A DNA stretch of 60,203 nucleotides from an uncultured Clostridia bacterium. Its GTDB lineage: Bacteria; Bacillota; Clostridia; Christensenellales; UBA1242. Each line of letters starts with the position of its first letter. Position 1 is the first letter of the stretch. Where the stretch lies: the NCBI GenBank assembly GCA_944348085.1, contig CALVMU010000005.1:1-60203 (forward strand), in the 5' to 3' direction. Below are positions 1-60,203 of this stretch, piece after piece. The position numbers and the translations under genes were made by a program. The notes below the pieces were generated by a model that was not told the origin of the DNA, did not search any database, and saw nothing but the letters and a program-made list of their open reading frames with translations.

Positions 1-74
1 AAGAACATATTAGACTACAAAATCTAACATGTTCTCTCTTTTTTATTTGTTGTCCGTTTTAATCAAACAACATC
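1..74. repeat. 74-bp terminal inverted repeat, left copy
   Basis: These 74 bases are the exact reverse complement of 60129-60202 at the other end of the window. The copy contains a hairpin (arms 2-14 and 23-35, one G-T wobble position) followed by a T tract. I read it as a multicopy repeat at which the assembly stopped; a true linear end is less likely because only core chromosomal genes lie between the copies. Confidence 0.9.
2..46 (+). terminator. Hairpin with T tract inside the terminal repeat
   Basis: A 13-bp stem (AGAACATATTAGA with TCTAACATGTTCT) with an 8-nt loop is followed by a run of T at 39-44. On the plus strand this is a standard intrinsic terminator for a gene that would lie left of the window. 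The right-hand copy has the same polarity on the minus strand, so both read outward-to-inward. Confidence 0.6.
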
Positions 75-338
75 TATGTTCGCTCTTTTTTTTGTTGTCT
101 TAAGAGCAAGGTTGTTTGTCGTCTAAAAGTTTGAGTCAGAAAAACAGAAAAGGAGAGGAGAGTTGATTTGGCTTTGATTTGTCCTCTGCGCCGTTTGCTT
201 ATATGGTTTTGGCCTTGGCTGATTTAACGCCGATTTAAGCTGTATGCATAAAGGGTTATAATTATAGATTTCATTTTTATAAATTTGCATATTTTCAAAT
301 TTATATAAAAAATCGATGAATATTTATACAAAAATCGC
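75..338. other. Gene-free stretch upstream of argR
   Basis: I see no convincing coding region here. Positions 75-99 look like a degenerate second copy of the terminal-repeat segment 29-55 (shared pattern TGTTC.CTCTTTTTT...TTGTTGTC). A good ribosome-binding site near 148-160 leads only into a four-codon TTG reading frame, so it may be the remnant of a lost gene. Confidence 0.4.
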
Positions 339-409
339 TTGCATAATTATAAAAAATGATGTATAATAATCAAAAATGCATGAATAAACATAAATTTATA
401 ATTATGCAT
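339..409 (+). promoter_or_regulatory. argR promoter with candidate ARG-box operator
   Basis: TTGCAT (339-344) and TATAAT (362-367) are separated by 17 bp. Immediately downstream, 376-409 holds an AT-rich dyad bounded by ATGCAT at each end and containing TGAATAAACATAAA, which resembles ARG boxes of the CATGAATAAAAATTCATG type. ArgR/AhrC proteins commonly repress their own gene, so autoregulation is likely; the operator assignment is inference. Confidence 0.6.
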
Positions 410-462
410 AGAGGGCTCTTTCCCTTTAAAACAAAGGAGAATAGCGATTTTAGGAGAAGATT

Positions 463-915
463 ATGGCAAGAAGTGCTAGACAGTCAAAAATTTTGGAACT
501 TATTTCCACAAAAGAGATTGAAACTCAAGATGAGCTTGCGCGAGAACTTAAAAATGCAGGTTTTGACATTACGCAAGCCACCATTTCAAGAGATATCAAA
601 GAGCTTGGCTTGACCAAGATTTTGTCTTCGACTGGCAAATATAAGTATTGTTTTGTCGGTTCTGAAGAGCAAGTTATCTCAAACAAATACATAACAATTT
701 TCAAAGAAGCTGTCATCTCTGTCAAATCTGCAATGAATATCGCTGTTGTAAAAACTATGAAAGGCATGGCTAGTGGCGTTTGTGGTTTTGTTGACAAGCT
801 TAATCTTAACGAACTTATGGGTGCTTGCTATGGCGACGACACTGTAATGCTTATTTTTCCAACAACCATACTGGCTGGCGAGGCTGTGATGACTTTGAGT
901 GGAATGTTAAATTAA
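463..915 (+). CDS. argR: Arginine repressor ArgR/AhrC
   Basis: Arginine-responsive DNA-binding regulator of arginine biosynthesis and catabolism, acting as a hexamer. The 150-residue length is normal for the family. An N-terminal winged helix includes the recognition-helix motif ATISRDIKELGL (about residues 39-50). The C-terminal oligomerisation/arginine-binding domain has the GDDT motif (about residues 124-127). The ATG has a good AGGAGA site 5-10 bases upstream. It lies 11 bp before recN, the usual argR-recN pairing of Firmicutes, so the two are probably cotranscribed from the promoter at 339. Confidence 0.95.
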   Translation: MARSARQSKILELISTKEIETQDELARELKNAGFDITQATISRDIKELGLTKILSSTGKYKYCFVGSEEQVISNKYITIFKEAVISVKSAMNIAVVKTMKGMASGVCGFVDKLNLNELMGACYGDDTVMLIFPTTILAGEAVMTLSGMLN

Positions 916-926
916 ACGAGGACAAA

Positions 927-2588
927 ATGCTACAAACTTTAAAGATAGAAAATTTTGCGTTGATCGAAAATCAAACTGTTGAATTTAAAAATGGCTTAAA
1001 CATTTTGCTTGGCGAAACAGGCTCTGGAAAAAGCTTGATATTCAACAGCATTCTTTTTGCTCTTGGAATGAAGGCTGACAAAACTTACATCCGCTCTGGC
1101 AAAAAGTTTATGAAAGTTGATGCGCTTTTCGTTGAGCTGCCTAGCGAGCTTCGTCAGTTTTTGGAGGATGCGGGCTTTGATTGCGAAGATGAGCTTTTGC
1201 TTTCAAGAAGCCTCAGCGAAGATGGAAAAAATGTTATCAGAGTCAATGGACAAATTGCGACCACATCAATGCTTAAAGAGATTGGACAAAGGCTTGTTGA
1301 CAGTTTTACTCAACATGAAAGCGTTTCGCTTCTCAATGTTAAAAACCATTTGACCATGCTTGATAAATTTGCTGGAGAAGGGGTTAAGCCACTTAAAGAA
1401 GAAATTTCTTCTTTGCTTGAGCAAATTGCAGAGATAAACAAAAAGATAAAATCGCTTGGTGGCGATGAAAGCGAAAGAGAAAGGCTTATCTCTCTTTTGA
1501 AATATCAGTATGAGGAAATAGAAAAAGCAGGGCTTCGTCAAGGTGAAGATGAAGAAGTCAAGGAAAGGCTGAAAGTTATGGCAAGCGCAGAAAAGATTTT
1601 TGAGGCAGTAAGTGCTTCTGAGGCGCTTTTGTCTGAAAACCCTGACAGTGCGATAAATGCGCTTCAAGAGGTTTCAAATGCTCTGTCAGCGCTGTCTAAC
1701 ATTGAAGTTTTGTCAGCCTTGAAAGAAAGACTTGACAGTTGCCGCTATGAGCTTGAAGATATTGTCTCTGCGCTTGTCGATGTGAGAGATGAAACCACTT
1801 TTGATGAAGGTGAATTTAACGCTTTAGATCAGCGCAATGACCTTATAAAAAGCCTATGCAAAAAATATGGTGGCTCAATTGAGGCCGTTCTTGAATTTGC
1901 CTCTAAAGCTAAAGAACAGCTCCAGTTGCTTGATGAAGGGCAAGAGCTTTTGGAAAAGCTGAACGCGCAAAAAGAAAAACTTGTTGCTCAACTTGAAAAA
2001 GTTGCTGACAAATTGACTGAGGCTCGAAAAGTTGTGGCAGAAGAGGTTGAGGGCAAGGTTGAAAAAGAGCTTCGAGAGCTTGGGATGAAATCGTCAAAAT
2101 TTACCATTCAAATTTCACCGCTTAAAGAAATTGGCCAAAATGGAAGAGATGATGTTGTGTTTAATTTCTCGGCCAATGCCGGTCAGGAAGTTAAATCGCT
2201 TTCAAAAACTGCGTCAGGCGGAGAGCTTAGTCGATTTATGCTGGCAGTGAAAAACATCTTTGCGGAAAATGGTTTGGCTTCAACGCTTCTGTTTGACGAA
2301 ATTGATGCTGGCATAAGTGGTGAGACTGGCAAGATTGTTGGTCAGAAATTGAAGAATATAACCAAATTTTGTCAAGTGCTTTGCATCACTCATTTGCCAC
2401 AAGTTGCTGTGTTTGGAGACAATTTTGTAAATGTTTATAAGCTTGAAAAAGATGGACAAACCTTCTCTGAAACAAAGATTTTGGATTTGGATGAGGCGGT
2501 CGAGGCGGTTGCTAAAATGACAGGTGGTGCAAACCCAACTGAGATTGCACTGAATCATGCAAGAGAGATGTTTAAGGATGCAAGATAA
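927..2588 (+). CDS. recN: DNA repair protein RecN
   Basis: SMC-like ATPase that acts early in double-strand-break repair. The 553-residue protein starts at ATG 927 (site ACGAGGA upstream), giving the typical N-terminus MLQTLKIENFALIE; the longer frame from 825 lies in argR and is not used. Visible features are Walker A GETGSGKS (about residues 31-38), a long helical middle region rich in Glu/Lys/Leu (coiled coil), the ABC signature ASGGELSR, and Walker B LLFDEIDAGISG near residue 455. The stop is immediately followed by structured element 1 (2589-2749). Confidence 0.96.
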   Translation: MLQTLKIENFALIENQTVEFKNGLNILLGETGSGKSLIFNSILFALGMKADKTYIRSGKKFMKVDALFVELPSELRQFLEDAGFDCEDELLLSRSLSEDGKNVIRVNGQIATTSMLKEIGQRLVDSFTQHESVSLLNVKNHLTMLDKFAGEGVKPLKEEISSLLEQIAEINKKIKSLGGDESERERLISLLKYQYEEIEKAGLRQGEDEEVKERLKVMASAEKIFEAVSASEALLSENPDSAINALQEVSNALSALSNIEVLSALKERLDSCRYELEDIVSALVDVRDETTFDEGEFNALDQRNDLIKSLCKKYGGSIEAVLEFASKAKEQLQLLDEGQELLEKLNAQKEKLVAQLEKVADKLTEARKVVAEEVEGKVEKELRELGMKSSKFTIQISPLKEIGQNGRDDVVFNFSANAGQEVKSLSKTASGGELSRFMLAVKNIFAENGLASTLLFDEIDAGISGETGKIVGQKLKNITKFCQVLCITHLPQVAVFGDNFVNVYKLEKDGQTFSETKILDLDEAVEAVAKMTGGANPTEIALNHAREMFKDAR

Positions 2589-2749
2589 GGCGCGCTTTTT
2601 GCTTGGCGCCTTTTTTGTTTGCAAAAAAAGCGCCAGGCGGTGCGCCCTCGGGCTCAAAAACCGTGTTGGTGGGTTGATGCTTTTCTTTTGGGCCCGAGGG
2701 CGAAAACTTTTCTCGCGAGTTTTTCGCGAAAAAAGTTTTAAAGCGCGCC
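2589..2749. ncRNA. Structured intergenic element 1 (four-helix cloverleaf)
   Basis: A GC-rich island begins at the base after the recN stop codon. The closing stem pairs 2589-2598 with 2740-2749 (10 bp, perfect). Inside it are three helices in order: 2601-2616 with 2623-2638 (one C-A mismatch, one T-G pair); 2643-2653 with 2692-2702 (11 bp perfect, 38-nt loop); and 2703-2711 plus 2713-2718 with 2724-2729 plus 2731-2739 (one C-A mismatch). On the minus strand the C-A mismatches become G-U, which hints at minus-strand RNA, but the edge T-G pair argues the other way. Elements at 9093 and 12121 have the same architecture with different sequence. It could be a ncRNA, a complex terminator or a small mobile element. 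Confidence 0.6.
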
Positions 2750-2792
2750 GTAAAACCAAATCAACTTTTTTAAATTTAACCTCTTGAATAAT

Positions 2793-2821
2793 TTGACTTA
2801 AAAAAAATAATATAGTAAAAT
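2793..2821 (+). promoter_or_regulatory. ruvC promoter, predicted leaderless start
   Basis: TTGACT (2793-2798), 17-bp spacer, TAAAAT (2816-2821). Only 6 bases separate the -10 box from the ruvC ATG at 2828, so transcription should begin at the start codon. No Shine-Dalgarno sequence precedes the ATG. Confidence 0.6.
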
Positions 2822-2827
2822 TTAATC

Positions 2828-3316
2828 ATGATAGTTTTAGGAATTGACCCAGGTTATGCAATTATTGGTTATGGCGTTTTAGACACAAGCAAATCAAATA
2901 TGCTGGTTGACTATGGTGCGATTATAACGCCAAAAGAAGACTCAATGCCAGTTAGGCTTGAAAACATCGACAAAAGCTTGAAATATTTGTTTGAAAAGTT
3001 CAAGCCAGATGTGGTTGCAATTGAAGAGCTTTTCTATTTCAAAAACCAAAAGACAGTCATTCAAGTTGCTCAGGCAAGAGGAGTGATTTTGCTTGCTTGT
3101 CAAAAATATTGCGGAAACATTTATGAATACACACCGCTTCAAATAAAGCAAGCACTCACTGGTCAAGGCCGAGCAGAAAAGGCGCAGGTGCAATTTATGG
3201 TTAAGGCGATTTTGGGGCTTGATAAAATTCCAAAGCCAGACGACGCGGCTGACGCGCTTGCAGTTGCCATTTGTCACAGCCAGTCAAGCCCAATGCTTAA
3301 CACAAACAGAGTTTAG
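2828..3316 (+). CDS. ruvC: Holliday junction resolvase RuvC
   Basis: Metal-dependent endonuclease that cleaves Holliday junctions, partner of RuvAB. The 162-residue protein has the usual start MIVLGIDPGYA with the first catalytic Asp in GIDPG, Glu residues in AIEELFY (about 66-67), and the C-terminal acidic pair in KPDDAADALAVA. It is the first gene of ruvC-ruvA-ruvB, 8 bp before ruvA. The start codon is fixed by the family N-terminus, yet no ribosome-binding site is visible and the predicted -10 box is 6 bp away, suggesting a leaderless message. RuvC in a sporulating Firmicute points to Clostridia rather than Bacilli. Confidence 0.96.
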   Translation: MIVLGIDPGYAIIGYGVLDTSKSNMLVDYGAIITPKEDSMPVRLENIDKSLKYLFEKFKPDVVAIEELFYFKNQKTVIQVAQARGVILLACQKYCGNIYEYTPLQIKQALTGQGRAEKAQVQFMVKAILGLDKIPKPDDAADALAVAICHSQSSPMLNTNRV

Positions 3317-3324
3317 GAGAAAGT

Positions 3325-3915
3325 ATGATATCTTTTTTAGTTGGCGTTATTGAAGAGAAAAATGAAAACGAGCTTGTGCTCGATGTAAACGGCGTAGGCT
3401 ATAGCCTTCAAGTTTCTTCGACCACTTTATCGTCACTTCCACTTGCTGGCGAAACGGTCAAGGTTTATACATATATGGCGGTGCGCGAAGATGGTGTGTC
3501 GCTGTTTGGCTTTTCAACAAAAGAGGAGAGAGGGGTTTTTTATAAACTTATTTCAGTCAGCGGTGTTGGGCCTAAAATGGCAATCACAATTCTTTCAGGG
3601 TTAAACTTGTCCGACCTTATTCTTGCAATAATTCAAGAGGACAGCAAGCTTCTTTCCAGAATTAAAGGACTTGGCAAAAAGACAGCAGAGCGCATTTGTC
3701 TTGAACTTAAAGATAAACTAGATGAGGCAAGCTCAAGTCAAAATCAGACTTTTGCTACTGACTATAACGAAGACGCTGTTCAAATGGCAACAGACACATT
3801 GATAAGCCTTGGAATCAATAAAAATGAAGCTTATATGCTTGCTCGCGCTAATGCTCAAAATGATGCAACGGCAGAGGAGATTATTTCAAAAGCGTTAAGG
3901 GGGTATAAAGGTTGA
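3325..3915 (+). CDS. ruvA: Holliday junction branch migration subunit RuvA
   Basis: Junction-binding subunit of the RuvAB branch migration motor. Of normal length (196 residues): N-terminal OB fold (about 1-64), tandem helix-hairpin-helix region with SGVGPKMA and [19 protein letters not shown] (about 73-130), then a flexible acidic linker and a C-terminal RuvB-contacting three-helix domain (about 148-196). TAGGAGA precedes the ATG. The stop codon overlaps the TTG start of ruvB. Confidence 0.96.
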
Positions 3916-4919
3916 ACGAAGAAGAGAGATTTGTGCAAAGCACAAAAAATTTGACAGATGCAGAAATTGAAAATTCGCTAAGACCAACTTCGCTTGATGA
4001 ATATATCGGTCAAACAAAAGTTAAAGAGGCGCTTAGTGTTTATATTCAGGCGGCAAAGTCAAGAAAAGAAAGTCTTGACCATGTGCTTTTGTATGGTCCT
4101 CCAGGACTTGGAAAGACCACGCTTTCGCACATCATTGCAAACGAGCTTGGCTCTCAATTTAAGGTGACATCGGGTCCTGCAATTGAGCATGCAGCTGACC
4201 TTGCTGCAATACTTACAAACTTAAATCAAAACGATGTTCTGTTTATTGACGAAATCCACAGGCTTAACAAAACAGTTGAAGAAATTTTGTATCCAGCCAT
4301 GGAAGATTTTGCGCTTGACTTTATTGTTGGAAAAGGTCCATCTGCAAGAAACATGCGACTTAAAATAAAACCTTTCACGCTTATTGGTGCAACAACGAGA
4401 GCGGGAATGCTTACAAATCCACTTCGAGACCGATTTGGTGTTATTTGCAGACTTGAACTTTACAGCGCTGATGAACTTAAAATCATTATCAAGCGTTCGG
4501 CTGGAATTTTGGGCATCAATATCGATGATGATGCGGCTGGTGAAATTGCAAAGCGTTCACGCGGAACGCCAAGAATTGCAAACAGGCTGTTAAAGCGCGT
4601 TCGTGACTATGCGCAAGTGCTTGGTGAAGGGCATGTAAACAAAGCAATTGCTGTAAAAACGCTTCAAGTGATGGAGATTGATGACTTGGGGCTTGACACA
4701 ATTGACCGAAAGATTTTGCTTACCATGATAAACAAGTTTGGTGGAGGCCCAGTTGGTCTTGACACGCTTGCTGCAACAATAAGCGAAGATGCCACAACTA
4801 TTGAAGATGTTTATGAGCCATATCTTTTGCAACTTGGTTTTATTTCAAGAACGCCAAGAGGCAGAATTGTGCTTGAAGGTGCTTATAAGCATTTTGGCAT
4901 GGAATATGTTGCTAAATAA
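3912..4919 (+). CDS. ruvB: Holliday junction branch migration ATPase RuvB
   Basis: AAA+ hexameric helicase that drives branch migration. It begins at a TTG whose last bases form the ruvA stop (TTGA), and an AAGGGGG site lies about 9 bases upstream, so translation is probably coupled to ruvA. The 335-residue protein shows the RuvB N-terminus ([12 protein letters not shown]), Walker [10 protein letters not shown], Walker [10 protein letters not shown], sensor GATTRAGML, arginine finger region and the C-terminal winged helix ending [10 protein letters not shown]. Confidence 0.97.
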
Positions 4920-4952
4920 ATTTAATTTATAAGTTTTGATAAAGAGAGAGTT

Positions 4953-5999
4953 ATGTCTAACAAAGATAAAAAAGATTTGCTGAAAAAATCAAGTTATTTC
5001 TATAACTTGCCAGAGGAGCTTATAGCTCAAAAGCCAATAGAGCCAAGAGATAATTCTAGGCTACTTCTTTTTTGTCGTCAAACTGAAGAAATTCAAGATA
5101 AACATTTTTATGATATACTCGACTTTTTGCATAAAGGCGATGTGCTTGTAGTCAACAACACCAGAGTTTTGCCTGCAAGGCTTTTTGGCTATAAAGACAC
5201 TGGTGCAAAAATTGAAATTTTGCTTCAAAAACGAATTGACCTTACCACTTGGGAGGTTATTGCAAGACCTTTTAAGCGACTGAAAGAGGGAACTGAAATC
5301 CATTTTAGCGAAAATTTAAGCTTGACGGTTTTAGAGAAAAAAGAATATGGTGAGTGCAAGGTTAAATTCAATTTTACCGGCGCGTTTGAAGAGCGTTTAG
5401 ATGAAGTTGGGCAGGTTCCGCTTCCTCCATATATTCATGAAAAACTCAAAGATAAAGAGCGCTATCAAACAGTTTATTCAAAAGTTGAAGGCTCATCTGC
5501 CGCTCCAACTGCAGGACTTCATTTCACAAACGAGCTTCTGCAGAAATTGCAAGAGAAGGGAGTGGAGCTTATCGAAGTGCTATTGCATGTTGGACTTGGA
5601 ACTTTTAGGCCAGTTAAAGAAGACGACATCTTAAATCACAATATGCACAGCGAATATATTGAAATGACACAGGAGAATGCCGACAAAATCAACAAGGCAA
5701 AAGCTGAAGGCAGGCGAATAATTGCAGTTGGAACAACAAGTGTCAGAGTGCTTGAAAGTGTGGCGACAGAAGAGGGCAGAGTAAAAGCGTATAAAGGTGA
5801 GACAAGCATTTTTATCTATCCTTCTTACAAATTTAAGATCGTTGATGGGCTTATAACAAACTTTCATTTACCAGAAAGCACTTTGATTATGCTGGTTTCC
5901 GCATTTGCAGGTTATGACCAAACGATGAAAATATACAATCATGCAGTGAAAGAGCGCTATAGATTTTTCTCTTTCGGAGATGCGATGTTTATATACTGA
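4953..5999 (+). CDS. queA: S-adenosylmethionine:tRNA ribosyltransferase-isomerase QueA
   Basis: Converts preQ1 in tRNA (position 34 of GUN anticodons) to epoxyqueuosine using S-adenosylmethionine. The 348-residue length is normal. Motifs include LIAQKPIEPRDNSRLL, DVLVVNNTRVLPARLFG, SSAAPTAGLHFT and the C-terminal TNFHLPESTLIMLVSAF. A GAGAG site precedes the ATG. It lies 33 bp after ruvB and before tgt; the ruv-queA-tgt order is common in Firmicutes. Confidence 0.96.
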   Translation: MSNKDKKDLLKKSSYFYNLPEELIAQKPIEPRDNSRLLLFCRQTEEIQDKHFYDILDFLHKGDVLVVNNTRVLPARLFGYKDTGAKIEILLQKRIDLTTWEVIARPFKRLKEGTEIHFSENLSLTVLEKKEYGECKVKFNFTGAFEERLDEVGQVPLPPYIHEKLKDKERYQTVYSKVEGSSAAPTAGLHFTNELLQKLQEKGVELIEVLLHVGLGTFRPVKEDDILNHNMHSEYIEMTQENADKINKAKAEGRRIIAVGTTSVRVLESVATEEGRVKAYKGETSIFIYPSYKFKIVDGLITNFHLPESTLIMLVSAFAGYDQTMKIYNHAVKERYRFFSFGDAMFIY

Positions 6000-6025
6000 T
6001 TTTGCATACTAGCACAATATATTGC

Positions 6026-6056
6026 ATTTATGCGTGCAGAATACCTACAAGATATA
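6026..6056 (+). repeat. Copy A of the dispersed ~33-bp motif
   Basis: Lies between queA and tgt. It matches the pattern TATTATGCRTTGCA + GAATACCTACAARATATTG, with one base fewer in the left half. A related partial unit (GCATACTAGCACAATATATT) sits 32 bp upstream at 6004, the same spacing as at copy E. Twenty bases (6036-6055) are identical to the copy inside trmH. Confidence 0.65.
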
Positions 6057-6073
6057 TATAATGGAGTGAATAA

Positions 6074-7201
<1,128 letters not shown>

Positions 7202-7228
7202 AATTTCTTGTTTTTTAGTTTTGATATC

Positions 7229-7251
7229 GTAGCATATTTGCTACCTTTTTT
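7229..7251 (+). terminator. Intrinsic terminator after tgt
   Basis: GTAGCA (7229-7234) pairs with TGCTAC (7239-7244) around a 4-nt loop, followed by C and six T. It closes the ruvCAB-queA-tgt transcription unit. Confidence 0.75.
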
Positions 7252-7292
7252 ATAATTTCAAAAACAGAATAAAATATTATTTTGAAATTTGT

Positions 7293-7321
7293 TTGACTTA
7301 GAGTTTTATATTGTTTATAAT
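7293..7321 (+). promoter_or_regulatory. rny promoter
   Basis: TTGACT (7293-7298), 17-bp spacer, TATAAT (7316-7321). It predicts a 5' leader of about 120 nt before the rny ATG. Confidence 0.7.
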
Positions 7322-7339
7322 TATATCAGGTGTTTTAAT

Positions 7340-7410
7340 AATTTAAGTTGTCGTCAACTTAATTGAAATATATTTATGGCATTACTTGGGTTGATGTCAA
7401 CCAAAAATTT
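7340..7410 (+). promoter_or_regulatory. Structured 5' leader of rny
   Basis: Two hairpins lie between the promoter and the start codon: TTAAGTTG with CAACTTAA around TCGT, and TTGGGTTGA with TCAACCAA around TG (one bulged G), the latter followed by AAAAATTTTT. They could be cleavage or attenuation sites that let RNase Y control its own message; the function is inference. Confidence 0.4.
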
Positions 7411-7449
7411 TTAAGATTAACCGAGTTTATTTTAAAGGGGAACTAAAAA

Positions 7450-9042
7450 ATGTACAACAGTGTTAGCATGCTTTGTGACGCTGTTGCTACCGCAGGTGCC
7501 GTTGCTGGTGTTTGTGCCTTTATAGTTGGCGCATTAATCGGCTTTTTTGTGTATAAGTTTGTAGTTGGCAAAAAAATAAGCAAAAACAAATCTAGTGCAT
7601 TAAAGATTATTGAAGATGCCTATGCGGAAGCAAAGAGCGTTAAAAAAGAGTCTCTTTTAGAGGCAAAAGAAGAAGCTCAAAAAATTCGAGATGAGGCAAA
7701 TAATGAGGCTAAAGAGCGAAGAGGTGAGCTTCAAAAACAAGAGGAAAGACTTGACCAAAGAGAAGAATATATCACAAAGAAAGAACAACTTCTTGACACC
7801 AAATCTGACCAACTTGAAAATGAAAAACAAAAACTTGAAAACGAAAAATTGAAACTTAACGAAAAACTTGACGAGCAAGAACAAATCAAAACTCAAATGC
7901 TTGAAAAACTTGAAAAAATTTCAGGTCTTTCAAAGAAAGAGGCCAAAGACATCTTGATTGAAAGCATAACCGATGAGGCTAAAAAAGATGCAGGCGCGCT
8001 TGTTAAGCAAATTGAAGAAGAGGCAAAAGAAAATGCTGAACGCAATGCTAAAGATATTATTGTTTCAGCAATTCAGCGCTGTGCAACTGACCTTACAAGT
8101 GAAATGACTGTCACTTCGGTGGCTCTTCCAAATGACGAAATGAAGGGAAGAATTATCGGTAGAGAGGGCAGAAATATTCGTTCTATCGAAAGCGCTACAG
8201 GAGTTGAACTTATCGTGGATGACACACCTGAGACAATAACTATTTCAAGCTTTGATCCTTTCAGAAGAGAGATTGCAAGGCTTGCACTTGAAAAGCTTAT
8301 TGTGGATGGAAGAATTCATCCTGCAAGAGTTGAAGAGGTTGTTGAAAAGGCAACTATTGAAGTTGAAAAGGCGGTTAAGGAAGCAGGTGAAAACGCTTGC
8401 AATGAAGTTCAAATTTACAACTTAAATCCAGAGCTTGTAAAAGTTTTGGGAAGACTGAAATATAGGACAAGCTATGGTCAAAACTGCTTGAGACATAGCG
8501 TTGAAACTTCTATTATTGCTGGGCTTATCGCAACTGAACTTGGAGCAAATGTCGCTGTTGCAAAACGCGGTGGTCTTCTTCATGATATCGGCAAAGCTCT
8601 CGACCATGAGATTGAAGGCACTCATGTTACAATCGGTGTTGACCTTGCCAAGAAATACAAAGAAAGCGAGGCGGTTATTCACTGCATTGAAGCGCATCAT
8701 GGCAATGTTCCATTCCACAGCATTGAAGCGATTATCGTGCAAGTGGCTGATGCCATTTCAAGCACAAGGCCAGGCGCAAGGCGTGAAAGCTTTGAAAACT
8801 ATATCAAGCGCCTTGAACAACTTGAAAGCATTTGCAACGACTTTAAAGGTGTTGAAAAATCTTATGCTATTCAAGCTGGAAGAGAAGTGCGCATAATGGT
8901 TAAACCTGAAGAGATCAGCGATAACGATGCAATGTTTATGGCTAAAGAGATTGCAAAACGCATTGAAAATGAAATGCAATATCCTGGTCAAATCAAAGTC
9001 AATGTTATTCGTGAGTCGCGTTTCTCAGACACTGCAAAATAA
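7450..9042 (+). CDS. rny: Ribonuclease Y
   Basis: Membrane-anchored endoribonuclease that starts bulk mRNA decay in Firmicutes. The 530-residue protein has an N-terminal transmembrane segment (about residues 14-38), a long charged coiled coil (about 45-200), a KH RNA-binding domain with LPNDEMKGRIIGREGRNIR (about 223-245), and an HD hydrolase domain with the metal-binding pair in LLHDIGKALDHE (about 377-388) followed by EAHHGN. AAAGGGGA precedes the ATG. It has its own promoter and a structured leader, and structured element 2 follows it. Confidence 0.97.
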   Translation: MYNSVSMLCDAVATAGAVAGVCAFIVGALIGFFVYKFVVGKKISKNKSSALKIIEDAYAEAKSVKKESLLEAKEEAQKIRDEANNEAKERRGELQKQEERLDQREEYITKKEQLLDTKSDQLENEKQKLENEKLKLNEKLDEQEQIKTQMLEKLEKISGLSKKEAKDILIESITDEAKKDAGALVKQIEEEAKENAERNAKDIIVSAIQRCATDLTSEMTVTSVALPNDEMKGRIIGREGRNIRSIESATGVELIVDDTPETITISSFDPFRREIARLALEKLIVDGRIHPARVEEVVEKATIEVEKAVKEAGENACNEVQIYNLNPELVKVLGRLKYRTSYGQNCLRHSVETSIIAGLIATELGANVAVAKRGGLLHDIGKALDHEIEGTHVTIGVDLAKKYKESEAVIHCIEAHHGNVPFHSIEAIIVQVADAISSTRPGARRESFENYIKRLEQLESICNDFKGVEKSYAIQAGREVRIMVKPEEISDNDAMFMAKEIAKRIENEMQYPGQIKVNVIRESRFSDTAK

Positions 9043-9092
9043 TTGAAATTTAAATGGGCTGTTGGGTTTTAATTGTTTATGATCATTGAGGC

Positions 9093-9224
9093 CACACGAA
9101 AGGCTTTCGCCAAATGCTTTTGGCGAAAAAAACCTCTGCTAAAAATATGAAGCGTTTATATTAAATTCAAAAACATAAGCAGAGGGCAGTGCAGTTTTCA
9201 AAAGAAAACTGCGCCTTTCGTGTG
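9093..9224. ncRNA. Structured intergenic element 2 (four-helix cloverleaf)
   Basis: Four perfect helices: closing stem 9093-9104 with 9213-9224 (12 bp); hairpin 9105-9114 with 9119-9128 (10 bp, loop TGCT); middle stem 9133-9140 with 9178-9185 (8 bp, 37-nt loop); hairpin 9191-9199 with 9204-9212 (9 bp, loop AAAA). Adjacent helices abut almost without linkers, as in a four-way junction. A run of five T follows the closing stem, so it could end rny transcription; on the other strand it lies 130 bp past the recombinase stop. The layout matches elements at 2589 and 12121, without sequence similarity that I can see. Confidence 0.65.
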
Positions 9225-9354
9225 TTTTTGTTGCATTAAAAAAGAAGACTTGCTTAAAATATCAGCAAATCTTCTCTTTAAAATGTGAAGCATATTTCCT
9301 TCACGGTTATATCATGTGCAGATAGAAAAGATTTATGCATAAATTTATAAAATT

Positions 9355-10404
9355 TTATTCGTCGTCTTTTCTCAGTTGCAAAACATTTGCAACGCTTTTT
9401 CTCATGTCTTCATTGATGGCTGCATAATGTTTTCTGGTGGTGTTGACATCTTTATGTCCAAGCACATCTGCGACAATATAAATATCTTTAGTTTCGCGAT
9501 AAAGATTTGTGCCAAATGTGCTTCTAAGCTTGTGCGGAGAGATTTTTTTGAGAGGTGAGGCAATTTGAGCAAATTTTTTAACTAAGTTTTCAACGGCTCT
9601 TACAGAAATTCGCTTGTTCTGAAGAGAAATAAACATCGCCTTTTCGTTTTGATCAAGCTCTAAGGTTGCTCTTTTTTCAAGCCATGTTTTAAGAGCGCGC
9701 GCAACTTCATCTGAAAAATATAAAACAGATTTGTTTCCACCTTTGCGTGTTGCAACAAAAGCATTTTCTTTAAAGTCAAAGTTGTCAACATCCAGTCCGA
9801 CAAGTTCTGAAATTCTTATGCCAGTTCCTAAAAATAAAGTGATTATCGCATTGTCTCTTTCAAAGGTGTTTTTGTTATAAGATTTTTGCTTTTCTGTAAA
9901 TTCAACAGGATTTTCGACCGCATTAAGCATTTTTTCAACTTCATTTTGCTCAAGCCTGATAATTTCTTTGTTATGCAACTTTGGTGTTTCGATTTTGCTC
10001 ACAACATTGGAAGAAATTTTGTCATGATTGAAAAGATATTTGAAGAAACTGCGCAAAGAGGCAAGTTTTCTGGCTTTTCCGCGTTCTTTGTTTTGGCTTA
10101 TCTTGTTGTTTTCGCCGTTATAATAGCTTAAGTAAGACAAAAACTGTTCAATATCGCGCGATTTTAGCTTGTTTAAATCATCATAGGTGATAGATTGTTT
10201 GTCTTTTTTAAATACAAACTCGGCAAGATAGTCATAAAAAACATTTAAATCCATTGCATAGTTATATCTTGTTAATGATGAGGTGTTGTTTTCAATTCCA
10301 ATAAAGAAATCTAAGCAATAGTCGGGGAGTACCTCCAAATATTTGCCCATTTTAAGTCTGTTTTTTAAATCTCTTTGTTCATAATATGATAATTTGTTTT
10401 CCAT
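9355..10404 (-). CDS. Tyrosine recombinase (XerC/D or integrase family)
   Basis: Site-specific recombinase; whether it resolves chromosome dimers or moves an element cannot be decided here. An N-terminal core-binding (SAM-like) domain (about residues 20-120) precedes the catalytic domain with Arg in LGTGIRISELVGL, the beta-hairpin Lys in ATRKGGNK, HKLRSTFGT, LGHKDVNTT and the nucleophile Tyr in RKHYAAI. At 349 residues it is longer than XerC/XerD (about 300). I start at ATG 10404, not the upstream TTG-type start, because a promoter ends exactly 6 bp before it; no ribosome-binding site is visible. It is convergent with rny and shares the gap with structured element 2. Confidence 0.85.
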   Translation of the reverse strand: MENKLSYYEQRDLKNRLKMGKYLEVLPDYCLDFFIGIENNTSSLTRYNYAMDLNVFYDYLAEFVFKKDKQSITYDDLNKLKSRDIEQFLSYLSYYNGENNKISQNKERGKARKLASLRSFFKYLFNHDKISSNVVSKIETPKLHNKEIIRLEQNEVEKMLNAVENPVEFTEKQKSYNKNTFERDNAIITLFLGTGIRISELVGLDVDNFDFKENAFVATRKGGNKSVLYFSDEVARALKTWLEKRATLELDQNEKAMFISLQNKRISVRAVENLVKKFAQIASPLKKISPHKLRSTFGTNLYRETKDIYIVADVLGHKDVNTTRKHYAAINEDMRKSVANVLQLRKDDE

Positions 10405-10410
10405 GATTGT

Positions 10411-10438
10411 ATTATAAAACATTTTTTAAAATTTTCAA
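10411..10438 (-). promoter_or_regulatory. Recombinase promoter, predicted leaderless start
   Basis: On the minus strand TTGAAA (10438-10433), 16-bp spacer, TATAAT (10416-10411). The ATG at 10404 begins after 6 bases, the expected transcription start. Confidence 0.65.
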
Positions 10439-10490
10439 AACGATTTGGCTATCTATGCGTAAAATTCTTGCAAAATCAATATAATGAGGC

Positions 10491-10520
10491 TATTATGCGC
10501 ATATTACCTACAATATATTG
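10491..10520 (+). repeat. Copy B of the dispersed ~33-bp motif
   Basis: Intergenic, between the recombinase and serS. It reads TATTATGCGC + ATATTACCTACAATATATTG and is followed by TTTTTGCATAT. The upstream bases also carry TATCTATGCGTAAAA, which recurs in the palindrome at 13545. Confidence 0.6.
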
Positions 10521-10676
10521 ATTTTTGCATATAAAAAGATTGAAAATTGAAGTAAAAATCGAATAGATAGAGTGTGAAAATTTAAAATTTGAAAGGTTGG
10601 CTTGAAAGTTTATAAACAAAAAATTTTTTAAAAACAAAATATTTTGTCGATTATTATATTAATTATTTCTTTTTAT
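10521..10676. other. AT-rich gap before serS
   Basis: Together with the copy B region this makes a gap of about 300 bp between the divergent recombinase and serS. I see only AT-rich sequence and the two promoters, no open reading frame worth reporting. Confidence 0.4.
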
Positions 10677-10705
10677 TTGACTATTTTGAAAAAAAAATGT
10701 AAGAT
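10677..10705 (+). promoter_or_regulatory. serS promoter
   Basis: TTGACT (10677-10682), 17-bp spacer, TAAGAT (10700-10705). GTGAGG at 10715-10720 is the ribosome-binding site. The leader is too short for a T-box. Confidence 0.6.
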
Positions 10706-10725
10706 ATAAAATAAGTGAGGCAAAT

Positions 10726-12015
10726 ATGATTGATATAAATTTAATTAGAACAAATCCAGAACTTGTTAAGGAAAACATTAAGAAAAAATTTCAAGATCAT
10801 AAACTTGAATATGTTGATGAAGTCATTAAACTTGACAATCAAATCAGAGCGCTGAAAAAAGAAGGCGATTCTTTGCGAGCTGAGAGAAATGCAAACAGCT
10901 CAAAAATCGGTCTTTTGATGAGAGAGAAAAAGATTGATGAGGCAAATGCTATCAAAGGTGAAGTCGTAAAAATCAATGAAAGACTTGTTCAAATCGAAAG
11001 TGAAGAAGAGGCTTTATCAGCAGAACTTAAAAAATATATGATGTCTATTCCAAACATTATTGCAGACGATGTTCCAATTGGAAAAGATGACAGCGAAAAT
11101 GTTCAAAGATTGACTGTTGGAGAGGCAAAAAAAGTTGATTTTGAAATTCCTTATCATGCTGATATTTTGGAGAGCTTAAACGGACTTGACCTTGACAGCG
11201 CAAGACGAACAAGCGGAAATGGTTTTTATTATTTGACTGGAGACATCGCAAGACTTCACTCAGCAATTCTTTCTTATGCGCGTGATTTTATGATTGACAA
11301 AGGTTTTACCTATTGCATTCCGCCATTTATGATCAGAAGCGATGTTGTAAACGGCGTTATGAGCTTTGAAGAAATGGAAAACATGATGTATAAAATCGAA
11401 GGCGAAGATTTATACTTGATTGGAACAAGTGAGCATTCAATGATTGGCAGATTTAAAGACACAATTTTAAAAGAAGAAAACTTGCCAATTTTGTTGACAT
11501 CTTATTCTCCATGCTTTAGAAAGGAAGTTGGCGCACACGGAATTGAAGAGCGCGGAATTTATCGCGTTCACCAATTTGAAAAACAAGAAATGATTGTGAT
11601 TTGCAAGCCAGAAGATTCTATGGATTGGTATAATAAAATGTGGCAGATCTCATCTGAGTTTTTCAAGAGCTTAGACATTCCTCATGAAGTTATGGAATGT
11701 TGCAGTGGCGACTTAGCAGATCTTAAAGTTAAATCTTGTGACTTAAATGCTTGGAGTCCAAGACAAAATCGCTATTTTGGCGAACTTGGTTCTTGCTCAA
11801 ATCTTTCAGATGCACAAGCAAGGCGTTTAGGCATTCGATTTAAGACTGCTGACGGTATGAAATTTGCTCATACATTAAATAATACAGTTGTTGCGCCACC
11901 AAGAATGCTTATTGCTTTCCTTGAAAACAACATAAATGCTGATGGAAGCGTAAACATTCCACAAGTGCTTAGAAGCTATATGGGCGGAAAAGAAAAAATC
12001 TGTCCGAAAAAATAA
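10726..12015 (+). CDS. serS: Seryl-tRNA synthetase
   Basis: Class II synthetase charging tRNA-Ser (and tRNA-Sec where present). The 429-residue length is normal. The N-terminal tRNA-binding coiled-coil arm spans about residues 25-100. The catalytic core shows motif 2 (SPCFRKEVGAHGIEERGIYRVHQF), the ELGSCSNLSDAQARRL serine-site region and motif 3 (FAHTLNNTVVAPPRMLIAFLEN). It appears monocistronic and structured element 3 follows it. Confidence 0.97.
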   Translation: MIDINLIRTNPELVKENIKKKFQDHKLEYVDEVIKLDNQIRALKKEGDSLRAERNANSSKIGLLMREKKIDEANAIKGEVVKINERLVQIESEEEALSAELKKYMMSIPNIIADDVPIGKDDSENVQRLTVGEAKKVDFEIPYHADILESLNGLDLDSARRTSGNGFYYLTGDIARLHSAILSYARDFMIDKGFTYCIPPFMIRSDVVNGVMSFEEMENMMYKIEGEDLYLIGTSEHSMIGRFKDTILKEENLPILLTSYSPCFRKEVGAHGIEERGIYRVHQFEKQEMIVICKPEDSMDWYNKMWQISSEFFKSLDIPHEVMECCSGDLADLKVKSCDLNAWSPRQNRYFGELGSCSNLSDAQARRLGIRFKTADGMKFAHTLNNTVVAPPRMLIAFLENNINADGSVNIPQVLRSYMGGKEKICPKK

Positions 12016-12066
12016 CTTTTATGGCTAATTTGCGCAATTTATAAAGCTTAATTATATATTATCGGA

Positions 12067-12107
12067 AGTCGAGCCAAGCACAACTTTAGTTGTATTTGAG
12101 CGAGACT
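12067..12107 (+). ncRNA. Hairpin with tandem G-A mismatches upstream of element 3
   Basis: AGTCGAGC (12067-12074) can pair with GCGAGACT (12100-12107) through tandem G-A mismatches flanked by GC pairs, and ACAACT (12080-12085) pairs with AGTTGT (12088-12093). Tandem G-A pairs are typical of structured RNA rather than of terminators. It may be the 5' domain of the same transcript as element 3. Confidence 0.35.
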
Positions 12108-12120
12108 GATGGTCATACAT

Positions 12121-12202
12121 ACTATGTGATGGCGTGCAAAGCAGGCAAATTCAACAGAATTTATTAAAATTTTATGCTAATAAAATTTTAACATCACATA
12201 GT
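12121..12202. ncRNA. Structured intergenic element 3 (four-helix cloverleaf)
   Basis: The closing stem pairs 12121-12131 with 12192-12202 (11 bp, perfect). Three hairpins follow: 12132-12137 with 12141-12146 (one G-G mismatch, loop AAA); 12147-12152 with 12157-12162 (loop AACA); 12164-12175 with 12180-12191 (12 bp perfect, loop GCTA). This is again one closing stem plus three internal hairpins, as at 2589 and 9093, here AT-rich and compact. It sits downstream of serS and about 110 bp before the next gene. Confidence 0.55.
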
Positions 12203-12312
12203 TTATATTATTTATAATATTATTTATAAATGAATTATATAGATAAAAACCACAAAAAAATGAAAGATGAAGCGAAAAAACACAAAAAATTTTATCTCTA
12301 AAAGGTTGATTT

Positions 12313-13266
12313 ATGGCAAATATAAAGATTGATAAAGCTTTGATTGAAAGCATTGCTAAAAAAAATAATGAGGAATTTTTTGAAAAAGTCAATGAGAAAA
12401 TTTCTGTGATTTTAGTCAGCGCTATAGAAAGACTTGGCAAACAAATTCCTTATATCAGCCTTGAAAATGTCACGCTTCAGCCTTTTAATGAAATTTTGTC
12501 AGGCGCTGTGACAGACAATTCAACATTTCATTATCTTTTAGGCATTGAAAATGGTCAACTTGAGCTTAACACTTTCAAAACAAATATGTTTTGGCGTAAT
12601 TTTAAAAAGCGTTTGAAATATGCATGGGACAACAGACGCAAACATAAACAAAAGAAAAAGAAGAAGAATGATGAAAAAGCGCTTGAGATAGATTTTGATG
12701 CTAGCAAATATAATATTTTTAACTTGACAGACGATTTATTTGAAAATATAAGACAATATCTTTCGCCAACATCAATTATATCGCAGAATGACAATGTTTT
12801 GTATATCGTTGGCAAAGATGACTTTGGTGGAAACAGCAAAATCCGCATCGATATTTGCTTTTGTGACGCTGACAATTTTAAACTATTTACAGGCAGCAAG
12901 AAAGACCTTCCTAAATACAATTTTACTTGCAGGGTAAATTGTTTGAAACAAAAGATACGCGAGGCTGGTCCAAATTTTGTTAAAATGTTAAAAATCTTCA
13001 ATGTTCTTTATTTTTACGCAAATTATGAGCAACCAAATGCGATGTTTTTAGAAAGCGTTTTATACAATATTCCAGATAAGTTATATGAAGAGAACAATAT
13101 TTATAGTGTGTTTTTAAAAATAGTAAATTATCTGACGCTTAAACCAATAAACAATTTCAATTCAATCAATGATTTGGGTTTGAAAATCTATGAAGACAAG
13201 ATGCTTGGTAGCGATCAACAGGTAGGATTTTTGAAAATGCTGAGGATGATTTCAAATCAAAAATAA
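12313..13266 (+). CDS. Uncharacterised protein, possible degenerate nucleotidyltransferase
   Basis: 317 residues, not confidently recognised. The C-terminal helical part (about 240-275) contains MFLESVLYNIPDKLY, similar in pattern to the helix after the palm domain of Pol-beta/OAS-type nucleotidyltransferases (FLIE.LVYNVP). IRIDICFCDAD (about 177-187) could be a remnant of the last catalytic strand. However, no GS...DxD catalytic motif is visible in the N-terminal half, which instead has a very basic Lys run (about 112-120). ATG with AAAGG upstream; a terminator follows. It is a single-gene unit flanked by repeats and structured DNA, so lateral gain is possible. The nucleotidyltransferase link is weak inference. 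Confidence 0.5.
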   Translation: MANIKIDKALIESIAKKNNEEFFEKVNEKISVILVSAIERLGKQIPYISLENVTLQPFNEILSGAVTDNSTFHYLLGIENGQLELNTFKTNMFWRNFKKRLKYAWDNRRKHKQKKKKKNDEKALEIDFDASKYNIFNLTDDLFENIRQYLSPTSIISQNDNVLYIVGKDDFGGNSKIRIDICFCDADNFKLFTGSKKDLPKYNFTCRVNCLKQKIREAGPNFVKMLKIFNVLYFYANYEQPNAMFLESVLYNIPDKLYEENNIYSVFLKIVNYLTLKPINNFNSINDLGLKIYEDKMLGSDQQVGFLKMLRMISNQK

Positions 13267-13296
13267 AAAATTGCAGAGATTTTCTGCAATTTTTTT
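13266..13296 (+). terminator. Terminator after the 12313 gene
   Basis: TTGCAGA (13271-13277) pairs with TCTGCAA (13283-13289), extended by an A tract on the left and seven T on the right, so it may act in both directions. Confidence 0.8.
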
Positions 13297-13840
13297 ATAT
13301 GAGCATTTGTTCAAATTTGAAAATAAAAATGGATTTGAAAAATAAAATTTTGAACAAACAAAACAGATTTGAAAATAAAACCAGACATAAATATATGCAT
13401 AAAGTTGCAAACGAAAACCAAAAGAAAATCAGAATAAAACAAATCAAAATAAAGGCAAATATAATAAAAATGCATTTTATAAGCGATTTTGCATAATTAT
13501 AAAAAAATAACATAATAGTCCAAATTAATGGCTATTATGTGCTTATCTATGCGTAAAAGTTGTGTTTTACGCATAGATTATGCATGTGTTGACATCAAAA
13601 ATTTTTCGCCCCTTTTCCTAAAAATCAAACAAAAATTAGCAAATTTTTCAAAAGTCTGCTCTATTTTGTTATTGCTCAAAAGTGAGTTTCAATTGATTTG
13701 TATTTATTTTATCTATCAATTCCATTTATTCCTTATAAACAAGCTCTTTAAGATATGCGTTTTTATGAATATGCAATCCCCTAGCCCCTATCAAAAAATA
13801 AAATCCCCTCTTTTTGACTGAGTAACTGTTGTAGAGTATG
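13297..13840. other. Long AT-rich gap with repeats and a palindrome
   Basis: No credible gene. The first part has three loose copies of GATTTGAAAATAAAA. A promoter-like pair TTGCAT (13489) and ATAATA with 17-bp spacing precedes a palindrome at 13547-13576. An open frame 13528-13821 exists, but its composition looks random and no ribosome-binding site is present. A short plus-strand RNA starting near 13517 is possible. Confidence 0.4.
13547..13576. repeat. Perfect palindrome TATGCGTAAAA...TTTTACGCATA
   Basis: CTATGCGTAAAA and TTTTACGCATAG form a 12-bp perfect inverted repeat around GTTGTG. The left arm with its flank (TATCTATGCGTAAAA) also occurs near 10450, and GGCTATTATGYGC occurs in front of both. 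It seems related to the dispersed motif family. Confidence 0.5.
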
Positions 13841-14431
13841 TTATTTCAAATCTTTTTGTTTAAGTAAAAAACTATAATCATTCAATTGTTTTTTCAAAAT
13901 TTTGTAGTCTGGACAAAATTTTCTGACCAAATTCCAAAATTTTGGTGAGTGATTCATCTCTTTGCTGTGACAAAGTTCATGAATTATAATATATCTTGTC
14001 AGATTTTCTGGTAAAATGACGCATTTGTAGTTGAGCGAAAGCTCTTTTTTGTTTGAGAAAGTCCCCCACACTCTTTTAGAAGTGATAATTCTATAGCTTT
14101 TAAATTCTATATTTATTGCTTTTGAGATGATTTGTGCAAGTTGAAGCAATACCTTCTCTGCCCTATTTTTATAAGAAAAGTTTGGCTCTTTGTCAAAAGC
14201 TTGCCCAAGAATATAGTTATAGCGTTCAAAATCAAACTGTTTGCTGAAAAGGTTTTTCCTTTCATTTTCGTTTATTTGTTTTTTAATCCAAGAAGTTTTG
14301 TCTTTGATAAAACGCTCAATGTCCTCTGTTTTCATTTTAAGCGGTGCGCGGACTTCAATTTTGCCTGCCTCGTTCACTCTCAACGAAATGCTTTTTCTTT
14401 TGCTTCTGATTATTGTCACGCTCAGTTTCAT
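13841..14431 (-). CDS. YgjP-like metallopeptidase (DUF45)
   Basis: Predicted zinc-dependent hydrolase of the YgjP/WLM type; its substrate is unknown. The 196-residue protein has the N-terminal beta-rich part beginning MKLSVTIIRSKRKSISLRV and, near residue 150, the zinc motif IIHELCHSKEMNHSPKFW (HExxH variant HELCH with a third His). The start ATG has AAAGGA 7 bases upstream and a promoter at 14478-14451. It is divergent from the PadR-like gene and shares with it a 190-bp region holding copy D of the dispersed motif. Confidence 0.85.
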   Translation of the reverse strand: MKLSVTIIRSKRKSISLRVNEAGKIEVRAPLKMKTEDIERFIKDKTSWIKKQINENERKNLFSKQFDFERYNYILGQAFDKEPNFSYKNRAEKVLLQLAQIISKAINIEFKSYRIITSKRVWGTFSNKKELSLNYKCVILPENLTRYIIIHELCHSKEMNHSPKFWNLVRKFCPDYKILKKQLNDYSFLLKQKDLK

Positions 14432-14450
14432 ACATCAATCCTTTGACTTT

Positions 14451-14478
14451 ATTATAGCAGATTTTTTATCTTTTTCAA
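14451..14478 (-). promoter_or_regulatory. Promoter of the YgjP-like gene
   Basis: TTGAAA (14478-14473), 16-bp spacer, TATAAT (14456-14451) on the minus strand, about 20 bases before the start codon. Confidence 0.6.
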
Positions 14479-14502
14479 AGAAATTTTTGCATACTAGTAT
14501 GC

Positions 14503-14530
14503 CATATGCGCATAATACCACAAAATATTG
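14503..14530 (+). repeat. Copy D of the dispersed ~33-bp motif with flanking palindromes
   Basis: CATATGCGCATAATACC continues into ACAAAATATTG. Just upstream is the palindrome CATACTAGTATG (14490-14501). A second partial unit, GCATAATAGCACAAATTTAT, lies at 14553-14572 beside the -35 box of the next gene. The cluster lies between two divergent promoters. Confidence 0.6.
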
Positions 14531-14571
14531 TATATAGTCTAAATATTTTTTTGCATAATAGCACAAATTTA

Positions 14572-14600
14572 TTGACTTAAAATGAAAAAATTTATATAAT
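14572..14600 (+). promoter_or_regulatory. Promoter of the PadR-like membrane regulator
   Basis: TTGACT (14572-14577), 17-bp spacer, TATAAT (14595-14600). AAGAGGTG precedes the ATG at 14621. The partial motif unit at 14553-14574 overlaps the -35 box, so a protein bound there could control this gene. Confidence 0.65.
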
Positions 14601-14620
14601 CATTCTATAAGAGGTGCTTT

Positions 14621-16498
14621 ATGGAAATTTTTGCAAAAGGTCAACTTTCTTACATGATTTTAAATTGCCTTTTAGAGCGTGATTTTTATGGCTTAGATTT
14701 TATAAGCGAAATCAACAAAAAAAGCAATGGTCGCATTATGCTTAAGAAGCCAAGTGTTTATTCCAACCTTACCAGAATGGAAAAACAAAAATATGTTTCT
14801 TCTTATACTCAGTCAAGTGAGTTGGGGCCAAATAGGCGCTACTATTCGATTACAGAAAAAGGCAAAGCTTATTATCAAGAGCTGAAAGCGCATTTTGAAG
14901 CAAACAACATTGATGTGTTCAGAGATTTTCAAGCTGATGGTTACAGCGTTGAAACTCCTTCTTTCAATTTTGATGAGCAAAATTTTGTTTCTGCTCAACA
15001 GTCTTCTTCAAATGAAGAAGCTAAAAACAATGCTTACATAGAAAACGAGGAAAGCGAAAACGAAGATGAAAGCGATTTCTTTGATTTTTCATCGCTTGAC
15101 TCCCCTCAACCTCAAGTTCAAGAAGTTTCTGAAAATCAATCAGTGCAATCTTCAGCAACGGTTTCTGAAAACTATAACGAATCTTATAATGAAACTTATC
15201 AAAACAAAATCACAAATGAAACTATTTATCAAACAAATGAGAGTTTTGTTGAAAAACAAGTTGAAAAACAAGAAGAAAAGTCTATAGCGTCAGAAGAAAT
15301 TTCGAGTGAACCAACAGAAATGTCAAAACCTGAGCCTCAAACCGTTGAAACAATTGAAGCTGAAGAACCAGTTAAAGTCAAAGATGACGGTGCTTTCTTG
15401 AGTCGAGAGCAAGTGAACAGCTATAATCAACATCTTTACGATATTTCAAAAGACATAAGAAAATATAAAAAGCAACGCAGTTTTGCTGAAGACCAGATTG
15501 CAATGACAGTTACAACTCCCCTGCAAGAATCTGAAGAGAGAACTCGCTCGAACCTTGAGGCTTTCAAAAATTCGCTTATGGAAAATCGAAACAAGTTTGC
15601 TGAGAACAGCGAGTTTGAAAGATTTAATGAAAGACAAAACCGCATGTATGGCTCAAGTGATGTGGTAAAACCAGAAGTTGATAATGCGCAAACTCAGCAA
15701 AACAATCTTTCATCAGTGCAAAATTCTTATGTGGCGAAAGGAAGCACTTTCTTTCAAGATAAGCCAGTTGAAAAAGTTGTTACCGATGATGGGCGTTTTA
15801 TCACAAGCAGAATAACTGAAGAAGTTCGTCCTAAAAAAATTCAGCCACCAAGGCTTAAAGTTGTGCAACAAGAGCGTGAGGAAACTCTTCCACCGCCAAA
15901 ACGCGATGTGAAGATTGACCCTTCTCATAAAGAAATTATTTCTCAGCTTTATTCAAAAACAAAAACTGGTCAAGATGAAGAGCTTCGCTCAGACATGCTT
16001 TATGATTACCAAGATCTTTCTGATTTTTATAAAGAGCAAAACATTGAGTTTAATGAATACAAGAAAAATAGCCTTGATGTAAAACACAATACAAACAAGC
16101 TTGCATTCTATCAAAGTTTGATTGTCTTTTTCCTGTTGGCAATTGCTTCAGCTGCAACTTTCCTTATTTTGCATTTCACAAGCAGTTTAAATCCAACGCT
16201 TAATTTTCTTTACATATTGTTGCCTGCCCTTCAACTCATAATGGTTGCCGTAAGATTTTATAACTATAAATATCATACTAGTTGGATTCCAAAACAAATG
16301 GTTTCATTCTGGGCAATACTTGGCTACACTCTTTTAATTATTGGTGCTGTGATTGGTTTGAACTTTATTTTTGGGCTTAACACAACAAACTTTGCTTTAT
16401 ATTCGACAACTTTAATTTTGCCAATTATTTTGATCATCATTGCACTTCCGATTTCCTACTTAATTCAAAAATCGCTTATTGTAAGACATTGGAAATAA
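14621..16498 (+). CDS. PadR-type winged helix fused to a membrane domain
   Basis: 625 residues in three parts. Residues 1-105 form a PadR-like winged helix (ILNCLLERDFYGLDFISEI, KKPSVYSNLTRMEKQKYV, RRYYSITEKGKAYYQEL). Residues about 106-510 are a low-complexity linker rich in Glu, Ser, Gln and Asn with few hydrophobic residues. Residues about 512-625 contain four or five transmembrane helices. PadR proteins are normally soluble regulators of 100-200 residues, so this would be a membrane-tethered transcription factor. It is monocistronic with its own promoter and terminator. The ligand and targets cannot be inferred. Confidence 0.8.
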   Translation: MEIFAKGQLSYMILNCLLERDFYGLDFISEINKKSNGRIMLKKPSVYSNLTRMEKQKYVSSYTQSSELGPNRRYYSITEKGKAYYQELKAHFEANNIDVFRDFQADGYSVETPSFNFDEQNFVSAQQSSSNEEAKNNAYIENEESENEDESDFFDFSSLDSPQPQVQEVSENQSVQSSATVSENYNESYNETYQNKITNETIYQTNESFVEKQVEKQEEKSIASEEISSEPTEMSKPEPQTVETIEAEEPVKVKDDGAFLSREQVNSYNQHLYDISKDIRKYKKQRSFAEDQIAMTVTTPLQESEERTRSNLEAFKNSLMENRNKFAENSEFERFNERQNRMYGSSDVVKPEVDNAQTQQNNLSSVQNSYVAKGSTFFQDKPVEKVVTDDGRFITSRITEEVRPKKIQPPRLKVVQQEREETLPPPKRDVKIDPSHKEIISQLYSKTKTGQDEELRSDMLYDYQDLSDFYKEQNIEFNEYKKNSLDVKHNTNKLAFYQSLIVFFLLAIASAATFLILHFTSSLNPTLNFLYILLPALQLIMVAVRFYNYKYHTSWIPKQMVSFWAILGYTLLIIGAVIGLNFIFGLNTTNFALYSTTLILPIILIIIALPISYLIQKSLIVRHWK

Positions 16499-16503
16499 AA
16501 AGA

Positions 16504-16535
16504 GGCAAGCCTGTCAAATCGGCTTGCTTTTTTTG
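16504..16535 (+). terminator. Terminator after the PadR-like gene
   Basis: GCAAGCC (16505-16511) and GGCTTGC (16521-16527) form a 7-bp stem, followed by seven T. The 200 bp from here to the spoIVB stop are AT-rich with nothing else that I can identify. Confidence 0.85.
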
Positions 16536-16735
16536 TTTAAAATTTTTGCTTGAGTTTTCAATTGTTAATATTGTTTATTTTGTCTTATTTTTTTCTTGAG
16601 TTTTTGTTTTTAATTTTTGTGCTTCTTAGCAAACTGGCGCAATTTTAATACAACGGCATTTGATATTTTTATCAATTTTTCTTTAAGAAAAAAGTCGAAT
16701 TTCTTTAATTTCATTTTTTGTTTTTCTTGTAACAA

Positions 16736-17974
16736 CTATGCTGTTTGCTCTTCAATTTCTTTCAGCATCCAATCGGCATAAACACCGTAACCTTTGGTTG
16801 GATCTTTGAGAAAAACATGTGTCACTGCTCCGATAATTTTGCCATTTTGCAAAATTGGCGAACCGCTCATGCCCTGCACTATTCCGCCAGTTAGCTCTAA
16901 GAGACGTTTGTCAGTAACCCGAAAAACCATGCTTTTGTCATCTTCTGTTGCCTGATAGCTGGCTTTGATAATTTCAATTTCATACTCTTCGCGAATGCCA
17001 CTGACGCTTGAAATGATGCTGGCTTTGCCAGGTCTAACGCTTAACCTTCCGCCAAGATGAGCGGTTAAATTTGTGTCGATAACATCAGAGCTGTCATCAT
17101 ATTTTCCTACAATGCCAAATTTTGTGTTTTTTGTTATTGTTCCATTTTTTTGCGATTGCGTGAATAGACATTTTAGTTGCCCTGGTTTGTTGACTTGCCC
17201 CTTTTCAATTCCAAGAAGTGAACAATCATAAACACTGCCCTCGCTTAGCGGTATGGTGTTTTCGCCACTTGCATCAGTTACTGGATGGCCTAGGGCTGCA
17301 AAGTTTTGGTCTGATTTGACAAATGTCAGTGTGCCGATTCCTGACAAGTCATCTTTAACCCAAACTCCAAGACGACTGGTATTGTCTTTGCTTTTTATGT
17401 AATTTACTGTCAGCGTTTTAGTTTTGTTGTTCCGCAAAATTTCAATTGTAAGCGGATTTTCGTCGAGACTGTTGTTTAAAAATTCTTCTAAGTCAGCAAC
17501 AGAGGTCAAATCTTTGCCATTAATTTTCAAAATGATGTCTCCGTTTTTTAAAATTTTATTTGACGCAACCTTTCCACTTTCTGGATCAACGATTGTGTTG
17601 CTCACAACGATCGCTCCTTTCGTTGAAACATTGAGACCGATTGGAACGCCACCTATGTAAACATCTTCTTCAGGCAAGATGTCAACTTTCACCTTTTTGA
17701 TAGGAATAAATCCAAACAGTTTAAAAACAACCGTTCCGCTCTTCTCACTTTTTTCGCCTGTCTCCAACTTATCGTTTTCAAACTCAGCAGAATAAAATTT
17801 TCCTAAGCTTTTATCTTTGTTCAAACTTTCAATCTCTTCAATGTTTGTGTAAAAATTGTCAGGAAGCTTGTTTAAAGGCGAAAGCTGAAAACTGCTAAAG
17901 AGCGATGAAATCAAAAAGACAATCAAAAATATGTATGATACAAATATCGTTTTATTTTTCTTTTTCGGTGGCAT
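16736..17974 (-). CDS. spoIVB: SpoIVB serine peptidase (S55)
   Basis: Forespore-secreted peptidase that triggers pro-sigma-K processing during sporulation. The 412-residue protein has an N-terminal membrane anchor (about residues 9-30), a PDZ domain (about 108-195, with GDIILKINGKDLTS) and the S55 domain containing ALGHPVTDASGE (His) and GIVQGMSGSPILQNGKIIGAVTHV (nucleophile Ser in GMSGSP). AGGAGA precedes the ATG. In Bacillus spoIVB follows recN; here it is about 14 kb away on the other strand. Forespore (sigma-G/F) control is expected but I could not identify a clear promoter. Confidence 0.94.
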   Translation of the reverse strand: MPPKKKNKTIFVSYIFLIVFLISSLFSSFQLSPLNKLPDNFYTNIEEIESLNKDKSLGKFYSAEFENDKLETGEKSEKSGTVVFKLFGFIPIKKVKVDILPEEDVYIGGVPIGLNVSTKGAIVVSNTIVDPESGKVASNKILKNGDIILKINGKDLTSVADLEEFLNNSLDENPLTIEILRNNKTKTLTVNYIKSKDNTSRLGVWVKDDLSGIGTLTFVKSDQNFAALGHPVTDASGENTIPLSEGSVYDCSLLGIEKGQVNKPGQLKCLFTQSQKNGTITKNTKFGIVGKYDDSSDVIDTNLTAHLGGRLSVRPGKASIISSVSGIREEYEIEIIKASYQATEDDKSMVFRVTDKRLLELTGGIVQGMSGSPILQNGKIIGAVTHVFLKDPTKGYGVYADWMLKEIEEQTA

Positions 17975-18036
17975 TTTTTCTCCTATAAGTTTGTTGTTAT
18001 CATGATCTCTATCTTTTTGCGAGTTGAAAATGCAAA

Positions 18037-18067
18037 ATAAAAAAGACCAACCTTCAAAGGTTAGTCT
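18037..18067 (-). terminator. Terminator after the 18092-19192 gene
   Basis: On the minus strand AGACTAACC and GGTTGGTCT pair (one T-G) around TTTGAA, followed by six T. It separates this gene from spoIVB. Confidence 0.75.
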
Positions 18068-18091
18068 ATGTAGATTTCGATATTTTATAAG

Positions 18092-19192
18092 TTATTTTTG
18101 AGAATCAAGCGAATCGAAATAATCTTGTAAATTTTCTGAAAGAGCAAGCTTTTCAATTGGAGTTAGTCTTTCACTAGCAAAGTCTCTCAAAAATTTATTT
18201 ATAGCCTCATAAAAGTCATAAGACGCAGAAGAAATCTCATTGTTTTCTTCAGCATTATCACGACTATAATATATATTTGGCTGACCAAGGTAAAGATAGT
18301 TTTTATATTTTTGAGCTAAAGCTTGATATTGTTCTGGCTTTTCATAGTAATACTCTTCCATAACACGACTGTCATTGAAAGCTTCAATAAAATCATCAAT
18401 CGCTTCTTCTCTAGCCTTGATTCCTCGTAATGTGGTTTCAAATTCCTCTGGTGTTTCGTAATCATCAGTGTCGTTGTAATAATGATTAGTTCTTTCAATA
18501 TACGGTTTACATTGCTCAGCGCTATCTCTCAGTGAAATAAATCTTTTCATTTCATCTCCTCCATTTTCTTGTTTTGTTTCTACAGTTTCTTCGCTCTCAG
18601 CGTGAAGTGTTTTGTAATAATTTTCTATACTTGGAAATACATTTTCTTTATCTGAAAGAGCATCTTTATCAGTTAGAGGCTCTTCACTTACTTTTCTTTT
18701 TTCTTCTAATCTTTGCATTTGGGATGCTTTTTTGTCAATGTTTAAGTAAAAATATTGTAACACAGGAGCATTATATAAATTGGAAATATCAAGCTCATCC
18801 AATTTTATATCATTTTCATAAGCAGTCATCAGTAAGTCATGAACACCAACATTTAACTGTTTTAATTTATCCACTAGTGACATTATATATGGATTGTTTT
18901 GGTAGTTTTTGCCATATTGATCAGATAAAGTTTTTAATTTTTTGACAGCGACATAAGTTTGTAAAAGATCATAATATGCTTGCTCTTTTTGTTTTTTATA
19001 ATTTTCAAAAATAGCACTAAAATTTTTATAGTCATAATAAGGATCTTCAAAAATTATTGTATATGGATAATAACGATTTATAAAACCTAAAGCTTTGTTG
19101 TAAGTTTCATTATTTTTAGGTGGATTTGATCTTGTGAAATATGGTTGTAAGTCGCGTATATCATCAAACAAATAAAATCTGTTATTATTCAT
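18092..19192 (-). CDS. Uncharacterised soluble protein with a probable internal second start
   Basis: 366 residues, not recognised; Tyr-, Asn- and acid-rich, no membrane segment or signal peptide. GAGGTGA precedes the ATG and a promoter lies at 19247-19219. Residues 1-25 (RFYLFDDIRDLQPYFTRSN) resemble residues 217-236 (RFISLRDSAEQCKPYIERTN), suggesting two related halves. At ATG 18550 (Met215) an in-frame GGAGGAG lies 5 bases upstream, so the C-terminal half could also be made alone as a 152-residue protein. A fusion of two tandem paralogues that kept the second start would explain this. Confidence 0.65.
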   Translation of the reverse strand: MNNNRFYLFDDIRDLQPYFTRSNPPKNNETYNKALGFINRYYPYTIIFEDPYYDYKNFSAIFENYKKQKEQAYYDLLQTYVAVKKLKTLSDQYGKNYQNNPYIMSLVDKLKQLNVGVHDLLMTAYENDIKLDELDISNLYNAPVLQYFYLNIDKKASQMQRLEEKRKVSEEPLTDKDALSDKENVFPSIENYYKTLHAESEETVETKQENGGDEMKRFISLRDSAEQCKPYIERTNHYYNDTDDYETPEEFETTLRGIKAREEAIDDFIEAFNDSRVMEEYYYEKPEQYQALAQKYKNYLYLGQPNIYYSRDNAEENNEISSASYDFYEAINKFLRDFASERLTPIEKLALSENLQDYFDSLDSQK

Positions 19193-19218
19193 ATCATCAC
19201 CTCTTTTGTATTAACTAT

Positions 19219-19247
19219 ATTGTATCATAAAAAACTGTTTTTAGCAA
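19219..19247 (-). promoter_or_regulatory. Promoter of the 18092-19192 gene
   Basis: TTGCTA (19247-19242), 17-bp spacer, TACAAT (19224-19219) on the minus strand. Confidence 0.55.
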
Positions 19248-19257
19248 TAGTAAAAAT

Positions 19258-19286
19258 AAAAAAAAGTAAACTTTTTCAAGTTTACT
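19258..19286 (-). terminator. Terminator overlapping the yebC stop codon
   Basis: On the minus strand AGTAAACTT and AAGTTTACT form a 9-bp stem with loop GAAA, followed by seven or more T. The stop codon TAA is part of the stem. Confidence 0.8.
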
Positions 19287-20013
19287 CTTCATCTGGCATG
19301 TTTACATTGTGATAAACCTCTTGAACATCGTCAAGGTCTTCAAGCATATCAATCATGCGGTTGAATTTTGTAAGTTTATCTTCGTCAAGGTCAACATAAG
19401 AGTCTGGCACAAGTCTTGTCTCGGCGCTGATAACTTCGTAACCTTTGGCTTTCATCGCATCAGCAACATTGTTATGTTCATTTTGCTCAGTCACCACTTC
19501 GCAGTAGTCTTCATAGTCAACCACATCAACGGCACCACTCTCAAGTGCGTCCATCATAAGAGTGTCCACATCTTTTCCTTCAAGGCTGATTTCAACAATT
19601 CCTTTGCGGTTGAAAAGATAGCTTACGCAACCTGTCGCGCCAAGAGAACCGCCGAATTTGTCAAAAGCGTGACGAACATCACCGGCTGTTCTGTTTTTGT
19701 TATCAGTCAAGCATTCAACAATAACGGCTGAGCCACCAGTGCCGTAACCTTCGTATGTGCAGCTTTCATAGTTGACTCCAGAAAGCTCTCCGGCAGCTTT
19801 TTTGATGCTTCGCTCAATTGAGTCGTTTGGCATATTGTTTTGCTTTGCTTTGGCAATAACATCGCGAAGTTTTGGGTTTGAAACAGGGTCAGAGCCACCA
19901 GCTTTGACAATCACAGCAATTTCTCTGCCTATTTTTGTAAAGATTTTGCCTCTTTGAGCGTCACTTTTGCCCTTTCTTGCCTGTATGTTGTGCCATTTTG
20001 AATGTCCTGACAT
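19282..20013 (-). CDS. YebC/PmpR-family protein
   Basis: 243 residues, typical length. The hallmark start [23 protein letters not shown] is present, followed by [14 protein letters not shown] and the three-domain YebC core. Family members have been described as DNA-binding regulators and, more recently, as translation factors relieving polyproline stalls; the role here is not resolved. It has its own promoter (20066-20038) and terminator, so it is a single-gene unit. Confidence 0.92.
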
Positions 20014-20037
20014 ATTTGTAGTTCTCCTTCTGTTTAT

Positions 20038-20066
20038 ATTTTAAATTTTTTGCTTTTTGTTGTCAA
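20038..20066 (-). promoter_or_regulatory. yebC promoter
   Basis: TTGACA (20066-20061), 17-bp spacer, TAAAAT (20043-20038) on the minus strand. Confidence 0.6.
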
Positions 20067-20094
20067 ATGTATTGAATGATTTATAAAAAACTTA

Positions 20095-20820
20095 CTAAAA
20101 AGTTGAGGCATAAATTTGATACATAATAACAGCGCCTGAAACGGCAGCGTTCAAGCTTTCAACACCTTTTTCCATTGGAATGGACAATGTTTTTGAGCAA
20201 AGGCTTGAGATTTTTTCGCTAACGCCCTGTCCTTCATTGCCAATTGCCACACCAACGATGCCTTGAAATTTGGCTTTGAAGACATTTTCGCCATTCATAT
20301 CAGCTTTATATATGACCAAATTGTTGTCTTTGGCAAGTTTTGCAAATTCATCTTTGCTTGTTGAATAAATTTTCGCGTTAAAAATTGTGCCAACCGAGCT
20401 TCTTACAAGCTTCGAGTTTGTCACTTTAACGCTGTCAAGCAAATAAATGTGTTTAAAACCACAGGCAACTGCAGTTCGAATAAGCGTTCCGACATTGCCT
20501 GGGTCTTGCAAAGTGTCTATAACCAAAAAGTTTGTTTTTGGTGCTGACAATTCAATATCTTGTAGGTATTCTGCAATGCATAATACTCCCTGTGGTGTTT
20601 TGCAATCGGAAAGCTGTTCGATTGTTTTTCGCTCTACAAGATAAGTTGGCATATCTTTCCAAGCAGACAGCTCTTCTTTTTCAACTAAAATCAACTTTGG
20701 TTTGATGCCACTTTCAATTGCGTCATTTATAATCTTGATGTTATCCAAAAAAAGCAAAGAACTGTTTTCTCGTTTTTGCTTTTTTAAATCTTTAATTAGG
20801 TTTATGCTAGCCTTTAGCAT
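20095..20820 (-). CDS. TrmH/SpoU-family RNA 2'-O-methyltransferase
   Basis: SAM-dependent trefoil-knot methyltransferase, probably acting on 23S rRNA (RlmB/YsgA group). The 241-residue protein has an N-terminal L30e-like substrate-binding domain with TPQGVLCIAEYL (about 86-97) and the knot motifs DTLQDPGNVGTLIRTAVACGF, GVAIGNEGQGVS and LSIPMEKGVESLNAAVSGAVIMY. Its ATG overlaps the rplT stop (TAATG), so it is translationally coupled to infC-rpmI-rplT. Bases 20553-20585 are a copy of the dispersed motif, here lying in conserved coding sequence. Confidence 0.92.
   Translation of the reverse strand: MLKASINLIKDLKKQKRENSSLLFLDNIKIINDAIESGIKPKLILVEKEELSAWKDMPTYLVERKTIEQLSDCKTPQGVLCIAEYLQDIELSAPKTNFLVIDTLQDPGNVGTLIRTAVACGFKHIYLLDSVKVTNSKLVRSSVGTIFNAKIYSTSKDEFAKLAKDNNLVIYKADMNGENVFKAKFQGIVGVAIGNEGQGVSEKISSLCSKTLSIPMEKGVESLNAAVSGAVIMYQIYASTF
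20553..20585 (-). repeat. Copy F of the dispersed ~33-bp motif, inside trmH coding sequence
   Basis: On the minus strand TATTATGCATTGCA is followed by GAATACCTACAAGATATTG. Twenty bases equal copy A (6036-6055), and the left half plus five bases equals copy E. It encodes part of VLCIAEYLQDIE in the methyltransferase. Confidence 0.6.
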
Positions 20821-21161
20821 TACTTAACTTGTCCTACAAGCTCAGCGAAAGCTTCAGGTTCTCTTACTGCCATGTCAGCAAGCACTTTTCTGTTAAGTTC
20901 GATGTTTTTGCTTTTAAGTCCAGCGATGAATTTAGAATAAGAAATTCCGTTAAGTCTGCAAGCAGCATTGATTCTTGTGATCCAAAGTGCTCTGAAATCT
21001 CTTTTCTTTTGTTTACGGCCAATGTATGCGTATTGTCCGCTCTTCATAACTTGTTCTCTTGCTGTTCTGTAAAGCTTAGACTTTGCTCCTCTATATCCCT
21101 TTGCGCTTTTAAGGATAGAACGGCGTTTTTTTACTGCGTTAACTGCTCTTTTAATTCTCAT
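20820..21161 (-). CDS. rplT: Ribosomal protein bL20
   Basis: 113-residue large-subunit assembly protein that binds 23S rRNA. The sequence [31 protein letters not shown]...[20 protein letters not shown] is diagnostic: very basic long N-terminal helix, then the globular domain. It is third in infC-rpmI-rplT-trmH. In Bacillus L20 represses this operon by binding the leader; the leader at 21894-22060 may serve the same purpose here. Confidence 0.97.
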
Positions 21162-21172
21162 TTTTTATCCTC

Positions 21173-21367
21173 CTATCTAGCCAAAAGGGACTTGATGTTG
21201 TCTGCATTTTTACCTGCAATGTAAGACCCTTTTCTAAGTTTTCTTTTTCTTGCTTGTGATTTTGTTGTAAGGAAATGTCCTTTTCCTGGTCTAGCATATT
21301 TTACTTGACCATTTGCGGTTACTTTAAAACGCTTTTTGCATCCGCTATGTGTTTTTTGTTTTGGCAT
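21173..21367 (-). CDS. rpmI: Ribosomal protein bL35
   Basis: 64 residues with the family start MPKQKTHSGCKKRFKVTANGQVKY and ending in DNIKSLLAR. Basic protein of the large subunit. GGAGAAAG precedes the ATG. Second gene of the infC operon. Confidence 0.97.
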   Translation of the reverse strand: MPKQKTHSGCKKRFKVTANGQVKYARPGKGHFLTTKSQARKRKLRKGSYIAGKNADNIKSLLAR

Positions 21368-21380
21368 AATCTTTCTCCTT

Positions 21381-21893
21381 TTATTGTTTGTTTGGGGTTA
21401 TGACTGCAAAGATATTTCGACCTACATGCTCTGGCTCTTTATCAAGCGAGCCAAATTCGCTAAGTCGTGAACAAAAATCTTTAACAATTTCAATCGCTTT
21501 TTTGACATAGGCCTGTTCTCTGCCTTTCATGCGAAGTGAAACCTTCACTTTGTCACCATTTTTGAGGAACTTCTGTGCATTTGCAAGACGATATTTTATG
21601 TCGTGCTCTTCAATGGTCATAGAAAGCCTAACCTCTTTGGTTTCGATGATTTTTTGAGACTTTTTGATTTCCTTTTCTTTTTTAAGCGCATCGTATTTAA
21701 ACTTTCCATAGTTCAAAAGTCTGCAAACTGCTGGATTTGAATTTCCAGCCATTAAGACAAGGTCCAGTCCTTTTTCCTCAGCAATAGCCTTGGCTTCTTG
21801 ATTTGAAACGATGCCAAGTTGTTCGCCATTTTCACCAATAAGTCTGATTTGTGGTGCTGAGATTTGTTCGTTGATTAAAAGTTCTTTAAAAAT
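21381..21893 (-). CDS. infC: Translation initiation factor IF-3 with an AUU start codon
   Basis: IF-3 keeps 30S subunits free and checks start-codon selection. The first ATG-initiated frame (21752) would lack the N-terminal domain. Reading upstream in frame gives KELLINEQISAPQIRLIGENGEQLG, the family N-terminus. It is preceded by ATT at 21893-21891 with GGGG nine bases upstream, and an in-frame stop lies just before. An ATT start makes a 170-residue protein, the usual length. AUU starts are known in infC, where IF-3 represses its own mRNA by rejecting AUU. A competing ATG in another frame (21900) opens an 8-codon frame. Confidence 0.9.
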   Translation of the reverse strand: MFKELLINEQISAPQIRLIGENGEQLGIVSNQEAKAIAEEKGLDLVLMAGNSNPAVCRLLNYGKFKYDALKKEKEIKKSQKIIETKEVRLSMTIEEHDIKYRLANAQKFLKNGDKVKVSLRMKGREQAYVKKAIEIVKDFCSRLSEFGSLDKEPEHVGRNIFAVITPNKQ

Positions 21894-22060
21894 TGTTTCA
21901 TACCCCTTTTAATAAAATATAGTGGAAGCACAAAGTTCCACTATAACCAAATTCAATCTAAAAGAACGCCAACAAAGACAGTCTTTTATTAATTAAGTTA
22001 TTACCAATTCAACGCAATTATCGAATGGTGAGAAGTGGAAACTTCTACTTTCATGCTTAG
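21894..22060 (-). promoter_or_regulatory. infC-rpmI-rplT leader RNA
   Basis: The transcript leader can form a GAAG/CTTC hairpin near 22043-22030, ACCATTC with GAATTGGT (about 22029-22003), and a strong TATAGTGGAA/TTCCACTATA hairpin (about 21949-21918) followed by a T-rich stretch and the infC ribosome-binding site. This fits an L20-type autoregulatory leader known in Firmicutes. Family assignment needs a covariance-model search. Confidence 0.5.
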
Positions 22061-22089
22061 AATATATCACACTTTAGAATCTTTGTCAA
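22061..22089 (-). promoter_or_regulatory. infC operon promoter
   Basis: TTGACA (22089-22084), 17-bp spacer, TATATT (22066-22061) on the minus strand. The -35 box and spacer lie in the last codons of the upstream membrane-protein gene. Confidence 0.65.
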
Positions 22090-22642
22090 CTGATTTTTGC
22101 ATTTTTTTGAAAGTTCTTTCATAAATTTTTCCAATTTTTAAAATTATATGGTTGGAGCGCCGAACAGCACGCTCTTTCATAAGCGCTTTAAAAAAGATTG
22201 TAAAGCCAGCGATCACGGCTGTTGTAAAGATTGAAATCAGTGTTATAAGATTCAGATTTTGAGTGTTTTTGGTGATGTAAAGCACAATACTTGCTCCGCC
22301 TGCCCCACACAAAGTGCTGCAAATGTCTCCTACAACATCGGCACAAAAAGAGCATACTTTTTCGCAATTTTTGACAATTCTATAGCCAGTTTCAGAGCCC
22401 TCAACCTTTTTAGAGCGCCAAATTTTAAAAACTTCTATATCAGCACTTGCTGACGCAATGCCAACCATATCAAAAATTGTTGAAATAAAAATAAAAAAGA
22501 TGATGCCTGCAATTGCAAATAAAATACCCATTCTGGAAAAGACAACTTGGCTTAAAAATCCAAATGCGATTGACAAACACAGCGTCATTATAAGCATTCT
22601 TGACGCCCACAAAAAATTTAACCGCCTGCGTTTTTGTTTCAC
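22067..22642 (-). CDS. Small membrane protein, distantly CorB/CNNM-like
   Basis: 191 residues with a basic N-terminus, two helices at about 12-57 and two at about 100-150, then a basic C-terminal tail. The segment IFDMVGIASASADIEVFKIWRSKKVEGSE and following CEKVCSFCADVVGD are reminiscent of the DUF21/CNNM membrane region, but the CBS domains of true CorB are absent, so the function is unknown. The start is GTG (22642) with no clear ribosome-binding site; a Met at residue 17 is an alternative. It is transcribed from a promoter embedded in the palindrome at 22726-22754. Confidence 0.6.
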   Translation of the reverse strand: MKQKRRRLNFLWASRMLIMTLCLSIAFGFLSQVVFSRMGILFAIAGIIFFIFISTIFDMVGIASASADIEVFKIWRSKKVEGSETGYRIVKNCEKVCSFCADVVGDICSTLCGAGGASIVLYITKNTQNLNLITLISIFTTAVIAGFTIFFKALMKERAVRRSNHIILKIGKIYERTFKKMQKSVDKDSKV

Positions 22643-22700
22643 ATTTATATTATATTGCCAAAACTTTTTCTATATGAAAACTTTAGTAAAACACATTTAT

Positions 22701-22756
22701 GCATATTTTGTGGCTATTCTGCAATGCATAATACTATATTTTGTAGTATTATGCAA
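22701..22756 (-). promoter_or_regulatory. Promoter of the 22067-22642 gene within copy E of the dispersed motif
   Basis: TTGCAT (22756-22751), 17-bp spacer, TATTAT (22733-22728) on the minus strand. The core promoter is almost exactly a palindrome (GCATAATACTA/TAGTATTATGC, arms 22726-22736 and 22744-22754), and copy E of the ~33-bp motif begins at the -10 box (22733-22701). A DNA-binding protein recognising this family would block the promoter. Confidence 0.55.
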
Positions 22757-22787
22757 AACTTATGACTTTTTGCTTTTGGTGAATGCT

Positions 22788-23003
22788 TTAAATTTCTTCA
22801 AGCTTTCCAAGCGAAGTTTGGATTTCGCTTAATTTGCCTTTTGCTTTTGTAAGGCTTTCGTAGCAAATTTTGACCAGTTTTTCCCCTTCTGCAAATTTGG
22901 CAAGAGACTCTTCAAGAGACAAAGAACCGCTTTCGATTTTATCTATTATCTCTTGGAGTTGTGCCATTGCCTCTTCAAATGAGAGTTTGCTTTCAGTTTC
23001 CAT
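22788..23003 (-). CDS. xseB: Exodeoxyribonuclease VII small subunit
   Basis: 71-residue helical partner of XseA in the ExoVII complex that degrades single-stranded DNA. Diagnostic pattern SFEEAMAQLQEIIDKIESGSLSLEESLAKFAEGEKLVK. Its ATG overlaps the proS stop (TAATG), so it depends on proS translation. It is separated from xseA by proS, which is unusual. Confidence 0.95.
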   Translation of the reverse strand: METESKLSFEEAMAQLQEIIDKIESGSLSLEESLAKFAEGEKLVKICYESLTKAKGKLSEIQTSLGKLEEI

Positions 23004-24715
23004 TACAGAGCCTCCATTTCTTCTTTTATAATTTTCTCTAAAGTTTGAGTCAAATCCTCAAGTTTGACCATGATTTTTTCGCCAGATTTTCTGATTGTGA
23101 TTTCTGCTTCGTCATTTGCAAGCGACCTTGGGCTTATCAGCACTCTAAGTGGAATTCCCATAAGCTCGCTGTCTGTAAGTTTGACCCCTGCAGATACTTT
23201 TCGGTCATCATAGAGCACTTCAAACTTTTCTGACAGGCTTTGTTCAAGCTCTTCTGCCTTTTTTGCAACCATTTCATCGTCAAGTCTGAGTGGGCAAAGA
23301 TAAATTTGCCATGGCGTAATACTCATTGGCCAAACAAGACCTTTGTCATCGCACGACTCCTCTGCAACAGAGGCAAGTGCTCTGCCAACGCCAATTCCAT
23401 AGCAAGCCATAAGTGGATTGATAGAAGTTCCGTCAGCCATTGCAATTGTCATATCCATTGCTTTTGTGTATTTTGTGCCAAGTTGGAAGATGTTTCCAAT
23501 TTCGATGCCTCTTTTGATCTCAAGTGGAGCTCCACAAATTGGACACTTGTCGCCCTCTTTGACTTTGCTGATGTCAAAGAATTTTACATCTTTAAGGTCT
23601 CGCTCAACATTGACGCCTTTTGTGTGATAGCCTTCTTTGTTTGAACCTGTAACCATTCCCTTCATGCCAGCAAGCGAGCTGTCAAACAGAACGATAGTGT
23701 TTGGAATGTTTAAATCTAAGCAACCGATATTTCCTTTTACAAAGCCAGTTTCAGAGAGGTCTTTTACCGCAACATCTTTGCCTAAAATGCGTTTAAGCTT
23801 TGCTTCGTTGACCTCTTTGTCGCCTCTTATAAACACAACTGCAGTGTTTTTGTCATCGCCAACCATAGCGTAGCAAACGGCTTTGATAGTTTGAGAAGCA
23901 CTGATTTTTAAAAGTGAGCAAACCTCTTCAATGGTTTTTGCCTCGCCAGTGAAAACCTCTTCAAGTTTTTCATCTTTGAACTCTGGCTTTTCTTCAATAG
24001 CGGTTGCAACTTCCATATTTGCCTTGTAACCACATTTTGGACAGATAACAATGCTGTCTTCGCCAATGTCTGTCAAAAGCATAAATTCATGCGCAACATC
24101 TCCGCCCATCATGCCAGTGTCAGATTTGACTGCAATAAAATTTTTCATTCCGATGCGTTTGAAGATGCGGTTATAGCTGTCATACACTTTTTGGTAGTAG
24201 CTTTTAAGTTCTTCTTTGTCATAGTGGAAAGAGTAAGCGTCTTTCATGGTGAACTCTCTCACTCTGATAAGTCCAGCTCTTGGGCGCGCCTCATCTCTGA
24301 ATTTTGTTTGGATTTGATAGATCATAAAAGGAAGCTGGTCATAGCTTTTGACTGTGTTTTGACAAAGGTGAACGGCAGCTTCTTCATGTGTCATTCCAAG
24401 AAGCATATCGTGGTCGTTGCGGTCTTTAAAGCGCACCATTTCTGCTCCAATTGAGGAATATCGTCCGCTTTTATCCCACATTTCGCGTGGCATTACAACT
24501 GGGAATAAAACTTCTTGTCCGCCAACCTTGTTCATTTCTTCTCTTATGATTTTTTGAATTTTCAAGTTGACAAGCTCTGCTGGTGTGAGCATTGAAAAAA
24601 TGCCGTTGCACACCTGTTTTAAATAGCCAGCTCTAAGCAAAAAGTTATGGCTTTTCACATTGACGCCATTTGCGTTGTCTTTTAATCTTTCTCCTACAAG
24701 TTTGCTGATTCTCAT
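23003..24715 (-). CDS. proS: Prolyl-tRNA synthetase (bacterial type, with editing domain)
   Basis: Class II synthetase charging tRNA-Pro. The 570-residue protein is of the bacterial ProS type: motif 1 region, motif 2 (RDEARPRAGLIRVREFTMKDAYSFH), the inserted YbaK-like editing domain (about 240-385, TGFVKGNIGCLDL), motif 3 (YGIGVGRALASV) and the anticodon-binding domain. Its ATG overlaps the xseA stop (ATGA), and its stop overlaps xseB, so the three are one unit. In many Firmicutes proS sits between rseP and polC; that site here lacks it. Confidence 0.97.
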   Translation of the reverse strand: MRISKLVGERLKDNANGVNVKSHNFLLRAGYLKQVCNGIFSMLTPAELVNLKIQKIIREEMNKVGGQEVLFPVVMPREMWDKSGRYSSIGAEMVRFKDRNDHDMLLGMTHEEAAVHLCQNTVKSYDQLPFMIYQIQTKFRDEARPRAGLIRVREFTMKDAYSFHYDKEELKSYYQKVYDSYNRIFKRIGMKNFIAVKSDTGMMGGDVAHEFMLLTDIGEDSIVICPKCGYKANMEVATAIEEKPEFKDEKLEEVFTGEAKTIEEVCSLLKISASQTIKAVCYAMVGDDKNTAVVFIRGDKEVNEAKLKRILGKDVAVKDLSETGFVKGNIGCLDLNIPNTIVLFDSSLAGMKGMVTGSNKEGYHTKGVNVERDLKDVKFFDISKVKEGDKCPICGAPLEIKRGIEIGNIFQLGTKYTKAMDMTIAMADGTSINPLMACYGIGVGRALASVAEESCDDKGLVWPMSITPWQIYLCPLRLDDEMVAKKAEELEQSLSEKFEVLYDDRKVSAGVKLTDSELMGIPLRVLISPRSLANDEAEITIRKSGEKIMVKLEDLTQTLEKIIKEEMEAL

Positions 24716-25899
24716 TGTTTCTCCTTTATTGGACTTGCTTTGATAGAGCCATCTTTGAAATATATTGAAAGCTCTTTTTCATAGTCGACTTGCCCTTTCT
24801 CTGCAATTGTCTTTCCGCTTTGCTCAATTTTTGCGTAACCGTTTTTCAAAATGTTTTGTGGATTGATTTTGCTGAGAGTGTTTTCGCACAGTCCAATTTC
24901 ATAATATTTTGTGTTTAAAAAGTTTTGTGCCAAGTTGTTAAAACTTTTCAGCGAGCCATGATAGACAAGTTTGTTTTCCAAAATTTTCTTTTCAAAGTAA
25001 CCGCTCGCCTCTGCTATCATATTATATAAAATGTCCCTCTTCTCGTCAACATAATCGCCAAGAAGATACAAAAATTTTTGTTTTATTGAGGCAAAAAGCC
25101 CTTTTTGAACCTCTTTGTCGCCTGTGACGAGTTCGGCTGCTGCTGAAGGCGTTGGAGCTCTAAGGTCAGAGACAAAGTCAATGATTGTATAGTCGGTTTC
25201 GTGGCCAACAGCCGAGATAATCATCTTTGGACAGTTATAGGTTGCCCTTGCAACGATTTCTGTGTTGTAAGCTGCTAAATCTTCTAGACTGCCACCGCCT
25301 CGAGCCACAATGATAAGGTCAATCTTTTCGTAGTCTCCCATAAGTTCAATCGCTTTTGCAATCTCTTTTTCAGCACCAATCCCCTGCACCTTTGTGTTGT
25401 AAAGCACAATGTCAAGCGAAGGATTACGGCGCCAAGCAACATTTTTTATATCTTGAATGACTGCGCCCTCTTTTGAAGTTATCACTCCAATTCGCTCAAT
25501 CTTCTTTGGCAAAGGTTTTTTATGGCTTTGGTCAAACAGCCCTTCCGCTTCAAGTTTTGCTTTGAGCGCCAAAAACTCTTCATAAAGTTTGCCTTGTCCG
25601 AGCGCTTCAACTCTTATAACATTGAAATTCAGTTTGCCTGCCTTTGCATAAAAGTTTGGGCTTCCATGACAAATGAGTTTTGCGCCTTCCACAATTTGAG
25701 GTGCAAACGCTGGATAAAAGCACACGCAAGGAATGGAGGCAGTTTCATCTTTAAGAGAAAAATATATCACATTGCGCGAAAAACTCACCCCATAAACTTC
25801 GCCAAGCAGCGGAATGTTATGAAGCATCTCTTCGCTGTCAAAAATGCGTTTGATATAGCCGTTAAGCTGTGAGACAGTGATATATTCTTGCATTTTCAA
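24712..25899 (-). CDS. xseA: Exodeoxyribonuclease VII large subunit
   Basis: Catalytic subunit of ExoVII. 395 residues, slightly shorter than E. coli XseA. An N-terminal OB fold (about 1-105, ITVSQLNGYIKRIF) is followed by the catalytic domain with RIGVITSKEGAVIQDI, ARGGGSLEDLAAYN and SAVGHETDYTIIDFVSDLRAPTPSAAAEL, then a coiled-coil region that binds XseB. Located 3 bp after nusB. Confidence 0.96.
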   Translation of the reverse strand: MKMQEYITVSQLNGYIKRIFDSEEMLHNIPLLGEVYGVSFSRNVIYFSLKDETASIPCVCFYPAFAPQIVEGAKLICHGSPNFYAKAGKLNFNVIRVEALGQGKLYEEFLALKAKLEAEGLFDQSHKKPLPKKIERIGVITSKEGAVIQDIKNVAWRRNPSLDIVLYNTKVQGIGAEKEIAKAIELMGDYEKIDLIIVARGGGSLEDLAAYNTEIVARATYNCPKMIISAVGHETDYTIIDFVSDLRAPTPSAAAELVTGDKEVQKGLFASIKQKFLYLLGDYVDEKRDILYNMIAEASGYFEKKILENKLVYHGSLKSFNNLAQNFLNTKYYEIGLCENTLSKINPQNILKNGYAKIEQSGKTIAEKGQVDYEKELSIYFKDGSIKASPIKEKQ

Positions 25900-25902
25900 T
25901 CC

Positions 25903-26289
25903 TTAAAGCTTTTTACAAATTGCTGACAAAACACCATTTACAAAACGAGAACTCTTTTCAGTTGAATAGATTTTTGCAAGGTTTACAACCTCGTTTATCA
26001 CCACAGGAACTGGAGATGAAAGATATTTGATTTCGCTTAAAGCTTCATAAATCAGTGCCAGGTCAACTTTATAAACGCGGTCAAGTTCATAACCCACAAG
26101 GTTTGCGCTTACAAGTTCTTCCAGTTCTTTGCGATGAGCAGAGAAGGCTGAAACAATGTCTTTGCAAAAAGAAATGTCTTCTTCTTTTTTTAATGAAACA
26201 AAAAACTCTTCATCAAAAGGTTTTTCGCTTTCGGTGAAAAGTCTTTCAAAAATAAGTTGAAACGCGCTCTCGCGAGCTTTTGCTCTCAT
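25903..26289 (-). CDS. nusB: Transcription antitermination factor NusB
   Basis: 128-residue all-helical protein of the rRNA antitermination complex (binds boxA with S10). Visible motifs: MRAKARESAFQLIFERLF at the start and SSPVPVVINEVVNLAKIYSTEKSSRFVNGVLSAI at the end. Its ATG overlaps the stop of the Asp23-like gene (TAATG). Confidence 0.95.
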   Translation of the reverse strand: MRAKARESAFQLIFERLFTESEKPFDEEFFVSLKKEEDISFCKDIVSAFSAHRKELEELVSANLVGYELDRVYKVDLALIYEALSEIKYLSSPVPVVINEVVNLAKIYSTEKSSRFVNGVLSAICKKL

Positions 26290-26660
26290 TAGTTTTCTCC
26301 TGATCCTTCTTTATCGCACACAACGCCATAAACATGGACATTGATTTTTCCTGGTTTTAATCCGACCATTGAACCGAGTGAGTTTTTGATGTTCTCTTGA
26401 ACTCTGTAGGCAATGTCTGGCACAGAATAGCCAATGTAAACTTTTACATAGACATCTATGTTGATTTTTCCGTTAAGGTCAAATTTTATGCTTACGCCCT
26501 CACTCTTTGGCTTGACAAGTTTTTTATACCAAGGAAGGTATGCGTTTGTAAGAGATTCAACTCCATTGATTTCTTTTGTTGCAAGATTGATGATTGAAAG
26601 AAGAATATCTCTGTCAATTTCAACTTTACCCTTGTTTTGTAATGTTTTTGTTTTTGCCAT
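26289..26660 (-). CDS. Asp23/Gls24 (DUF322, YqhY-like) protein
   Basis: 123 residues with the Asp23 pattern ISIINLATKEINGVESL...VSIKFDLNGKINIDVYVKVYIGYSVPDIAYRVQENIKNSLGSM. In Bacillus the equivalent gene yqhY lies between accBC and nusB and has been linked to acetyl-CoA carboxylase control; accBC are absent here. I use ATG 26660 (AGGAG six bases upstream) instead of the upstream TTG. The promoter is at 26711-26682. Confidence 0.88.
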   Translation of the reverse strand: MAKTKTLQNKGKVEIDRDILLSIINLATKEINGVESLTNAYLPWYKKLVKPKSEGVSIKFDLNGKINIDVYVKVYIGYSVPDIAYRVQENIKNSLGSMVGLKPGKINVHVYGVVCDKEGSGEN

Positions 26661-26681
26661 AAACAACTCCTATTCTTTTGT

Positions 26682-26711
26682 ATTATATCATACTTTTTCT
26701 GCTTTTGGCAA
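26682..26711 (-). promoter_or_regulatory. Promoter of the asp23-nusB-xseA-proS-xseB unit
   Basis: TTGCCA (26711-26706), 18-bp spacer, TATAAT (26687-26682) on the minus strand. It starts right after the spoIIIAH stop and so separates vegetative genes from the sporulation operon. Confidence 0.6.
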
Positions 26712-27179
26712 TTATTCTACTGGAATAATTTTAATATTTGCAATATTTGTTTGAAGTTCGGTCTGAATTACCGACACAATTTGAGCCACTTGGTCAGATG
26801 TGAGGCTGGCAGCTTTTACAACAGCGTTGACATTGTTGTCAGAAATTGTTATAACGCAATCTTCAAAACCCTTTGCTTTGATAAGGCCTTCAACAACAAG
26901 CTCTTTTTCCATTTGAGCAACAAGAGAAAGTCTTGCCTCTTCTGCGTTTGCAATTGCCTCGTCAGTTGAGGTGTCACTGGCAATGATTGAGTCGTAATAG
27001 AGCATTTCTTGGTCACGCATAGATTCGCGGTCGCTTCTGTAGGTTTGGAAATAGTTTGAAGTCTCTGTCACTGGGTCTGAATTGTTTATTGAGCTGTTGA
27101 GCACAATGTTAAGATAGGCAGTCACGCCAAGCAAAAGAATCATAGCAGATAAAATGATAATTTTTGTTCTCTTTTTCAT
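26712..27179 (-). CDS. spoIIIAH: Stage III sporulation protein AH
   Basis: Mother-cell membrane protein whose outer domain binds SpoIIQ across the intermembrane space. 155 residues: one N-terminal transmembrane helix (about 7-27), a charged helix with RDQEMLYYDSIIASDTSTDEAIANAEEARLSLVAQMEKELVVEGLIKAKGF and the YscJ/FliF-like ring domain. ATG 27179 has GGAG 8 bases upstream. Last gene of the spoIIIA operon. Confidence 0.93.
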   Translation of the reverse strand: MKKRTKIIILSAMILLLGVTAYLNIVLNSSINNSDPVTETSNYFQTYRSDRESMRDQEMLYYDSIIASDTSTDEAIANAEEARLSLVAQMEKELVVEGLIKAKGFEDCVITISDNNVNAVVKAASLTSDQVAQIVSVIQTELQTNIANIKIIPVE

Positions 27180-27194
27180 AATCAAATCTCCTTT

Positions 27195-27731
27195 TTATTT
27201 TGATGTATAAATCGAAATGTTTGAACTGGTTACATTAACCACCGTTTGAATAAGTGAGATAATGTTCATCTTTACAGAAACATTGTCTGCTCCTGCGCAT
27301 ACAACAACAATCCCTTTGATGACTGGATAAAGCTCTTCGATAAGCACAGGTTGTCCATCCACCATAACAACTGTTGTCGATGTTGTTGTGTTTCCACTAG
27401 CCGATGTTCTAGTTTCCTCTTCAGTAAGGTAGACATATTCAAAGCCTTTCTCAAGTGTAATCACAACATCCACATTGCCTGTCCCTTCGATTTGTGAGAT
27501 TACATTTTCAAGTTTATTCTCGAGTGATGCCACATATTCCTCAGAAGCGGTTAAATTTGCAGAAGTTGTGTCGTCATTTGTCGAAGGCGATGGCGAGCTT
27601 GTCAAGAATGAAGAAAAGTAAATCACCGCAATCAAAACAGCAAGACCAATTGCAACATACAGATAAAAGTTTTTGCTTTTTTTGAGCTTAAGCGCAAACT
27701 CTTTGATGCTTGTCCAAAATTTATTCTTCAT
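27195..27731 (-). CDS. spoIIIAG: Stage III sporulation protein AG
   Basis: Ring-forming component of the feeding-tube channel between mother cell and forespore. I place the start at ATG 27731 (MKNKFWTSIKEF), 11 bases inside the end of spoIIIAF, rather than the longer frame. The 178-residue protein has one transmembrane helix (about 25-45), a low-complexity Ser/Thr/Asn segment, and the ring-building domain EYVASLENKLENVISQIEGTGNVDVVITLEKGFEYVY. Confidence 0.93.
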   Translation of the reverse strand: MKNKFWTSIKEFALKLKKSKNFYLYVAIGLAVLIAVIYFSSFLTSSPSPSTNDDTTSANLTASEEYVASLENKLENVISQIEGTGNVDVVITLEKGFEYVYLTEEETRTSASGNTTTSTTVVMVDGQPVLIEELYPVIKGIVVVCAGADNVSVKMNIISLIQTVVNVTSSNISIYTSK

Positions 27732-28218
27732 AGAAAATGTAATCCTCCCCGATTGATAAATGATTTTTAACAATGCCAGTGATTTGCTGTTTGATTCTTA
27801 CTATATTTGTATGCTCGGCATTTGCAGTTATGACTAGATTTGTAAGATCGATGGTTGCACTTCTTATTTGAAAGGTGTTGTCAAAAATGTTTGATGAGAT
27901 ATATACCTTCACATTTTGATAGCCCTCATTTTCGATTTCTTTTTCGATTTCAGTTTGAAGAGCTGAAAGCTTGTCAAGGTTTATCTGCTCAATATAGTCT
28001 TCATCTGGCTGTATAACATTAGAGTTAAAAAAGTTTGATATGTCGATATTTTGATTTAAAAGCTTTGGAATGGGCGTCAAAATGACAAGCATGATGATAA
28101 AGGCAAAAATGCCTTTGATATATTTGTTCATGGCGCCAGAAGGCAAAATCAGTTCAACAAGCACCGACAAAAGCACAACGCCAGCAATAGAAAGAACCCA
28201 AGCCGATAAGGTTGACAT
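27721..28218 (-). CDS. spoIIIAF: Stage III sporulation protein AF
   Basis: 165 residues with two N-terminal transmembrane helices (about 5-24 and 33-51, MNKYIKGIFAFIIMLVILTPIP) and a C-terminal domain with similarity in pattern to ring-building motifs. Required with the other SpoIIIA proteins for late forespore gene expression. 9 bp after spoIIIAE. Confidence 0.92.
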   Translation of the reverse strand: MSTLSAWVLSIAGVVLLSVLVELILPSGAMNKYIKGIFAFIIMLVILTPIPKLLNQNIDISNFFNSNVIQPDEDYIEQINLDKLSALQTEIEKEIENEGYQNVKVYISSNIFDNTFQIRSATIDLTNLVITANAEHTNIVRIKQQITGIVKNHLSIGEDYIFYEE

Positions 28219-28227
28219 AATCTCCTC

Positions 28228-29472
28228 CTAGAAAATATTTGCACTGCACATAACAAGCCCAAGCATGATGAAATAGACGAAAGACAGCGCTATGATAAGG
28301 CTTATAAGAAGCACCATACATTTTGAAAGCGAACTTGCAAAGGATGCAATTTGCTTGTTGCCAAGAGGCTCAACAATTCCTGCAATAAGTTTGAGTGCAA
28401 GCATAAAGACGATAAGGTCAAGAAGTGGCGACAAAATGCTTGCCAAAAGGAGAAACAGTCCTGCCACGCCAACCGCGTTTTTGATAAGGTTTGAAGATGC
28501 CAAAATGATGCCCATGCCGTCAGAGATATAAGAGCCAACTAGAGGCACATAGCTTCTTATGGCAAACTTGGCTGTTCTGATTGAAATTCCGTCTACCGAG
28601 CCTGCAGAAATCCCCTGCAATGAAATGAAAGCGGTAAAAATTGTAAACACAAGCCCTGTCACCCATTTGTAAGCACTGCTTAAAAAAGAGGAAAATTTTT
28701 CAAGTTTTACTGTGCTTGAAAGGTTTGATACAATTGTGAAAACAACGATAAAGATGAAGAGCGGAAGCAAAACATAAGTTGCAATCGAACCAATAATGTT
28801 TGACAAAACTGCCATGGCTGGTTGATAGATGCTTGCCGAGACCGTTCCTCCCATTGCTGTCAAAAGAGTCAACAGAATTGGAAAGATTGCGTCCATTTGA
28901 TTTTTAAGCGAAACAATCGTGTTTGTTGTTGAAACCAGCATTTGCGAGACAAGCGACAACAGAAGCACAACCACAATGCCGTAAGAGACAAAATTGATGA
29001 TGTTTGCCATGCTTTTGCCGTTTGTTGAAGGTCTTATGCCTTGAAGCATACTGCCAAGAATAGAAACACCGATTATGGCAGAAATCATAGGCAAAAGGCC
29101 TAAAACACTGCTTAGAAAACAGTCAAGCACTGCCTGCCAAAGAGATGATGAGTCGTTATATTCCCCTGCAATAAGTGAAGAAATTTTTTCTAGAAAGCTG
29201 GAGCCTCCAAAAATTGCAATTTGTCCGTCTGTAAAAGATTTTAAAACCTCGTCAAGAGATGAAAAGTCAAGGTCATCAAGTTGTGAGGCAACATTTTCTT
29301 CAAGGTCTTCAATAAGCTCTTCATCTGAGCTTGATGAGCTGTTTTCTGAAACGACCGTGTTTGATAAGCCTATCGAAGCACTTGTCTCTAAAGTGAGTGA
29401 GAAGGATTCTGCTTTTACAGCTGTTGGGCAGAAAAGAAACAGCAAGCAGGCCAAAAGCAAAAACTTTTTCAT
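28228..29472 (-). CDS. spoIIIAE: Stage III sporulation protein AE
   Basis: Multi-pass membrane component of the SpoIIIA complex, 414 residues. An N-terminal signal peptide (1-21) is followed by an acidic Ser-rich segment and at least six hydrophobic helices; SIRTAKFAIRSYVPLVGSYISDGMGIILASSNLIKNAVG is typical of the family. Its ATG overlaps the spoIIIAD stop (ATGA). Confidence 0.94.
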   Translation of the reverse strand: MKKFLLLACLLFLFCPTAVKAESFSLTLETSASIGLSNTVVSENSSSSSDEELIEDLEENVASQLDDLDFSSLDEVLKSFTDGQIAIFGGSSFLEKISSLIAGEYNDSSSLWQAVLDCFLSSVLGLLPMISAIIGVSILGSMLQGIRPSTNGKSMANIINFVSYGIVVVLLLSLVSQMLVSTTNTIVSLKNQMDAIFPILLTLLTAMGGTVSASIYQPAMAVLSNIIGSIATYVLLPLFIFIVVFTIVSNLSSTVKLEKFSSFLSSAYKWVTGLVFTIFTAFISLQGISAGSVDGISIRTAKFAIRSYVPLVGSYISDGMGIILASSNLIKNAVGVAGLFLLLASILSPLLDLIVFMLALKLIAGIVEPLGNKQIASFASSLSKCMVLLISLIIALSFVYFIMLGLVMCSANIF

Positions 29473-29861
29473 GACGGCAAAAGCCCCATAATGATTTGCA
29501 AAATGCTTGTCACGATTGGAAGAGCCATAACCATGATGACAATTTTTCCGCCCAACAATATTTTGTCACCAAGGCTTGAGTTGCCAGTGTCTTGGCAAAT
29601 GCCGACAGCAAACTCAACAAGATAGCCAATTCCAATAATCTTTATAAGCAGTCTATAGAGATTTGAAGAAATTCCCGTTGCCGAGATTATATCTTTAAAA
29701 ATATCAAAAACATCGCTTAAGTATCCAAGCACAAGAAAAAGGATAACAAGCCCGCCAGCGATTGCAATAAAGATTGCAAAATCGCTACGAACAGGCTTGA
29801 CAATCAGAGTTGCCAGGCAAGTTATAAGCCCTATTGCGACAATTTTGATGATTATATCCAT
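29469..29861 (-). CDS. spoIIIAD: Stage III sporulation protein AD
   Basis: 130-residue polytopic membrane protein, with helices at about 2-20, 27-48, 64-85 and 105-125 and the typical SNLYRLLIKIIGIGYLVEFAVGICQDTGNSSLGDKILLGGKIVIMVMALPI. Follows spoIIIAC by 15 bp. Confidence 0.94.
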   Translation of the reverse strand: MDIIIKIVAIGLITCLATLIVKPVRSDFAIFIAIAGGLVILFLVLGYLSDVFDIFKDIISATGISSNLYRLLIKIIGIGYLVEFAVGICQDTGNSSLGDKILLGGKIVIMVMALPIVTSILQIIMGLLPS

Positions 29862-29876
29862 ATCTCTCCAAATAAG

Positions 29877-30071
29877 CTAAAACTGAAAAAGATTGTTAAA
29901 AGTTGTGAAAAGTTCTCCTATCAAATTTAGCACCATAATAATCACAAGAATAAGCCCAGCAAGTGTTGCGATTGTGGAAATCTCTTCTCTGCCTGTTTGT
30001 TTCAAAATTTGCCCGATTATTGCAGTCAGAAGACCGATTGCTGCAATTTTGATGATGATTTCAACTCCCAT
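29877..30071 (-). CDS. spoIIIAC: Stage III sporulation protein AC
   Basis: 64-residue protein with two transmembrane helices (MGVEIIIKIAAIGLLTAIIGQILKQTGREEISTIATLAGLILVIIMVLNLI). Short length and the Gly-rich helix are family-typical. Confidence 0.94.
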   Translation of the reverse strand: MGVEIIIKIAAIGLLTAIIGQILKQTGREEISTIATLAGLILVIIMVLNLIGELFTTFNNLFQF

Positions 30072-30080
30072 AGCGCCTCC

Positions 30081-30575
30081 TTAAAGAAAGATGACCACAA
30101 TCATCAGCGAGGCAACAACTGCCAGTTTGATTGAGAGCTTTCCATATTTTTTAAACTCAACATTTGAGGCAGATGAAAAATCGTTAAACTTGCTTTCAAA
30201 GTTTTTGATTTCTTTCAGTTGATTTTCCATATCGCTTCTTCCAAGCGACTTGAAAAACAGAAAGATTGAGTTCTGTTCCTCTTCACTTAGAAAAGAAATT
30301 TTTTCAAAAAGTTTTGGCTTGTCCAAACTTTCCTTTGCCTCAAGAGTTGACAGAAAATTTTTATCAAGTCCGCATAGAGCTTGCTTTATTTTATCGTCAA
30401 GAGAAGAAATGATGTTTTGCACCCTTTCGCGCGAGAAATTGATTTCAACATCAAACTTTTGACAAAGATAGACAAGTGCTTCAAAAAAATTTTTGCGCCT
30501 TTTATATTTAAAATAAAACCGCCCACCAAAAAACAAACAGACTGCAGACAAAACTATCATTAAAACAATTTTCAT
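30081..30575 (-). CDS. spoIIIAB: Stage III sporulation protein AB
   Basis: 164 residues: an N-terminal transmembrane helix, a helical soluble region (related in fold to type II secretion GspF domains) and a C-terminal hydrophobic helix. Located between spoIIIAA and spoIIIAC; GGAGAG precedes the ATG. Confidence 0.92.
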   Translation of the reverse strand: MKIVLMIVLSAVCLFFGGRFYFKYKRRKNFFEALVYLCQKFDVEINFSRERVQNIISSLDDKIKQALCGLDKNFLSTLEAKESLDKPKLFEKISFLSEEEQNSIFLFFKSLGRSDMENQLKEIKNFESKFNDFSSASNVEFKKYGKLSIKLAVVASLMIVVIFL

Positions 30576-30587
30576 AGGCTCTCCTTC

Positions 30588-31508
30588 TTACCTTGAAATA
30601 TAGCGCGTGTTGATTCGCGAAAAATTTTCGTTATAAATTCCTTCAAGTGTGCCAGGACCATTGCGAAGAGAAAGCACAACAAATCTTTTGAAAACTTTTT
30701 CTTTGATGATTTTTTGAAAGTTTGATTTGCTAGCGAAACCTTCCACACTGTCAGAATGCACGCTTGCCATAATTGAAACGCCACAGTTGTAAGCCATCAA
30801 AACTGCCTCCACATCCTCTTCAGTGCCAAGTTCGTCTGTTACAATAAGGTTTGGACTGAGCGAGCGAATGCCATTTTCAAAGCCTATCTTTTTTGAGGCA
30901 AATGAGATTTTGTCAACAAAGTTTCCAAGCGAGCCAGCTTGTCCAAGGTCAAGCTCACCTCTCTCATCAAGCACCAAAACATTGTAGGCATAGTTTCTTT
31001 GCGACAGTTGCAAGATAAAATCGCGAAGAAAAGTTGTTTTGCCAGCCCCTGGTGGCGAAATGACCAAGGTGTTGTAAAGCTTGTTGTCGCTGACAATAAA
31101 GTCAAAACAAGAAAGAGAACAGTTGCGTATTTCATGAGGAATACGAATGTTGATTGAGCTAAAATTTGTCAGTGTTTTTATCTCGCCTTTTTCTTCAATA
31201 ATGTCACCGCCAAGCCCAAGCCTTATTCCACCTTGCGTGACCAAATAACCTCGCTTCAACTGTTCGTTGACTGAATAGATTGAACATTCACTAGCATGAA
31301 AGATGATGTCTTCAATCATGGTCTTGCTAGGAAAAATTGCCTCTTTGATGTTTCCAGTTGTTCCATGAGAGGAAAGAAAAAATTTTTGACTTCCAATTGC
31401 CAGCACGACTGGCTTGTCCACTCTTAAACGGATTTCATTTATCGCTTTAAAATTGACATATTTTGCAAGTGGATTGTAAAGCTCGTCAGGCAAAATCTTT
31501 TCAAGCAT
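30588..31508 (-). CDS. spoIIIAA: Stage III sporulation protein AA, secretion-type ATPase
   Basis: ATPase that powers the SpoIIIA-SpoIIQ channel. 306 residues: N-terminal domain with INEIRLRVDKPVVLAIG, Walker A SPPGAGKTTFLRDF (about residue 150), VLDERGELD and VTDELGTEEDVEAVLMAYNCGVSIMASVHSDS. First gene of the operon with GGAGGGG upstream. The 130 bp before it contain TAATAAT and CATAATTT about 14 bp apart, a weak candidate for a sigma-E promoter. Confidence 0.95.
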   Translation of the reverse strand: MLEKILPDELYNPLAKYVNFKAINEIRLRVDKPVVLAIGSQKFFLSSHGTTGNIKEAIFPSKTMIEDIIFHASECSIYSVNEQLKRGYLVTQGGIRLGLGGDIIEEKGEIKTLTNFSSINIRIPHEIRNCSLSCFDFIVSDNKLYNTLVISPPGAGKTTFLRDFILQLSQRNYAYNVLVLDERGELDLGQAGSLGNFVDKISFASKKIGFENGIRSLSPNLIVTDELGTEEDVEAVLMAYNCGVSIMASVHSDSVEGFASKSNFQKIIKEKVFKRFVVLSLRNGPGTLEGIYNENFSRINTRYISR

Positions 31509-31591
31509 ATCCCCTCCTTTTACTAAAGTAAATTATGAAGGTTGTCCTTAAATTATTACGAATAAAATATGCGTGATTTGTCTTTTTGATA

Positions 31592-31620
31592 TTGACAAAA
31601 ACAGGATTTTGTATTATAAA
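31592..31620 (+). promoter_or_regulatory. Promoter of the 31640 gene
   Basis: TTGACA (31592-31597), 17-bp spacer, TATAAA (31615-31620). It shows that the upstream in-frame Met at 31586 is not the start. Confidence 0.7.
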
Positions 31621-31639
31621 TAAAAATAAGAGGTGTTTC

Positions 31640-32422
31640 ATGAAATATGTGAATAATTTAGAACGAGAAATAGATTTTTTACAAGAGATGACTCTTGGCG
31701 AAATAAATTTTATGTTGAATTTTGAATACAATCTGCAAAATCAAAAATTTTATTTTTGCAAGCAAAGATATCGTGTGATCGAATATGTCAATGTGCATAA
31801 AAGGCATGAGATGGAACTTGTTGTGCTTGACACTGAGACTGAAGAAGTTGGAAAAATTATCATGGATGATTATCATGTTTCAGCAAATCCATATATCAAA
31901 AACAAAACATACATCAATTTGATGAACAGCAAATTTGGAGGAGAAAAATATGGTAATTATAAAAATAATTATCCATATTATTTACAAAGCAAAATATACA
32001 GACAGGTTAAAGATATTTTAAATAAAAAAGATAAAATGACTGTAAGTCAAATTTTGAAGGCCATTTCTATATACCTAAATGTTGAAATAAATCTAGATTT
32101 GAAAGATGATGATTATCATGGTTTGTTCAGCTTTATAAAAAGCAAAGAGCTGATTGAATATGTAAAAAAATCAATAAACAATATTCCAACAATTTTAAAT
32201 GAAATAAAAAGAAATAATTTTATCAAACAAAAAGGTATCAATTTTGGTCGAAAGGATGAGATAAAAGTCTCTTTAGTTCAAGCATGTTACGCAAGCATTA
32301 ATGATAAAATGACTTTTATAAACAAAGTGAATAATTCTATTAGAAACGATGAATTTAAAAAGATATTCCATAGTTTTCGAACTGGAAGACCTTTGCAAAA
32401 TGAAGCTGAAACTTTCGATTAA
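31640..32422 (+). CDS. Uncharacterised protein between efp and spoIIIAA
   Basis: 260 residues, not recognised. Soluble, rich in Lys, Asn, Ile and Tyr; no signal or membrane segment; a short beta-rich part (about 30-75: FYFCKQRYRVIEYVNVHKRHEMELVVLDTETEEVG) then helices. AAGAGGTG precedes ATG 31640. It has its own promoter and a shared terminator, opposite in direction to the efp/spoIIIA genes it separates. Base composition and orphan status suggest a lineage-specific insertion. Confidence 0.6.
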   Translation: MKYVNNLEREIDFLQEMTLGEINFMLNFEYNLQNQKFYFCKQRYRVIEYVNVHKRHEMELVVLDTETEEVGKIIMDDYHVSANPYIKNKTYINLMNSKFGGEKYGNYKNNYPYYLQSKIYRQVKDILNKKDKMTVSQILKAISIYLNVEINLDLKDDDYHGLFSFIKSKELIEYVKKSINNIPTILNEIKRNNFIKQKGINFGRKDEIKVSLVQACYASINDKMTFINKVNNSIRNDEFKKIFHSFRTGRPLQNEAETFD

Positions 32423-32436
32423 TTTGAAACATTGCA

Positions 32437-32480
32437 CAAAAAAACACCCTATAAAGCTTGAGCTTTTGGGTGCTTTTTAT
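32437..32480. terminator. Bidirectional terminator between the 31640 gene and efp
   Basis: CACCC (32445-32449) and GGGTG (32468-32472), with inner AAGCT/AGCTT, form the stem. An A run on the left and CTTTTT on the right let it serve both convergent genes. Confidence 0.75.
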
Positions 32481-32559
32481 TTTTATTTTTTGGTATTATA
32501 TTTTGAATAATTTTATTTTAAACAATTCCGAATAATTTGTTTTTAAAATTTATTTTAAA

Positions 32560-33120
32560 TTATTTCACTCTTTCCATGTAAGAGCCGTCACGAGTGTCAA
32601 TTCTGATCTTGTCGCCAATGTTGATGAAAAGTGGAACGCCAAGCACATAGCCAGTTTCAACTTTAGCCGGTTTTGTGGTTGATTTTGAAGTGTCACCTTG
32701 AATTCCAGGTTCACAATCAACAACCTCAAGTTCAACAAAAGTTGGAGGATAAACAGCAAATGGATTGCCCTTGTAGAAATACATTGTGCAGTTTTCATTT
32801 TCTTTCACAAAGTTTAATGCGTCTTCAATGCTGTCTTTGTTAAGAGGAATTTGATCATAAGTTTCAGTGTCCATGAAATAGTAAATTTCACCGTCGTTGT
32901 AAAGATAAGTCATTTCTTTTTTCTCGATAACGGCAACTTGAAATTTATCAGATGGGTTGAAAGTTGTCTCCTTCACCTGACCAGTCATAACGTTTTTAAG
33001 TTTTGCTCTTACAAATGGTGAGCCTTTGCCTGGTTTAACATGCAAAAAGTCAACAACTGAGTAAACAGCTCCGTCCATTTCAAATGTAGTTCCTTTTCTA
33101 AAATCTCCTGCAAAAATCAT
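32560..33120 (-). CDS. efp: Elongation factor P
   Basis: Rescues ribosomes stalled at polyproline. 186 residues from ATG 33120 (AAGGAG upstream), giving [17 protein letters not shown]. The modified-lysine loop is [12 protein letters not shown] (Lys near 32); the C-terminal OB domains end in [27 protein letters not shown] and TAGAAT with 17-bp spacing lie upstream. In Bacillus efp precedes spoIIIAA directly. Confidence 0.96.
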
Positions 33121-33223
33121 ATTAATCTCCTTCAAATTAAATTTATTAAATTTCTTTTTTATTCTATCACATAAAAAGTTATTTGTCTAGTGATTATGAA
33201 AATTTATTTATATTTTTATTCTA

Positions 33224-34093
33224 TTATTTCCCCTCTTTTTCTTTAAGGCTTTGGTAAATGTTTTTCATAATGAGCGCGTCATGTGGCATCATGCTCATAG
33301 ACTCACAGATTATGCGTGGCTCAAGGTTATACTCAAGAAGCACCTCGGCAAGGGGTTCAAAATTTGGCCCATAAAGTTGATCGTCATAATTTAAATGTTT
33401 CACCTCGCCCTTTGGCCCATATTGAATTTTTGAAAAATGGATATGACAGTTGTTTGTGCGCTCAAAACCCAGTTTTTCAATTGAAAGGTCAAGCACTCTT
33501 TTAAAGTCTTCAGCGCTTTTCATCGAGCCTTGCTCGAGCGCATTGATGTGTCCAAAATCAAAAGTTGGAACAAGGTGGCTGTTGTTTAAGCATAGGTCGA
33601 TAACTTCCTCGTATGTGCCAATTTGCATTGACTTGCCCATTGTTTCTGGACAAAGCCAAATGCCGTCAAGCATTCCAGCAGAGTCAAGAGAGTTGAAAAA
33701 TTCATTAAACCTTTGGTTTGTCAGCTCAAGTGCCTCCTGACGAGGTTGCTTTCCGCAAGAAGCAGGATGAAACACCAAATGGTCTGCGCCGAAAGCACGC
33801 ATAAGTTTTATGCCAGTGTTGATATAGCCCTTTGTTTTTTCATACATCACAGGGTCAGGATTTGCAAAGTTTATGTAAAATGGTGCATGGATTGAAAGCG
33901 CAATGTCATGTTCTTTAAAGAGTGCGCCTGCTTTGCGAGCTGTGTCACTGCTCATTTGATAGCCATGTCCAAAAGAATATTCATAAGCGTCAAGTCCATA
34001 ATCTTTCACCCATTTTGGCACTTCCATTATCGTTTTAAAGCCTTGCTCATAAAATTCGTCACCACAGCCAGACGGTCCAAATTTGATAGCCAT
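33224..34093 (-). CDS. AP-endonuclease-family TIM-barrel protein (endonuclease IV-like)
   Basis: 289 residues, xylose-isomerase-like TIM barrel related to Nfo: MAIKFGPSGCGDEFYEQGF, ALSIHAPFYINFA, HLVFHPAS (metal His), LCPETMGKSMQIG (Glu), PTFDFGHINAL (Asp and His), NCHIHFSK and PRIICES. These match the metal ligands of endonuclease IV, so a DNA-repair AP endonuclease role is likely, though sugar isomerase relatives exist. It lies downstream of truB after a tandem repeat. Confidence 0.8.
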   Translation of the reverse strand: MAIKFGPSGCGDEFYEQGFKTIMEVPKWVKDYGLDAYEYSFGHGYQMSSDTARKAGALFKEHDIALSIHAPFYINFANPDPVMYEKTKGYINTGIKLMRAFGADHLVFHPASCGKQPRQEALELTNQRFNEFFNSLDSAGMLDGIWLCPETMGKSMQIGTYEEVIDLCLNNSHLVPTFDFGHINALEQGSMKSAEDFKRVLDLSIEKLGFERTNNCHIHFSKIQYGPKGEVKHLNYDDQLYGPNFEPLAEVLLEYNLEPRIICESMSMMPHDALIMKNIYQSLKEKEGK

Positions 34094-34174
34094 TTTGTCC
34101 TCCTTTTGTTGAATGCTTTTTCGCTCGAGAAAATCAATAAGTTTATGTTGATTGAAATTGGAAACAATAAATGT

Positions 34175-34241
34175 AAGTTAAGAAATATAAGGTTAGCACA
34201 ATCGATTAAAAGTTGAGAAATATAAGGTTAGCACAATCGAT
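34175..34241. repeat. Tandem 35-bp direct repeat
   Basis: Two copies of a 32-bp sequence (34175-34206 and 34210-34241) with a single A/G difference, separated by TAA; the shared core is AATATAAGGTTAGCACAATC. Located in the 180-bp gap between truB and the endonuclease IV-like gene. Two copies are too few for a CRISPR; a slipped duplication or a double binding site is likely. Confidence 0.85.
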
Positions 34242-34274
34242 AAGATGTTTAAATCAAATTGATGCTTGCGGCAT

Positions 34275-35129
34275 TTAAAATAGCCTTATCAAGAGTTTCA
34301 GTTTGCCTTGACAAACCTCTCCAAGTCCAAGAAAAAGCTTGTCATGATAAACTTTGTATTTTCCATCTTTACAAGGCATGTCTGAAATTTGAACGCCATT
34401 TCTGACAAGCTCAAACTCTCTTTCATCAAGTGAAATTGAGGTTTGTTCAAAAATGGTGTCAGCGCCAATAAGTGAAAATTTGCCGTTTTCAATATCTTGC
34501 AAAGTATAGCTGTCTTTTAAGTCAAAAATTCCACATCTTGTGCGTATTATGCGTTGCATAACACCACATGTTGACAATTCTTTTGCAATATCTCTGCAAA
34601 GAGAACGAATAAAGGTTCCGCTTGAACAAGCAACTTTAAATTCAAAAGTGTTTTTATCGACCTTCTTTAAAAGTCTGATATCATAAATTTCAATTTCTTT
34701 TGGCTTCAAATCAACATCTTTACCCTCTCGTGCTAGCGAGTAAGCTTTTTGTCCATTTACTTTTTTGGCGCTATAGATTGGAGGCATTTGATTTTGTCTT
34801 CCAATAAATTTGGGCAACACTTTTTTGACCTCTTCTTCGGATAGATCAAGAGTTTTGTCCTCTTCTGTCAGTTCTCCTTCAAGGTCAAGCGTTGGCGAGG
34901 TTTGACCAAATTTGAAAATGGTCACATATTCTTTGTCTTTTTCAAGAAAATAGTCAAAAAGTTTGGTTGCTTTGTTTAGTGTGACAGGAAGCAAGCCTTC
35001 GCCAAGCACATCGAGCGTGCCTAAATGTCCAGCTTTGCTTGCGCCTAGCAAAAATTTGACTTTGTTGACCGCTTTATTTGAAGACATTCCCCTTTCTTTA
35101 TTCAAAAGCAATATTGCGCATTCTTGCAT
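34275..35129 (-). CDS. truB: tRNA pseudouridine-55 synthase TruB
   Basis: Makes pseudouridine 55 in the T loop of tRNAs. 284 residues with GHLGTLDVLGEGLLPV (catalytic Asp), QMPPIYSAKKVNGQKAYSLAREG, VACSSGTFIRSLCRDIA and RTRCGIFDLKDS, then a C-terminal extension. Follows nrnA by 10 bp in the rbfA-nrnA-truB string. It contains copy G of the dispersed motif (opposite strand to the gene). Confidence 0.96.
   Translation of the reverse strand: MQECAILLLNKERGMSSNKAVNKVKFLLGASKAGHLGTLDVLGEGLLPVTLNKATKLFDYFLEKDKEYVTIFKFGQTSPTLDLEGELTEEDKTLDLSEEEVKKVLPKFIGRQNQMPPIYSAKKVNGQKAYSLAREGKDVDLKPKEIEIYDIRLLKKVDKNTFEFKVACSSGTFIRSLCRDIAKELSTCGVMQRIIRTRCGIFDLKDSYTLQDIENGKFSLIGADTIFEQTSISLDEREFELVRNGVQISDMPCKDGKYKVYHDKLFLGLGEVCQGKLKLLIRLF
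34545..34573 (+). repeat. Copy G of the dispersed ~33-bp motif, inside truB
   Basis: TATTATGCGTTGCA followed by TAACACCACATGTTG. It is the most diverged of the six copies and reads on the strand opposite to truB, where it falls in the segment encoding VMQRIIRT of a conserved TruB motif. Confidence 0.45.
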
Positions 35130-35139
35130 TTTGACCTCT

Positions 35140-36105
35140 CTAATTAAATTTATGCTTGACTTCTTTTAGAATAAGTTTTGCCACGCTTGTAGCAGTTGCT
35201 TTTTGGTCAACAATCTTGCCAGCACAGGCATACAAATGCCCGCCACCGCCAAATTTTTCAGCAATATCTCTGACAGGAAAGCCCTCTTTTGCACGGAAAG
35301 AGAAATAGAACGCTTTTGGTTCTTTTTCAACCACACTGAAAGAAACATTTGCCTTGTCAAACTTTATAAGTTCAGAGCTGATTTGTGAAAAATCACGCTT
35401 GTTTGCCTTAAGGTTTTTCATATCTTCTTGTGAAACAGTGCAAAAGGCGATATTTTTTTCGATTTTAAAATGGTTGTAAATAAATTGTCTGATATTCAAT
35501 TCTTTTTCAGTCATAGAACGATAGTGCTCTTCATTAAACTTTATTGAATTTGCGCCATATTTTAAAAGTTTGTAAGCTGCTAAAAATGAGTCTGCATTTG
35601 TGTTTGTGTTGATAAATGCGCCTGAGTCTGTTGAAAGACCGGCATACAAACAGCTTGCAACCCTTTTGTCAATTGGGAAATGACCAGCTTCCAATAAGTC
35701 TAAAACAATTTCTGCGCAAGAACTTTTGTTTGTGTTTGTATAGTTATATTTACCTTGCAAATCTAGTGATTTATGATGATCAAGCAAGATTGAGTTTGTG
35801 TTTTCACCAAACACTTCTTCATGTTCACATCTAGAGCGAGCTGGATTGTCCAGACTGATAAAAAGGTCATAGCTTTCTCTATCAAATTTTTTGGTGCAAA
35901 AATCATTGCCAAAGATTTTCTCGGCTTTTTCAGTTTGCTTTTCTGATGAAATAAAGTCTGCTCTCTTTCCGCAAAGCTCAAGTGAATATTTCAGACCAAG
36001 AGCAGAGCCAATTGCATCAAAATCAGGATCGGTATGAGAGAAAATGGCGATAGATGATGCTTTTTTTATGATCTTTGAAATTTTCTTTAATGTTTTATTC
36101 GTCAT
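35140..36105 (-). CDS. nrnA: Bifunctional oligoribonuclease/PAP phosphatase NrnA
   Basis: DHH-DHHA1 phosphoesterase that degrades nanoRNAs and pAp. 321 residues with SHTDPDFDAIGSALGL, LLDHHKSL (DHH), AGLSTDSGAF and the C-terminal GGGGHLYACAG. ATG 36105 lies 11 bases inside rbfA; an upstream GTG is rejected as it would overlap further without a better site. Confidence 0.94.
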   Translation of the reverse strand: MTNKTLKKISKIIKKASSIAIFSHTDPDFDAIGSALGLKYSLELCGKRADFISSEKQTEKAEKIFGNDFCTKKFDRESYDLFISLDNPARSRCEHEEVFGENTNSILLDHHKSLDLQGKYNYTNTNKSSCAEIVLDLLEAGHFPIDKRVASCLYAGLSTDSGAFINTNTNADSFLAAYKLLKYGANSIKFNEEHYRSMTEKELNIRQFIYNHFKIEKNIAFCTVSQEDMKNLKANKRDFSQISSELIKFDKANVSFSVVEKEPKAFYFSFRAKEGFPVRDIAEKFGGGGHLYACAGKIVDQKATATSVAKLILKEVKHKFN

Positions 36106-36469
36106 CACCTTCACCTTCTTCTTTTGGAATGTTAAGTGTTTTCAAAATCTCATTGACGCGGATGCTTGCTTGCGTTCCTTTGTCAATTTCAAATTGAAGT
36201 TTTGGCATGTGTGGCATGTCAACCATGTCAGCAAGCTCGCGCTTTATAAAGCCTTCAGATTTCTGCAAAACTTTTATAGTCTCTTCCAGCTCTTTTTGGT
36301 CGTCGCTATCAAGAGCAATCTTCACTTTGCAATATTGAAAGTCAGGTGTCACATTCACTTCGCTTACATAAACAAAAGGCGAAATCCTAGGGTCGTTCAT
36401 CTTATTTTGCAAAATAAGAGCGATATTTTTTTGCAATTGACTGTTTGCTCTATCAAATCTTTTAGACAT
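36095..36469 (-). CDS. rbfA: Ribosome-binding factor A
   Basis: KH-fold protein that matures the 30S subunit (5' helix of 16S rRNA). 124 residues: MSKRFDRANSQLQKNIALIL and MNDPRISPFVYVSEVNVTPDFQYCKVKIAL. The acidic tail EEGEGDDE overlaps the start of nrnA. Confidence 0.95.
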   Translation of the reverse strand: MSKRFDRANSQLQKNIALILQNKMNDPRISPFVYVSEVNVTPDFQYCKVKIALDSDDQKELEETIKVLQKSEGFIKRELADMVDMPHMPKLQFEIDKGTQASIRVNEILKTLNIPKEEGEGDDE

Positions 36470-36520
36470 AGTTTTTCTCCTTTTATTTTAATTTTCAATT
36501 GTTTAGTTTAATGTGTGCGT

Positions 36521-38995
36521 TTAAACTCTTTTTACAACCTCTTTAACATAAAATTCGATCATGTCGCCTTCTTTGAAATCGATGTTGTCATGGAGTTTAA
36601 TTCCACATTCAAAACCTTTTGCGACTTCGGCTTTCTCGTCTTTGACAATCTTAAGTGAGTCAACTGTTGTCTTTCCAAGTTCTTCATCTCCGCGTTTTAC
36701 AACTGCAACCGCGTTTCTAGTCACTTTTCCGTCTTTCACATAGCTTCCTGCAACTTTTCCTGCAGTGGAAAGTTTAAATACCATGCGGATTTCGGCAGTT
36801 CCGATGTATTTTTCTTCATATTTAACTGAAAGCATGCCGTTAATTGCGTTTGTGATGTCGTCAACAACATCATAAATAATGTTGTATTCTTTGATTTCAA
36901 TCTTTGCACTGTCAGCCATGTTTTTAACCTTTGCTGATGTCTTTTGATTGAAGTTGATTATAACTGAACCAGTTGTTTGAGCAAGAGAAACATCACTTTC
37001 TGTGACTGCACCAGTTCCGCTATGAACAATGTTGACTTTTGCCTCGTCGTTGCGAATTGCAAGAAGTGAAGCTTTGAGCGCCTCAACTGAGCCCATAGTG
37101 TCAGCCTTAAGCACGATATTAAGGTTTTTCAAACTGCCCTCTTGCACTCTATTCATAAAGGTGTCAAGAGTCACGCCAGAAGATTGAGTTGCGCGTTCTT
37201 TCTTTATGCGGTCAATTCTTTCTTGAATAACAGCCTTTGAAAGAGTTTCTTCAACTCCATAAATTTCATCACCAGAAGATGGCACTTCATTAAGTCCCAA
37301 AATTGAAACAGGTTTTGATGGCTCAGCAGATTTAATTGATTTGCCTTTGTCATCAAACATTGCACGCACCTTTCCGTAAGTGATTCCAGTCATAACAGAG
37401 TCGCCAACATGCAGAGTTCCGTTTTGAACGATAATGTTTGCAACTGGACCTCTTGACTTGTCAAGTTCGGCTTCAATGACAACGCCAACCGCCATTTTGT
37501 TTGGATTTGCTTTAAGCTCTTGCATTTCAGCAACAAGCAAAATGGTTTGTTTCAAGTCGTCAAGCCCTGCACCAGTCTTTGCTGAACATGGCACGCAAAT
37601 TGCATCTCCGCCCCATTCTTCAGGCAGAATGTTGTTTTCAGCAAGTTGTTGCTTAACTCTGTCTGGGTTCGCCTCTGGCTTATCCATTTTGTTTATTGCA
37701 ACAATCATAGGAACGCCAGCTGCTTTGATATGATTGATAGCTTCAATTGTTTGAGGCATAATTCCGTCATCAGCCGCAACAACCAAGATTGCAATGTCAG
37801 TTGCTTGCGCACCTCTAGCACGCATTTGAGTGAAAGCCGCGTGTCCAGGAGTGTCAATAAATGTGATTTTTTCGCCATTAAATTCAATTTGATAAGCGCC
37901 AATGCTTTGAGTGATACCACCAGCCTCACCGCCTACAACATTCGTCTTTCTGAAGGCGTCAAGCAGTGATGTTTTTCCGTGGTCAACATGTCCCATAACA
38001 GCAACGATTGGTGGACGCTTTACAAGCGCGCTTTCATCGTCTTCAGTTTTAGCGCTTTCAAGCAGTTTTTCTTCAAAGGATTTGCCTGCTTTAAGTTCGA
38101 GCGTGATTCCAAAATCGCTTGCTACAAGCTCGGCTGTTTCAAAATCGATGTTTGAATTGATTGTCGCCATAATTCCAAGCAGCATAAGCTTTTTGACAAT
38201 TTCGTTGACTGGTTTTCCAATCTTTTCACTAAACTCTTTCACAGTAAATTCTTTTGAGGTCATAACAGCATGAGTGATAACTGTAACTTGAGTTGGAGCG
38301 GTCTCCTTTTTCTTTTTAACAACGCTCTTTCTAGAGCCATAAGAAATCTCTTCAAATCCGTTTTCATCTTCAACAAGCACATTGTTTCTTCTTGACGAAG
38401 ATGATTTTTTATTTTGAATTTTGCGCTCCTCATTGTTTGAATGCTTTTGAGCAAATTTTGCTTTGTTTGCATAATTTCGTTCTGCTTCAACATCAATTTC
38501 AGGTGCATCAGCGCTTGCAAAGGAACGGAAATTGTTTGTTTTTGTTGAAACAAAGTTGTTGCCTGGCTTTTTGTTTTGACCTGGTTTGTTAAACATTGGT
38601 TTTTGATTTTGAGTTTTGCCAAAACCATCCTTTTTAAAGTCTCTTGGTCTTTGGTCATTTGGTCTTTGTGAAGAAAATTTGTTTTGTTTTTGTTCGTTAT
38701 CAAAACGCTTAAATCTATTCTGTTGTCCTTGACCGTTTGAAAAAGCCTGCTCGCTGGCAGTTATAACCTTTTCTTCTTGAGGTTTTTCAGTTATGACTTT
38801 TGCCGCAGCCTCTTGTTCAAGCTTTTTCTTGTTTTCTTCTTCAAGCGCAATTGCTTTGGCTCTCGCCTGCAATTTTTGCGCAAAAGAGTCAAGAAGAACT
38901 TTCGAAGAACGCACATCTTTGATATGAGCGTTGATAATTCCTTCTTTTTGCATGTCGTGAATGATTTTTAAATTGTTTAGTGTTTGATTTGCCAA
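36521..38995 (-). CDS. infB: Translation initiation factor IF-2
   Basis: GTPase that brings initiator tRNA to the 30S subunit. 824 residues from a TTG at 38995 with GGAG seven bases upstream. The N-terminal part (about 1-230) is a charged, Lys/Gln/Asn-rich disordered region; then comes the IF2N helical domain (SKEFTVKEFSEKIGKPVNEIVKKLM), the G domain with GHVDHGKT, DTPGHAAF and NKMD, and the C-terminal barrels. Overlapping-operon position after ylxQ is the Firmicutes norm. Confidence 0.97.
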   Translation of the reverse strand: MANQTLNNLKIIHDMQKEGIINAHIKDVRSSKVLLDSFAQKLQARAKAIALEEENKKKLEQEAAAKVITEKPQEEKVITASEQAFSNGQGQQNRFKRFDNEQKQNKFSSQRPNDQRPRDFKKDGFGKTQNQKPMFNKPGQNKKPGNNFVSTKTNNFRSFASADAPEIDVEAERNYANKAKFAQKHSNNEERKIQNKKSSSSRRNNVLVEDENGFEEISYGSRKSVVKKKKETAPTQVTVITHAVMTSKEFTVKEFSEKIGKPVNEIVKKLMLLGIMATINSNIDFETAELVASDFGITLELKAGKSFEEKLLESAKTEDDESALVKRPPIVAVMGHVDHGKTSLLDAFRKTNVVGGEAGGITQSIGAYQIEFNGEKITFIDTPGHAAFTQMRARGAQATDIAILVVAADDGIMPQTIEAINHIKAAGVPMIVAINKMDKPEANPDRVKQQLAENNILPEEWGGDAICVPCSAKTGAGLDDLKQTILLVAEMQELKANPNKMAVGVVIEAELDKSRGPVANIIVQNGTLHVGDSVMTGITYGKVRAMFDDKGKSIKSAEPSKPVSILGLNEVPSSGDEIYGVEETLSKAVIQERIDRIKKERATQSSGVTLDTFMNRVQEGSLKNLNIVLKADTMGSVEALKASLLAIRNDEAKVNIVHSGTGAVTESDVSLAQTTGSVIINFNQKTSAKVKNMADSAKIEIKEYNIIYDVVDDITNAINGMLSVKYEEKYIGTAEIRMVFKLSTAGKVAGSYVKDGKVTRNAVAVVKRGDEELGKTTVDSLKIVKDEKAEVAKGFECGIKLHDNIDFKEGDMIEFYVKEVVKRV

Positions 38996-38998
38996 AGT

Positions 38999-39292
38999 TT
39001 ACTCCTTTTCCTCACATAATTTTTCAATTATTTCGCTAAGTTGTTTGTTTTTGATTGCTACAATTTTGCAGTTTTCAATTGCGATAAGTTTTCCCAAATT
39101 TTCGGTTGCAATTGTTTTGAGCCCTTTGTCTTTTAGGGACTGAACAATTTTTAATGTCGACTTTCCAGCTTTGCTATCATATAAAACAAGATAAAGCTTT
39201 TTGCTGTAGTCTTCAAGTTTTTCTCCGCCTATTATAAGATAGTTTGCTTTTCGGCAAATATTCAAATAACCGATTAATTTAGTCTCTTGCAA
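38999..39292 (-). CDS. ylxQ: L7Ae-like RNA-binding protein YlxQ
   Basis: 97 residues of the L7Ae/L30e fold (IGYLNICRKANYLIIGGEKLEDYSKKLYLVLYDSKAG). I choose TTG 39292, since GGAGG lies six bases upstream within the end of ylxR, over the longer ATG frame at 39310. The ylxR overlap is then 14 bases. Function in RNA binding is presumed from the family. Confidence 0.82.
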   Translation of the reverse strand: MQETKLIGYLNICRKANYLIIGGEKLEDYSKKLYLVLYDSKAGKSTLKIVQSLKDKGLKTIATENLGKLIAIENCKIVAIKNKQLSEIIEKLCEEKE

Positions 39293-39536
39293 CTTTCTCC
39301 TCCAATTCAAGATAGACTTTTTCGTCCACTGCGCATTTGAAAGCTTTGTTTAAAAGTTTTTGCTTTTTGAGTTTTTGCATGCACTCTTTGCTTGAGCAGA
39401 TGTATGCTCCTCGTCCATTAGCCTTGCCTGTCATGTCGACAAAAATTTGTCCGTCACTGTTTTTAACAATTCTTTTAAGGTCTTTTTTGTCAAACATTTG
39501 TCTGCAGGCAATGCACATACGCTGACGCTTTTCCAT
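39279..39536 (-). CDS. ylxR: YlxR (RnpM) RNA-binding protein
   Basis: 85-residue protein of the nusA operon: MEKRQRMCIACRQMFDKKDLKRIVK, GKANGRGAYICSSKECMQKLKKQKLLNKAFK, with four Cys in CxxC and CxxxxC pairs. In Bacillus it has been described as a nucleoid-associated regulator and as a modulator of RNase P. Two bases after nusA. Confidence 0.93.
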   Translation of the reverse strand: MEKRQRMCIACRQMFDKKDLKRIVKNSDGQIFVDMTGKANGRGAYICSSKECMQKLKKQKLLNKAFKCAVDEKVYLELEEKVARD

Positions 39537-39538
39537 GA

Positions 39539-40696
39539 TTATTCCTCATCGTCAATTGGAGTCAAATCTTCAAGTTCTTCAAGGTCGCCAAGGTCTTCAA
39601 ATGCGTCATCATTAAGTTCAGTAAGTTCATATTCAGGCTCTTTTGTGTTTTGAGCTGAAACTGAGCTTTCGCTTTTAACTTCAATCTTCCAACCAGTAAG
39701 ACGAGCTGCCAAACGGACATTTTGACCATTCTTTCCAATTGCAAGTGAAAGTTTGTCGTCTGGAACGATAACTCTTGAAGCTTTCAAGCTTTCATTTGTC
39801 TCAACGCTCAAAACTTTTGCTGGGCTGAGCGCTCTTGCAATATATTCAAGTGGGTCGTCGGTATATTCAATAAGGTCAATTTTTTCGCCATTAAGTTCAG
39901 AAATGATTGTGTCAATTCTTTGACCGTGGAAACCAACACAAGTTCCGATTGGGTCGATGTTTTGTTTTGATGTGTAAACTGCAACCTTTGTTCTGTTGCC
40001 AGGGTCTCTTGCAATGTTTTTAATCACAATGTCACCATTTGCAACTTCTGGAATTTCAAGCTCGAAAAGTTTTCTTACAAAGCCGATGTTGCTTCTTGTC
40101 ACTTGAATTTGTGTGCCTTTGAATGAGTCTTTAATCTTTTTCACATAGACTTTAACTCTGTCGCCAACATTGAATTTTTCGCCTGGGATTTGATCCGAAG
40201 GAAGCATAACCCCTTCAGTGTGTGAATTTGAAATTTGAACATAGACAGTGCCGTTGTCAATGCGTTTTACGATTGTTGTGAGAAGCTCATCTTCCTTTTC
40301 AGAAAGTTCGTCAAGAGCGTTTTGTCTTTCCATTTCTTTAAGCTTTTGCATAACAACCTGTTTTGCTGTTTGAGCGGCAATTCTGCCAAAATCTTTTGTT
40401 GACTCTTCTGTCTGCACAATGTCGCCAACTTTGAAAGACTTTTTGATAAGTTTTGCCTCGGCAAGAGAGATTTCTTTGTCTGGGTCTTCAACATTGTCAA
40501 CGATTGTTTTGTAAGAATAAATTCTGATTGTGTTTTTCTCAGGATTTAATTTTACAAGTGCACTTTTTGCCTCGCCATACATCTTTTTATAGGCTGATGT
40601 AAGTGCGGTTTCAAGAGTTTGAATAAAAGTGTCTTTATCAATTTTCTTTTCTGCTTGTAAGTCTTCTAATGCTTGAAAAAAATCTTTGTTTATCAT
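39539..40696 (-). CDS. nusA: Transcription factor NusA
   Basis: RNA polymerase-bound pausing, termination and antitermination factor. 385 residues: N-terminal polymerase-binding domain (about 1-130), S1 domain (about 133-200), KH1 and KH2 (FELEIPEVANGDIVIKNIARDPGNRTKVAV; LSLAIGKNGQNVRLAARLTGWKIEV), then an acidic C-terminal tail (ELTELNDDAFEDLGDLEELEDLTPIDDEE) without acidic repeat domains of proteobacteria. Confidence 0.97.
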   Translation of the reverse strand: MINKDFFQALEDLQAEKKIDKDTFIQTLETALTSAYKKMYGEAKSALVKLNPEKNTIRIYSYKTIVDNVEDPDKEISLAEAKLIKKSFKVGDIVQTEESTKDFGRIAAQTAKQVVMQKLKEMERQNALDELSEKEDELLTTIVKRIDNGTVYVQISNSHTEGVMLPSDQIPGEKFNVGDRVKVYVKKIKDSFKGTQIQVTRSNIGFVRKLFELEIPEVANGDIVIKNIARDPGNRTKVAVYTSKQNIDPIGTCVGFHGQRIDTIISELNGEKIDLIEYTDDPLEYIARALSPAKVLSVETNESLKASRVIVPDDKLSLAIGKNGQNVRLAARLTGWKIEVKSESSVSAQNTKEPEYELTELNDDAFEDLGDLEELEDLTPIDDEE

Positions 40697-40708
40697 GTTT
40701 TTTGCTCC

Positions 40709-41197
40709 TTAAAATTTTATTATTGGCACGATGTGCGCAATTTTTTCTCTTTGAATTGTGATTTGACTTGCTAGAGGTTTTTTAGTCTTTTTAGAAAGCG
40801 TTGGTTCAATTGTCACGCTTGTCTCGTCAAAGCTTGCAAGTTTGCCTTCAAAAAGTTTTATTCCGTCTTGTTTTGCAAACAGCGTGATGGCAACCTCTTG
40901 ACCTAAATTTCGCTTGAAATCTCGCTCAGTTTTGATTGGTCTGTCAAGACCTGGCGAGCTCACATTTAAGGTGTAAGGCTGGTCGTCTGTTGGATTGATT
41001 TCGTCAAGAAGCGGATCAATCACCTTGCTCACCTTTTCGCAATCGTCTGTTGAAATGCCGTTGTCAGAGTCGATATAGAAAGTAAGGTTCATGCCGTCAG
41101 ACTTTTTTGCATATTCAACTTCGATAACATCGTAGCCCATCTCTTCAATAACAGGCACAACTTTTTCTTCGCAAATTGTTTTTGTTTTGCTTGCCAA
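40709..41197 (-). CDS. rimP: Ribosome maturation factor RimP
   Basis: Needed for 30S assembly (S12 incorporation). 162 residues, start TTG 41197 with AAGGAGG five bases upstream. Motifs: VIEEMGYDVIEVEYAKKSDGMNLTFYID, DDCEKVSKVIDPLLDE, YTLNVSSPGLDRPIKTERDFKR. First gene of the rimP-nusA-infB-truB unit, under the promoter and hairpin leader at 41214-41304. Confidence 0.95.
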   Translation of the reverse strand: MASKTKTICEEKVVPVIEEMGYDVIEVEYAKKSDGMNLTFYIDSDNGISTDDCEKVSKVIDPLLDEINPTDDQPYTLNVSSPGLDRPIKTERDFKRNLGQEVAITLFAKQDGIKLFEGKLASFDETSVTIEPTLSKKTKKPLASQITIQREKIAHIVPIIKF

Positions 41198-41213
41198 AAT
41201 AACCTCCTTTATT

Positions 41214-41304
41214 TACGAAGCAGGGAGTGAACAAATCTTGCTCACTCCCCACGCGCTTCTATTCTAGTCAACTTTATTGTAACACAACAAACAAATAAAA
41301 TCAA
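41214..41304 (-). promoter_or_regulatory. rimP-nusA operon promoter and hairpin leader
   Basis: TTGATT (41304-41299), 17-bp spacer, TACAAT (41281-41276) on the minus strand. The leader forms a stem of GGGAGTGA with TCACTCCC (41249-41242 and 41230-41223), closed by GAAGC/GCTTC (41259-41255 and 41221-41217), just before the ribosome-binding site. It may give feedback control by NusA or a ribosomal-assembly factor; this is inference. Confidence 0.55.
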
Positions 41305-41405
41305 CCTTTTATATAAAATTTATTTATTTTTTAGAAAAATTATAATATTTTTTGCCTTTGATTTAAGCAATTTTTGTCAATTGTCCATGTTTTTGCGAAA
41401 AAAAC

Positions 41406-42959
41406 TTATTTGCTTTTGACTTTTGAAAGTTCAAGAAGAACCTGCGCTGTTGCAAGCGCGTCGTTATATGCCCTGTGCGCTCCCTCAAGCGTCAAACCAA
41501 GAGCGGCAACGATTGTGCCCAGTTTATAGTTTGCAAGCCTGAGCGAAGATGTTCTTGCAAGCACCAAGGTGTCAATAATTTGGTTTTTAAAGTAAAGTCC
41601 ATTTTTTTCTGCAGCTTTCTTGATAAATTTAAAGTCAAAGCCGACAACATTGTGACCGCAAAGCACACAGTTATCGCAAAATGCCTTAAAGTCATAGATA
41701 ACATCTCTGATTGAAGGCGCATCTTTAACCATATCATCAGTGATATGAGTCAAAGCCTTTACCTCTTCAGGAATAGGTTTTGTAGGCTTTACAAAAGTGG
41801 CAAATTTTTCTTTTATCACACCGTCTACAATTTTAACCGCTCCAATTTCAGTGATTTCGTCTTCTTCAAAGTTAAGACCTGTGGTTTCAATATCAAACAC
41901 AACAACATTTTTGCCTTTTACATTGTCGTTGTAATTTATCTGTTTGTCAAACAAGAAGGCTTGCGTTGTCAATTCTATCTTTTCTGGAAAAACCACCTGC
42001 TTATGATTTGAATAATCGTTTTCGGTGATAGAAGAAATTTGTGCAGATTCGATTTTTTCTTTTTTCTGAGCCCAAGAAATCTTTTTCACATAATAGGTGT
42101 TGTTTCCGCTCAAGCCCACATTGATATCGCCAAAGCAGAGCAAAAACATGTCATCTTGCAAGCTGTCCATAACCTTTTCATGAGTTTTTGAACAGAAATA
42201 GAGACAGTCGATTTTGTCACCGTCATCAAGAGTAAAGGTGTAAAACGCCTTTTCCTCACCTGCTTTTTTGCCCTTTTTTATTTTGAAAGTTTTTTTGACG
42301 ATGTTTGAAATCTTGCCCGCCAGAATAACCATTGACTTTGGTTTTTTATTGTTTTTGATGTATTCTGGTTTTGGATTGATTTCACTGCCAACAATTTTCT
42401 TTAAAACTTCAACCTCATATCGCTCAACTTTGTTTGAAGAGATTGGAATGATGTCTGGCGCGTCAATTTCGTCTGGCACAGTGTCTTCATTTTCTTCAAT
42501 TTCAATTGAAAATGATGCGATAAATTTTTCATTTAAATATGAAAGAAGTGCATTTTTAAGATCAAGTTCATTTATCATTGCAAAAATGTCTTGGTTGAGT
42601 TTTATTTTTATGGCAACTTGATCGTCTTCTCTTGAAATTTCGATGTTGTCTTCAAATATGTAAGGCGCAAGCGCCTTTTTCTCATTTTTGAAAAAGTTTG
42701 CAATTTCGCGCCTAATCAGCACCTCGTCAAGAAAGCTCTTTTTAAACTTAACGCGCACATTTGCATTGAGTGACAAAACATTTTTCAGCAGTCCTTCAAG
42801 CTCAGTGCGGTTTTCAGCTGTCATATCTTCATGAGAAAGTGGATACAAAAAAGTAAAGGTGCAAATAGAAGATGCTTTATCGTAAATCACCTCATAGATT
42901 TTTAAAAATTGATATTTATTGTCACAGGCTTTATTCAGCCTTTGCAGAATTTCGTCCAT
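41406..42959 (-). CDS. PolC-derived protein: N-terminal domain, OB fold and DEDDh exonuclease, no polymerase
   Basis: 517 residues at the exact site of polC (between rseP and rimP). Residues about 1-150 resemble the PolC N-terminal domain, about 195-310 its OB region (KPKSMVILAGKISNIVKKTFKIKKGKKAGEE), and about 348-515 a complete DEDDh exonuclease (VVFDIETTGL, GHNVVGFDFKF, HRAYNDALATA). The PHP domain, which normally splits around the exonuclease, and the whole polymerase region (about 900 residues of normal PolC) are missing; the frame ends cleanly and 208 bp of non-coding DNA follow. It is likely a stand-alone proofreading or repair exonuclease, or half of a split polymerase. No clear ribosome-binding site; 9 bp after rseP. 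Confidence 0.85.
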   Translation of the reverse strand: MDEILQRLNKACDNKYQFLKIYEVIYDKASSICTFTFLYPLSHEDMTAENRTELEGLLKNVLSLNANVRVKFKKSFLDEVLIRREIANFFKNEKKALAPYIFEDNIEISREDDQVAIKIKLNQDIFAMINELDLKNALLSYLNEKFIASFSIEIEENEDTVPDEIDAPDIIPISSNKVERYEVEVLKKIVGSEINPKPEYIKNNKKPKSMVILAGKISNIVKKTFKIKKGKKAGEEKAFYTFTLDDGDKIDCLYFCSKTHEKVMDSLQDDMFLLCFGDINVGLSGNNTYYVKKISWAQKKEKIESAQISSITENDYSNHKQVVFPEKIELTTQAFLFDKQINYNDNVKGKNVVVFDIETTGLNFEEDEITEIGAVKIVDGVIKEKFATFVKPTKPIPEEVKALTHITDDMVKDAPSIRDVIYDFKAFCDNCVLCGHNVVGFDFKFIKKAAEKNGLYFKNQIIDTLVLARTSSLRLANYKLGTIVAALGLTLEGAHRAYNDALATAQVLLELSKVKSK

Positions 42960-42968
42960 AGCAACATT

Positions 42969-44150
42969 TTACAACACAAAATGCAAAATGTCAATTATAA
43001 TCACCGCCCCAAATAATATAAAAAGTCCGATGGTGTGAATCATATTTTCGATTTCGCGCTTTATTGGCTTTTTGCGGATTGCTTCAATGGTTGTAAAAAG
43101 CACATGCGAGCCATCAAGCGACGGAATGGGCAAGATGTTGAAGACTGCAAGGTTTGCCGAAATCAAAGGTATTAAAATAAGCACATTTGCAAGGTTTGCC
43201 TGAGTGAAAGAGGCAATTGTTGCAATTGTTGTGATTGGTCCTCCAATTTCTGCGATTGAAAGCTGGAAGGTTATCAAAAGCCATAGCGATTTTAAAACAA
43301 TCCAAGCAAGCCCGAAAGCGAATGGAACGCATCGCTCTAAAGCTTCCCAGAAAGTGTGAACATACGCTGTTGCGCTGATGCCAGTTGAATATGCGGTTTC
43401 TTCTTCTCCCAAAACTGGTTGACCTGTTTCTGAGTCTATGCTTAAAACTTTGGCGCGCTTTAACACCGAAAAGCCTGTATAAGCTGTTTGATACTCTCCA
43501 TTTCTGCGAACTGTAAGTTCGATCAGCTGATAATCTGTGACTGAGCTGTTGTTCTCCTTTGCCCAAGCAATAGCTTTATCAAGTTCATTTTCAATGGCTG
43601 TGCTATAGTTGACGCCATAGGCAAAATCGATTTTTTCGCCATTAATTGCGATGATGACATCACCCTCTTGCAGTCTAAGTTCTTCATCAAGTGACAAAAC
43701 TTGACTGTTTTCTTCAACCGAAGTTATCACATAGCCGTTTTGAATCTGCTCTGATGCAGTTGGATAGCCAAAAGTGACCACTTGTGGAATGTCGTAGCCA
43801 ATTGTGCAAAGAAGAATAAGTGAAAAAACAACGGCGGTTGCAAAGTTGAAAACAACGCCAGCAACAAAAACAAGAATCCTTTTCCAAGGTGCTTGTGCGT
43901 TGAACGAGTCTTTGCCGTCAGAAGAGTCTTCTTCGCCTTCAAAAGCGCAATACCCGCCAAGCGGAAAAATCCTAAGAGAAATCAGCTCCCCTCTTTTGTT
44001 CTTACGAGAAAAGAGGGCTTTACCAAACCCTACCGAAAATTCTGTAATTTTAAAATTTAACATTCTTCCAACGCAATAGTGGCCAAATTCATGGATAAGC
44101 ACCATAAAAAGCAAAATCACAATTGCAAGAAGAATATAAAGAAAGGTCAC
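42969..44150 (-). CDS. rseP: Site-2 protease RseP/RasP
   Basis: Intramembrane zinc metalloprotease for regulated proteolysis of membrane substrates such as anti-sigma factors. 393 residues: HEFGHYCVGRML zinc motif in helix 1 (about residue 15-25), FPLGGYCAFEGEE, a PDZ domain (about 165-205, LQEGDVIIAINGEKIDFAYG), and NILPIPSLDGSHV with the third zinc ligand. GTG start with GAGGA 8 bases upstream. The usual neighbour dxr between cdsA and rseP is absent. Confidence 0.95.
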   Translation of the reverse strand: MTFLYILLAIVILLFMVLIHEFGHYCVGRMLNFKITEFSVGFGKALFSRKNKRGELISLRIFPLGGYCAFEGEEDSSDGKDSFNAQAPWKRILVFVAGVVFNFATAVVFSLILLCTIGYDIPQVVTFGYPTASEQIQNGYVITSVEENSQVLSLDEELRLQEGDVIIAINGEKIDFAYGVNYSTAIENELDKAIAWAKENNSSVTDYQLIELTVRRNGEYQTAYTGFSVLKRAKVLSIDSETGQPVLGEEETAYSTGISATAYVHTFWEALERCVPFAFGLAWIVLKSLWLLITFQLSIAEIGGPITTIATIASFTQANLANVLILIPLISANLAVFNILPIPSLDGSHVLFTTIEAIRKKPIKREIENMIHTIGLFILFGAVIIIDILHFVL

Positions 44151-44220
44151 TTTGTCTGTCCTCGCTTAAACTTGATTTATCGCTTAAAAACTTTTCCTTT
44201 GTCAATTTTAAGTTACAATA

Positions 44221-45186
44221 TTATGCCACAAGTATAAATATGCTGAATGCAAGAAAAATATAAGGCATCACAAACATATAAGAGTCGCATCTGTCAAGCA
44301 TGCCACCATGCCCTGGCAAGAAACGGCCACTGTCTTTGACAGAAGCTTGTCTTTTGAAAAGGCTTTCAAGAATGTCACCAGCCTGAGCGAGTGCCGAGCC
44401 TATGAAAGAAATTATGATAACATGCCAAAATTCAAAATTGTTGACAGCGAAGATTGTTCTGAGCTCTGGAATTGAGAAGAAAATAAAGTAAAGTGCAGTT
44501 GAAAACAGCACGCATGCAAGCAGTCCACCGACTGCGCCAGAAATTGTTTTGTTTGGACTGATTTTTGGACAAAGCTTCTTTCCACCAAAAATTCCGCCAA
44601 CAAGATAAGCAAAAGTGTCGGTAAAGATTGGAATAAGAAAAGCAAACAAAAGTGCTACAAGTGAGAAATATCCACCAAACTCGCCTACATTTGCAAAGGA
44701 TGTTGTCAGCTCGTCAAAGTGGTTGATATAGCTCATCAACATAAGCAAAAATGAAGGATAAACATAAGTAAAAGCTGTGTTCATTGCTTTTTGGAAAGCG
44801 TATTTAGTGTTTGAAATTTGAAGGCGTTTATATCTGATTTCCTTTGTGGTTTTGCCCTTTGTGATAAGTGGCCAAACAAATGCGATTGCAAAGAAAATCA
44901 CAATCAAAGCCACTTCAATAACAATGCCGTAAATCACGCCAAGGCTTGAGTCAAATGCTGTGTTTAAAAGGATGGACAACATCAAAAAAGCTGGAAAAAT
45001 GGTTGCCAAAATTTGATTGTTTGGCTTGTCCATTTTGGTGAGCAGTTTGCTCATTTCATAAGCGCTCATCATTGTGATAAAAAGAATGAGTGCGTCAAAG
45101 AAATATGGGCTTACTGTTTGTTTTAAAACAAAAGCAATAGCCAACACTGCCACAATTAAAATTGATGTCATAAGTCTTGTTTTCAT
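44221..45186 (-). CDS. cdsA: Phosphatidate cytidylyltransferase CdsA
   Basis: Makes CDP-diacylglycerol, the precursor of membrane phospholipids. 321 residues with about eight transmembrane helices; the signature is GSALAQAGDILESLFKRQASVKDSGRFLPGHGGMLDRCDS near the C-terminus. The ATG overlaps the uppS stop (ATGA). Confidence 0.95.
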   Translation of the reverse strand: MKTRLMTSILIVAVLAIAFVLKQTVSPYFFDALILFITMMSAYEMSKLLTKMDKPNNQILATIFPAFLMLSILLNTAFDSSLGVIYGIVIEVALIVIFFAIAFVWPLITKGKTTKEIRYKRLQISNTKYAFQKAMNTAFTYVYPSFLLMLMSYINHFDELTTSFANVGEFGGYFSLVALLFAFLIPIFTDTFAYLVGGIFGGKKLCPKISPNKTISGAVGGLLACVLFSTALYFIFFSIPELRTIFAVNNFEFWHVIIISFIGSALAQAGDILESLFKRQASVKDSGRFLPGHGGMLDRCDSYMFVMPYIFLAFSIFILVA

Positions 45187-45878
45187 TGTGTTATTCCTCC
45201 AAATCTGCGTTCTCTTTTGTTGTAGATTTTTATTGCTTTTAAAAGTTGTTTGCCGTCAAAGTCTGGCCAATAAAGTTTTGGAAAATAAAGCTCGCTGTAA
45301 GCCATTTGAAGCATCATAAAATTTGACAGCCTCTCTTCTCCACTTGTTCTGATCACAATGTCTGGCTCTGGCAAAAAGTTTGTGTCGAGATTTTTTTCAA
45401 TATCTTTATATTTTATTTCCACTTTGCCTGAATTTATAATCTTATTCACCGCTCTGACAATCTCATCGCGTCCGCCATAATTTAAAGCAAGCGTTAAAAC
45501 AAGTTTATCATTTTTTGAGGTGCGTTTCTCGCTTTTTGCAAGCTCATCTTTAAGGTCGTCTGGAAAAGGTGAAATTTCACCGATATGTTTGACGCAGATA
45601 TTTTTCTTTTCAAAATAGTCAGGGTTTTCTTTTAAATAGTCACGGATTAAACCAAAAATTCCATTGATTTCATCTTTGCTTCGCTTCCAATTCTCAGTCG
45701 AAAATGCAAAAAAAGTCAAATATTTGACGCCTAAACCCAAAGCTCCTTCAATGGTCTTTTCAATTGCCTTTATTCCAGCTCTATGCCCTGCATTCCGAGG
45801 CAGACCTCTTCTTTTTGCCCACCTTCCGTTGCCGTCCATTATGATTGCGATATGTTTTGGTATAATTAAATTTGACAT
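45183..45878 (-). CDS. uppS: Undecaprenyl diphosphate synthase (cis-prenyltransferase)
   Basis: Extends farnesyl diphosphate to the C55 lipid carrier for peptidoglycan. 231 residues: HIAIIMDGNGRWAKRRGLPRNAGHRAG (catalytic Asp), FAFSTENWKRS, LALNYGGRDEIVRAV, PDIVIRTSGEERLSNFMMLQMAYSEL. AAAGGA precedes the ATG. Confidence 0.97.
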   Translation of the reverse strand: MSNLIIPKHIAIIMDGNGRWAKRRGLPRNAGHRAGIKAIEKTIEGALGLGVKYLTFFAFSTENWKRSKDEINGIFGLIRDYLKENPDYFEKKNICVKHIGEISPFPDDLKDELAKSEKRTSKNDKLVLTLALNYGGRDEIVRAVNKIINSGKVEIKYKDIEKNLDTNFLPEPDIVIRTSGEERLSNFMMLQMAYSELYFPKLYWPDFDGKQLLKAIKIYNKRERRFGGITQ

Positions 45879-45901
45879 CAGCGTTCCTTTAAAGAAAAAT
45901 T

Positions 45902-46468
45902 TTAGACTTCCATGATCTCTTTTTCTTTTGCTTTAAAGTTCTCATCAATCTTATCGCAAGCATTGTCAATGATTTTTTGAACCTCTTTTTCAGCTGCTGA
46001 CTGCTCGTCTTCGCTGATTTCGCCGTTTTTTTCAAGGTCTTCAATCATTTCCATTGCGTCTCGTCTTGCTCCGCGAACACCAATTTTCGCCTCTTCAGCG
46101 ATTTTTTTGATGTCTTTAACAAGGTCTCTTCTGCGCTCTTCAGTCAGAACTGGAAAAACAAGCCTGATAACTTTGCCGTCATCGTTTGGAGTGACTCCAA
46201 GGTCAGCCATTGATATTGCTTTGACAACATTTTTGACTTGGCTTTGGTCCCAAACTGAAACGCACAGCATTCGCGCTTCAGGAACTGTTATGCTTGCCAT
46301 ATTTTTAAGAGGCGTTGGCACTCCATAATAATCAATAAAAACCTTATCGAGAATATGAGGATTTGCCCTGCCTGCTCTAACCACCATATATTCATTAAGT
46401 TGATGGTTGATTGATTTTGAAATTTCATCTTTGCAAGAGGCTAAGATTTCATCTATCATTTCATTCAT
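45902..46468 (-). CDS. frr: Ribosome recycling factor
   Basis: Splits post-termination ribosomes with EF-G. 188 residues with RAGRANPHILDKVFIDYYGVPTPLKNMASI and LVFPVLTEERRRDLVKDIKKIAEEAKIGVRGARRDAMEMI. A promoter-like TTGCAA-17-TAAACT lies upstream. It is separated from tsf-rpsB by the large orphan gene at 46605; the usual pyrH between tsf and frr is missing here. Confidence 0.96.
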   Translation of the reverse strand: MNEMIDEILASCKDEISKSINHQLNEYMVVRAGRANPHILDKVFIDYYGVPTPLKNMASITVPEARMLCVSVWDQSQVKNVVKAISMADLGVTPNDDGKVIRLVFPVLTEERRRDLVKDIKKIAEEAKIGVRGARRDAMEMIEDLEKNGEISEDEQSAAEKEVQKIIDNACDKIDENFKAKEKEIMEV

Positions 46469-46566
46469 TTATATATGCTCCTTAGCTATAAGTTTACACA
46501 AAAACCTTTGATTTTGCAAATGTTTTTAAGTCAATATATTAATAATTTTATAAAAAAGCTCGAAAA

Positions 46567-46593
46567 AGAAAAAGACATATTAAATAATATGTC
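46567..46593 (-). terminator. Terminator after the 46605-49388 gene
   Basis: GACATATT and AATATGTC around ATTT, followed by TTTTTCTTTTT on the minus strand. Confidence 0.75.
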
Positions 46594-46604
46594 ATTTTCT
46601 TAAA

Positions 46605-49388
46605 TCATTTAAGTTTTGGATCAACAAATTCAACTTTGACAATGTGAATAGTTCTTGGGTCGATTGTTGCAAACTCCCCTTTTGGCTTAATGTAATAATT
46701 TGTGTGATCTGGTTTAATCAACGCCATTGCAGGTTTATTGTCTTCATCAGTCATTCCAAGGTCGACATACATTTCTAAGTTTGGTCCATAATAAAGTTTT
46801 ACAGAATCTTTTTTATTTGCAAGAATATCTTCAATTTCCTGAATATACTTTTCAGTTTTTGCTAAATTAGCCTCATATTGTCTTGCATCAAGAATATTAA
46901 TCTTTGAATTTTTATCTTGCAATCTTGAATAAACAAGAACATCTTTATAATCTTTTTGTTGTGAAAGATCCTTCAAAGTGTTATTTAAAGCTTCTAAAAG
47001 CTTTGTGAAAAAGATGGAAGTTGCAGCGGCAACATTTACACTATCAAAGTTATTGGTTCTCAAATATTCGATGTCTTTTATAATGTCTGGTGCATTTAAA
47101 TTTTCATCATATTCTTGTTCTTTATTTAAATAAGGCATGAGCATATCTTCTGGATCATTGAATGCAATTTTCAAAACTTCATCTGTAAAAAATTCTTTTA
47201 ACGCATTCATCTTTGCAATTATAAACAAAATTAAAAATTGTTGAAGATGATATTCGTGATTTATTTCGGTTATGTTTGATCTCTTTACAAATTCTTCCCA
47301 ACCTTCTTTATTTTTCTCCACAAAAAGCGATTCAATGGATTTATATTGTTTTTGATTTCGTTTATATGCAGATATAATTGTGTCAATTGAGCTGTTTAAT
47401 ATAGACGCTGTCTCATTACGCATTGAAATAGATGCCCATTGTCTTAATTCAAAACCGTTTACTTCAACAATATCTATAGTATGATACATTACGCATGCAT
47501 TGTTTCCTTCAATTCTTCCAAAAGCCTTTTTAACTTCTTGGAGTTTTTTCATATCAAAGCACAACTCATCTGATCCAATGCTTTTTAAAAAATTTCGTTT
47601 TTCTTTCTTTATTTCAGAGATAAAAAAGTTAAAGAAATTTGCAATATTTGTATAAACGGCATCAAAAGTTTTCCCGCTTATCGAACGATATTGTGGCACA
47701 CCATGCGCAAAGTCGTCTGGTGTCACTTTTGAATAGAATGCTTTAGGTCCTTCACGCTTTATTTCCTCTATTCCAGCAATTATGTCATCGATAGTTGGCG
47801 TTTTTTCTTCTTTGCTTTCATCCATATTGTCTTGAGTGGTGTTATCGCCTTCTTTATTGTCAGTTGTGTCATCTGTGTCTGTTTCAGAATTTGACTTATC
47901 GTTTGATGGCTCGTTGTCTTGAGGATTTTTTGAAAGCCTGTTCATTTCTCTTAATTTTTTATAATATTCTCTTTTGGCTTTTTTATCAGTTTGAATGTCT
48001 CCAGCAAAAGAGTTCACTGAAGCGACAAATTTTTCATAAAGCTCTGAATTTATTGTTTTGTAACTATCAATTGTTTTAACAAGTTCAGAGGAAGAGATTA
48101 GTGGGAAATTTTTATCTACAACATTCTCTTCTTTTTTATGATAATCTCTGTTTTTTCCAGAAGCGTTGTTTGTTTCATCATCATTTTCATTCAGCGCTTT
48201 TTGTAGGCTTAAAACATTTAAAAATTTTGAAGGATTTGCAACAAAAGTGGTTTTTAAATGGTTGTTCTTATTTTTGTTATCAGCGTTTGCAATATATGCA
48301 AGAACAAAACCAAGCTTTGTCAAGTCTGTTGACAAAATTGCTTTATCAAGCAAGCAATTCATTGCGTTTTGCGCGCCCACAAATTTTTCAAGAAGCTCTG
48401 CTTTTAAAAGCAATGTTTCACTTTTTGAATTTGTGATTGCTTCCAAATTATCTAAATTATAAAAACTTTTTTCAAGTTTGCGATTGTTTGGCGATTTTAA
48501 AAATTTGCCTAAAACCAAATTTTTGTCCATTTTTTTGCTTAAGTTGAAATAAATTTTTTGGCAAATATCCAAATTTTCGTTGAATTTTTCAGAGCTGATC
48601 ATTAATATTGAAGGATTTTTTGAAATTTTATCAAGAAGCTCTGCCTTTGCGATTTTGTTTTCATCACAAACAATTTCAAGCAAGGCAATTGTGTTTGCCA
48701 TTTTGTCGACAGAAACAGCCAAAAGAGACGGCGTCTCTTTTAACAATGACTTTACATCAAAATGATAACAATCTTGCTCTTTGTCATAAGAAAGTTTTTT
48801 GAGAAGGTCAATGATTTCTTTCAAATTGTCAGCGCTAACGCGACATGCAATTGAAGCGCATTGTTGCATGATTTGTTTATACTCTTCTTGAGAAAAAAGA
48901 GCGCTCTCTTCGTTTTTGTTTAAGTTATATTTCTCTTTAGTTAAAGCCTCCAAAGTGTTTTGGAAATTGTCAACAGTTGCCATTCTTATGTTTGTTTTAA
49001 GTGCAATGCGATATGGAGAAAGATTGAGTTGTTTTGCAAGCGCCAAAACCTCTTTTATTTGCGATGAAACATTCTTGGAATCTTCCTCATAAAGTTCAAT
49101 TGTTTCAAGCAAAATTCTTTTAAGCGATTTGACCCTATCCTTATTTGCCGAAAAAATTTCTCCATCAAGATAGTTTTCTTTCAAAAGTTCAATAAGCTGA
49201 TCAGCAAGCTTTATCTTTCCATTTTGGCAAATTCTGTCAATCACATTTGCAACATCTTTTTCTGAAAAACTAAAATATGTCAAAATTGTAGAAAAAGAAG
49301 CGATTTTATCTTCAAATTCCTTGTTAGAATCAATCAAATTCTTTGTTTTTTCATGTAAATTTGCTTTAATTATACCACTCAATGCCAT
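46605..49388 (-). CDS. Very large uncharacterised helical protein with mTERF-like repeats
   Basis: 927 residues, not recognised. I start at ATG 49388 (GTGAGGT five bases upstream), not the GTG that forms part of that site. The N-terminal 300 residues are all-helical with repeats of the type LSPYRIALKT..., TPSLLAVSVDKMANTIALLE and NPSILMISSEKFNENLDICQ, which match the Pro-Ser-Ile/Leu-Leu pattern of mTERF modules. Residues about 490-545 are a strongly acidic, Asn/Asp/Ser/Thr-rich linker. The C-terminal half is mixed helical, ending in a beta-rich part with LYYGPNLEMYVDLGMTDEDNKPAMALI. No signal or membrane segment. It sits alone between frr and tsf with its own promoter and terminator; probably lineage-specific. 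Confidence 0.65.
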   Translation of the reverse strand: MALSGIIKANLHEKTKNLIDSNKEFEDKIASFSTILTYFSFSEKDVANVIDRICQNGKIKLADQLIELLKENYLDGEIFSANKDRVKSLKRILLETIELYEEDSKNVSSQIKEVLALAKQLNLSPYRIALKTNIRMATVDNFQNTLEALTKEKYNLNKNEESALFSQEEYKQIMQQCASIACRVSADNLKEIIDLLKKLSYDKEQDCYHFDVKSLLKETPSLLAVSVDKMANTIALLEIVCDENKIAKAELLDKISKNPSILMISSEKFNENLDICQKIYFNLSKKMDKNLVLGKFLKSPNNRKLEKSFYNLDNLEAITNSKSETLLLKAELLEKFVGAQNAMNCLLDKAILSTDLTKLGFVLAYIANADNKNKNNHLKTTFVANPSKFLNVLSLQKALNENDDETNNASGKNRDYHKKEENVVDKNFPLISSSELVKTIDSYKTINSELYEKFVASVNSFAGDIQTDKKAKREYYKKLREMNRLSKNPQDNEPSNDKSNSETDTDDTTDNKEGDNTTQDNMDESKEEKTPTIDDIIAGIEEIKREGPKAFYSKVTPDDFAHGVPQYRSISGKTFDAVYTNIANFFNFFISEIKKEKRNFLKSIGSDELCFDMKKLQEVKKAFGRIEGNNACVMYHTIDIVEVNGFELRQWASISMRNETASILNSSIDTIISAYKRNQKQYKSIESLFVEKNKEGWEEFVKRSNITEINHEYHLQQFLILFIIAKMNALKEFFTDEVLKIAFNDPEDMLMPYLNKEQEYDENLNAPDIIKDIEYLRTNNFDSVNVAAATSIFFTKLLEALNNTLKDLSQQKDYKDVLVYSRLQDKNSKINILDARQYEANLAKTEKYIQEIEDILANKKDSVKLYYGPNLEMYVDLGMTDEDNKPAMALIKPDHTNYYIKPKGEFATIDPRTIHIVKVEFVDPKLK

Positions 49389-49406
49389 AAAATACCTCAC
49401 CGCTTT

Positions 49407-49435
49407 AGTCTATCACAAAAAGCATTTATTGTCAA
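49407..49435 (-). promoter_or_regulatory. Promoter of the large orphan gene
   Basis: TTGACA (49435-49430), 17-bp spacer, TAGACT (49412-49407) on the minus strand, 19 bases before the ATG. Confidence 0.6.
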
Positions 49436-49486
49436 TATACTTTGGCTAAAAAAGCCGTGTGAAATTGCTGTTTTTAAAAACAAAAA

Positions 49487-49551
49487 AATCTCATATTTTA
49501 AACAAACGAATCTTACATTTTAAACAAAAAATCTCATTTTTAAAACAAAAA
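49487..49551. repeat. Three imperfect 22-bp direct repeats
   Basis: Units at 49487, 49509 and about 49530 follow AATCTCATWTTTTAAACAAA with few changes, and a half unit (TTTTTAAAAACAAAAA) precedes them. They lie between the tsf terminator and the promoter of the orphan gene. Spacing is too tight and units too similar to AT background to call a CRISPR. Confidence 0.6.
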
Positions 49552-49572
49552 AGCAGACAAAAATTTGTCCAC
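49546..49572 (-). terminator. Terminator after tsf
   Basis: GTGGACAAA and TTTGTCTGC pair (two G-T) on the minus strand, followed by six T. Confidence 0.6.
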
Positions 49573-49583
49573 TTGATTTTGTT

Positions 49584-50237
49584 TTAGTTTCCTTTCATTT
49601 GTTTTGCAACTTCTTCTGCAAGGTTGTCATTTCTCTTTTCAAGACCTTCACCAAGTTCGTAGCGAGTAAATCTTCTGATAGAGATTTTTTCGCCAATTTG
49701 AAGTGTCTTTTCATTGATGTATTGGCTGATAGTCATGCTTGGATCTTTAACAAATGTTTGTTCCATAAGGCAAACATCTTGATAGAACTTTTTAACTCTT
49801 CCTTCAACCATTTTGTCAATGATTTGAGCAGGTTTTCCTTCGTTGAGAGCTTGATTTCTCAAAATTTCTTTCTCTTTTTCAAGTTCTTCAGCAGGAACCT
49901 CTTCAATTCTTACATATTTTGGTGCAGAAGCTGCGATTTGAAGAGCAACATCGTGGCAGATTTCTTGGAAAGCGTCTGTTTTTGCAACGAAATCTGTTTC
50001 GCAATTGATTTCAACAAGAACACCAATTTTTCCACCCATGTGAATGTATGAAGCTACAGCCCCTTCAGATGCAATTCTTGATTGTTTTTTTGCTGCAGCA
50101 GCAATGCCCTTTTCTCTAAGCCAAACGATAGCCTTTTCAAAGTCGCCATTGCAAGCTGTCAAAGCTTGTTTGCAGTCCATCATTCCTGCATTTGTTCTTG
50201 CTCTAAGTGATGCAACGTCTTTTGCTGTAAATTCCAT
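49584..50237 (-). CDS. tsf: Elongation factor Ts
   Basis: Nucleotide exchange factor for EF-Tu. 217 residues, of the short form common in Firmicutes and cyanobacteria: [102 protein letters not shown]. Two bases after rpsB. Confidence 0.97.
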
Positions 50238-50239
50238 AA

Positions 50240-51151
50240 TTACTCTCCTTTCTTTTCTTCTTTTTTCTCTTCAGTTTTTTCTTCTGCTTTGCCGTCTTTC
50301 TTTTCTTCAGCTTTTTCTACCTTTTTCTTTGCTGGCTTTTTCTTTGCAGGTTTCTTTGATTTGTTTTCTTCGCCTGCTTCAGCAATTTCAAGGTTTGGCT
50401 TTGTTTCTGCAAGAACTTTTTCGATGTCGATTTGTTCCTCTTCAGCAGTTTCTTCTTTCTTCATAGAAACGCCTTCTCTTGCCTCGATAACAGCATCAGC
50501 GATAGCGCTTGCAATAAGTTTAACTGATCTGATTGCATCGTCATTTCCTGGAATAACAATGCTGATTCCGTCTGGGTTGCCGTTTGTGTCAACAAGTCCA
50601 ACCATTGGAATTTCAAGATTTTTACATTCGCTTACGCAAATGTGTTCAACGCAAGGGTCAACAAGGAAAACAACGCCTGGAAGTTCTCTCATTTCTTTGA
50701 TTCCGCCAAGGTTTTTCTCAAGCTTGTCTCTTTCAGCTTTCAAAAGAGTTACCTCTTTTTTAGGAAGAAGGTCAAATTCGCCAACCTTTTCCATTTGATT
50801 GAGCTTGTTAAGGCGCTCAATTCTTGACTTGATTGTTTTGAAGTTTGTAAGGCATCCGCCAAGCCAACGAGTGTTGATGTAGAACATTCCGCATCTTTCT
50901 GCCTCTTCCTTTATAGCTTCTTGAGCTTGTTTTTTTGTTCCCACAAAGAGAACGCTTTTTCCTGAAGCAACGATGTCACGAACAAAAAGATATGCCTTAT
51001 CAATTTGAGCTGATGTGTCTTCCAAGTTGATGATATGGATATCGTTTCTTGCTGTGAAGATGTATTTCTTCATCTTAGGGTTCCACTTTCTAGTTTGGTG
51101 ACCAAAGTGAACGCCTGCTTCAAGAAGTTGTTTCATTGAAATAACTGACAT
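50240..51151 (-). CDS. rpsB: Ribosomal protein uS2
   Basis: Small-subunit protein. 303 residues from ATG 51151 (GGAGG upstream); the longer frame to 51322 is leader. Core: [75 protein letters not shown]. Beyond about residue 235 it has an extra tail of some 65 residues made of Lys/Glu/Ala repeats, similar in style to the tail of YajC here; such tails are not needed for the fold. Confidence 0.96.
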
Positions 51152-51333
51152 GATTTTTTCCTCCTTTTGTTTTTGTCCTTCCCCAAAGTTTTCAATCTCC
51201 ACTTGCAACCACAGAGCCTTTGATGGCAAGACCCTTTCATTGCAGAAAAATTTTGTTTTGGCTTTCTGCAACTTCTTTGGCAACGGCAAGTAAATCTGCT
51301 TTGAGTGCAAATTTGTCTTCAATGACGGAAGTG
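51152..51333 (-). promoter_or_regulatory. rpsB leader RNA
   Basis: About 175 nt of untranslated leader between the promoter and rpsB. A TTGCAGAAA/TTTCTGCAA stem-loop lies in its middle and two further short pairings flank it (TTGCCATC...GTGG). Autoregulatory S2 leaders are known from several phyla; a covariance-model search would settle whether this is the Firmicutes type. Confidence 0.45.
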
Positions 51334-51362
51334 ATTATATCAAACCGCAAAAAAATTGTCAA
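51334..51362 (-). promoter_or_regulatory. rpsB-tsf promoter
   Basis: Near-consensus TTGACA (51362-51357), 17-bp spacer, TATAAT (51339-51334) on the minus strand. Confidence 0.8.
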
Positions 51363-51445
51363 GCGTTTATAAAGATATATTTTAAATAAATAATTAATTA
51401 ATTTTTTAATGCTATTTTTTCAGCGTAAAATAAAGCTAGAAAAAT

Positions 51446-51470
51446 AAAAAAAGAGGAAATATTCCCCTTT
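51446..51470 (-). terminator. Terminator after secF
   Basis: GGGGAA and TTCCTC pair around TAT on the minus strand, with A and T tracts on either side (TTTTTTT). Confidence 0.6.
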
Positions 51471-51474
51471 TTAT

Positions 51475-52542
51475 TTAAATAAGTTTTCTGTTTTTCTTGA
51501 CTGGTTTGTAAACCATGCCATAAAAACCGTTTAAAATAAATTGTGCGCTGAAATAGTTTACCAAAACCGCAAGCAAAAGTGAAAGTCCTGTAAAGAGCAT
51601 CGTTGATGAGCTTGAGAAAGCCATGATAAGAATTGCAAGAATGAAGAGAATAAGATATAGATAGAAATTGAATTTTATGTTTGACTTTGTGACTTCATTT
51701 GCAACTACTGAAACCTTATTTTTATCAACCGCACCGCCTGCCGTCATCTCCTTCGACTTGCTGTAGAACACGATAAGGTTTATCACGCTCATAAAGAAAG
51801 TGAAGGCAAAAACGCCGATTGTTGCAAGGTTTATTGGCACTCTTGTGATAGCAAGCAAAGCAAGCAAAAGCACCATATCATGCATAATTGTAAAGAAGCC
51901 TGTCACAAAAGCCGCCCGCTCATATCTGCAAACAAGATAGATGATTGCAAACAAAATGCTGACAATAAGTGCGATAATTGCGCTGTAAACGATTGTCATG
52001 TTGTTATTGTAAGACGATAAAATTTTTGCGTCAGTCACCCCTTCAACGACAACTGCTTCTCCACTGGAATAGCCAAAAGCCTGCATGAGTGCAGTTTTGA
52101 TTTGTTGATTTTGAAGTTGTTGTTCTTCTTCTGAAAGTGAGCGATCGTTATAGAAACTTATCTCGAGTGCTTTTGCGCCTAAAATGTTTTGGTCAGTAAT
52201 GTTGATGGTTGTTTTTTCAATTGAATAAGCGCTTGTGCCATTTGAAGCGAGCGCGTCAGAAATAACTTTGACAGCTCCGTCATAGCCCTCTGCCGTGTCG
52301 ATGTCAAAGCTTGAAATGTTGTCGCCTGTTGTGTAGCCTTCTGCATTTGTATAAACAGTTATTGTGCTAAGGCTTGCTAGGTCTGAGCCAAGGTTGAAAC
52401 CTAAGAAACCGCACATAAATGCACCAATGATTATGAGTGCAAGTGAGACGATTGCAAAAAATTTAAAGTTTTTGAAAAAGTTGAAATTGCTTTTTTCAAT
52501 TGCTCTGTCAAACTTTTGATTGATTGAAATTTTCTTAGCCAT
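51475..52542 (-). CDS. secF: Protein translocase subunit SecF
   Basis: RND-type subunit using the proton gradient to pull exported proteins. 355 residues with six transmembrane helices: one N-terminal (about 26-46, ending FNLGSDLASL), a periplasmic P4-like domain, and five C-terminal helices with GFFTIMHDMVLLLALLAITRVPINLATIGVFAFTFFMSVINLIVFY. Starts 8 bases inside secD. The typical D(x4)GG segment is degenerate (FNLGSDLASLSTITVYT), as often in Clostridia. Confidence 0.92.
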   Translation of the reverse strand: MAKKISINQKFDRAIEKSNFNFFKNFKFFAIVSLALIIIGAFMCGFLGFNLGSDLASLSTITVYTNAEGYTTGDNISSFDIDTAEGYDGAVKVISDALASNGTSAYSIEKTTINITDQNILGAKALEISFYNDRSLSEEEQQLQNQQIKTALMQAFGYSSGEAVVVEGVTDAKILSSYNNNMTIVYSAIIALIVSILFAIIYLVCRYERAAFVTGFFTIMHDMVLLLALLAITRVPINLATIGVFAFTFFMSVINLIVFYSKSKEMTAGGAVDKNKVSVVANEVTKSNIKFNFYLYLILFILAILIMAFSSSSTMLFTGLSLLLAVLVNYFSAQFILNGFYGMVYKPVKKNRKLI

Positions 52543-53938
52543 TGTTATCTCCTCCTTTTAAGGAGTCAGCTTTGTCCTCAGGAATAATCTCCACCTCTTC
52601 CTTGATTTCTTTGACATTAGCCTCGCGATAGAGCCTCATTTTTTGAGGTTTTGTGCTGTTAAGTGGAAGATAAGTATTTACGAAAAATCTGAAAAGCACA
52701 TAGAGGCAGAACATTGAAACAATGCTTGCAATAAACATCACACCTCCAAAATATGAGAGAGCAAATTGTCCTATCAAAAGCATTACAACAGAAGTTACAA
52801 GCACGATGATATGCAGGTCAAAGATGCGCCAGAAAGAGCGACGGAAACCATTTTTGCATGAAACATGAATGCGGTTGCCAAGAGCATATTCCTTGCCAAT
52901 TCTTTCCATGATTAAAACGGCAGAAAGAGCAAACAAAAGCACAGACATAAACATTGCTACAGCTCCGCCCATGTCAAGCATCACAAATGGAATTGCTTGC
53001 ATGAAGAAAAGTTGAAGAGTCACAAAGAAAACCATTGCAAAAGATGCAAGAAGACCAAGGTCGCCATAACGAACAGCAAAGAAAATCATGATTGCAACGA
53101 TAAACACAAGAAAAGCAATCAAAGTAAGCATCCAAGCGTTGTCGCCAAGTCTTGGTGAAATTGCTGTAAGCGAGTTTTGGGTTAAGTTTACGCCAAAAGT
53201 TCCAACAAAAATGTTGCTGGCTGTTTGATATGCAGTTGAATAAGCTGAATTTGTGTTTGAAGCAGATGAAGACTGAATAAACATGCCATCTCTTAAGTCG
53301 CTTACCGAAATTGTTCCCCAAGCAGTTGAACCAATCTCGCCAACATAGATATAGACAGTGTCAGTGCCGATATTGTTTGCTTGAGTGATCAAATTTTGAA
53401 GGCTTATTTTGCCAAGACCAGTAAGAGAAATGTTGATGCCATAGACACCTGCACTTTGGTCATAGCCAACTTGTGCAAATGAGATGTCAGAACTGCCCAA
53501 ATAACTTTCAGGGTTTGTGTTTCCGCCCTCTTCTTCTGAATATTCTTCAACTGTGAAATAAATTTGTTGAGGGCTTTCAAGAAGGCCTAAAATGGTTGAA
53601 GAATACTCATCGTCAAGCACTTCAATTTTGATTTGGTCATCGCCCTGTTTTGCAATCGTGTATTCAGAAAAGCCGTGATATGAGAGAAATCTATCAAGCT
53701 TTGGCAGAGTTTGGTCTATTGTTTCAGAAACTGTCAAGTCGCTTGATGAAGACTTTTCGCTGTTATAGACAACAGAATATCCACTTGAGAAATCAAGCCC
53801 AAGTGGAATTGAACCAATAAAACCGTTATAGTTTGTTGTTGTGCCAGGAATAGTAAAAGAACATACAGTCAAAAGCACCAAAACAAGTGCAATGATTGAC
53901 AAGATGACAAATCGAGTTATAGATCGTTTTTTAACCAT
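52535..53938 (-). CDS. secD: Protein translocase subunit SecD
   Basis: 467 residues: N-terminal helix (about 9-29), IPLGLDFSSGYSVVY with the RND start motif, the periplasmic P1 domain carrying TLPKLDRFLSYHGFSEYTIAKQGDDQIKIEV, then five helices with FMSVLLFALSAVLIMERIGKEYALGNRIHVSCKNGFRRSFWRIFDLHI. AAGGGG precedes the ATG. The promoter at 54015-53986 gives a short leader. Confidence 0.93.
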   Translation of the reverse strand: MVKKRSITRFVILSIIALVLVLLTVCSFTIPGTTTNYNGFIGSIPLGLDFSSGYSVVYNSEKSSSSDLTVSETIDQTLPKLDRFLSYHGFSEYTIAKQGDDQIKIEVLDDEYSSTILGLLESPQQIYFTVEEYSEEEGGNTNPESYLGSSDISFAQVGYDQSAGVYGINISLTGLGKISLQNLITQANNIGTDTVYIYVGEIGSTAWGTISVSDLRDGMFIQSSSASNTNSAYSTAYQTASNIFVGTFGVNLTQNSLTAISPRLGDNAWMLTLIAFLVFIVAIMIFFAVRYGDLGLLASFAMVFFVTLQLFFMQAIPFVMLDMGGAVAMFMSVLLFALSAVLIMERIGKEYALGNRIHVSCKNGFRRSFWRIFDLHIIVLVTSVVMLLIGQFALSYFGGVMFIASIVSMFCLYVLFRFFVNTYLPLNSTKPQKMRLYREANVKEIKEEVEIIPEDKADSLKGGDNNG

Positions 53939-53985
53939 GTAAGTCCCCTTTTTAAATTGAAAGCAAATTGTGCATTTACTTTTTA

Positions 53986-54015
53986 ATTATATAAGAACTT
54001 ACCTTGTCATGTCAA
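53986..54015 (-). promoter_or_regulatory. secDF promoter
   Basis: TTGACA (54015-54010), 18-bp spacer, TATAAT (53991-53986) on the minus strand. Confidence 0.7.
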
Positions 54016-54028
54016 TTGATTTTGACTT

Positions 54029-54445
54029 TTAGTTTGTAGATTTTTTCAAATTTACGCAAATAATTCCGCAAATTGCTCCCATTACAGCGCCAAAGAGAAT
54101 GTCAGTAAGAAAAGTAAGGTCAAAGGCAAACACTCCACCAAGGATTGAGAAGATGACAAAGGCAACGATTGTGTAGATAAAACCTATCAAAAGTCCGCTA
54201 ACAAGCCCAAGTTCTTTGCTTTTTCGAAGCCCAACAAAAACGCCTATAAGGATTGAAAGACCTTTGATCACTTGATTGACAGGCTTGATTGTGCTTTCAG
54301 GAATGTTTGTAAACTTAAGCAAAAACGCAAAAAGCAGAACCAGCACAAGCGAAACGCAAACAGCCACAAGCGCACCTTTCGCAACAGAGAAAACAAAGGC
54401 ATTTTTCGGCATTTTTATCGAACTTTTTTTTGCTTTCAATTTCAT
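54029..54445 (-). CDS. TIGR04086-family (YrzE-like) membrane protein
   Basis: 138 residues with four transmembrane helices (about 20-45, 58-75, 82-107 and 110-132) after a basic N-terminus, and Gly-rich segments LSILIGVFVGLRKSKELGLVSGLLIGFIY typical of this Firmicutes family, which often lies beside yajC/secDF. Function unknown. Confidence 0.8.
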   Translation of the reverse strand: MKLKAKKSSIKMPKNAFVFSVAKGALVAVCVSLVLVLLFAFLLKFTNIPESTIKPVNQVIKGLSILIGVFVGLRKSKELGLVSGLLIGFIYTIVAFVIFSILGGVFAFDLTFLTDILFGAVMGAICGIICVNLKKSTN

Positions 54446-54504
54446 GATTGACTCCTTTTGAAAAAAATATACTCTTTTTTCTAGAGTATGTTATGTTTAG
54501 AGAA

Positions 54505-54537
54505 TAAAAAAAATGACAGTGAACACTTATCACTGCC
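54505..54537 (-). terminator. Terminator overlapping the end of the 54530 gene
   Basis: GGCAGTGA and TCACTGTC pair around TAAGTGT on the minus strand, followed by ATTTTTTTT. The stop codon lies in the stem. Confidence 0.75.
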
Positions 54538-55294
54538 ATTCAAGTTTTTCATAACTACCATTCTTTATTGAATCCATCACGATGTCAGGCGCAAGAAAAT
54601 ATTCCAGCAAGCTGAAAACTGTTTTAGAAAGAACTGGCAAATCTGCTTTCAACCTGTCATAATCAATGTGAGAAAGCATTTTAAAGTTAAAAAGATTTTT
54701 GTATAACTTCTCATCCATAACAAAGCCATGAGAGCCGTCAAACACTTTGCGCTCTCCATGGAATTTGAAAACGCAAATTGAATGAAGATAGCCTTTTGCG
54801 CCTTGCAAAGTTTCTTCTTGACGATTGTAAAATCCTGTTTGGATTTGAGGCTTAAATTCAGAAAGTTTATTCGTAAACAAATAAGCCGCCAGATGACATC
54901 GTTGATTTTTGACATAGATGCTTGGGTCTATAAGCTTTTTTGGGTCAGCAAAAAGCCCCTCTCCAAATTCACAAGAAAGAAGATGTTGACATTTTTGATG
55001 ATTAAGGCTTACATTTACTGGATTTTTTATCAGTCTCAGCCTATCAAACTGAGTTAAAGCATCAGATGGAATCATTTTGATTGAAGATTTTTTCAAAATT
55101 GGACTTTTTAAATCAATTGAATTTATAGATTTCAAAAATCTGACAATTTCATATTTTAAAGAAGGCACATCTTGCTCTTCATATTCTTCTGTAAGTTTTG
55201 GTTCAAGCTCATTTCTTTCGTCTAAAAAAGCTCGCACATCAGAAATTGTGCAATTTGTCAAATCAATGTCGTTTGTGTTTTCGTCGTAAAACAT
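54530..55294 (-). CDS. Predicted C-H-D thiol-fold protein (transglutaminase-like), function unknown
   Basis: 254 residues, no confident family. Cys in NQRCHLAAYLF (about residue 133), His in GYLHSICVF (about 169) and Asp in KVFDGSHGF (about 181) are spaced as in papain/transglutaminase-like catalytic triads. Upstream helices and a conserved-looking QHLLSCEFGEGLFADPKKLI precede the domain. No signal peptide, so it should be cytoplasmic. It lies between yajC and the TIGR04086 gene on the same strand. The enzymatic call is inference from residue spacing. Confidence 0.55.
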   Translation of the reverse strand: MFYDENTNDIDLTNCTISDVRAFLDERNELEPKLTEEYEEQDVPSLKYEIVRFLKSINSIDLKSPILKKSSIKMIPSDALTQFDRLRLIKNPVNVSLNHQKCQHLLSCEFGEGLFADPKKLIDPSIYVKNQRCHLAAYLFTNKLSEFKPQIQTGFYNRQEETLQGAKGYLHSICVFKFHGERKVFDGSHGFVMDEKLYKNLFNFKMLSHIDYDRLKADLPVLSKTVFSLLEYFLAPDIVMDSIKNGSYEKLEWQ

Positions 55295-55353
55295 ATTTTT
55301 TCCTCAAGTGTTATTTTAAGCAACTTGCGCCCTTTTGTCAAGATAGAATCAAA

Positions 55354-55380
55354 CAAAAAGGAAAGCTTATTTGCTTTCCT
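55354..55380 (-). terminator. Terminator after yajC
   Basis: GGAAAGC and GCTTTCC around AAATAA (containing the stop) on the minus strand, followed by five T. Confidence 0.8.
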
Positions 55381-55894
55381 CTTTTTTCTCTTTAGCTTTT
55401 TCTTCTTTTTTCTTAGGCTCTATCTTTTTTGCTTCGCTCTTTTTGACCTTAGGTTCTTCCTTTTTCTCATCAACTTTAGCCTCAACAGCCTTTACCTCGT
55501 CTGTTTTAGCCTCAGTCTTAACCTCAGCAGTCTCAGCCTTTTCAGCTTTTTTGACATCTTTTTTGCTTACCTTTTTTTCTTCCTTCTTTTGATCGATAGG
55601 CTCAAGATTGCTGTTTAAAATTGCATAAATTGCGTAAGCATCAATTGCCATATACCCCTTGTTTTTGCCAGAGCCAGTTTCAAGAGTCACAATTTTTCTC
55701 TCACCTTCTTGAACAAGATCAACAATCGTTCCGACAACGCCACTTGTTGTCATAACTTTGTCGCCACGCTTGAGAGAATTTGTTTGCTCGTCAAGTTTTT
55801 GTCTTTCCTTTTTGTTTCTTGAGGTTGTTAAAATTGGATAAGCAATCACGAGAAGCACGATAACGACAATTAAGATAATTTGAGAAACATCCAT
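55367..55894 (-). CDS. yajC: Preprotein translocase subunit YajC with a long charged tail
   Basis: SecDF-YajC accessory subunit. Residues 1-22 form one transmembrane helix, followed by YPILTTSRNKKERQKLDEQTNSLKRGDKVMTTSGVVGTIVDL, the family core. The protein is 175 residues instead of about 90-110 because of a C-terminal Lys/Glu/Ala-rich tail of about 75 residues. Its ribosome-binding site overlaps the stop of the 23-residue peptide gene. Confidence 0.93.
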   Translation of the reverse strand: MDVSQIILIVVIVLLVIAYPILTTSRNKKERQKLDEQTNSLKRGDKVMTTSGVVGTIVDLVQEGERKIVTLETGSGKNKGYMAIDAYAIYAILNSNLEPIDQKKEEKKVSKKDVKKAEKAETAEVKTEAKTDEVKAVEAKVDEKKEEPKVKKSEAKKIEPKKKEEKAKEKKEESK

Positions 55895-55904
55895 AAAAAT
55901 CCTC

Positions 55905-55976
55905 CTATTTCATAAACACGAAAATAAACATAAACACAACGAATATAACAAGTAATGCTAGAAAAACACCATTCAT
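55905..55976 (-). CDS. 23-residue hydrophobic peptide upstream of yajC
   Basis: ATG 55976 has a strong AAGGAGG 8 bases upstream and the frame ends with TAG at 55905, which overlaps the yajC ribosome-binding site. The peptide (MNGVFLALLVIFVVFMFIFV + FMK) is a single membrane helix with almost no polar residues. The strong site and tight coupling to yajC make it a likely real small membrane protein, either a Sec-linked subunit or a leader peptide controlling yajC. Conservation has not been checked. Confidence 0.65.
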   Translation of the reverse strand: MNGVFLALLVIFVVFMFIFVFMK

Positions 55977-56030
55977 AATCGTTTCCTCCTTAGTTTAGCA
56001 TAATTATATTCATTTTGCAAACAATTTCAA

Positions 56031-57770
56031 CTAGATTTTTTTAGAATTTATTTCATTTTTCAGTCTTTCGATAAAATCTTGCAAAATTAGACCTGATTTA
56101 TTTTCGTTTCCACGGCCTCTGATTGAGATTGTTTTGTTTTGTTCTTCTTCATCGCCAACAATGATAAGATATGGAACTTTCATAGAAAGAGCCTCTCTTA
56201 TTTTGTAGCCAATTTTTTCATTTCTTGTGTCAACTTCTGCTCTAAAGCCAAGGTCAAAAAGTTGATTTCTTATTTGCTCGGCATAGTCATTGTTGCGTTC
56301 AGTCAGCGCAAGCACTCTCACTTGCTCAGGCGCAAGCCAAAGAGGAAATGCTCCTGCAAAATGTTCAATAAGAACGCCCATCATTCGCTCGATTGAACCA
56401 TAGATAACTCGGTGTATCATGATTGGTCTATGTTTTTCGCCGTCATCGCCTGTGTATTCAAGGTCAAAGCGTTGTGGAAGTTGGAAGTCGAGCTGAATTG
56501 TTCCACATTGCCAAGTTCTGCCAATTGCATCAGTCAAGTGGAAGTCAATTTTTGGGCCATAGAAGGCTCCGTCACCCTCATTGATGACATAATCTTTGCC
56601 AATTTCGTCAAGCGCGTCTTTAAGACCTTGAGTTGCAACTTCCCAATCCTCATCAGAACCGATGCTGTTTTCAGGACGAGTTGAAAGCTCAACATGATAG
56701 TTGAAATTGAAAACGCTGTAAACCTCGTCAATAAGAGCAACAACATTTTTGATTTCATCTTTGATTTGGGCTGGTGTCATAAAGATGTGTGCATCGTCTT
56801 GAGTGAAGGAGCGAACGCGCAAAAGTCCGCCAAGCTCGCCAGACTTTTCATGTCTGTGCACAAGACCAAGCTCGCCAAGTCTGAGTGGAAGGTCGCGATA
56901 TGAGTGAGGCTCACTCTTATAAACCAAAACTCCGCCTGGGCAGTTCATAGGTTTGATGGCAAAGTCTGTTTCATCAATCACTGTTGTATACATGTTTGCT
57001 TTATAGTGATCCCAGTGTCCAGAAGTCTCCCAAAGATGACGAGAAAGCATGATTGGTGTTTGAATTTCTTTATAACCAGCCTTTCTATGAATTTCACGCC
57101 AATAGTCTGTCAAAATGTTTTTGACAATCATTCCGTTTGGAAGATAGAAAGGAAAGCCAGGCCCTTCTGGTGAAATCATAAAGAGTTTAAGCTCTCGTCC
57201 AAGCTTGCGGTGGTCTCTTTTCTTTGCCTCTTCAAGCATTGCGATATGGTCAGCAAGTTCTTTCTTTGTTTTGAAAGCATAGCAATAAACGCGTTGAAGC
57301 ATTTTGTTTTTCTCGTCTCCTCTCCAGTATGCGCCGTTTACGCTGTGAATTTTAAATCCATAGTTTTGAAGTCTTCTTGTGCTGTCCACATGAGGTCCGC
57401 GACAAAGGTCAAAGAAGTCGTCACCTGTGTAATAGATTGAAACCTCTTCGCCGTCAGGAAGTTCGTTAATAATCTCAGTTTTATATTCGTTTCCAGCAAA
57501 AAGTTTGAGAGCTTTTTCTTTTGAAACAACTTCTCTTCTAAACTCTTCCCCTCTGTTTATAATCTCTTGCATTTTCTTTTCAATAGCTTTAAATTCGTCA
57601 GGTGTGATTGAATGGTCGAGGTCGATATCATAATAAAATCCGTCTTCGATTGCAGGCCCTATTGTCAGTTTTGTGCTTGGATAAAGCTGAACAAGTGCTT
57701 TTGCCAGCACATGAGCAAGAGAGTGTCTTGCTTTTTCAAGTTCTTTGTCTTCCATTTTTTTAATTTCCAT
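56031..57770 (-). CDS. thrS: Threonyl-tRNA synthetase lacking the TGS domain
   Basis: 579 residues, about 60 shorter than B. subtilis ThrS. It begins directly at the editing domain (HSLAHVLAKALVQLYP, YYDIDLDHSI), while the N-terminal TGS domain is absent; the upstream T-box terminator leaves no room for a longer start. The catalytic core has motif 2 (GLVHRHEKSGELGGLLRVRSFTQDDAHIF), zinc ligands (Cys in NCPGGVLVYKS, His in IMIHRVIYGSIERMMGVL) and the anticodon-binding domain. GGAGG precedes the ATG. Confidence 0.96.
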   Translation of the reverse strand: MEIKKMEDKELEKARHSLAHVLAKALVQLYPSTKLTIGPAIEDGFYYDIDLDHSITPDEFKAIEKKMQEIINRGEEFRREVVSKEKALKLFAGNEYKTEIINELPDGEEVSIYYTGDDFFDLCRGPHVDSTRRLQNYGFKIHSVNGAYWRGDEKNKMLQRVYCYAFKTKKELADHIAMLEEAKKRDHRKLGRELKLFMISPEGPGFPFYLPNGMIVKNILTDYWREIHRKAGYKEIQTPIMLSRHLWETSGHWDHYKANMYTTVIDETDFAIKPMNCPGGVLVYKSEPHSYRDLPLRLGELGLVHRHEKSGELGGLLRVRSFTQDDAHIFMTPAQIKDEIKNVVALIDEVYSVFNFNYHVELSTRPENSIGSDEDWEVATQGLKDALDEIGKDYVINEGDGAFYGPKIDFHLTDAIGRTWQCGTIQLDFQLPQRFDLEYTGDDGEKHRPIMIHRVIYGSIERMMGVLIEHFAGAFPLWLAPEQVRVLALTERNNDYAEQIRNQLFDLGFRAEVDTRNEKIGYKIREALSMKVPYLIIVGDEEEQNKTISIRGRGNENKSGLILQDFIERLKNEINSKKI

Positions 57771-57784
57771 GTTTTCCTCCTTTC

Positions 57785-57997
57785 TTGACGCTTAAAATAA
57801 AAAAGCGCCCTTAAAAACTTAAGGACGATTTGTAAAATCAAACCGCGGTTCCACCTTAATTGCAAAATGCCACTCGAGTTTTGTTCTTATCATCACAAAA
57901 AGTGGTTTCGTTTTTCATCTAGCTTAGGTTTTTCACCGACCAACCTTTCTCTGTGCGCATCAAATCAAACTACTTGTCTTTCTGCTCCAAGTTTCAT
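57785..57997 (-). promoter_or_regulatory. T-box riboswitch controlling thrS
   Basis: The conserved T-box AAGGTGGAACCGCGG is at 57857-57843 on the minus strand. Downstream, CGTCCTTAA/TTAAGGGCG followed by six T is the terminator that competes with the antiterminator. Stem I lies at about 57990-57890 and includes the AGTA-type kink region; near its 3' side the bases GAAACCACT contain ACC, a threonine codon suitable as the specifier. Uncharged tRNA-Thr should therefore switch thrS on. Confidence 0.92.
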
Positions 57998-58001
57998 CTT
58001 T

Positions 58002-58030
58002 ATTATATTCTCAAAAACAATCAAAGTCAA
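58002..58030 (-). promoter_or_regulatory. thrS T-box promoter
   Basis: TTGACT (58030-58025), 17-bp spacer, TATAAT (58007-58002) on the minus strand, just upstream of the T-box leader. Confidence 0.75.
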
Positions 58031-58081
58031 TCGTTTTTGTCAATTTTTTTGAAAATATTGTTCTGAAATTTAAAGAAAAAT

Positions 58082-58843
58082 TTAGATTTTGCCAAGATGT
58101 TTTATTATGCTATGTTTTTTATCGGTTATGCGCTCTTCAAAAAGCCTATGCAAAAGATTGATTGCCTGGCTGTCTTCATCAAAATATAGGTTTATCTTTT
58201 GAGGCGAAAGGTCAATAATGGAAGAGACCAAACTTTCTTCAGAGAAAACCCTGTTTTGATATAGTTTGTCTGACACCAAAATTTGATAGCTCAAATCTTC
58301 ACTCTGATAAATTGAAATTTCTTCTTCACAAATTTCAAGGTTATCAACTAAAAATTTCAAAAGGTCGATAAAGCTTTCGGTAGAGGTCAGATATTCACGA
58401 TTTTCATTAGCAAGTGTGACAAGCTCTGCCCATTTGGCTTTTAGCGTAGACAGCTTGAACTGATAAAAACTTTCCAAAAACAAATCTTTTTCAAGCTTAA
58501 GCGCCTTTCGCACAAGATAGCGGTCAGTTTCTTTATCAAAATTGAGAAGTGCCTTTTTAAACGCATTCATGCCTAGTGGGTCTTGAGTTGGCAAAAAAAG
58601 ATTGCTGTCTAAAAAGCTTGACTTAAAAACAGTGCAGATGACCTCAATTATACAATTTGTCAGATAGGATTGCGTTTTTTCTTTGTCCTGTTCTTTGACG
58701 GCGATAAGAATTGAAATGTAGCCACCTTCTTCCACCGAGGTGACAACGCCATGCCATTTTGCACAAACGGCAGAAATGTTGTTGTGAATAAACTTTGCAA
58801 GTTCAAAGTTTTCAGTTTTAAGATTGAGCGAAAATTCCCACAT
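58082..58843 (-). CDS. ytxC: YtxC-like sporulation-associated protein
   Basis: 253 residues from ATG 58843 (AAAGGGG five bases upstream); the upstream Met would overlap this site. All-helical, with GMNAFKKALLNFDKETDRYLVRKALKLEKDLFLESFYQFKLSTLKAKWAELVTLANENREYL as in YtxC. In Bacillus ytxC also lies directly upstream of thrS. Its role is not established; it is linked to spore-formers by distribution. Confidence 0.82.
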   Translation of the reverse strand: MWEFSLNLKTENFELAKFIHNNISAVCAKWHGVVTSVEEGGYISILIAVKEQDKEKTQSYLTNCIIEVICTVFKSSFLDSNLFLPTQDPLGMNAFKKALLNFDKETDRYLVRKALKLEKDLFLESFYQFKLSTLKAKWAELVTLANENREYLTSTESFIDLLKFLVDNLEICEEEISIYQSEDLSYQILVSDKLYQNRVFSEESLVSSIIDLSPQKINLYFDEDSQAINLLHRLFEERITDKKHSIIKHLGKI

Positions 58844-58920
58844 AGTAACCCCTTTCAAAACATATTCTATGCAAGGAAAGAAAAAATACTCAAAAAAAAG
58901 TTAGTTTTGCCGTAAATAAT

Positions 58921-58949
58921 TTGACAAAAAAAACAAAATAATCAATAAT
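58921..58949 (+). promoter_or_regulatory. Lipoprotein promoter, predicted leaderless start
   Basis: TTGACA (58921-58926), 17-bp spacer, AATAAT (58944-58949). The ATG at 58956 follows after 6 bases, as at ruvC and the recombinase. Confidence 0.55.
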
Positions 58950-58955
58950 AGAAGT

Positions 58956-59750
58956 ATGAAAAAAAGTGAAAGAACGAAAAAAGGATTGAAAGTTTTGTTT
59001 AGCGCGCTTATTTTTGCGCCTATGATTTTTCTTGCCTCTTGCGGTATAACGCAGTATTACACCATCACAACAATTTCATCAAGCGAAGCAACAATTGGTC
59101 AAGCCTCTGGTGGAAGCGATGTGGCAAAAGCAGAAGGCACAGCTGTCACTTTGACTGCAACAGAGCTGGCACCTGAGACCAATCCTTTTATTTGCTGGAT
59201 AAAAGACAACAGCAAAATTGTTTCTTTTGAAAGAGTTTATTCAACAACCTATTCGGCTGAGACTGAAGGCAACTATACAGCCCTTTTTGAAAAATCTCGC
59301 CTTAGCGCCATGAGATATGCAACGATCACCGACATAACTGTTACAGACCAAAATGGCGCAAACATAAACGGAAACATTCAAATTCAATATGCCTACTCAA
59401 CCTCATCATCGGTTTGGCACTCACTTGAAAACCTTGCGCTTGAAAATGGCAGCGCAGAGACAGACAAAACAAACCTAGTTTATTTCGGAAGCGCCAGCGG
59501 ACAAAGCACCCAATCTGTTTTTATCTTTAATGCGATTTTGGAGCAGGCTGCAGGACAATCAACCACAACATATACCGTTGCTTTTAACAACCGCCTTATT
59601 GATGCAACACCTGGCGAAAATCAAGTCACTTTCAACGAAAATGGACAGTGCACTTTGACAGCATCTGCAAGCAACAATTCGGGCGGAACAATAACAATTT
59701 CAATCACACTTTCAAAAATAAATTCTGCGCTATATCAAACTGAAGCTTAA
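58956..59750 (+). CDS. Lipoprotein with an InlB-type beta repeat
   Basis: 264 residues with a lipoprotein signal: basic N-terminus, hydrophobic stretch and lipobox LASC (Cys29). Residues about 35-110 have the divergent InlB B-repeat/Flg_new pattern (GTAVTLTATELAP...FICWIKDNSKIVSFERVYSTTYSAETEGNYTALFE), followed by a Ser/Thr/Asn-rich beta region. Likely surface-exposed and membrane-anchored; ligand unknown. It has no clear ribosome-binding site, and the predicted transcript begins at the ATG. Confidence 0.8.
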   Translation: MKKSERTKKGLKVLFSALIFAPMIFLASCGITQYYTITTISSSEATIGQASGGSDVAKAEGTAVTLTATELAPETNPFICWIKDNSKIVSFERVYSTTYSAETEGNYTALFEKSRLSAMRYATITDITVTDQNGANINGNIQIQYAYSTSSSVWHSLENLALENGSAETDKTNLVYFGSASGQSTQSVFIFNAILEQAAGQSTTTYTVAFNNRLIDATPGENQVTFNENGQCTLTASASNNSGGTITISITLSKINSALYQTEA

Positions 59751-59818
59751 TTAAAAATTGGCATATTTTAAAAAATGAAATTGACAAAACGCCGACACTT
59801 AATTTTCTCTTTGAGCAT

Positions 59819-59853
59819 AAAAAAAGAAGACAGCATTCTGTCTTCTTTTTTTT
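59819..59853. terminator. Bidirectional terminator between the lipoprotein and the 43-residue gene
   Basis: AAAAAGAAGACAG (59821-59833) pairs with CTGTCTTCTTTTT (59838-59850) around CATT. The A and T tracts let it serve both convergent genes. Confidence 0.85.
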
Positions 59854-59867
59854 GGTTGAAAACTAGC

Positions 59868-59999
59868 TTATTTGCAGTTTTTTGCTTCTGATGAAGATCT
59901 TGAACTGCTCGACTTAGCCTCAGTTGCGCCTTCTACATTTTTTCTAGAAGCTTTTGCGCTCTTAGAAGACTTGTTCATTTTGGAATTCTTACCAAACAT
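59868..59999 (-). CDS. 43-residue Ser/Lys-rich small protein
   Basis: ATG 59999 has a perfect AGGAGGTG 7 bases upstream and the frame closes with TAA at 59868. The product begins MFGKNSKMNKSSKSAKASRK and ends SSSRSSSEAKNCK: basic, no hydrophobic core, one Cys near the end. A promoter-like TTGTGC-18-TATAAT (about 60085-60110, minus) and a CAAGGA/TCCTTG hairpin precede it. The excellent site and a terminator make it a likely real gene; function unknown. It could be a spore-associated basic protein or a precursor peptide. Confidence 0.7.
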   Translation of the reverse strand: MFGKNSKMNKSSKSAKASRKNVEGATEAKSSSSRSSSEAKNCK

Positions 60000-60128
60000 A
60001 GTTTTCACCTCCTGTTTATTCAAGGACTTGTTTCATCCTTGTAGTTCTAGTTTGCCCCTGAGTGCTTTAAAATATACATGATTATATAAGAAAATATGGA
60101 AAAAGCACAAAAAAATAAAGAAGCGTTT

Positions 60129-60202
60129 GATGTTGTTTGATTAAAACGGACAACAAATAAAAAAGAGAGAACATGTTAGATTTTGTAGTCTAATATGTTC
60201 TT
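60129..60202. repeat. 74-bp terminal inverted repeat, right copy
   Basis: Exact reverse complement of positions 1-74, including the hairpin with T tract (here terminating minus-strand transcription). Beyond the repeat the two ends differ, so the boundary at 74 bp is sharp on the inner side; the outer side is not visible. Confidence 0.9.
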
Positions 60203-60203
60203 T

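Follow-up and report, generated by a model that had tools for sequence, protein, structure and literature searches.

We detected three cloverleaf structures in the window (the whole 60,203-nt stretch of an uncultured Clostridia bacterium that was analysed), two of which, elements 1 and 2, are members of a class that only the fold defines: exactly three hairpins enclosed by a closing stem, with letters that differ from locus to locus. Such short cloverleafs lie just 3' of ordinary genes and look like structures whose shape is retained by selection and whose sequence is rewritten. Element 3 folds in the same way but is one copy of a repeat whose sequence is conserved and which bears an additional domain on its 5' side. 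Our best explanation, to which we give a probability of about 0.48, is a lineage-specific class of four-way junctions in which elements 1 and 2 are more elaborate forms of terminator, or structures at gene 3' ends, with selection acting on their shape.

The folds lie where the initial annotation had placed them (Table 1), each with a closing stem of 10-12 bp and three hairpins, and none of 200 dinucleotide shuffles equalled any of them (z -7.05, -7.51 and -6.74 for elements 1, 2 and 3; MFE of -92.9 for element 1 with its flanks). The large middle loops that it had described were recovered at 38 nt in element 1 and 37 nt in element 2, with a few pairs placed inside them by RNAfold, as was the position behind recN, rny and serS, at 0 (the recN stop ends at 2588), 50 and 105 nt after the stop codon. 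Its claim of unrelated sequence holds when the three are compared with one another, but sequences closely similar to element 3 occur elsewhere. Element 2 is single-copy in its own genome, G000 (similarity search, E <= 0.001), and the similarity matches of element 1 in six genomes were itself and one G069 ortholog only. Within the window, Rfam gave no matches at or above the gathering threshold, a permissive search returned sub-threshold matches only, and ARAGORN found no tRNA or tmRNA.

Table 1. Cloverleaf elements and neighbouring genes, in window coordinates
Feature	Position	Strand	Basis
recN (context; true start probably inside the ORF)	825..2588	+	TIGR00634
Element 1, cloverleaf immediately 3' of recN stop codon	2589..2749	+	Fold; cloverleafs there in five relatives
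Element 1 closing stem, 10 bp	5' arm 2589..2598, 3' arm 2740-2749	+	Fold
Element 1 hairpin 1, 18 bp	2599..2640	+	Fold
Element 1 hairpin 2, 17 bp (loop 2654-2691)	2643..2702	+	Fold
Element 1 hairpin 3, 15 bp	2703..2739	+	Fold
rny, ribonuclease Y (context)	7450..9042	+	TIGR03319
Element 2, cloverleaf 3' of rny; T5 after closing stem	9093..9224	+	Fold; orthologs
Element 2 closing stem, 12 bp	5' arm 9093..9104, 3' arm 9213-9224	+	Almost invariant in five species
Element 2 hairpin 1, 10 bp	9105..9128	+	Fold
Element 2 hairpin 2, 8 bp (loop 9141-9177)	9133..9185	+	Fold
Element 2 hairpin 3, 9 bp	9191..9212	+	Fold
XerS-like tyrosine recombinase, syntenic neighbour, outside the system	9355..10422	-	NF003462, 181 bits (cut-off 267)
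serS (context)	10726..12015	+	TIGR00414
Element 3, 5' domain conserved across the repeat family (a stem enclosing an inner hairpin)	12057..12120	+	Family copies
Element 3, cloverleaf of repeat family	12121..12202	+	Fold; family copies
Element 3 closing stem, 11 bp	12121-12131 / 12192-12202	+	Fold; family copies
Element 3 hairpins, 5, 6 and 12 bp	12132-12146, 12147-12162, 12164-12191	+	Fold

A fold scan of 1.896 Mb from five related species (gut Clostridia), with cut-offs chosen after the first elements were known, yielded 25 compact three-hairpin forms: 20 members of the class at 13 loci, four copies of the element 3 family and one doubtful case. Five further forms had two hairpins and none had more, against 0, 2 and 0 forms with three, two and more hairpins in one shuffle; the three-hairpin forms exceed chance. 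The G000 part of the sample (460 kb) held seven three-hairpin forms, and a single shuffle of these stretches gave none. Element 2 itself, with a paired fraction of about 0.65, escapes the final scan filter on account of its 37-nt loop.

Orthologs retain the fold far above the null expectation. Five ortholog pairs at 61-74% identity keep it, as did 2, 4, 2, 7 and 4 of 500 trials each under independent random substitutions down to the ortholog identity; three pairs at 81-87% identity also keep it, against 36, 36 and 101 of 500. A cloverleaf follows recN in six of ten close species (G000, G069, G060, G094, G017 and G067) and rny in five of nine (G000, G069, G094, G017 and G067), with single terminator-like hairpins after recN (by eye) and other hairpins without a cloverleaf in the rny 3' gap of G056, G059, G061 and G088. 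The G060 recN element, the longest at 186 nt, carries one compensated change (G-C to A-T) in its closing stem. Plain terminators and cloverleafs also turn over at one and the same locus: by eye, the plain terminator present in G017 and G094 is similar to hairpin 1 of the G067 cloverleaf at L229, and that of G017 to hairpin 2 of the G069 cloverleaf at L249. In ten comparisons on plain alignments, 39 pairs had changed on both sides, 31 had changed on one side and still formed a standard pair, and 58 were broken, an excess of broken pairs that is partly due to misalignment and that counts against our best explanation. The proposed selection on structure is supported for elements 1 and 2 by fold retention and by the favoured three hairpins, but the covariation counts are mixed; orthologous gaps keep the fold in some relatives, but elsewhere contain other hairpins rather than a clean absence.

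Such stems might also be palindromes made and repaired by replication template switching and seeded at terminator hairpins, the cloverleaf itself being functionless, an account that we consider improbable. According to PMC8794818, this mechanism can make perfect stems in one event and mend them, and it would keep the fold better than the independent-substitution null. It also agrees with the rarity of G-U pairs (40 among the 1123 pairs of 25 class elements) and with the type 1 recN element, which has the appearance of an inverted extension of its terminator. However, the mechanism leaves exactly three hairpins without a reason (25 forms against 5 and 0), and what separates the close locus H copies of G017 and G067 is one-sided changes of the ordinary kind. 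E. coli sequence (50 kb) and loci from other families (102 kb) yielded no three-hairpin cloverleafs, a small control that also speaks against template switching.

The 13 class loci, assigned to gene orientation by hand, comprised eight co-directional, five convergent and no divergent gaps, against 74 convergent and 120 divergent among 606 background gaps of at least 70 nt (P = 0.015 for at least five convergent loci; P = 0.057 for no divergent locus); a location of the class at gene 3' ends is moderately supported. A hairpin followed by a T-run of at least five on a gene-sense strand occurs, as a raw count, at 12 of the 13 loci; at the exception, locus H, the T-run is absent and 22 nt separate the end of the cloverleaf from the start codon that follows. 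Strong terminators lie within the cloverleaf in recN type 1, A, L229 and L258, and at rny and C it is the closing stem rather than one hairpin that the T-run abuts. The 5' arm of hairpin 1 in element 1 is followed by T6 and can pair alternatively with the closing 5' arm in an intrinsic-terminator-like form (-10.7 kcal/mol). The class thus resembles Rho-independent terminators in sitting after stop codons with a hairpin and T-run, and in the single terminator-like hairpins that sister species bear at the same site, but differs in being a four-way junction with exactly three hairpins. Among the candidates originally named, a junction-type terminator fits best.

If these elements are elaborated terminators, the cloverleaf would stand at gene 3' ends, replacing or wrapped round an ordinary intrinsic terminator, and would probably end transcription, often from both sides. 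The compact junction may protect or shape transcript 3' ends, and selection would presumably keep the fold rather than the letters. Element 3 shares the fold but belongs to a family of dispersed repeats that has a conserved 5' domain of its own. Several observations fit this explanation poorly. Inner strong terminators would stop most transcripts before the closing 3' arm, and selection on the whole RNA fold is therefore hard to square with the members that contain them. G-U pairs are few and their strand bias is weak, at 29 gene-sense against 16 in co-directional copies (21 against 7 supplied by recN, 8 against 9 by the others) and 8 against 5 in rny copies, and locus H lacks a T-run, its cloverleaf ending close to the next start codon.

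The two DNA strands of class elements fold about equally well (dG), and the junction could instead act as DNA, a folded single strand or cruciform read by an enzyme through its shape, as attC sites are. The elements would then be cassettes, or descendants of cassettes, that can be exchanged or can move and that come to rest at terminators, with element 3 as a currently multiplying relative, a scenario that we find somewhat unlikely. The favoured three arms, a junction with few unpaired bases and the dispersed and tandem copies of element 3 with the same fold all agree with it, as does locus H, where G017 and G094 share 96% and 94% identity in the genes on either side but have different cloverleaf gaps. 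Against it, loci L258, L229 and D show no clean insertion or target duplication, their gaps differing throughout, and closing stems have no common motif (both by eye). The hairpin that resembles a plain terminator varies (1 in L229, 2 in L249), unlike a single insertion type, and the element 3 model fails to retrieve the class. Integron attC sites have a conserved fold and variable letters, in the form of a single imperfect hairpin that bears R and L boxes. Elements 1 and 2 likewise keep their fold and vary their letters, but they are four-way junctions for which no integrase or cassette array was seen. The suggested use of element 2 as a cruciform by the adjacent tyrosine recombinase fails because each of the eight close relatives searched has the recombinase gene 3' of rny, including four that lack the element. 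Its product best resembles XerS, yet scores under the XerS model cut-off, and reaches 71 bits against a cut-off of 265 with the integron integrase model. We also regard as unlikely a class whose identity is shape alone, in which a host- or element-coded factor would recognise the junction by its fold, as DNA or RNA, and the unit would be kept or swapped at gene 3' ends with its sequence free, element 3 being a sequence-conserved, multiplying cousin.

The family of element 3 is a dispersed repeat of ~150 bp, sometimes in tandem, with six places in G000 and presence in at least 44 of 112 genomes of the genus. Both-sided changes occur in 28 of its 56 pairs (0 of 500 shuffles as high) and the number of pair types is not significant (60 of 500 shuffles), counts that used one member's structure and so favour that structure. 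RNAalifold on 38 copies did not recover hairpin 3. G-T mismatches outnumber A-C mismatches in the inner hairpin of the 5' domain (42 to 0), in hairpin 2 (16 to 0) and in the outer stem (64 to 5, mostly at one invariant pair), and the remaining helices show no lean. One core pattern of element 3 had no exact matches in viral_contigs. Bacteria are known to carry families of stem-loop repeats and small repeats that are mobile (PMC2267715, PMC2229807). Element 3 resembles them as a dispersed intergenic repeat with conserved secondary structure, having both several similar copies and a conserved fold. Elements 1 and 2 differ in being single-copy, and their loci share no sequence, so sequence clustering would not group them.

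Descent of all elements from one family of the element 3 type, with the 5' domain lost, the sequence diverged and the fold kept, is very improbable. Its covariance model does find a degenerate L237 in G067 (81.1 bits, with changes in both arms of its closing stem), a degenerate L291 after rny (E 0.0005) and, weakly, L255 (E 0.41). The other class members were not retrieved, however (91 sources, default filters, 5 of 20 G069 stretches included), and their single hairpins are resembled by plain terminators. A derivation of elements 1 and 2 from this family is not supported, since the model misses both (default filters), and neither is the single class of three originally proposed, from which element 3 stands apart by its conserved sequence and 5' domain.

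Among the titles and abstract openings surveyed, no such fold-only class was described, which does not prove its absence from the literature. Searches for bacterial noncoding elements commonly group by sequence first and consider covariation next. Such sequence-first searches would miss a class whose fold alone is kept, whose letters differ at each locus and which turns over between species. If the three-hairpin rule reflects selection, some cell factor reads four-way junctions at gene ends. If true, this would be a new layer of 3'-end formation, or a DNA site recognised by its shape.

The window, one entire contig of 60,203 bases, comes from a 1.06-Mb genome (G000) that is 98% complete, and the database entries for its genus relatives read uncultured Clostridia or, for some, Christensenella sp., with several gut-derived judging by their names. 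The initial annotation had described three intergenic cloverleafs, each a closing stem enclosing exactly three hairpins, after recN, rny and serS, gene identities that NCBIfam equivalogs confirm in a profile search. This architecture was borne out by RNAfold, with z-scores against dinucleotide shuffles of -7.05, -7.51 and -6.74 for elements 1, 2 and 3, respectively, and 0 of 200 shuffles folding as well for each. Across the window, Rfam matched no family at gathering thresholds, a permissive Rfam search gave sub-threshold matches only, and ARAGORN detected neither tRNA nor tmRNA.

Features of contig CALVMU010000005.1 (plus-strand coordinates)
Feature	Positions	Sequence	Remark
Element 1	2589-2749		cloverleaf after recN
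Element 2	9093-9224		cloverleaf after rny
Second hairpin	9240-9280	GAAGACTTGC...GCAAATCTTC	just 3' of element 2
Recombinase gene	9355-10422		closest model XerS, 181 bits (cut-off 267)
Element-3 family unit	12050-12206		dispersed repeat
Element 3	12121-12202		cloverleaf after serS
Inverted repeat	13545-13578	ATCTATGCGTAAAA	14-6-14, perfect arms; dif-like shape

The three elements are not, as had been proposed, of one kind: together with the 80 bp before it, element 3 forms a dispersed repeat, matched in at least 44 of 112 genus genomes and at least 22 times in the densest genome (both at E <= 0.001, and both lower bounds, with at most seven candidates scored per genome). In G000, sequence search gave at least seven matches and a covariance model of the cloverleaf six distinct places; the serS gap of three relatives (G017, G067, G094) is without the repeat, and viral_contigs held no exact match to one core pattern of element 3. 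Copies also lie head to tail with TTATATTA as the joint. The arrays of this family (stretches L183, L188 and L198) have units of about 140-150 bp; two hairpin variants exist, both within some arrays, and several copies are located at contig ends. Among 38 aligned copies, both-sided changes affected 28 of 56 pairs and 170 cells, against shuffled means of 16.6 and 50.8; none of 500 shuffles, which take no account of the relatedness of copies, reached these values. Hairpin 1 varied in this way at all six of its pairs and hairpin 2 at five of its six; slid controls had 8 to 12 such pairs, and the count of further pair types was not significant (60/500 shuffles).

Elements 1 and 2 have no further copy in G000 at E <= 0.001 and belong to a class of sequence-unrelated cloverleafs that we recovered by fold. 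The scanner required a minimum of 8 bp in the closing stem and 4 bp in each hairpin, few bases at the junction, a paired fraction of 70% or more and z <= -5, and was applied to five related genomes (G000, 460 kb; G017, 375 kb; G094, 380 kb; G067, 398 kb; G069, 283 kb). It returned 25 three-hairpin, five two-hairpin and no higher forms, versus zero, two and zero when every stretch was shuffled once. Four of the 25 are element-3 copies (window 12121, L237 and two in L250), one is weak and lies within an open reading frame (L131 3343), and the remaining 20 represent 13 class loci, three of which (B, E, L216) overlap predicted ORFs in their 5' extensions. For the later comparisons, five elements that the filter missed or that lay beyond the scanned stretches were included manually: element 2, the recN elements of G069, G060 and G094, and the rny element of G069. 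Nine other same-genus genomes (397 kb) gave one four-hairpin match and a single three-hairpin match, the latter an element-3 family member. From 80 rny loci plus four additional stretches (625 kb) came three two-hairpin and six three-hairpin matches, the six being the rny elements of G069, G094, G067 and G017, one at the rny stop codon (L297) and one upstream of rny (L312). After rny in L291, the covariance model identified a degenerate element-3 copy. Neither 50 kb of E. coli K-12 nor 102 kb of other-family loci gave a match. Two other structured repeats, each with two adjoining copies and apparently separate families, were seen at L098 5246-5413 in G000 (GCCGAGTGGAGC type) and L234 9544-9778 in G067 (GGTTATAT type).

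Read by eye, a cloverleaf follows rny in G000, G069, G094, G017 and G067, with altered hairpins and a nearly unchanged closing stem and T-run behind; G056 and G061 have single terminator-like hairpins, in G088 and G059 only the hairpin that also precedes the opposite gene is seen, and 19 further same-genus rny gaps (200 nt each) contained none. After recN, cloverleafs of two sequence types occur in G000, G069, G060, G094, G017 and G067, and single hairpins in G059, G061, G088 and G056 (also by eye). The expectation that stems would covary in orthologous gaps stood only in part: ten comparisons in plain alignments gave 274 pairs unchanged, 39 changed on both sides and 31 with a one-sided change that kept a standard pair, against 58 broken and 21 gapped. 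The best were G094 vs G067 at recN (25 same, 12 both-sided, 2 one-sided, 2 broken) and at rny (24, 7, 3, 2), and the worst were G000 vs G069 at recN (44, 1, 8, 12) and G000 vs G094 at locus C (4, 5, 3, 17), where the alignment is out of step with the helices. Fold survival is a sharper test. Every member of eight ortholog pairs folds as a three-hairpin cloverleaf; when one member was randomly substituted to the observed identity, five pairs at 61-74% identity kept the cloverleaf in 2, 4, 2, 7 and 4 of 500 trials, and three pairs at 81-87% in 36, 36 and 101 of 500. This null treats sites as independent and lacks insertions, so template switching (PMC8794818) could also have formed the cloverleafs, though it gives no account of why the hairpins number three.

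Single loci also revealed turnover. At the L258 locus, the cloverleaf of G069 runs from one stop codon to the other; in G000, whose two sides are 90% and 89% identical, a plain two-way terminator lies there. One cloverleaf hairpin resembles a sister species' plain terminator at both L229 and L249, being hairpin 1 in one and hairpin 2 in the other. At locus H, G017 and G094 have flanks 96% and 94% identical around a different gap and cloverleaf. The surrounding gene block (L129 1343-4421, L216, L234) is 90-98% identical among G017, G067 and G094, more than the 83-85% that the three share at L229, and might reflect recent exchange or unusual conservation.

The suggested tie between element 2 and the neighboring tyrosine recombinase did not survive comparison with relatives. 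In each of the eight close relatives searched (for G069, with part of the gene), the recombinase gene lies after rny; these include G056, G061, G088 and G059, yet these four have no cloverleaf there. The second hairpin beside element 2, also seen in relatives (some partly shown), is likely the terminator of this opposite-strand gene. A likelier target for the recombinase, we infer, is the dif-like repeat about 3 kb away, similar to repeats in relatives' L140, L243 and L273.

Oriented by hand, eight of the 13 class loci are co-directional and five convergent (P = 0.015), with none divergent (P = 0.057); among 606 background gaps of 70 nt or longer, 74 are convergent and 120 divergent, with genes called by ORF length alone. 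Of the genes upstream of elements, the profile search covered recN, rny and serS; the rest, from translations read by eye, we take to include recA, dnaJ, leuS and rho. At 12 of 13 loci a hairpin on a gene-sense strand is followed by a T-run of five or more, counted without a control set. An account at the RNA level only is weakened because the inner terminator of several members, if working, stops transcription before the closing arm exists, and because G-U pairs are few (40/1123 in 25 class elements; 179/2258 in a loose control of 209 G000 hairpins preceding T-runs) and their gene-sense bias is weak (29 vs 16 in co-directional copies, mostly from recN); the junction may instead act at the DNA level. 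The simplest account of the class is one of elaborated terminators or 3'-end structures whose fold would be kept by selection.
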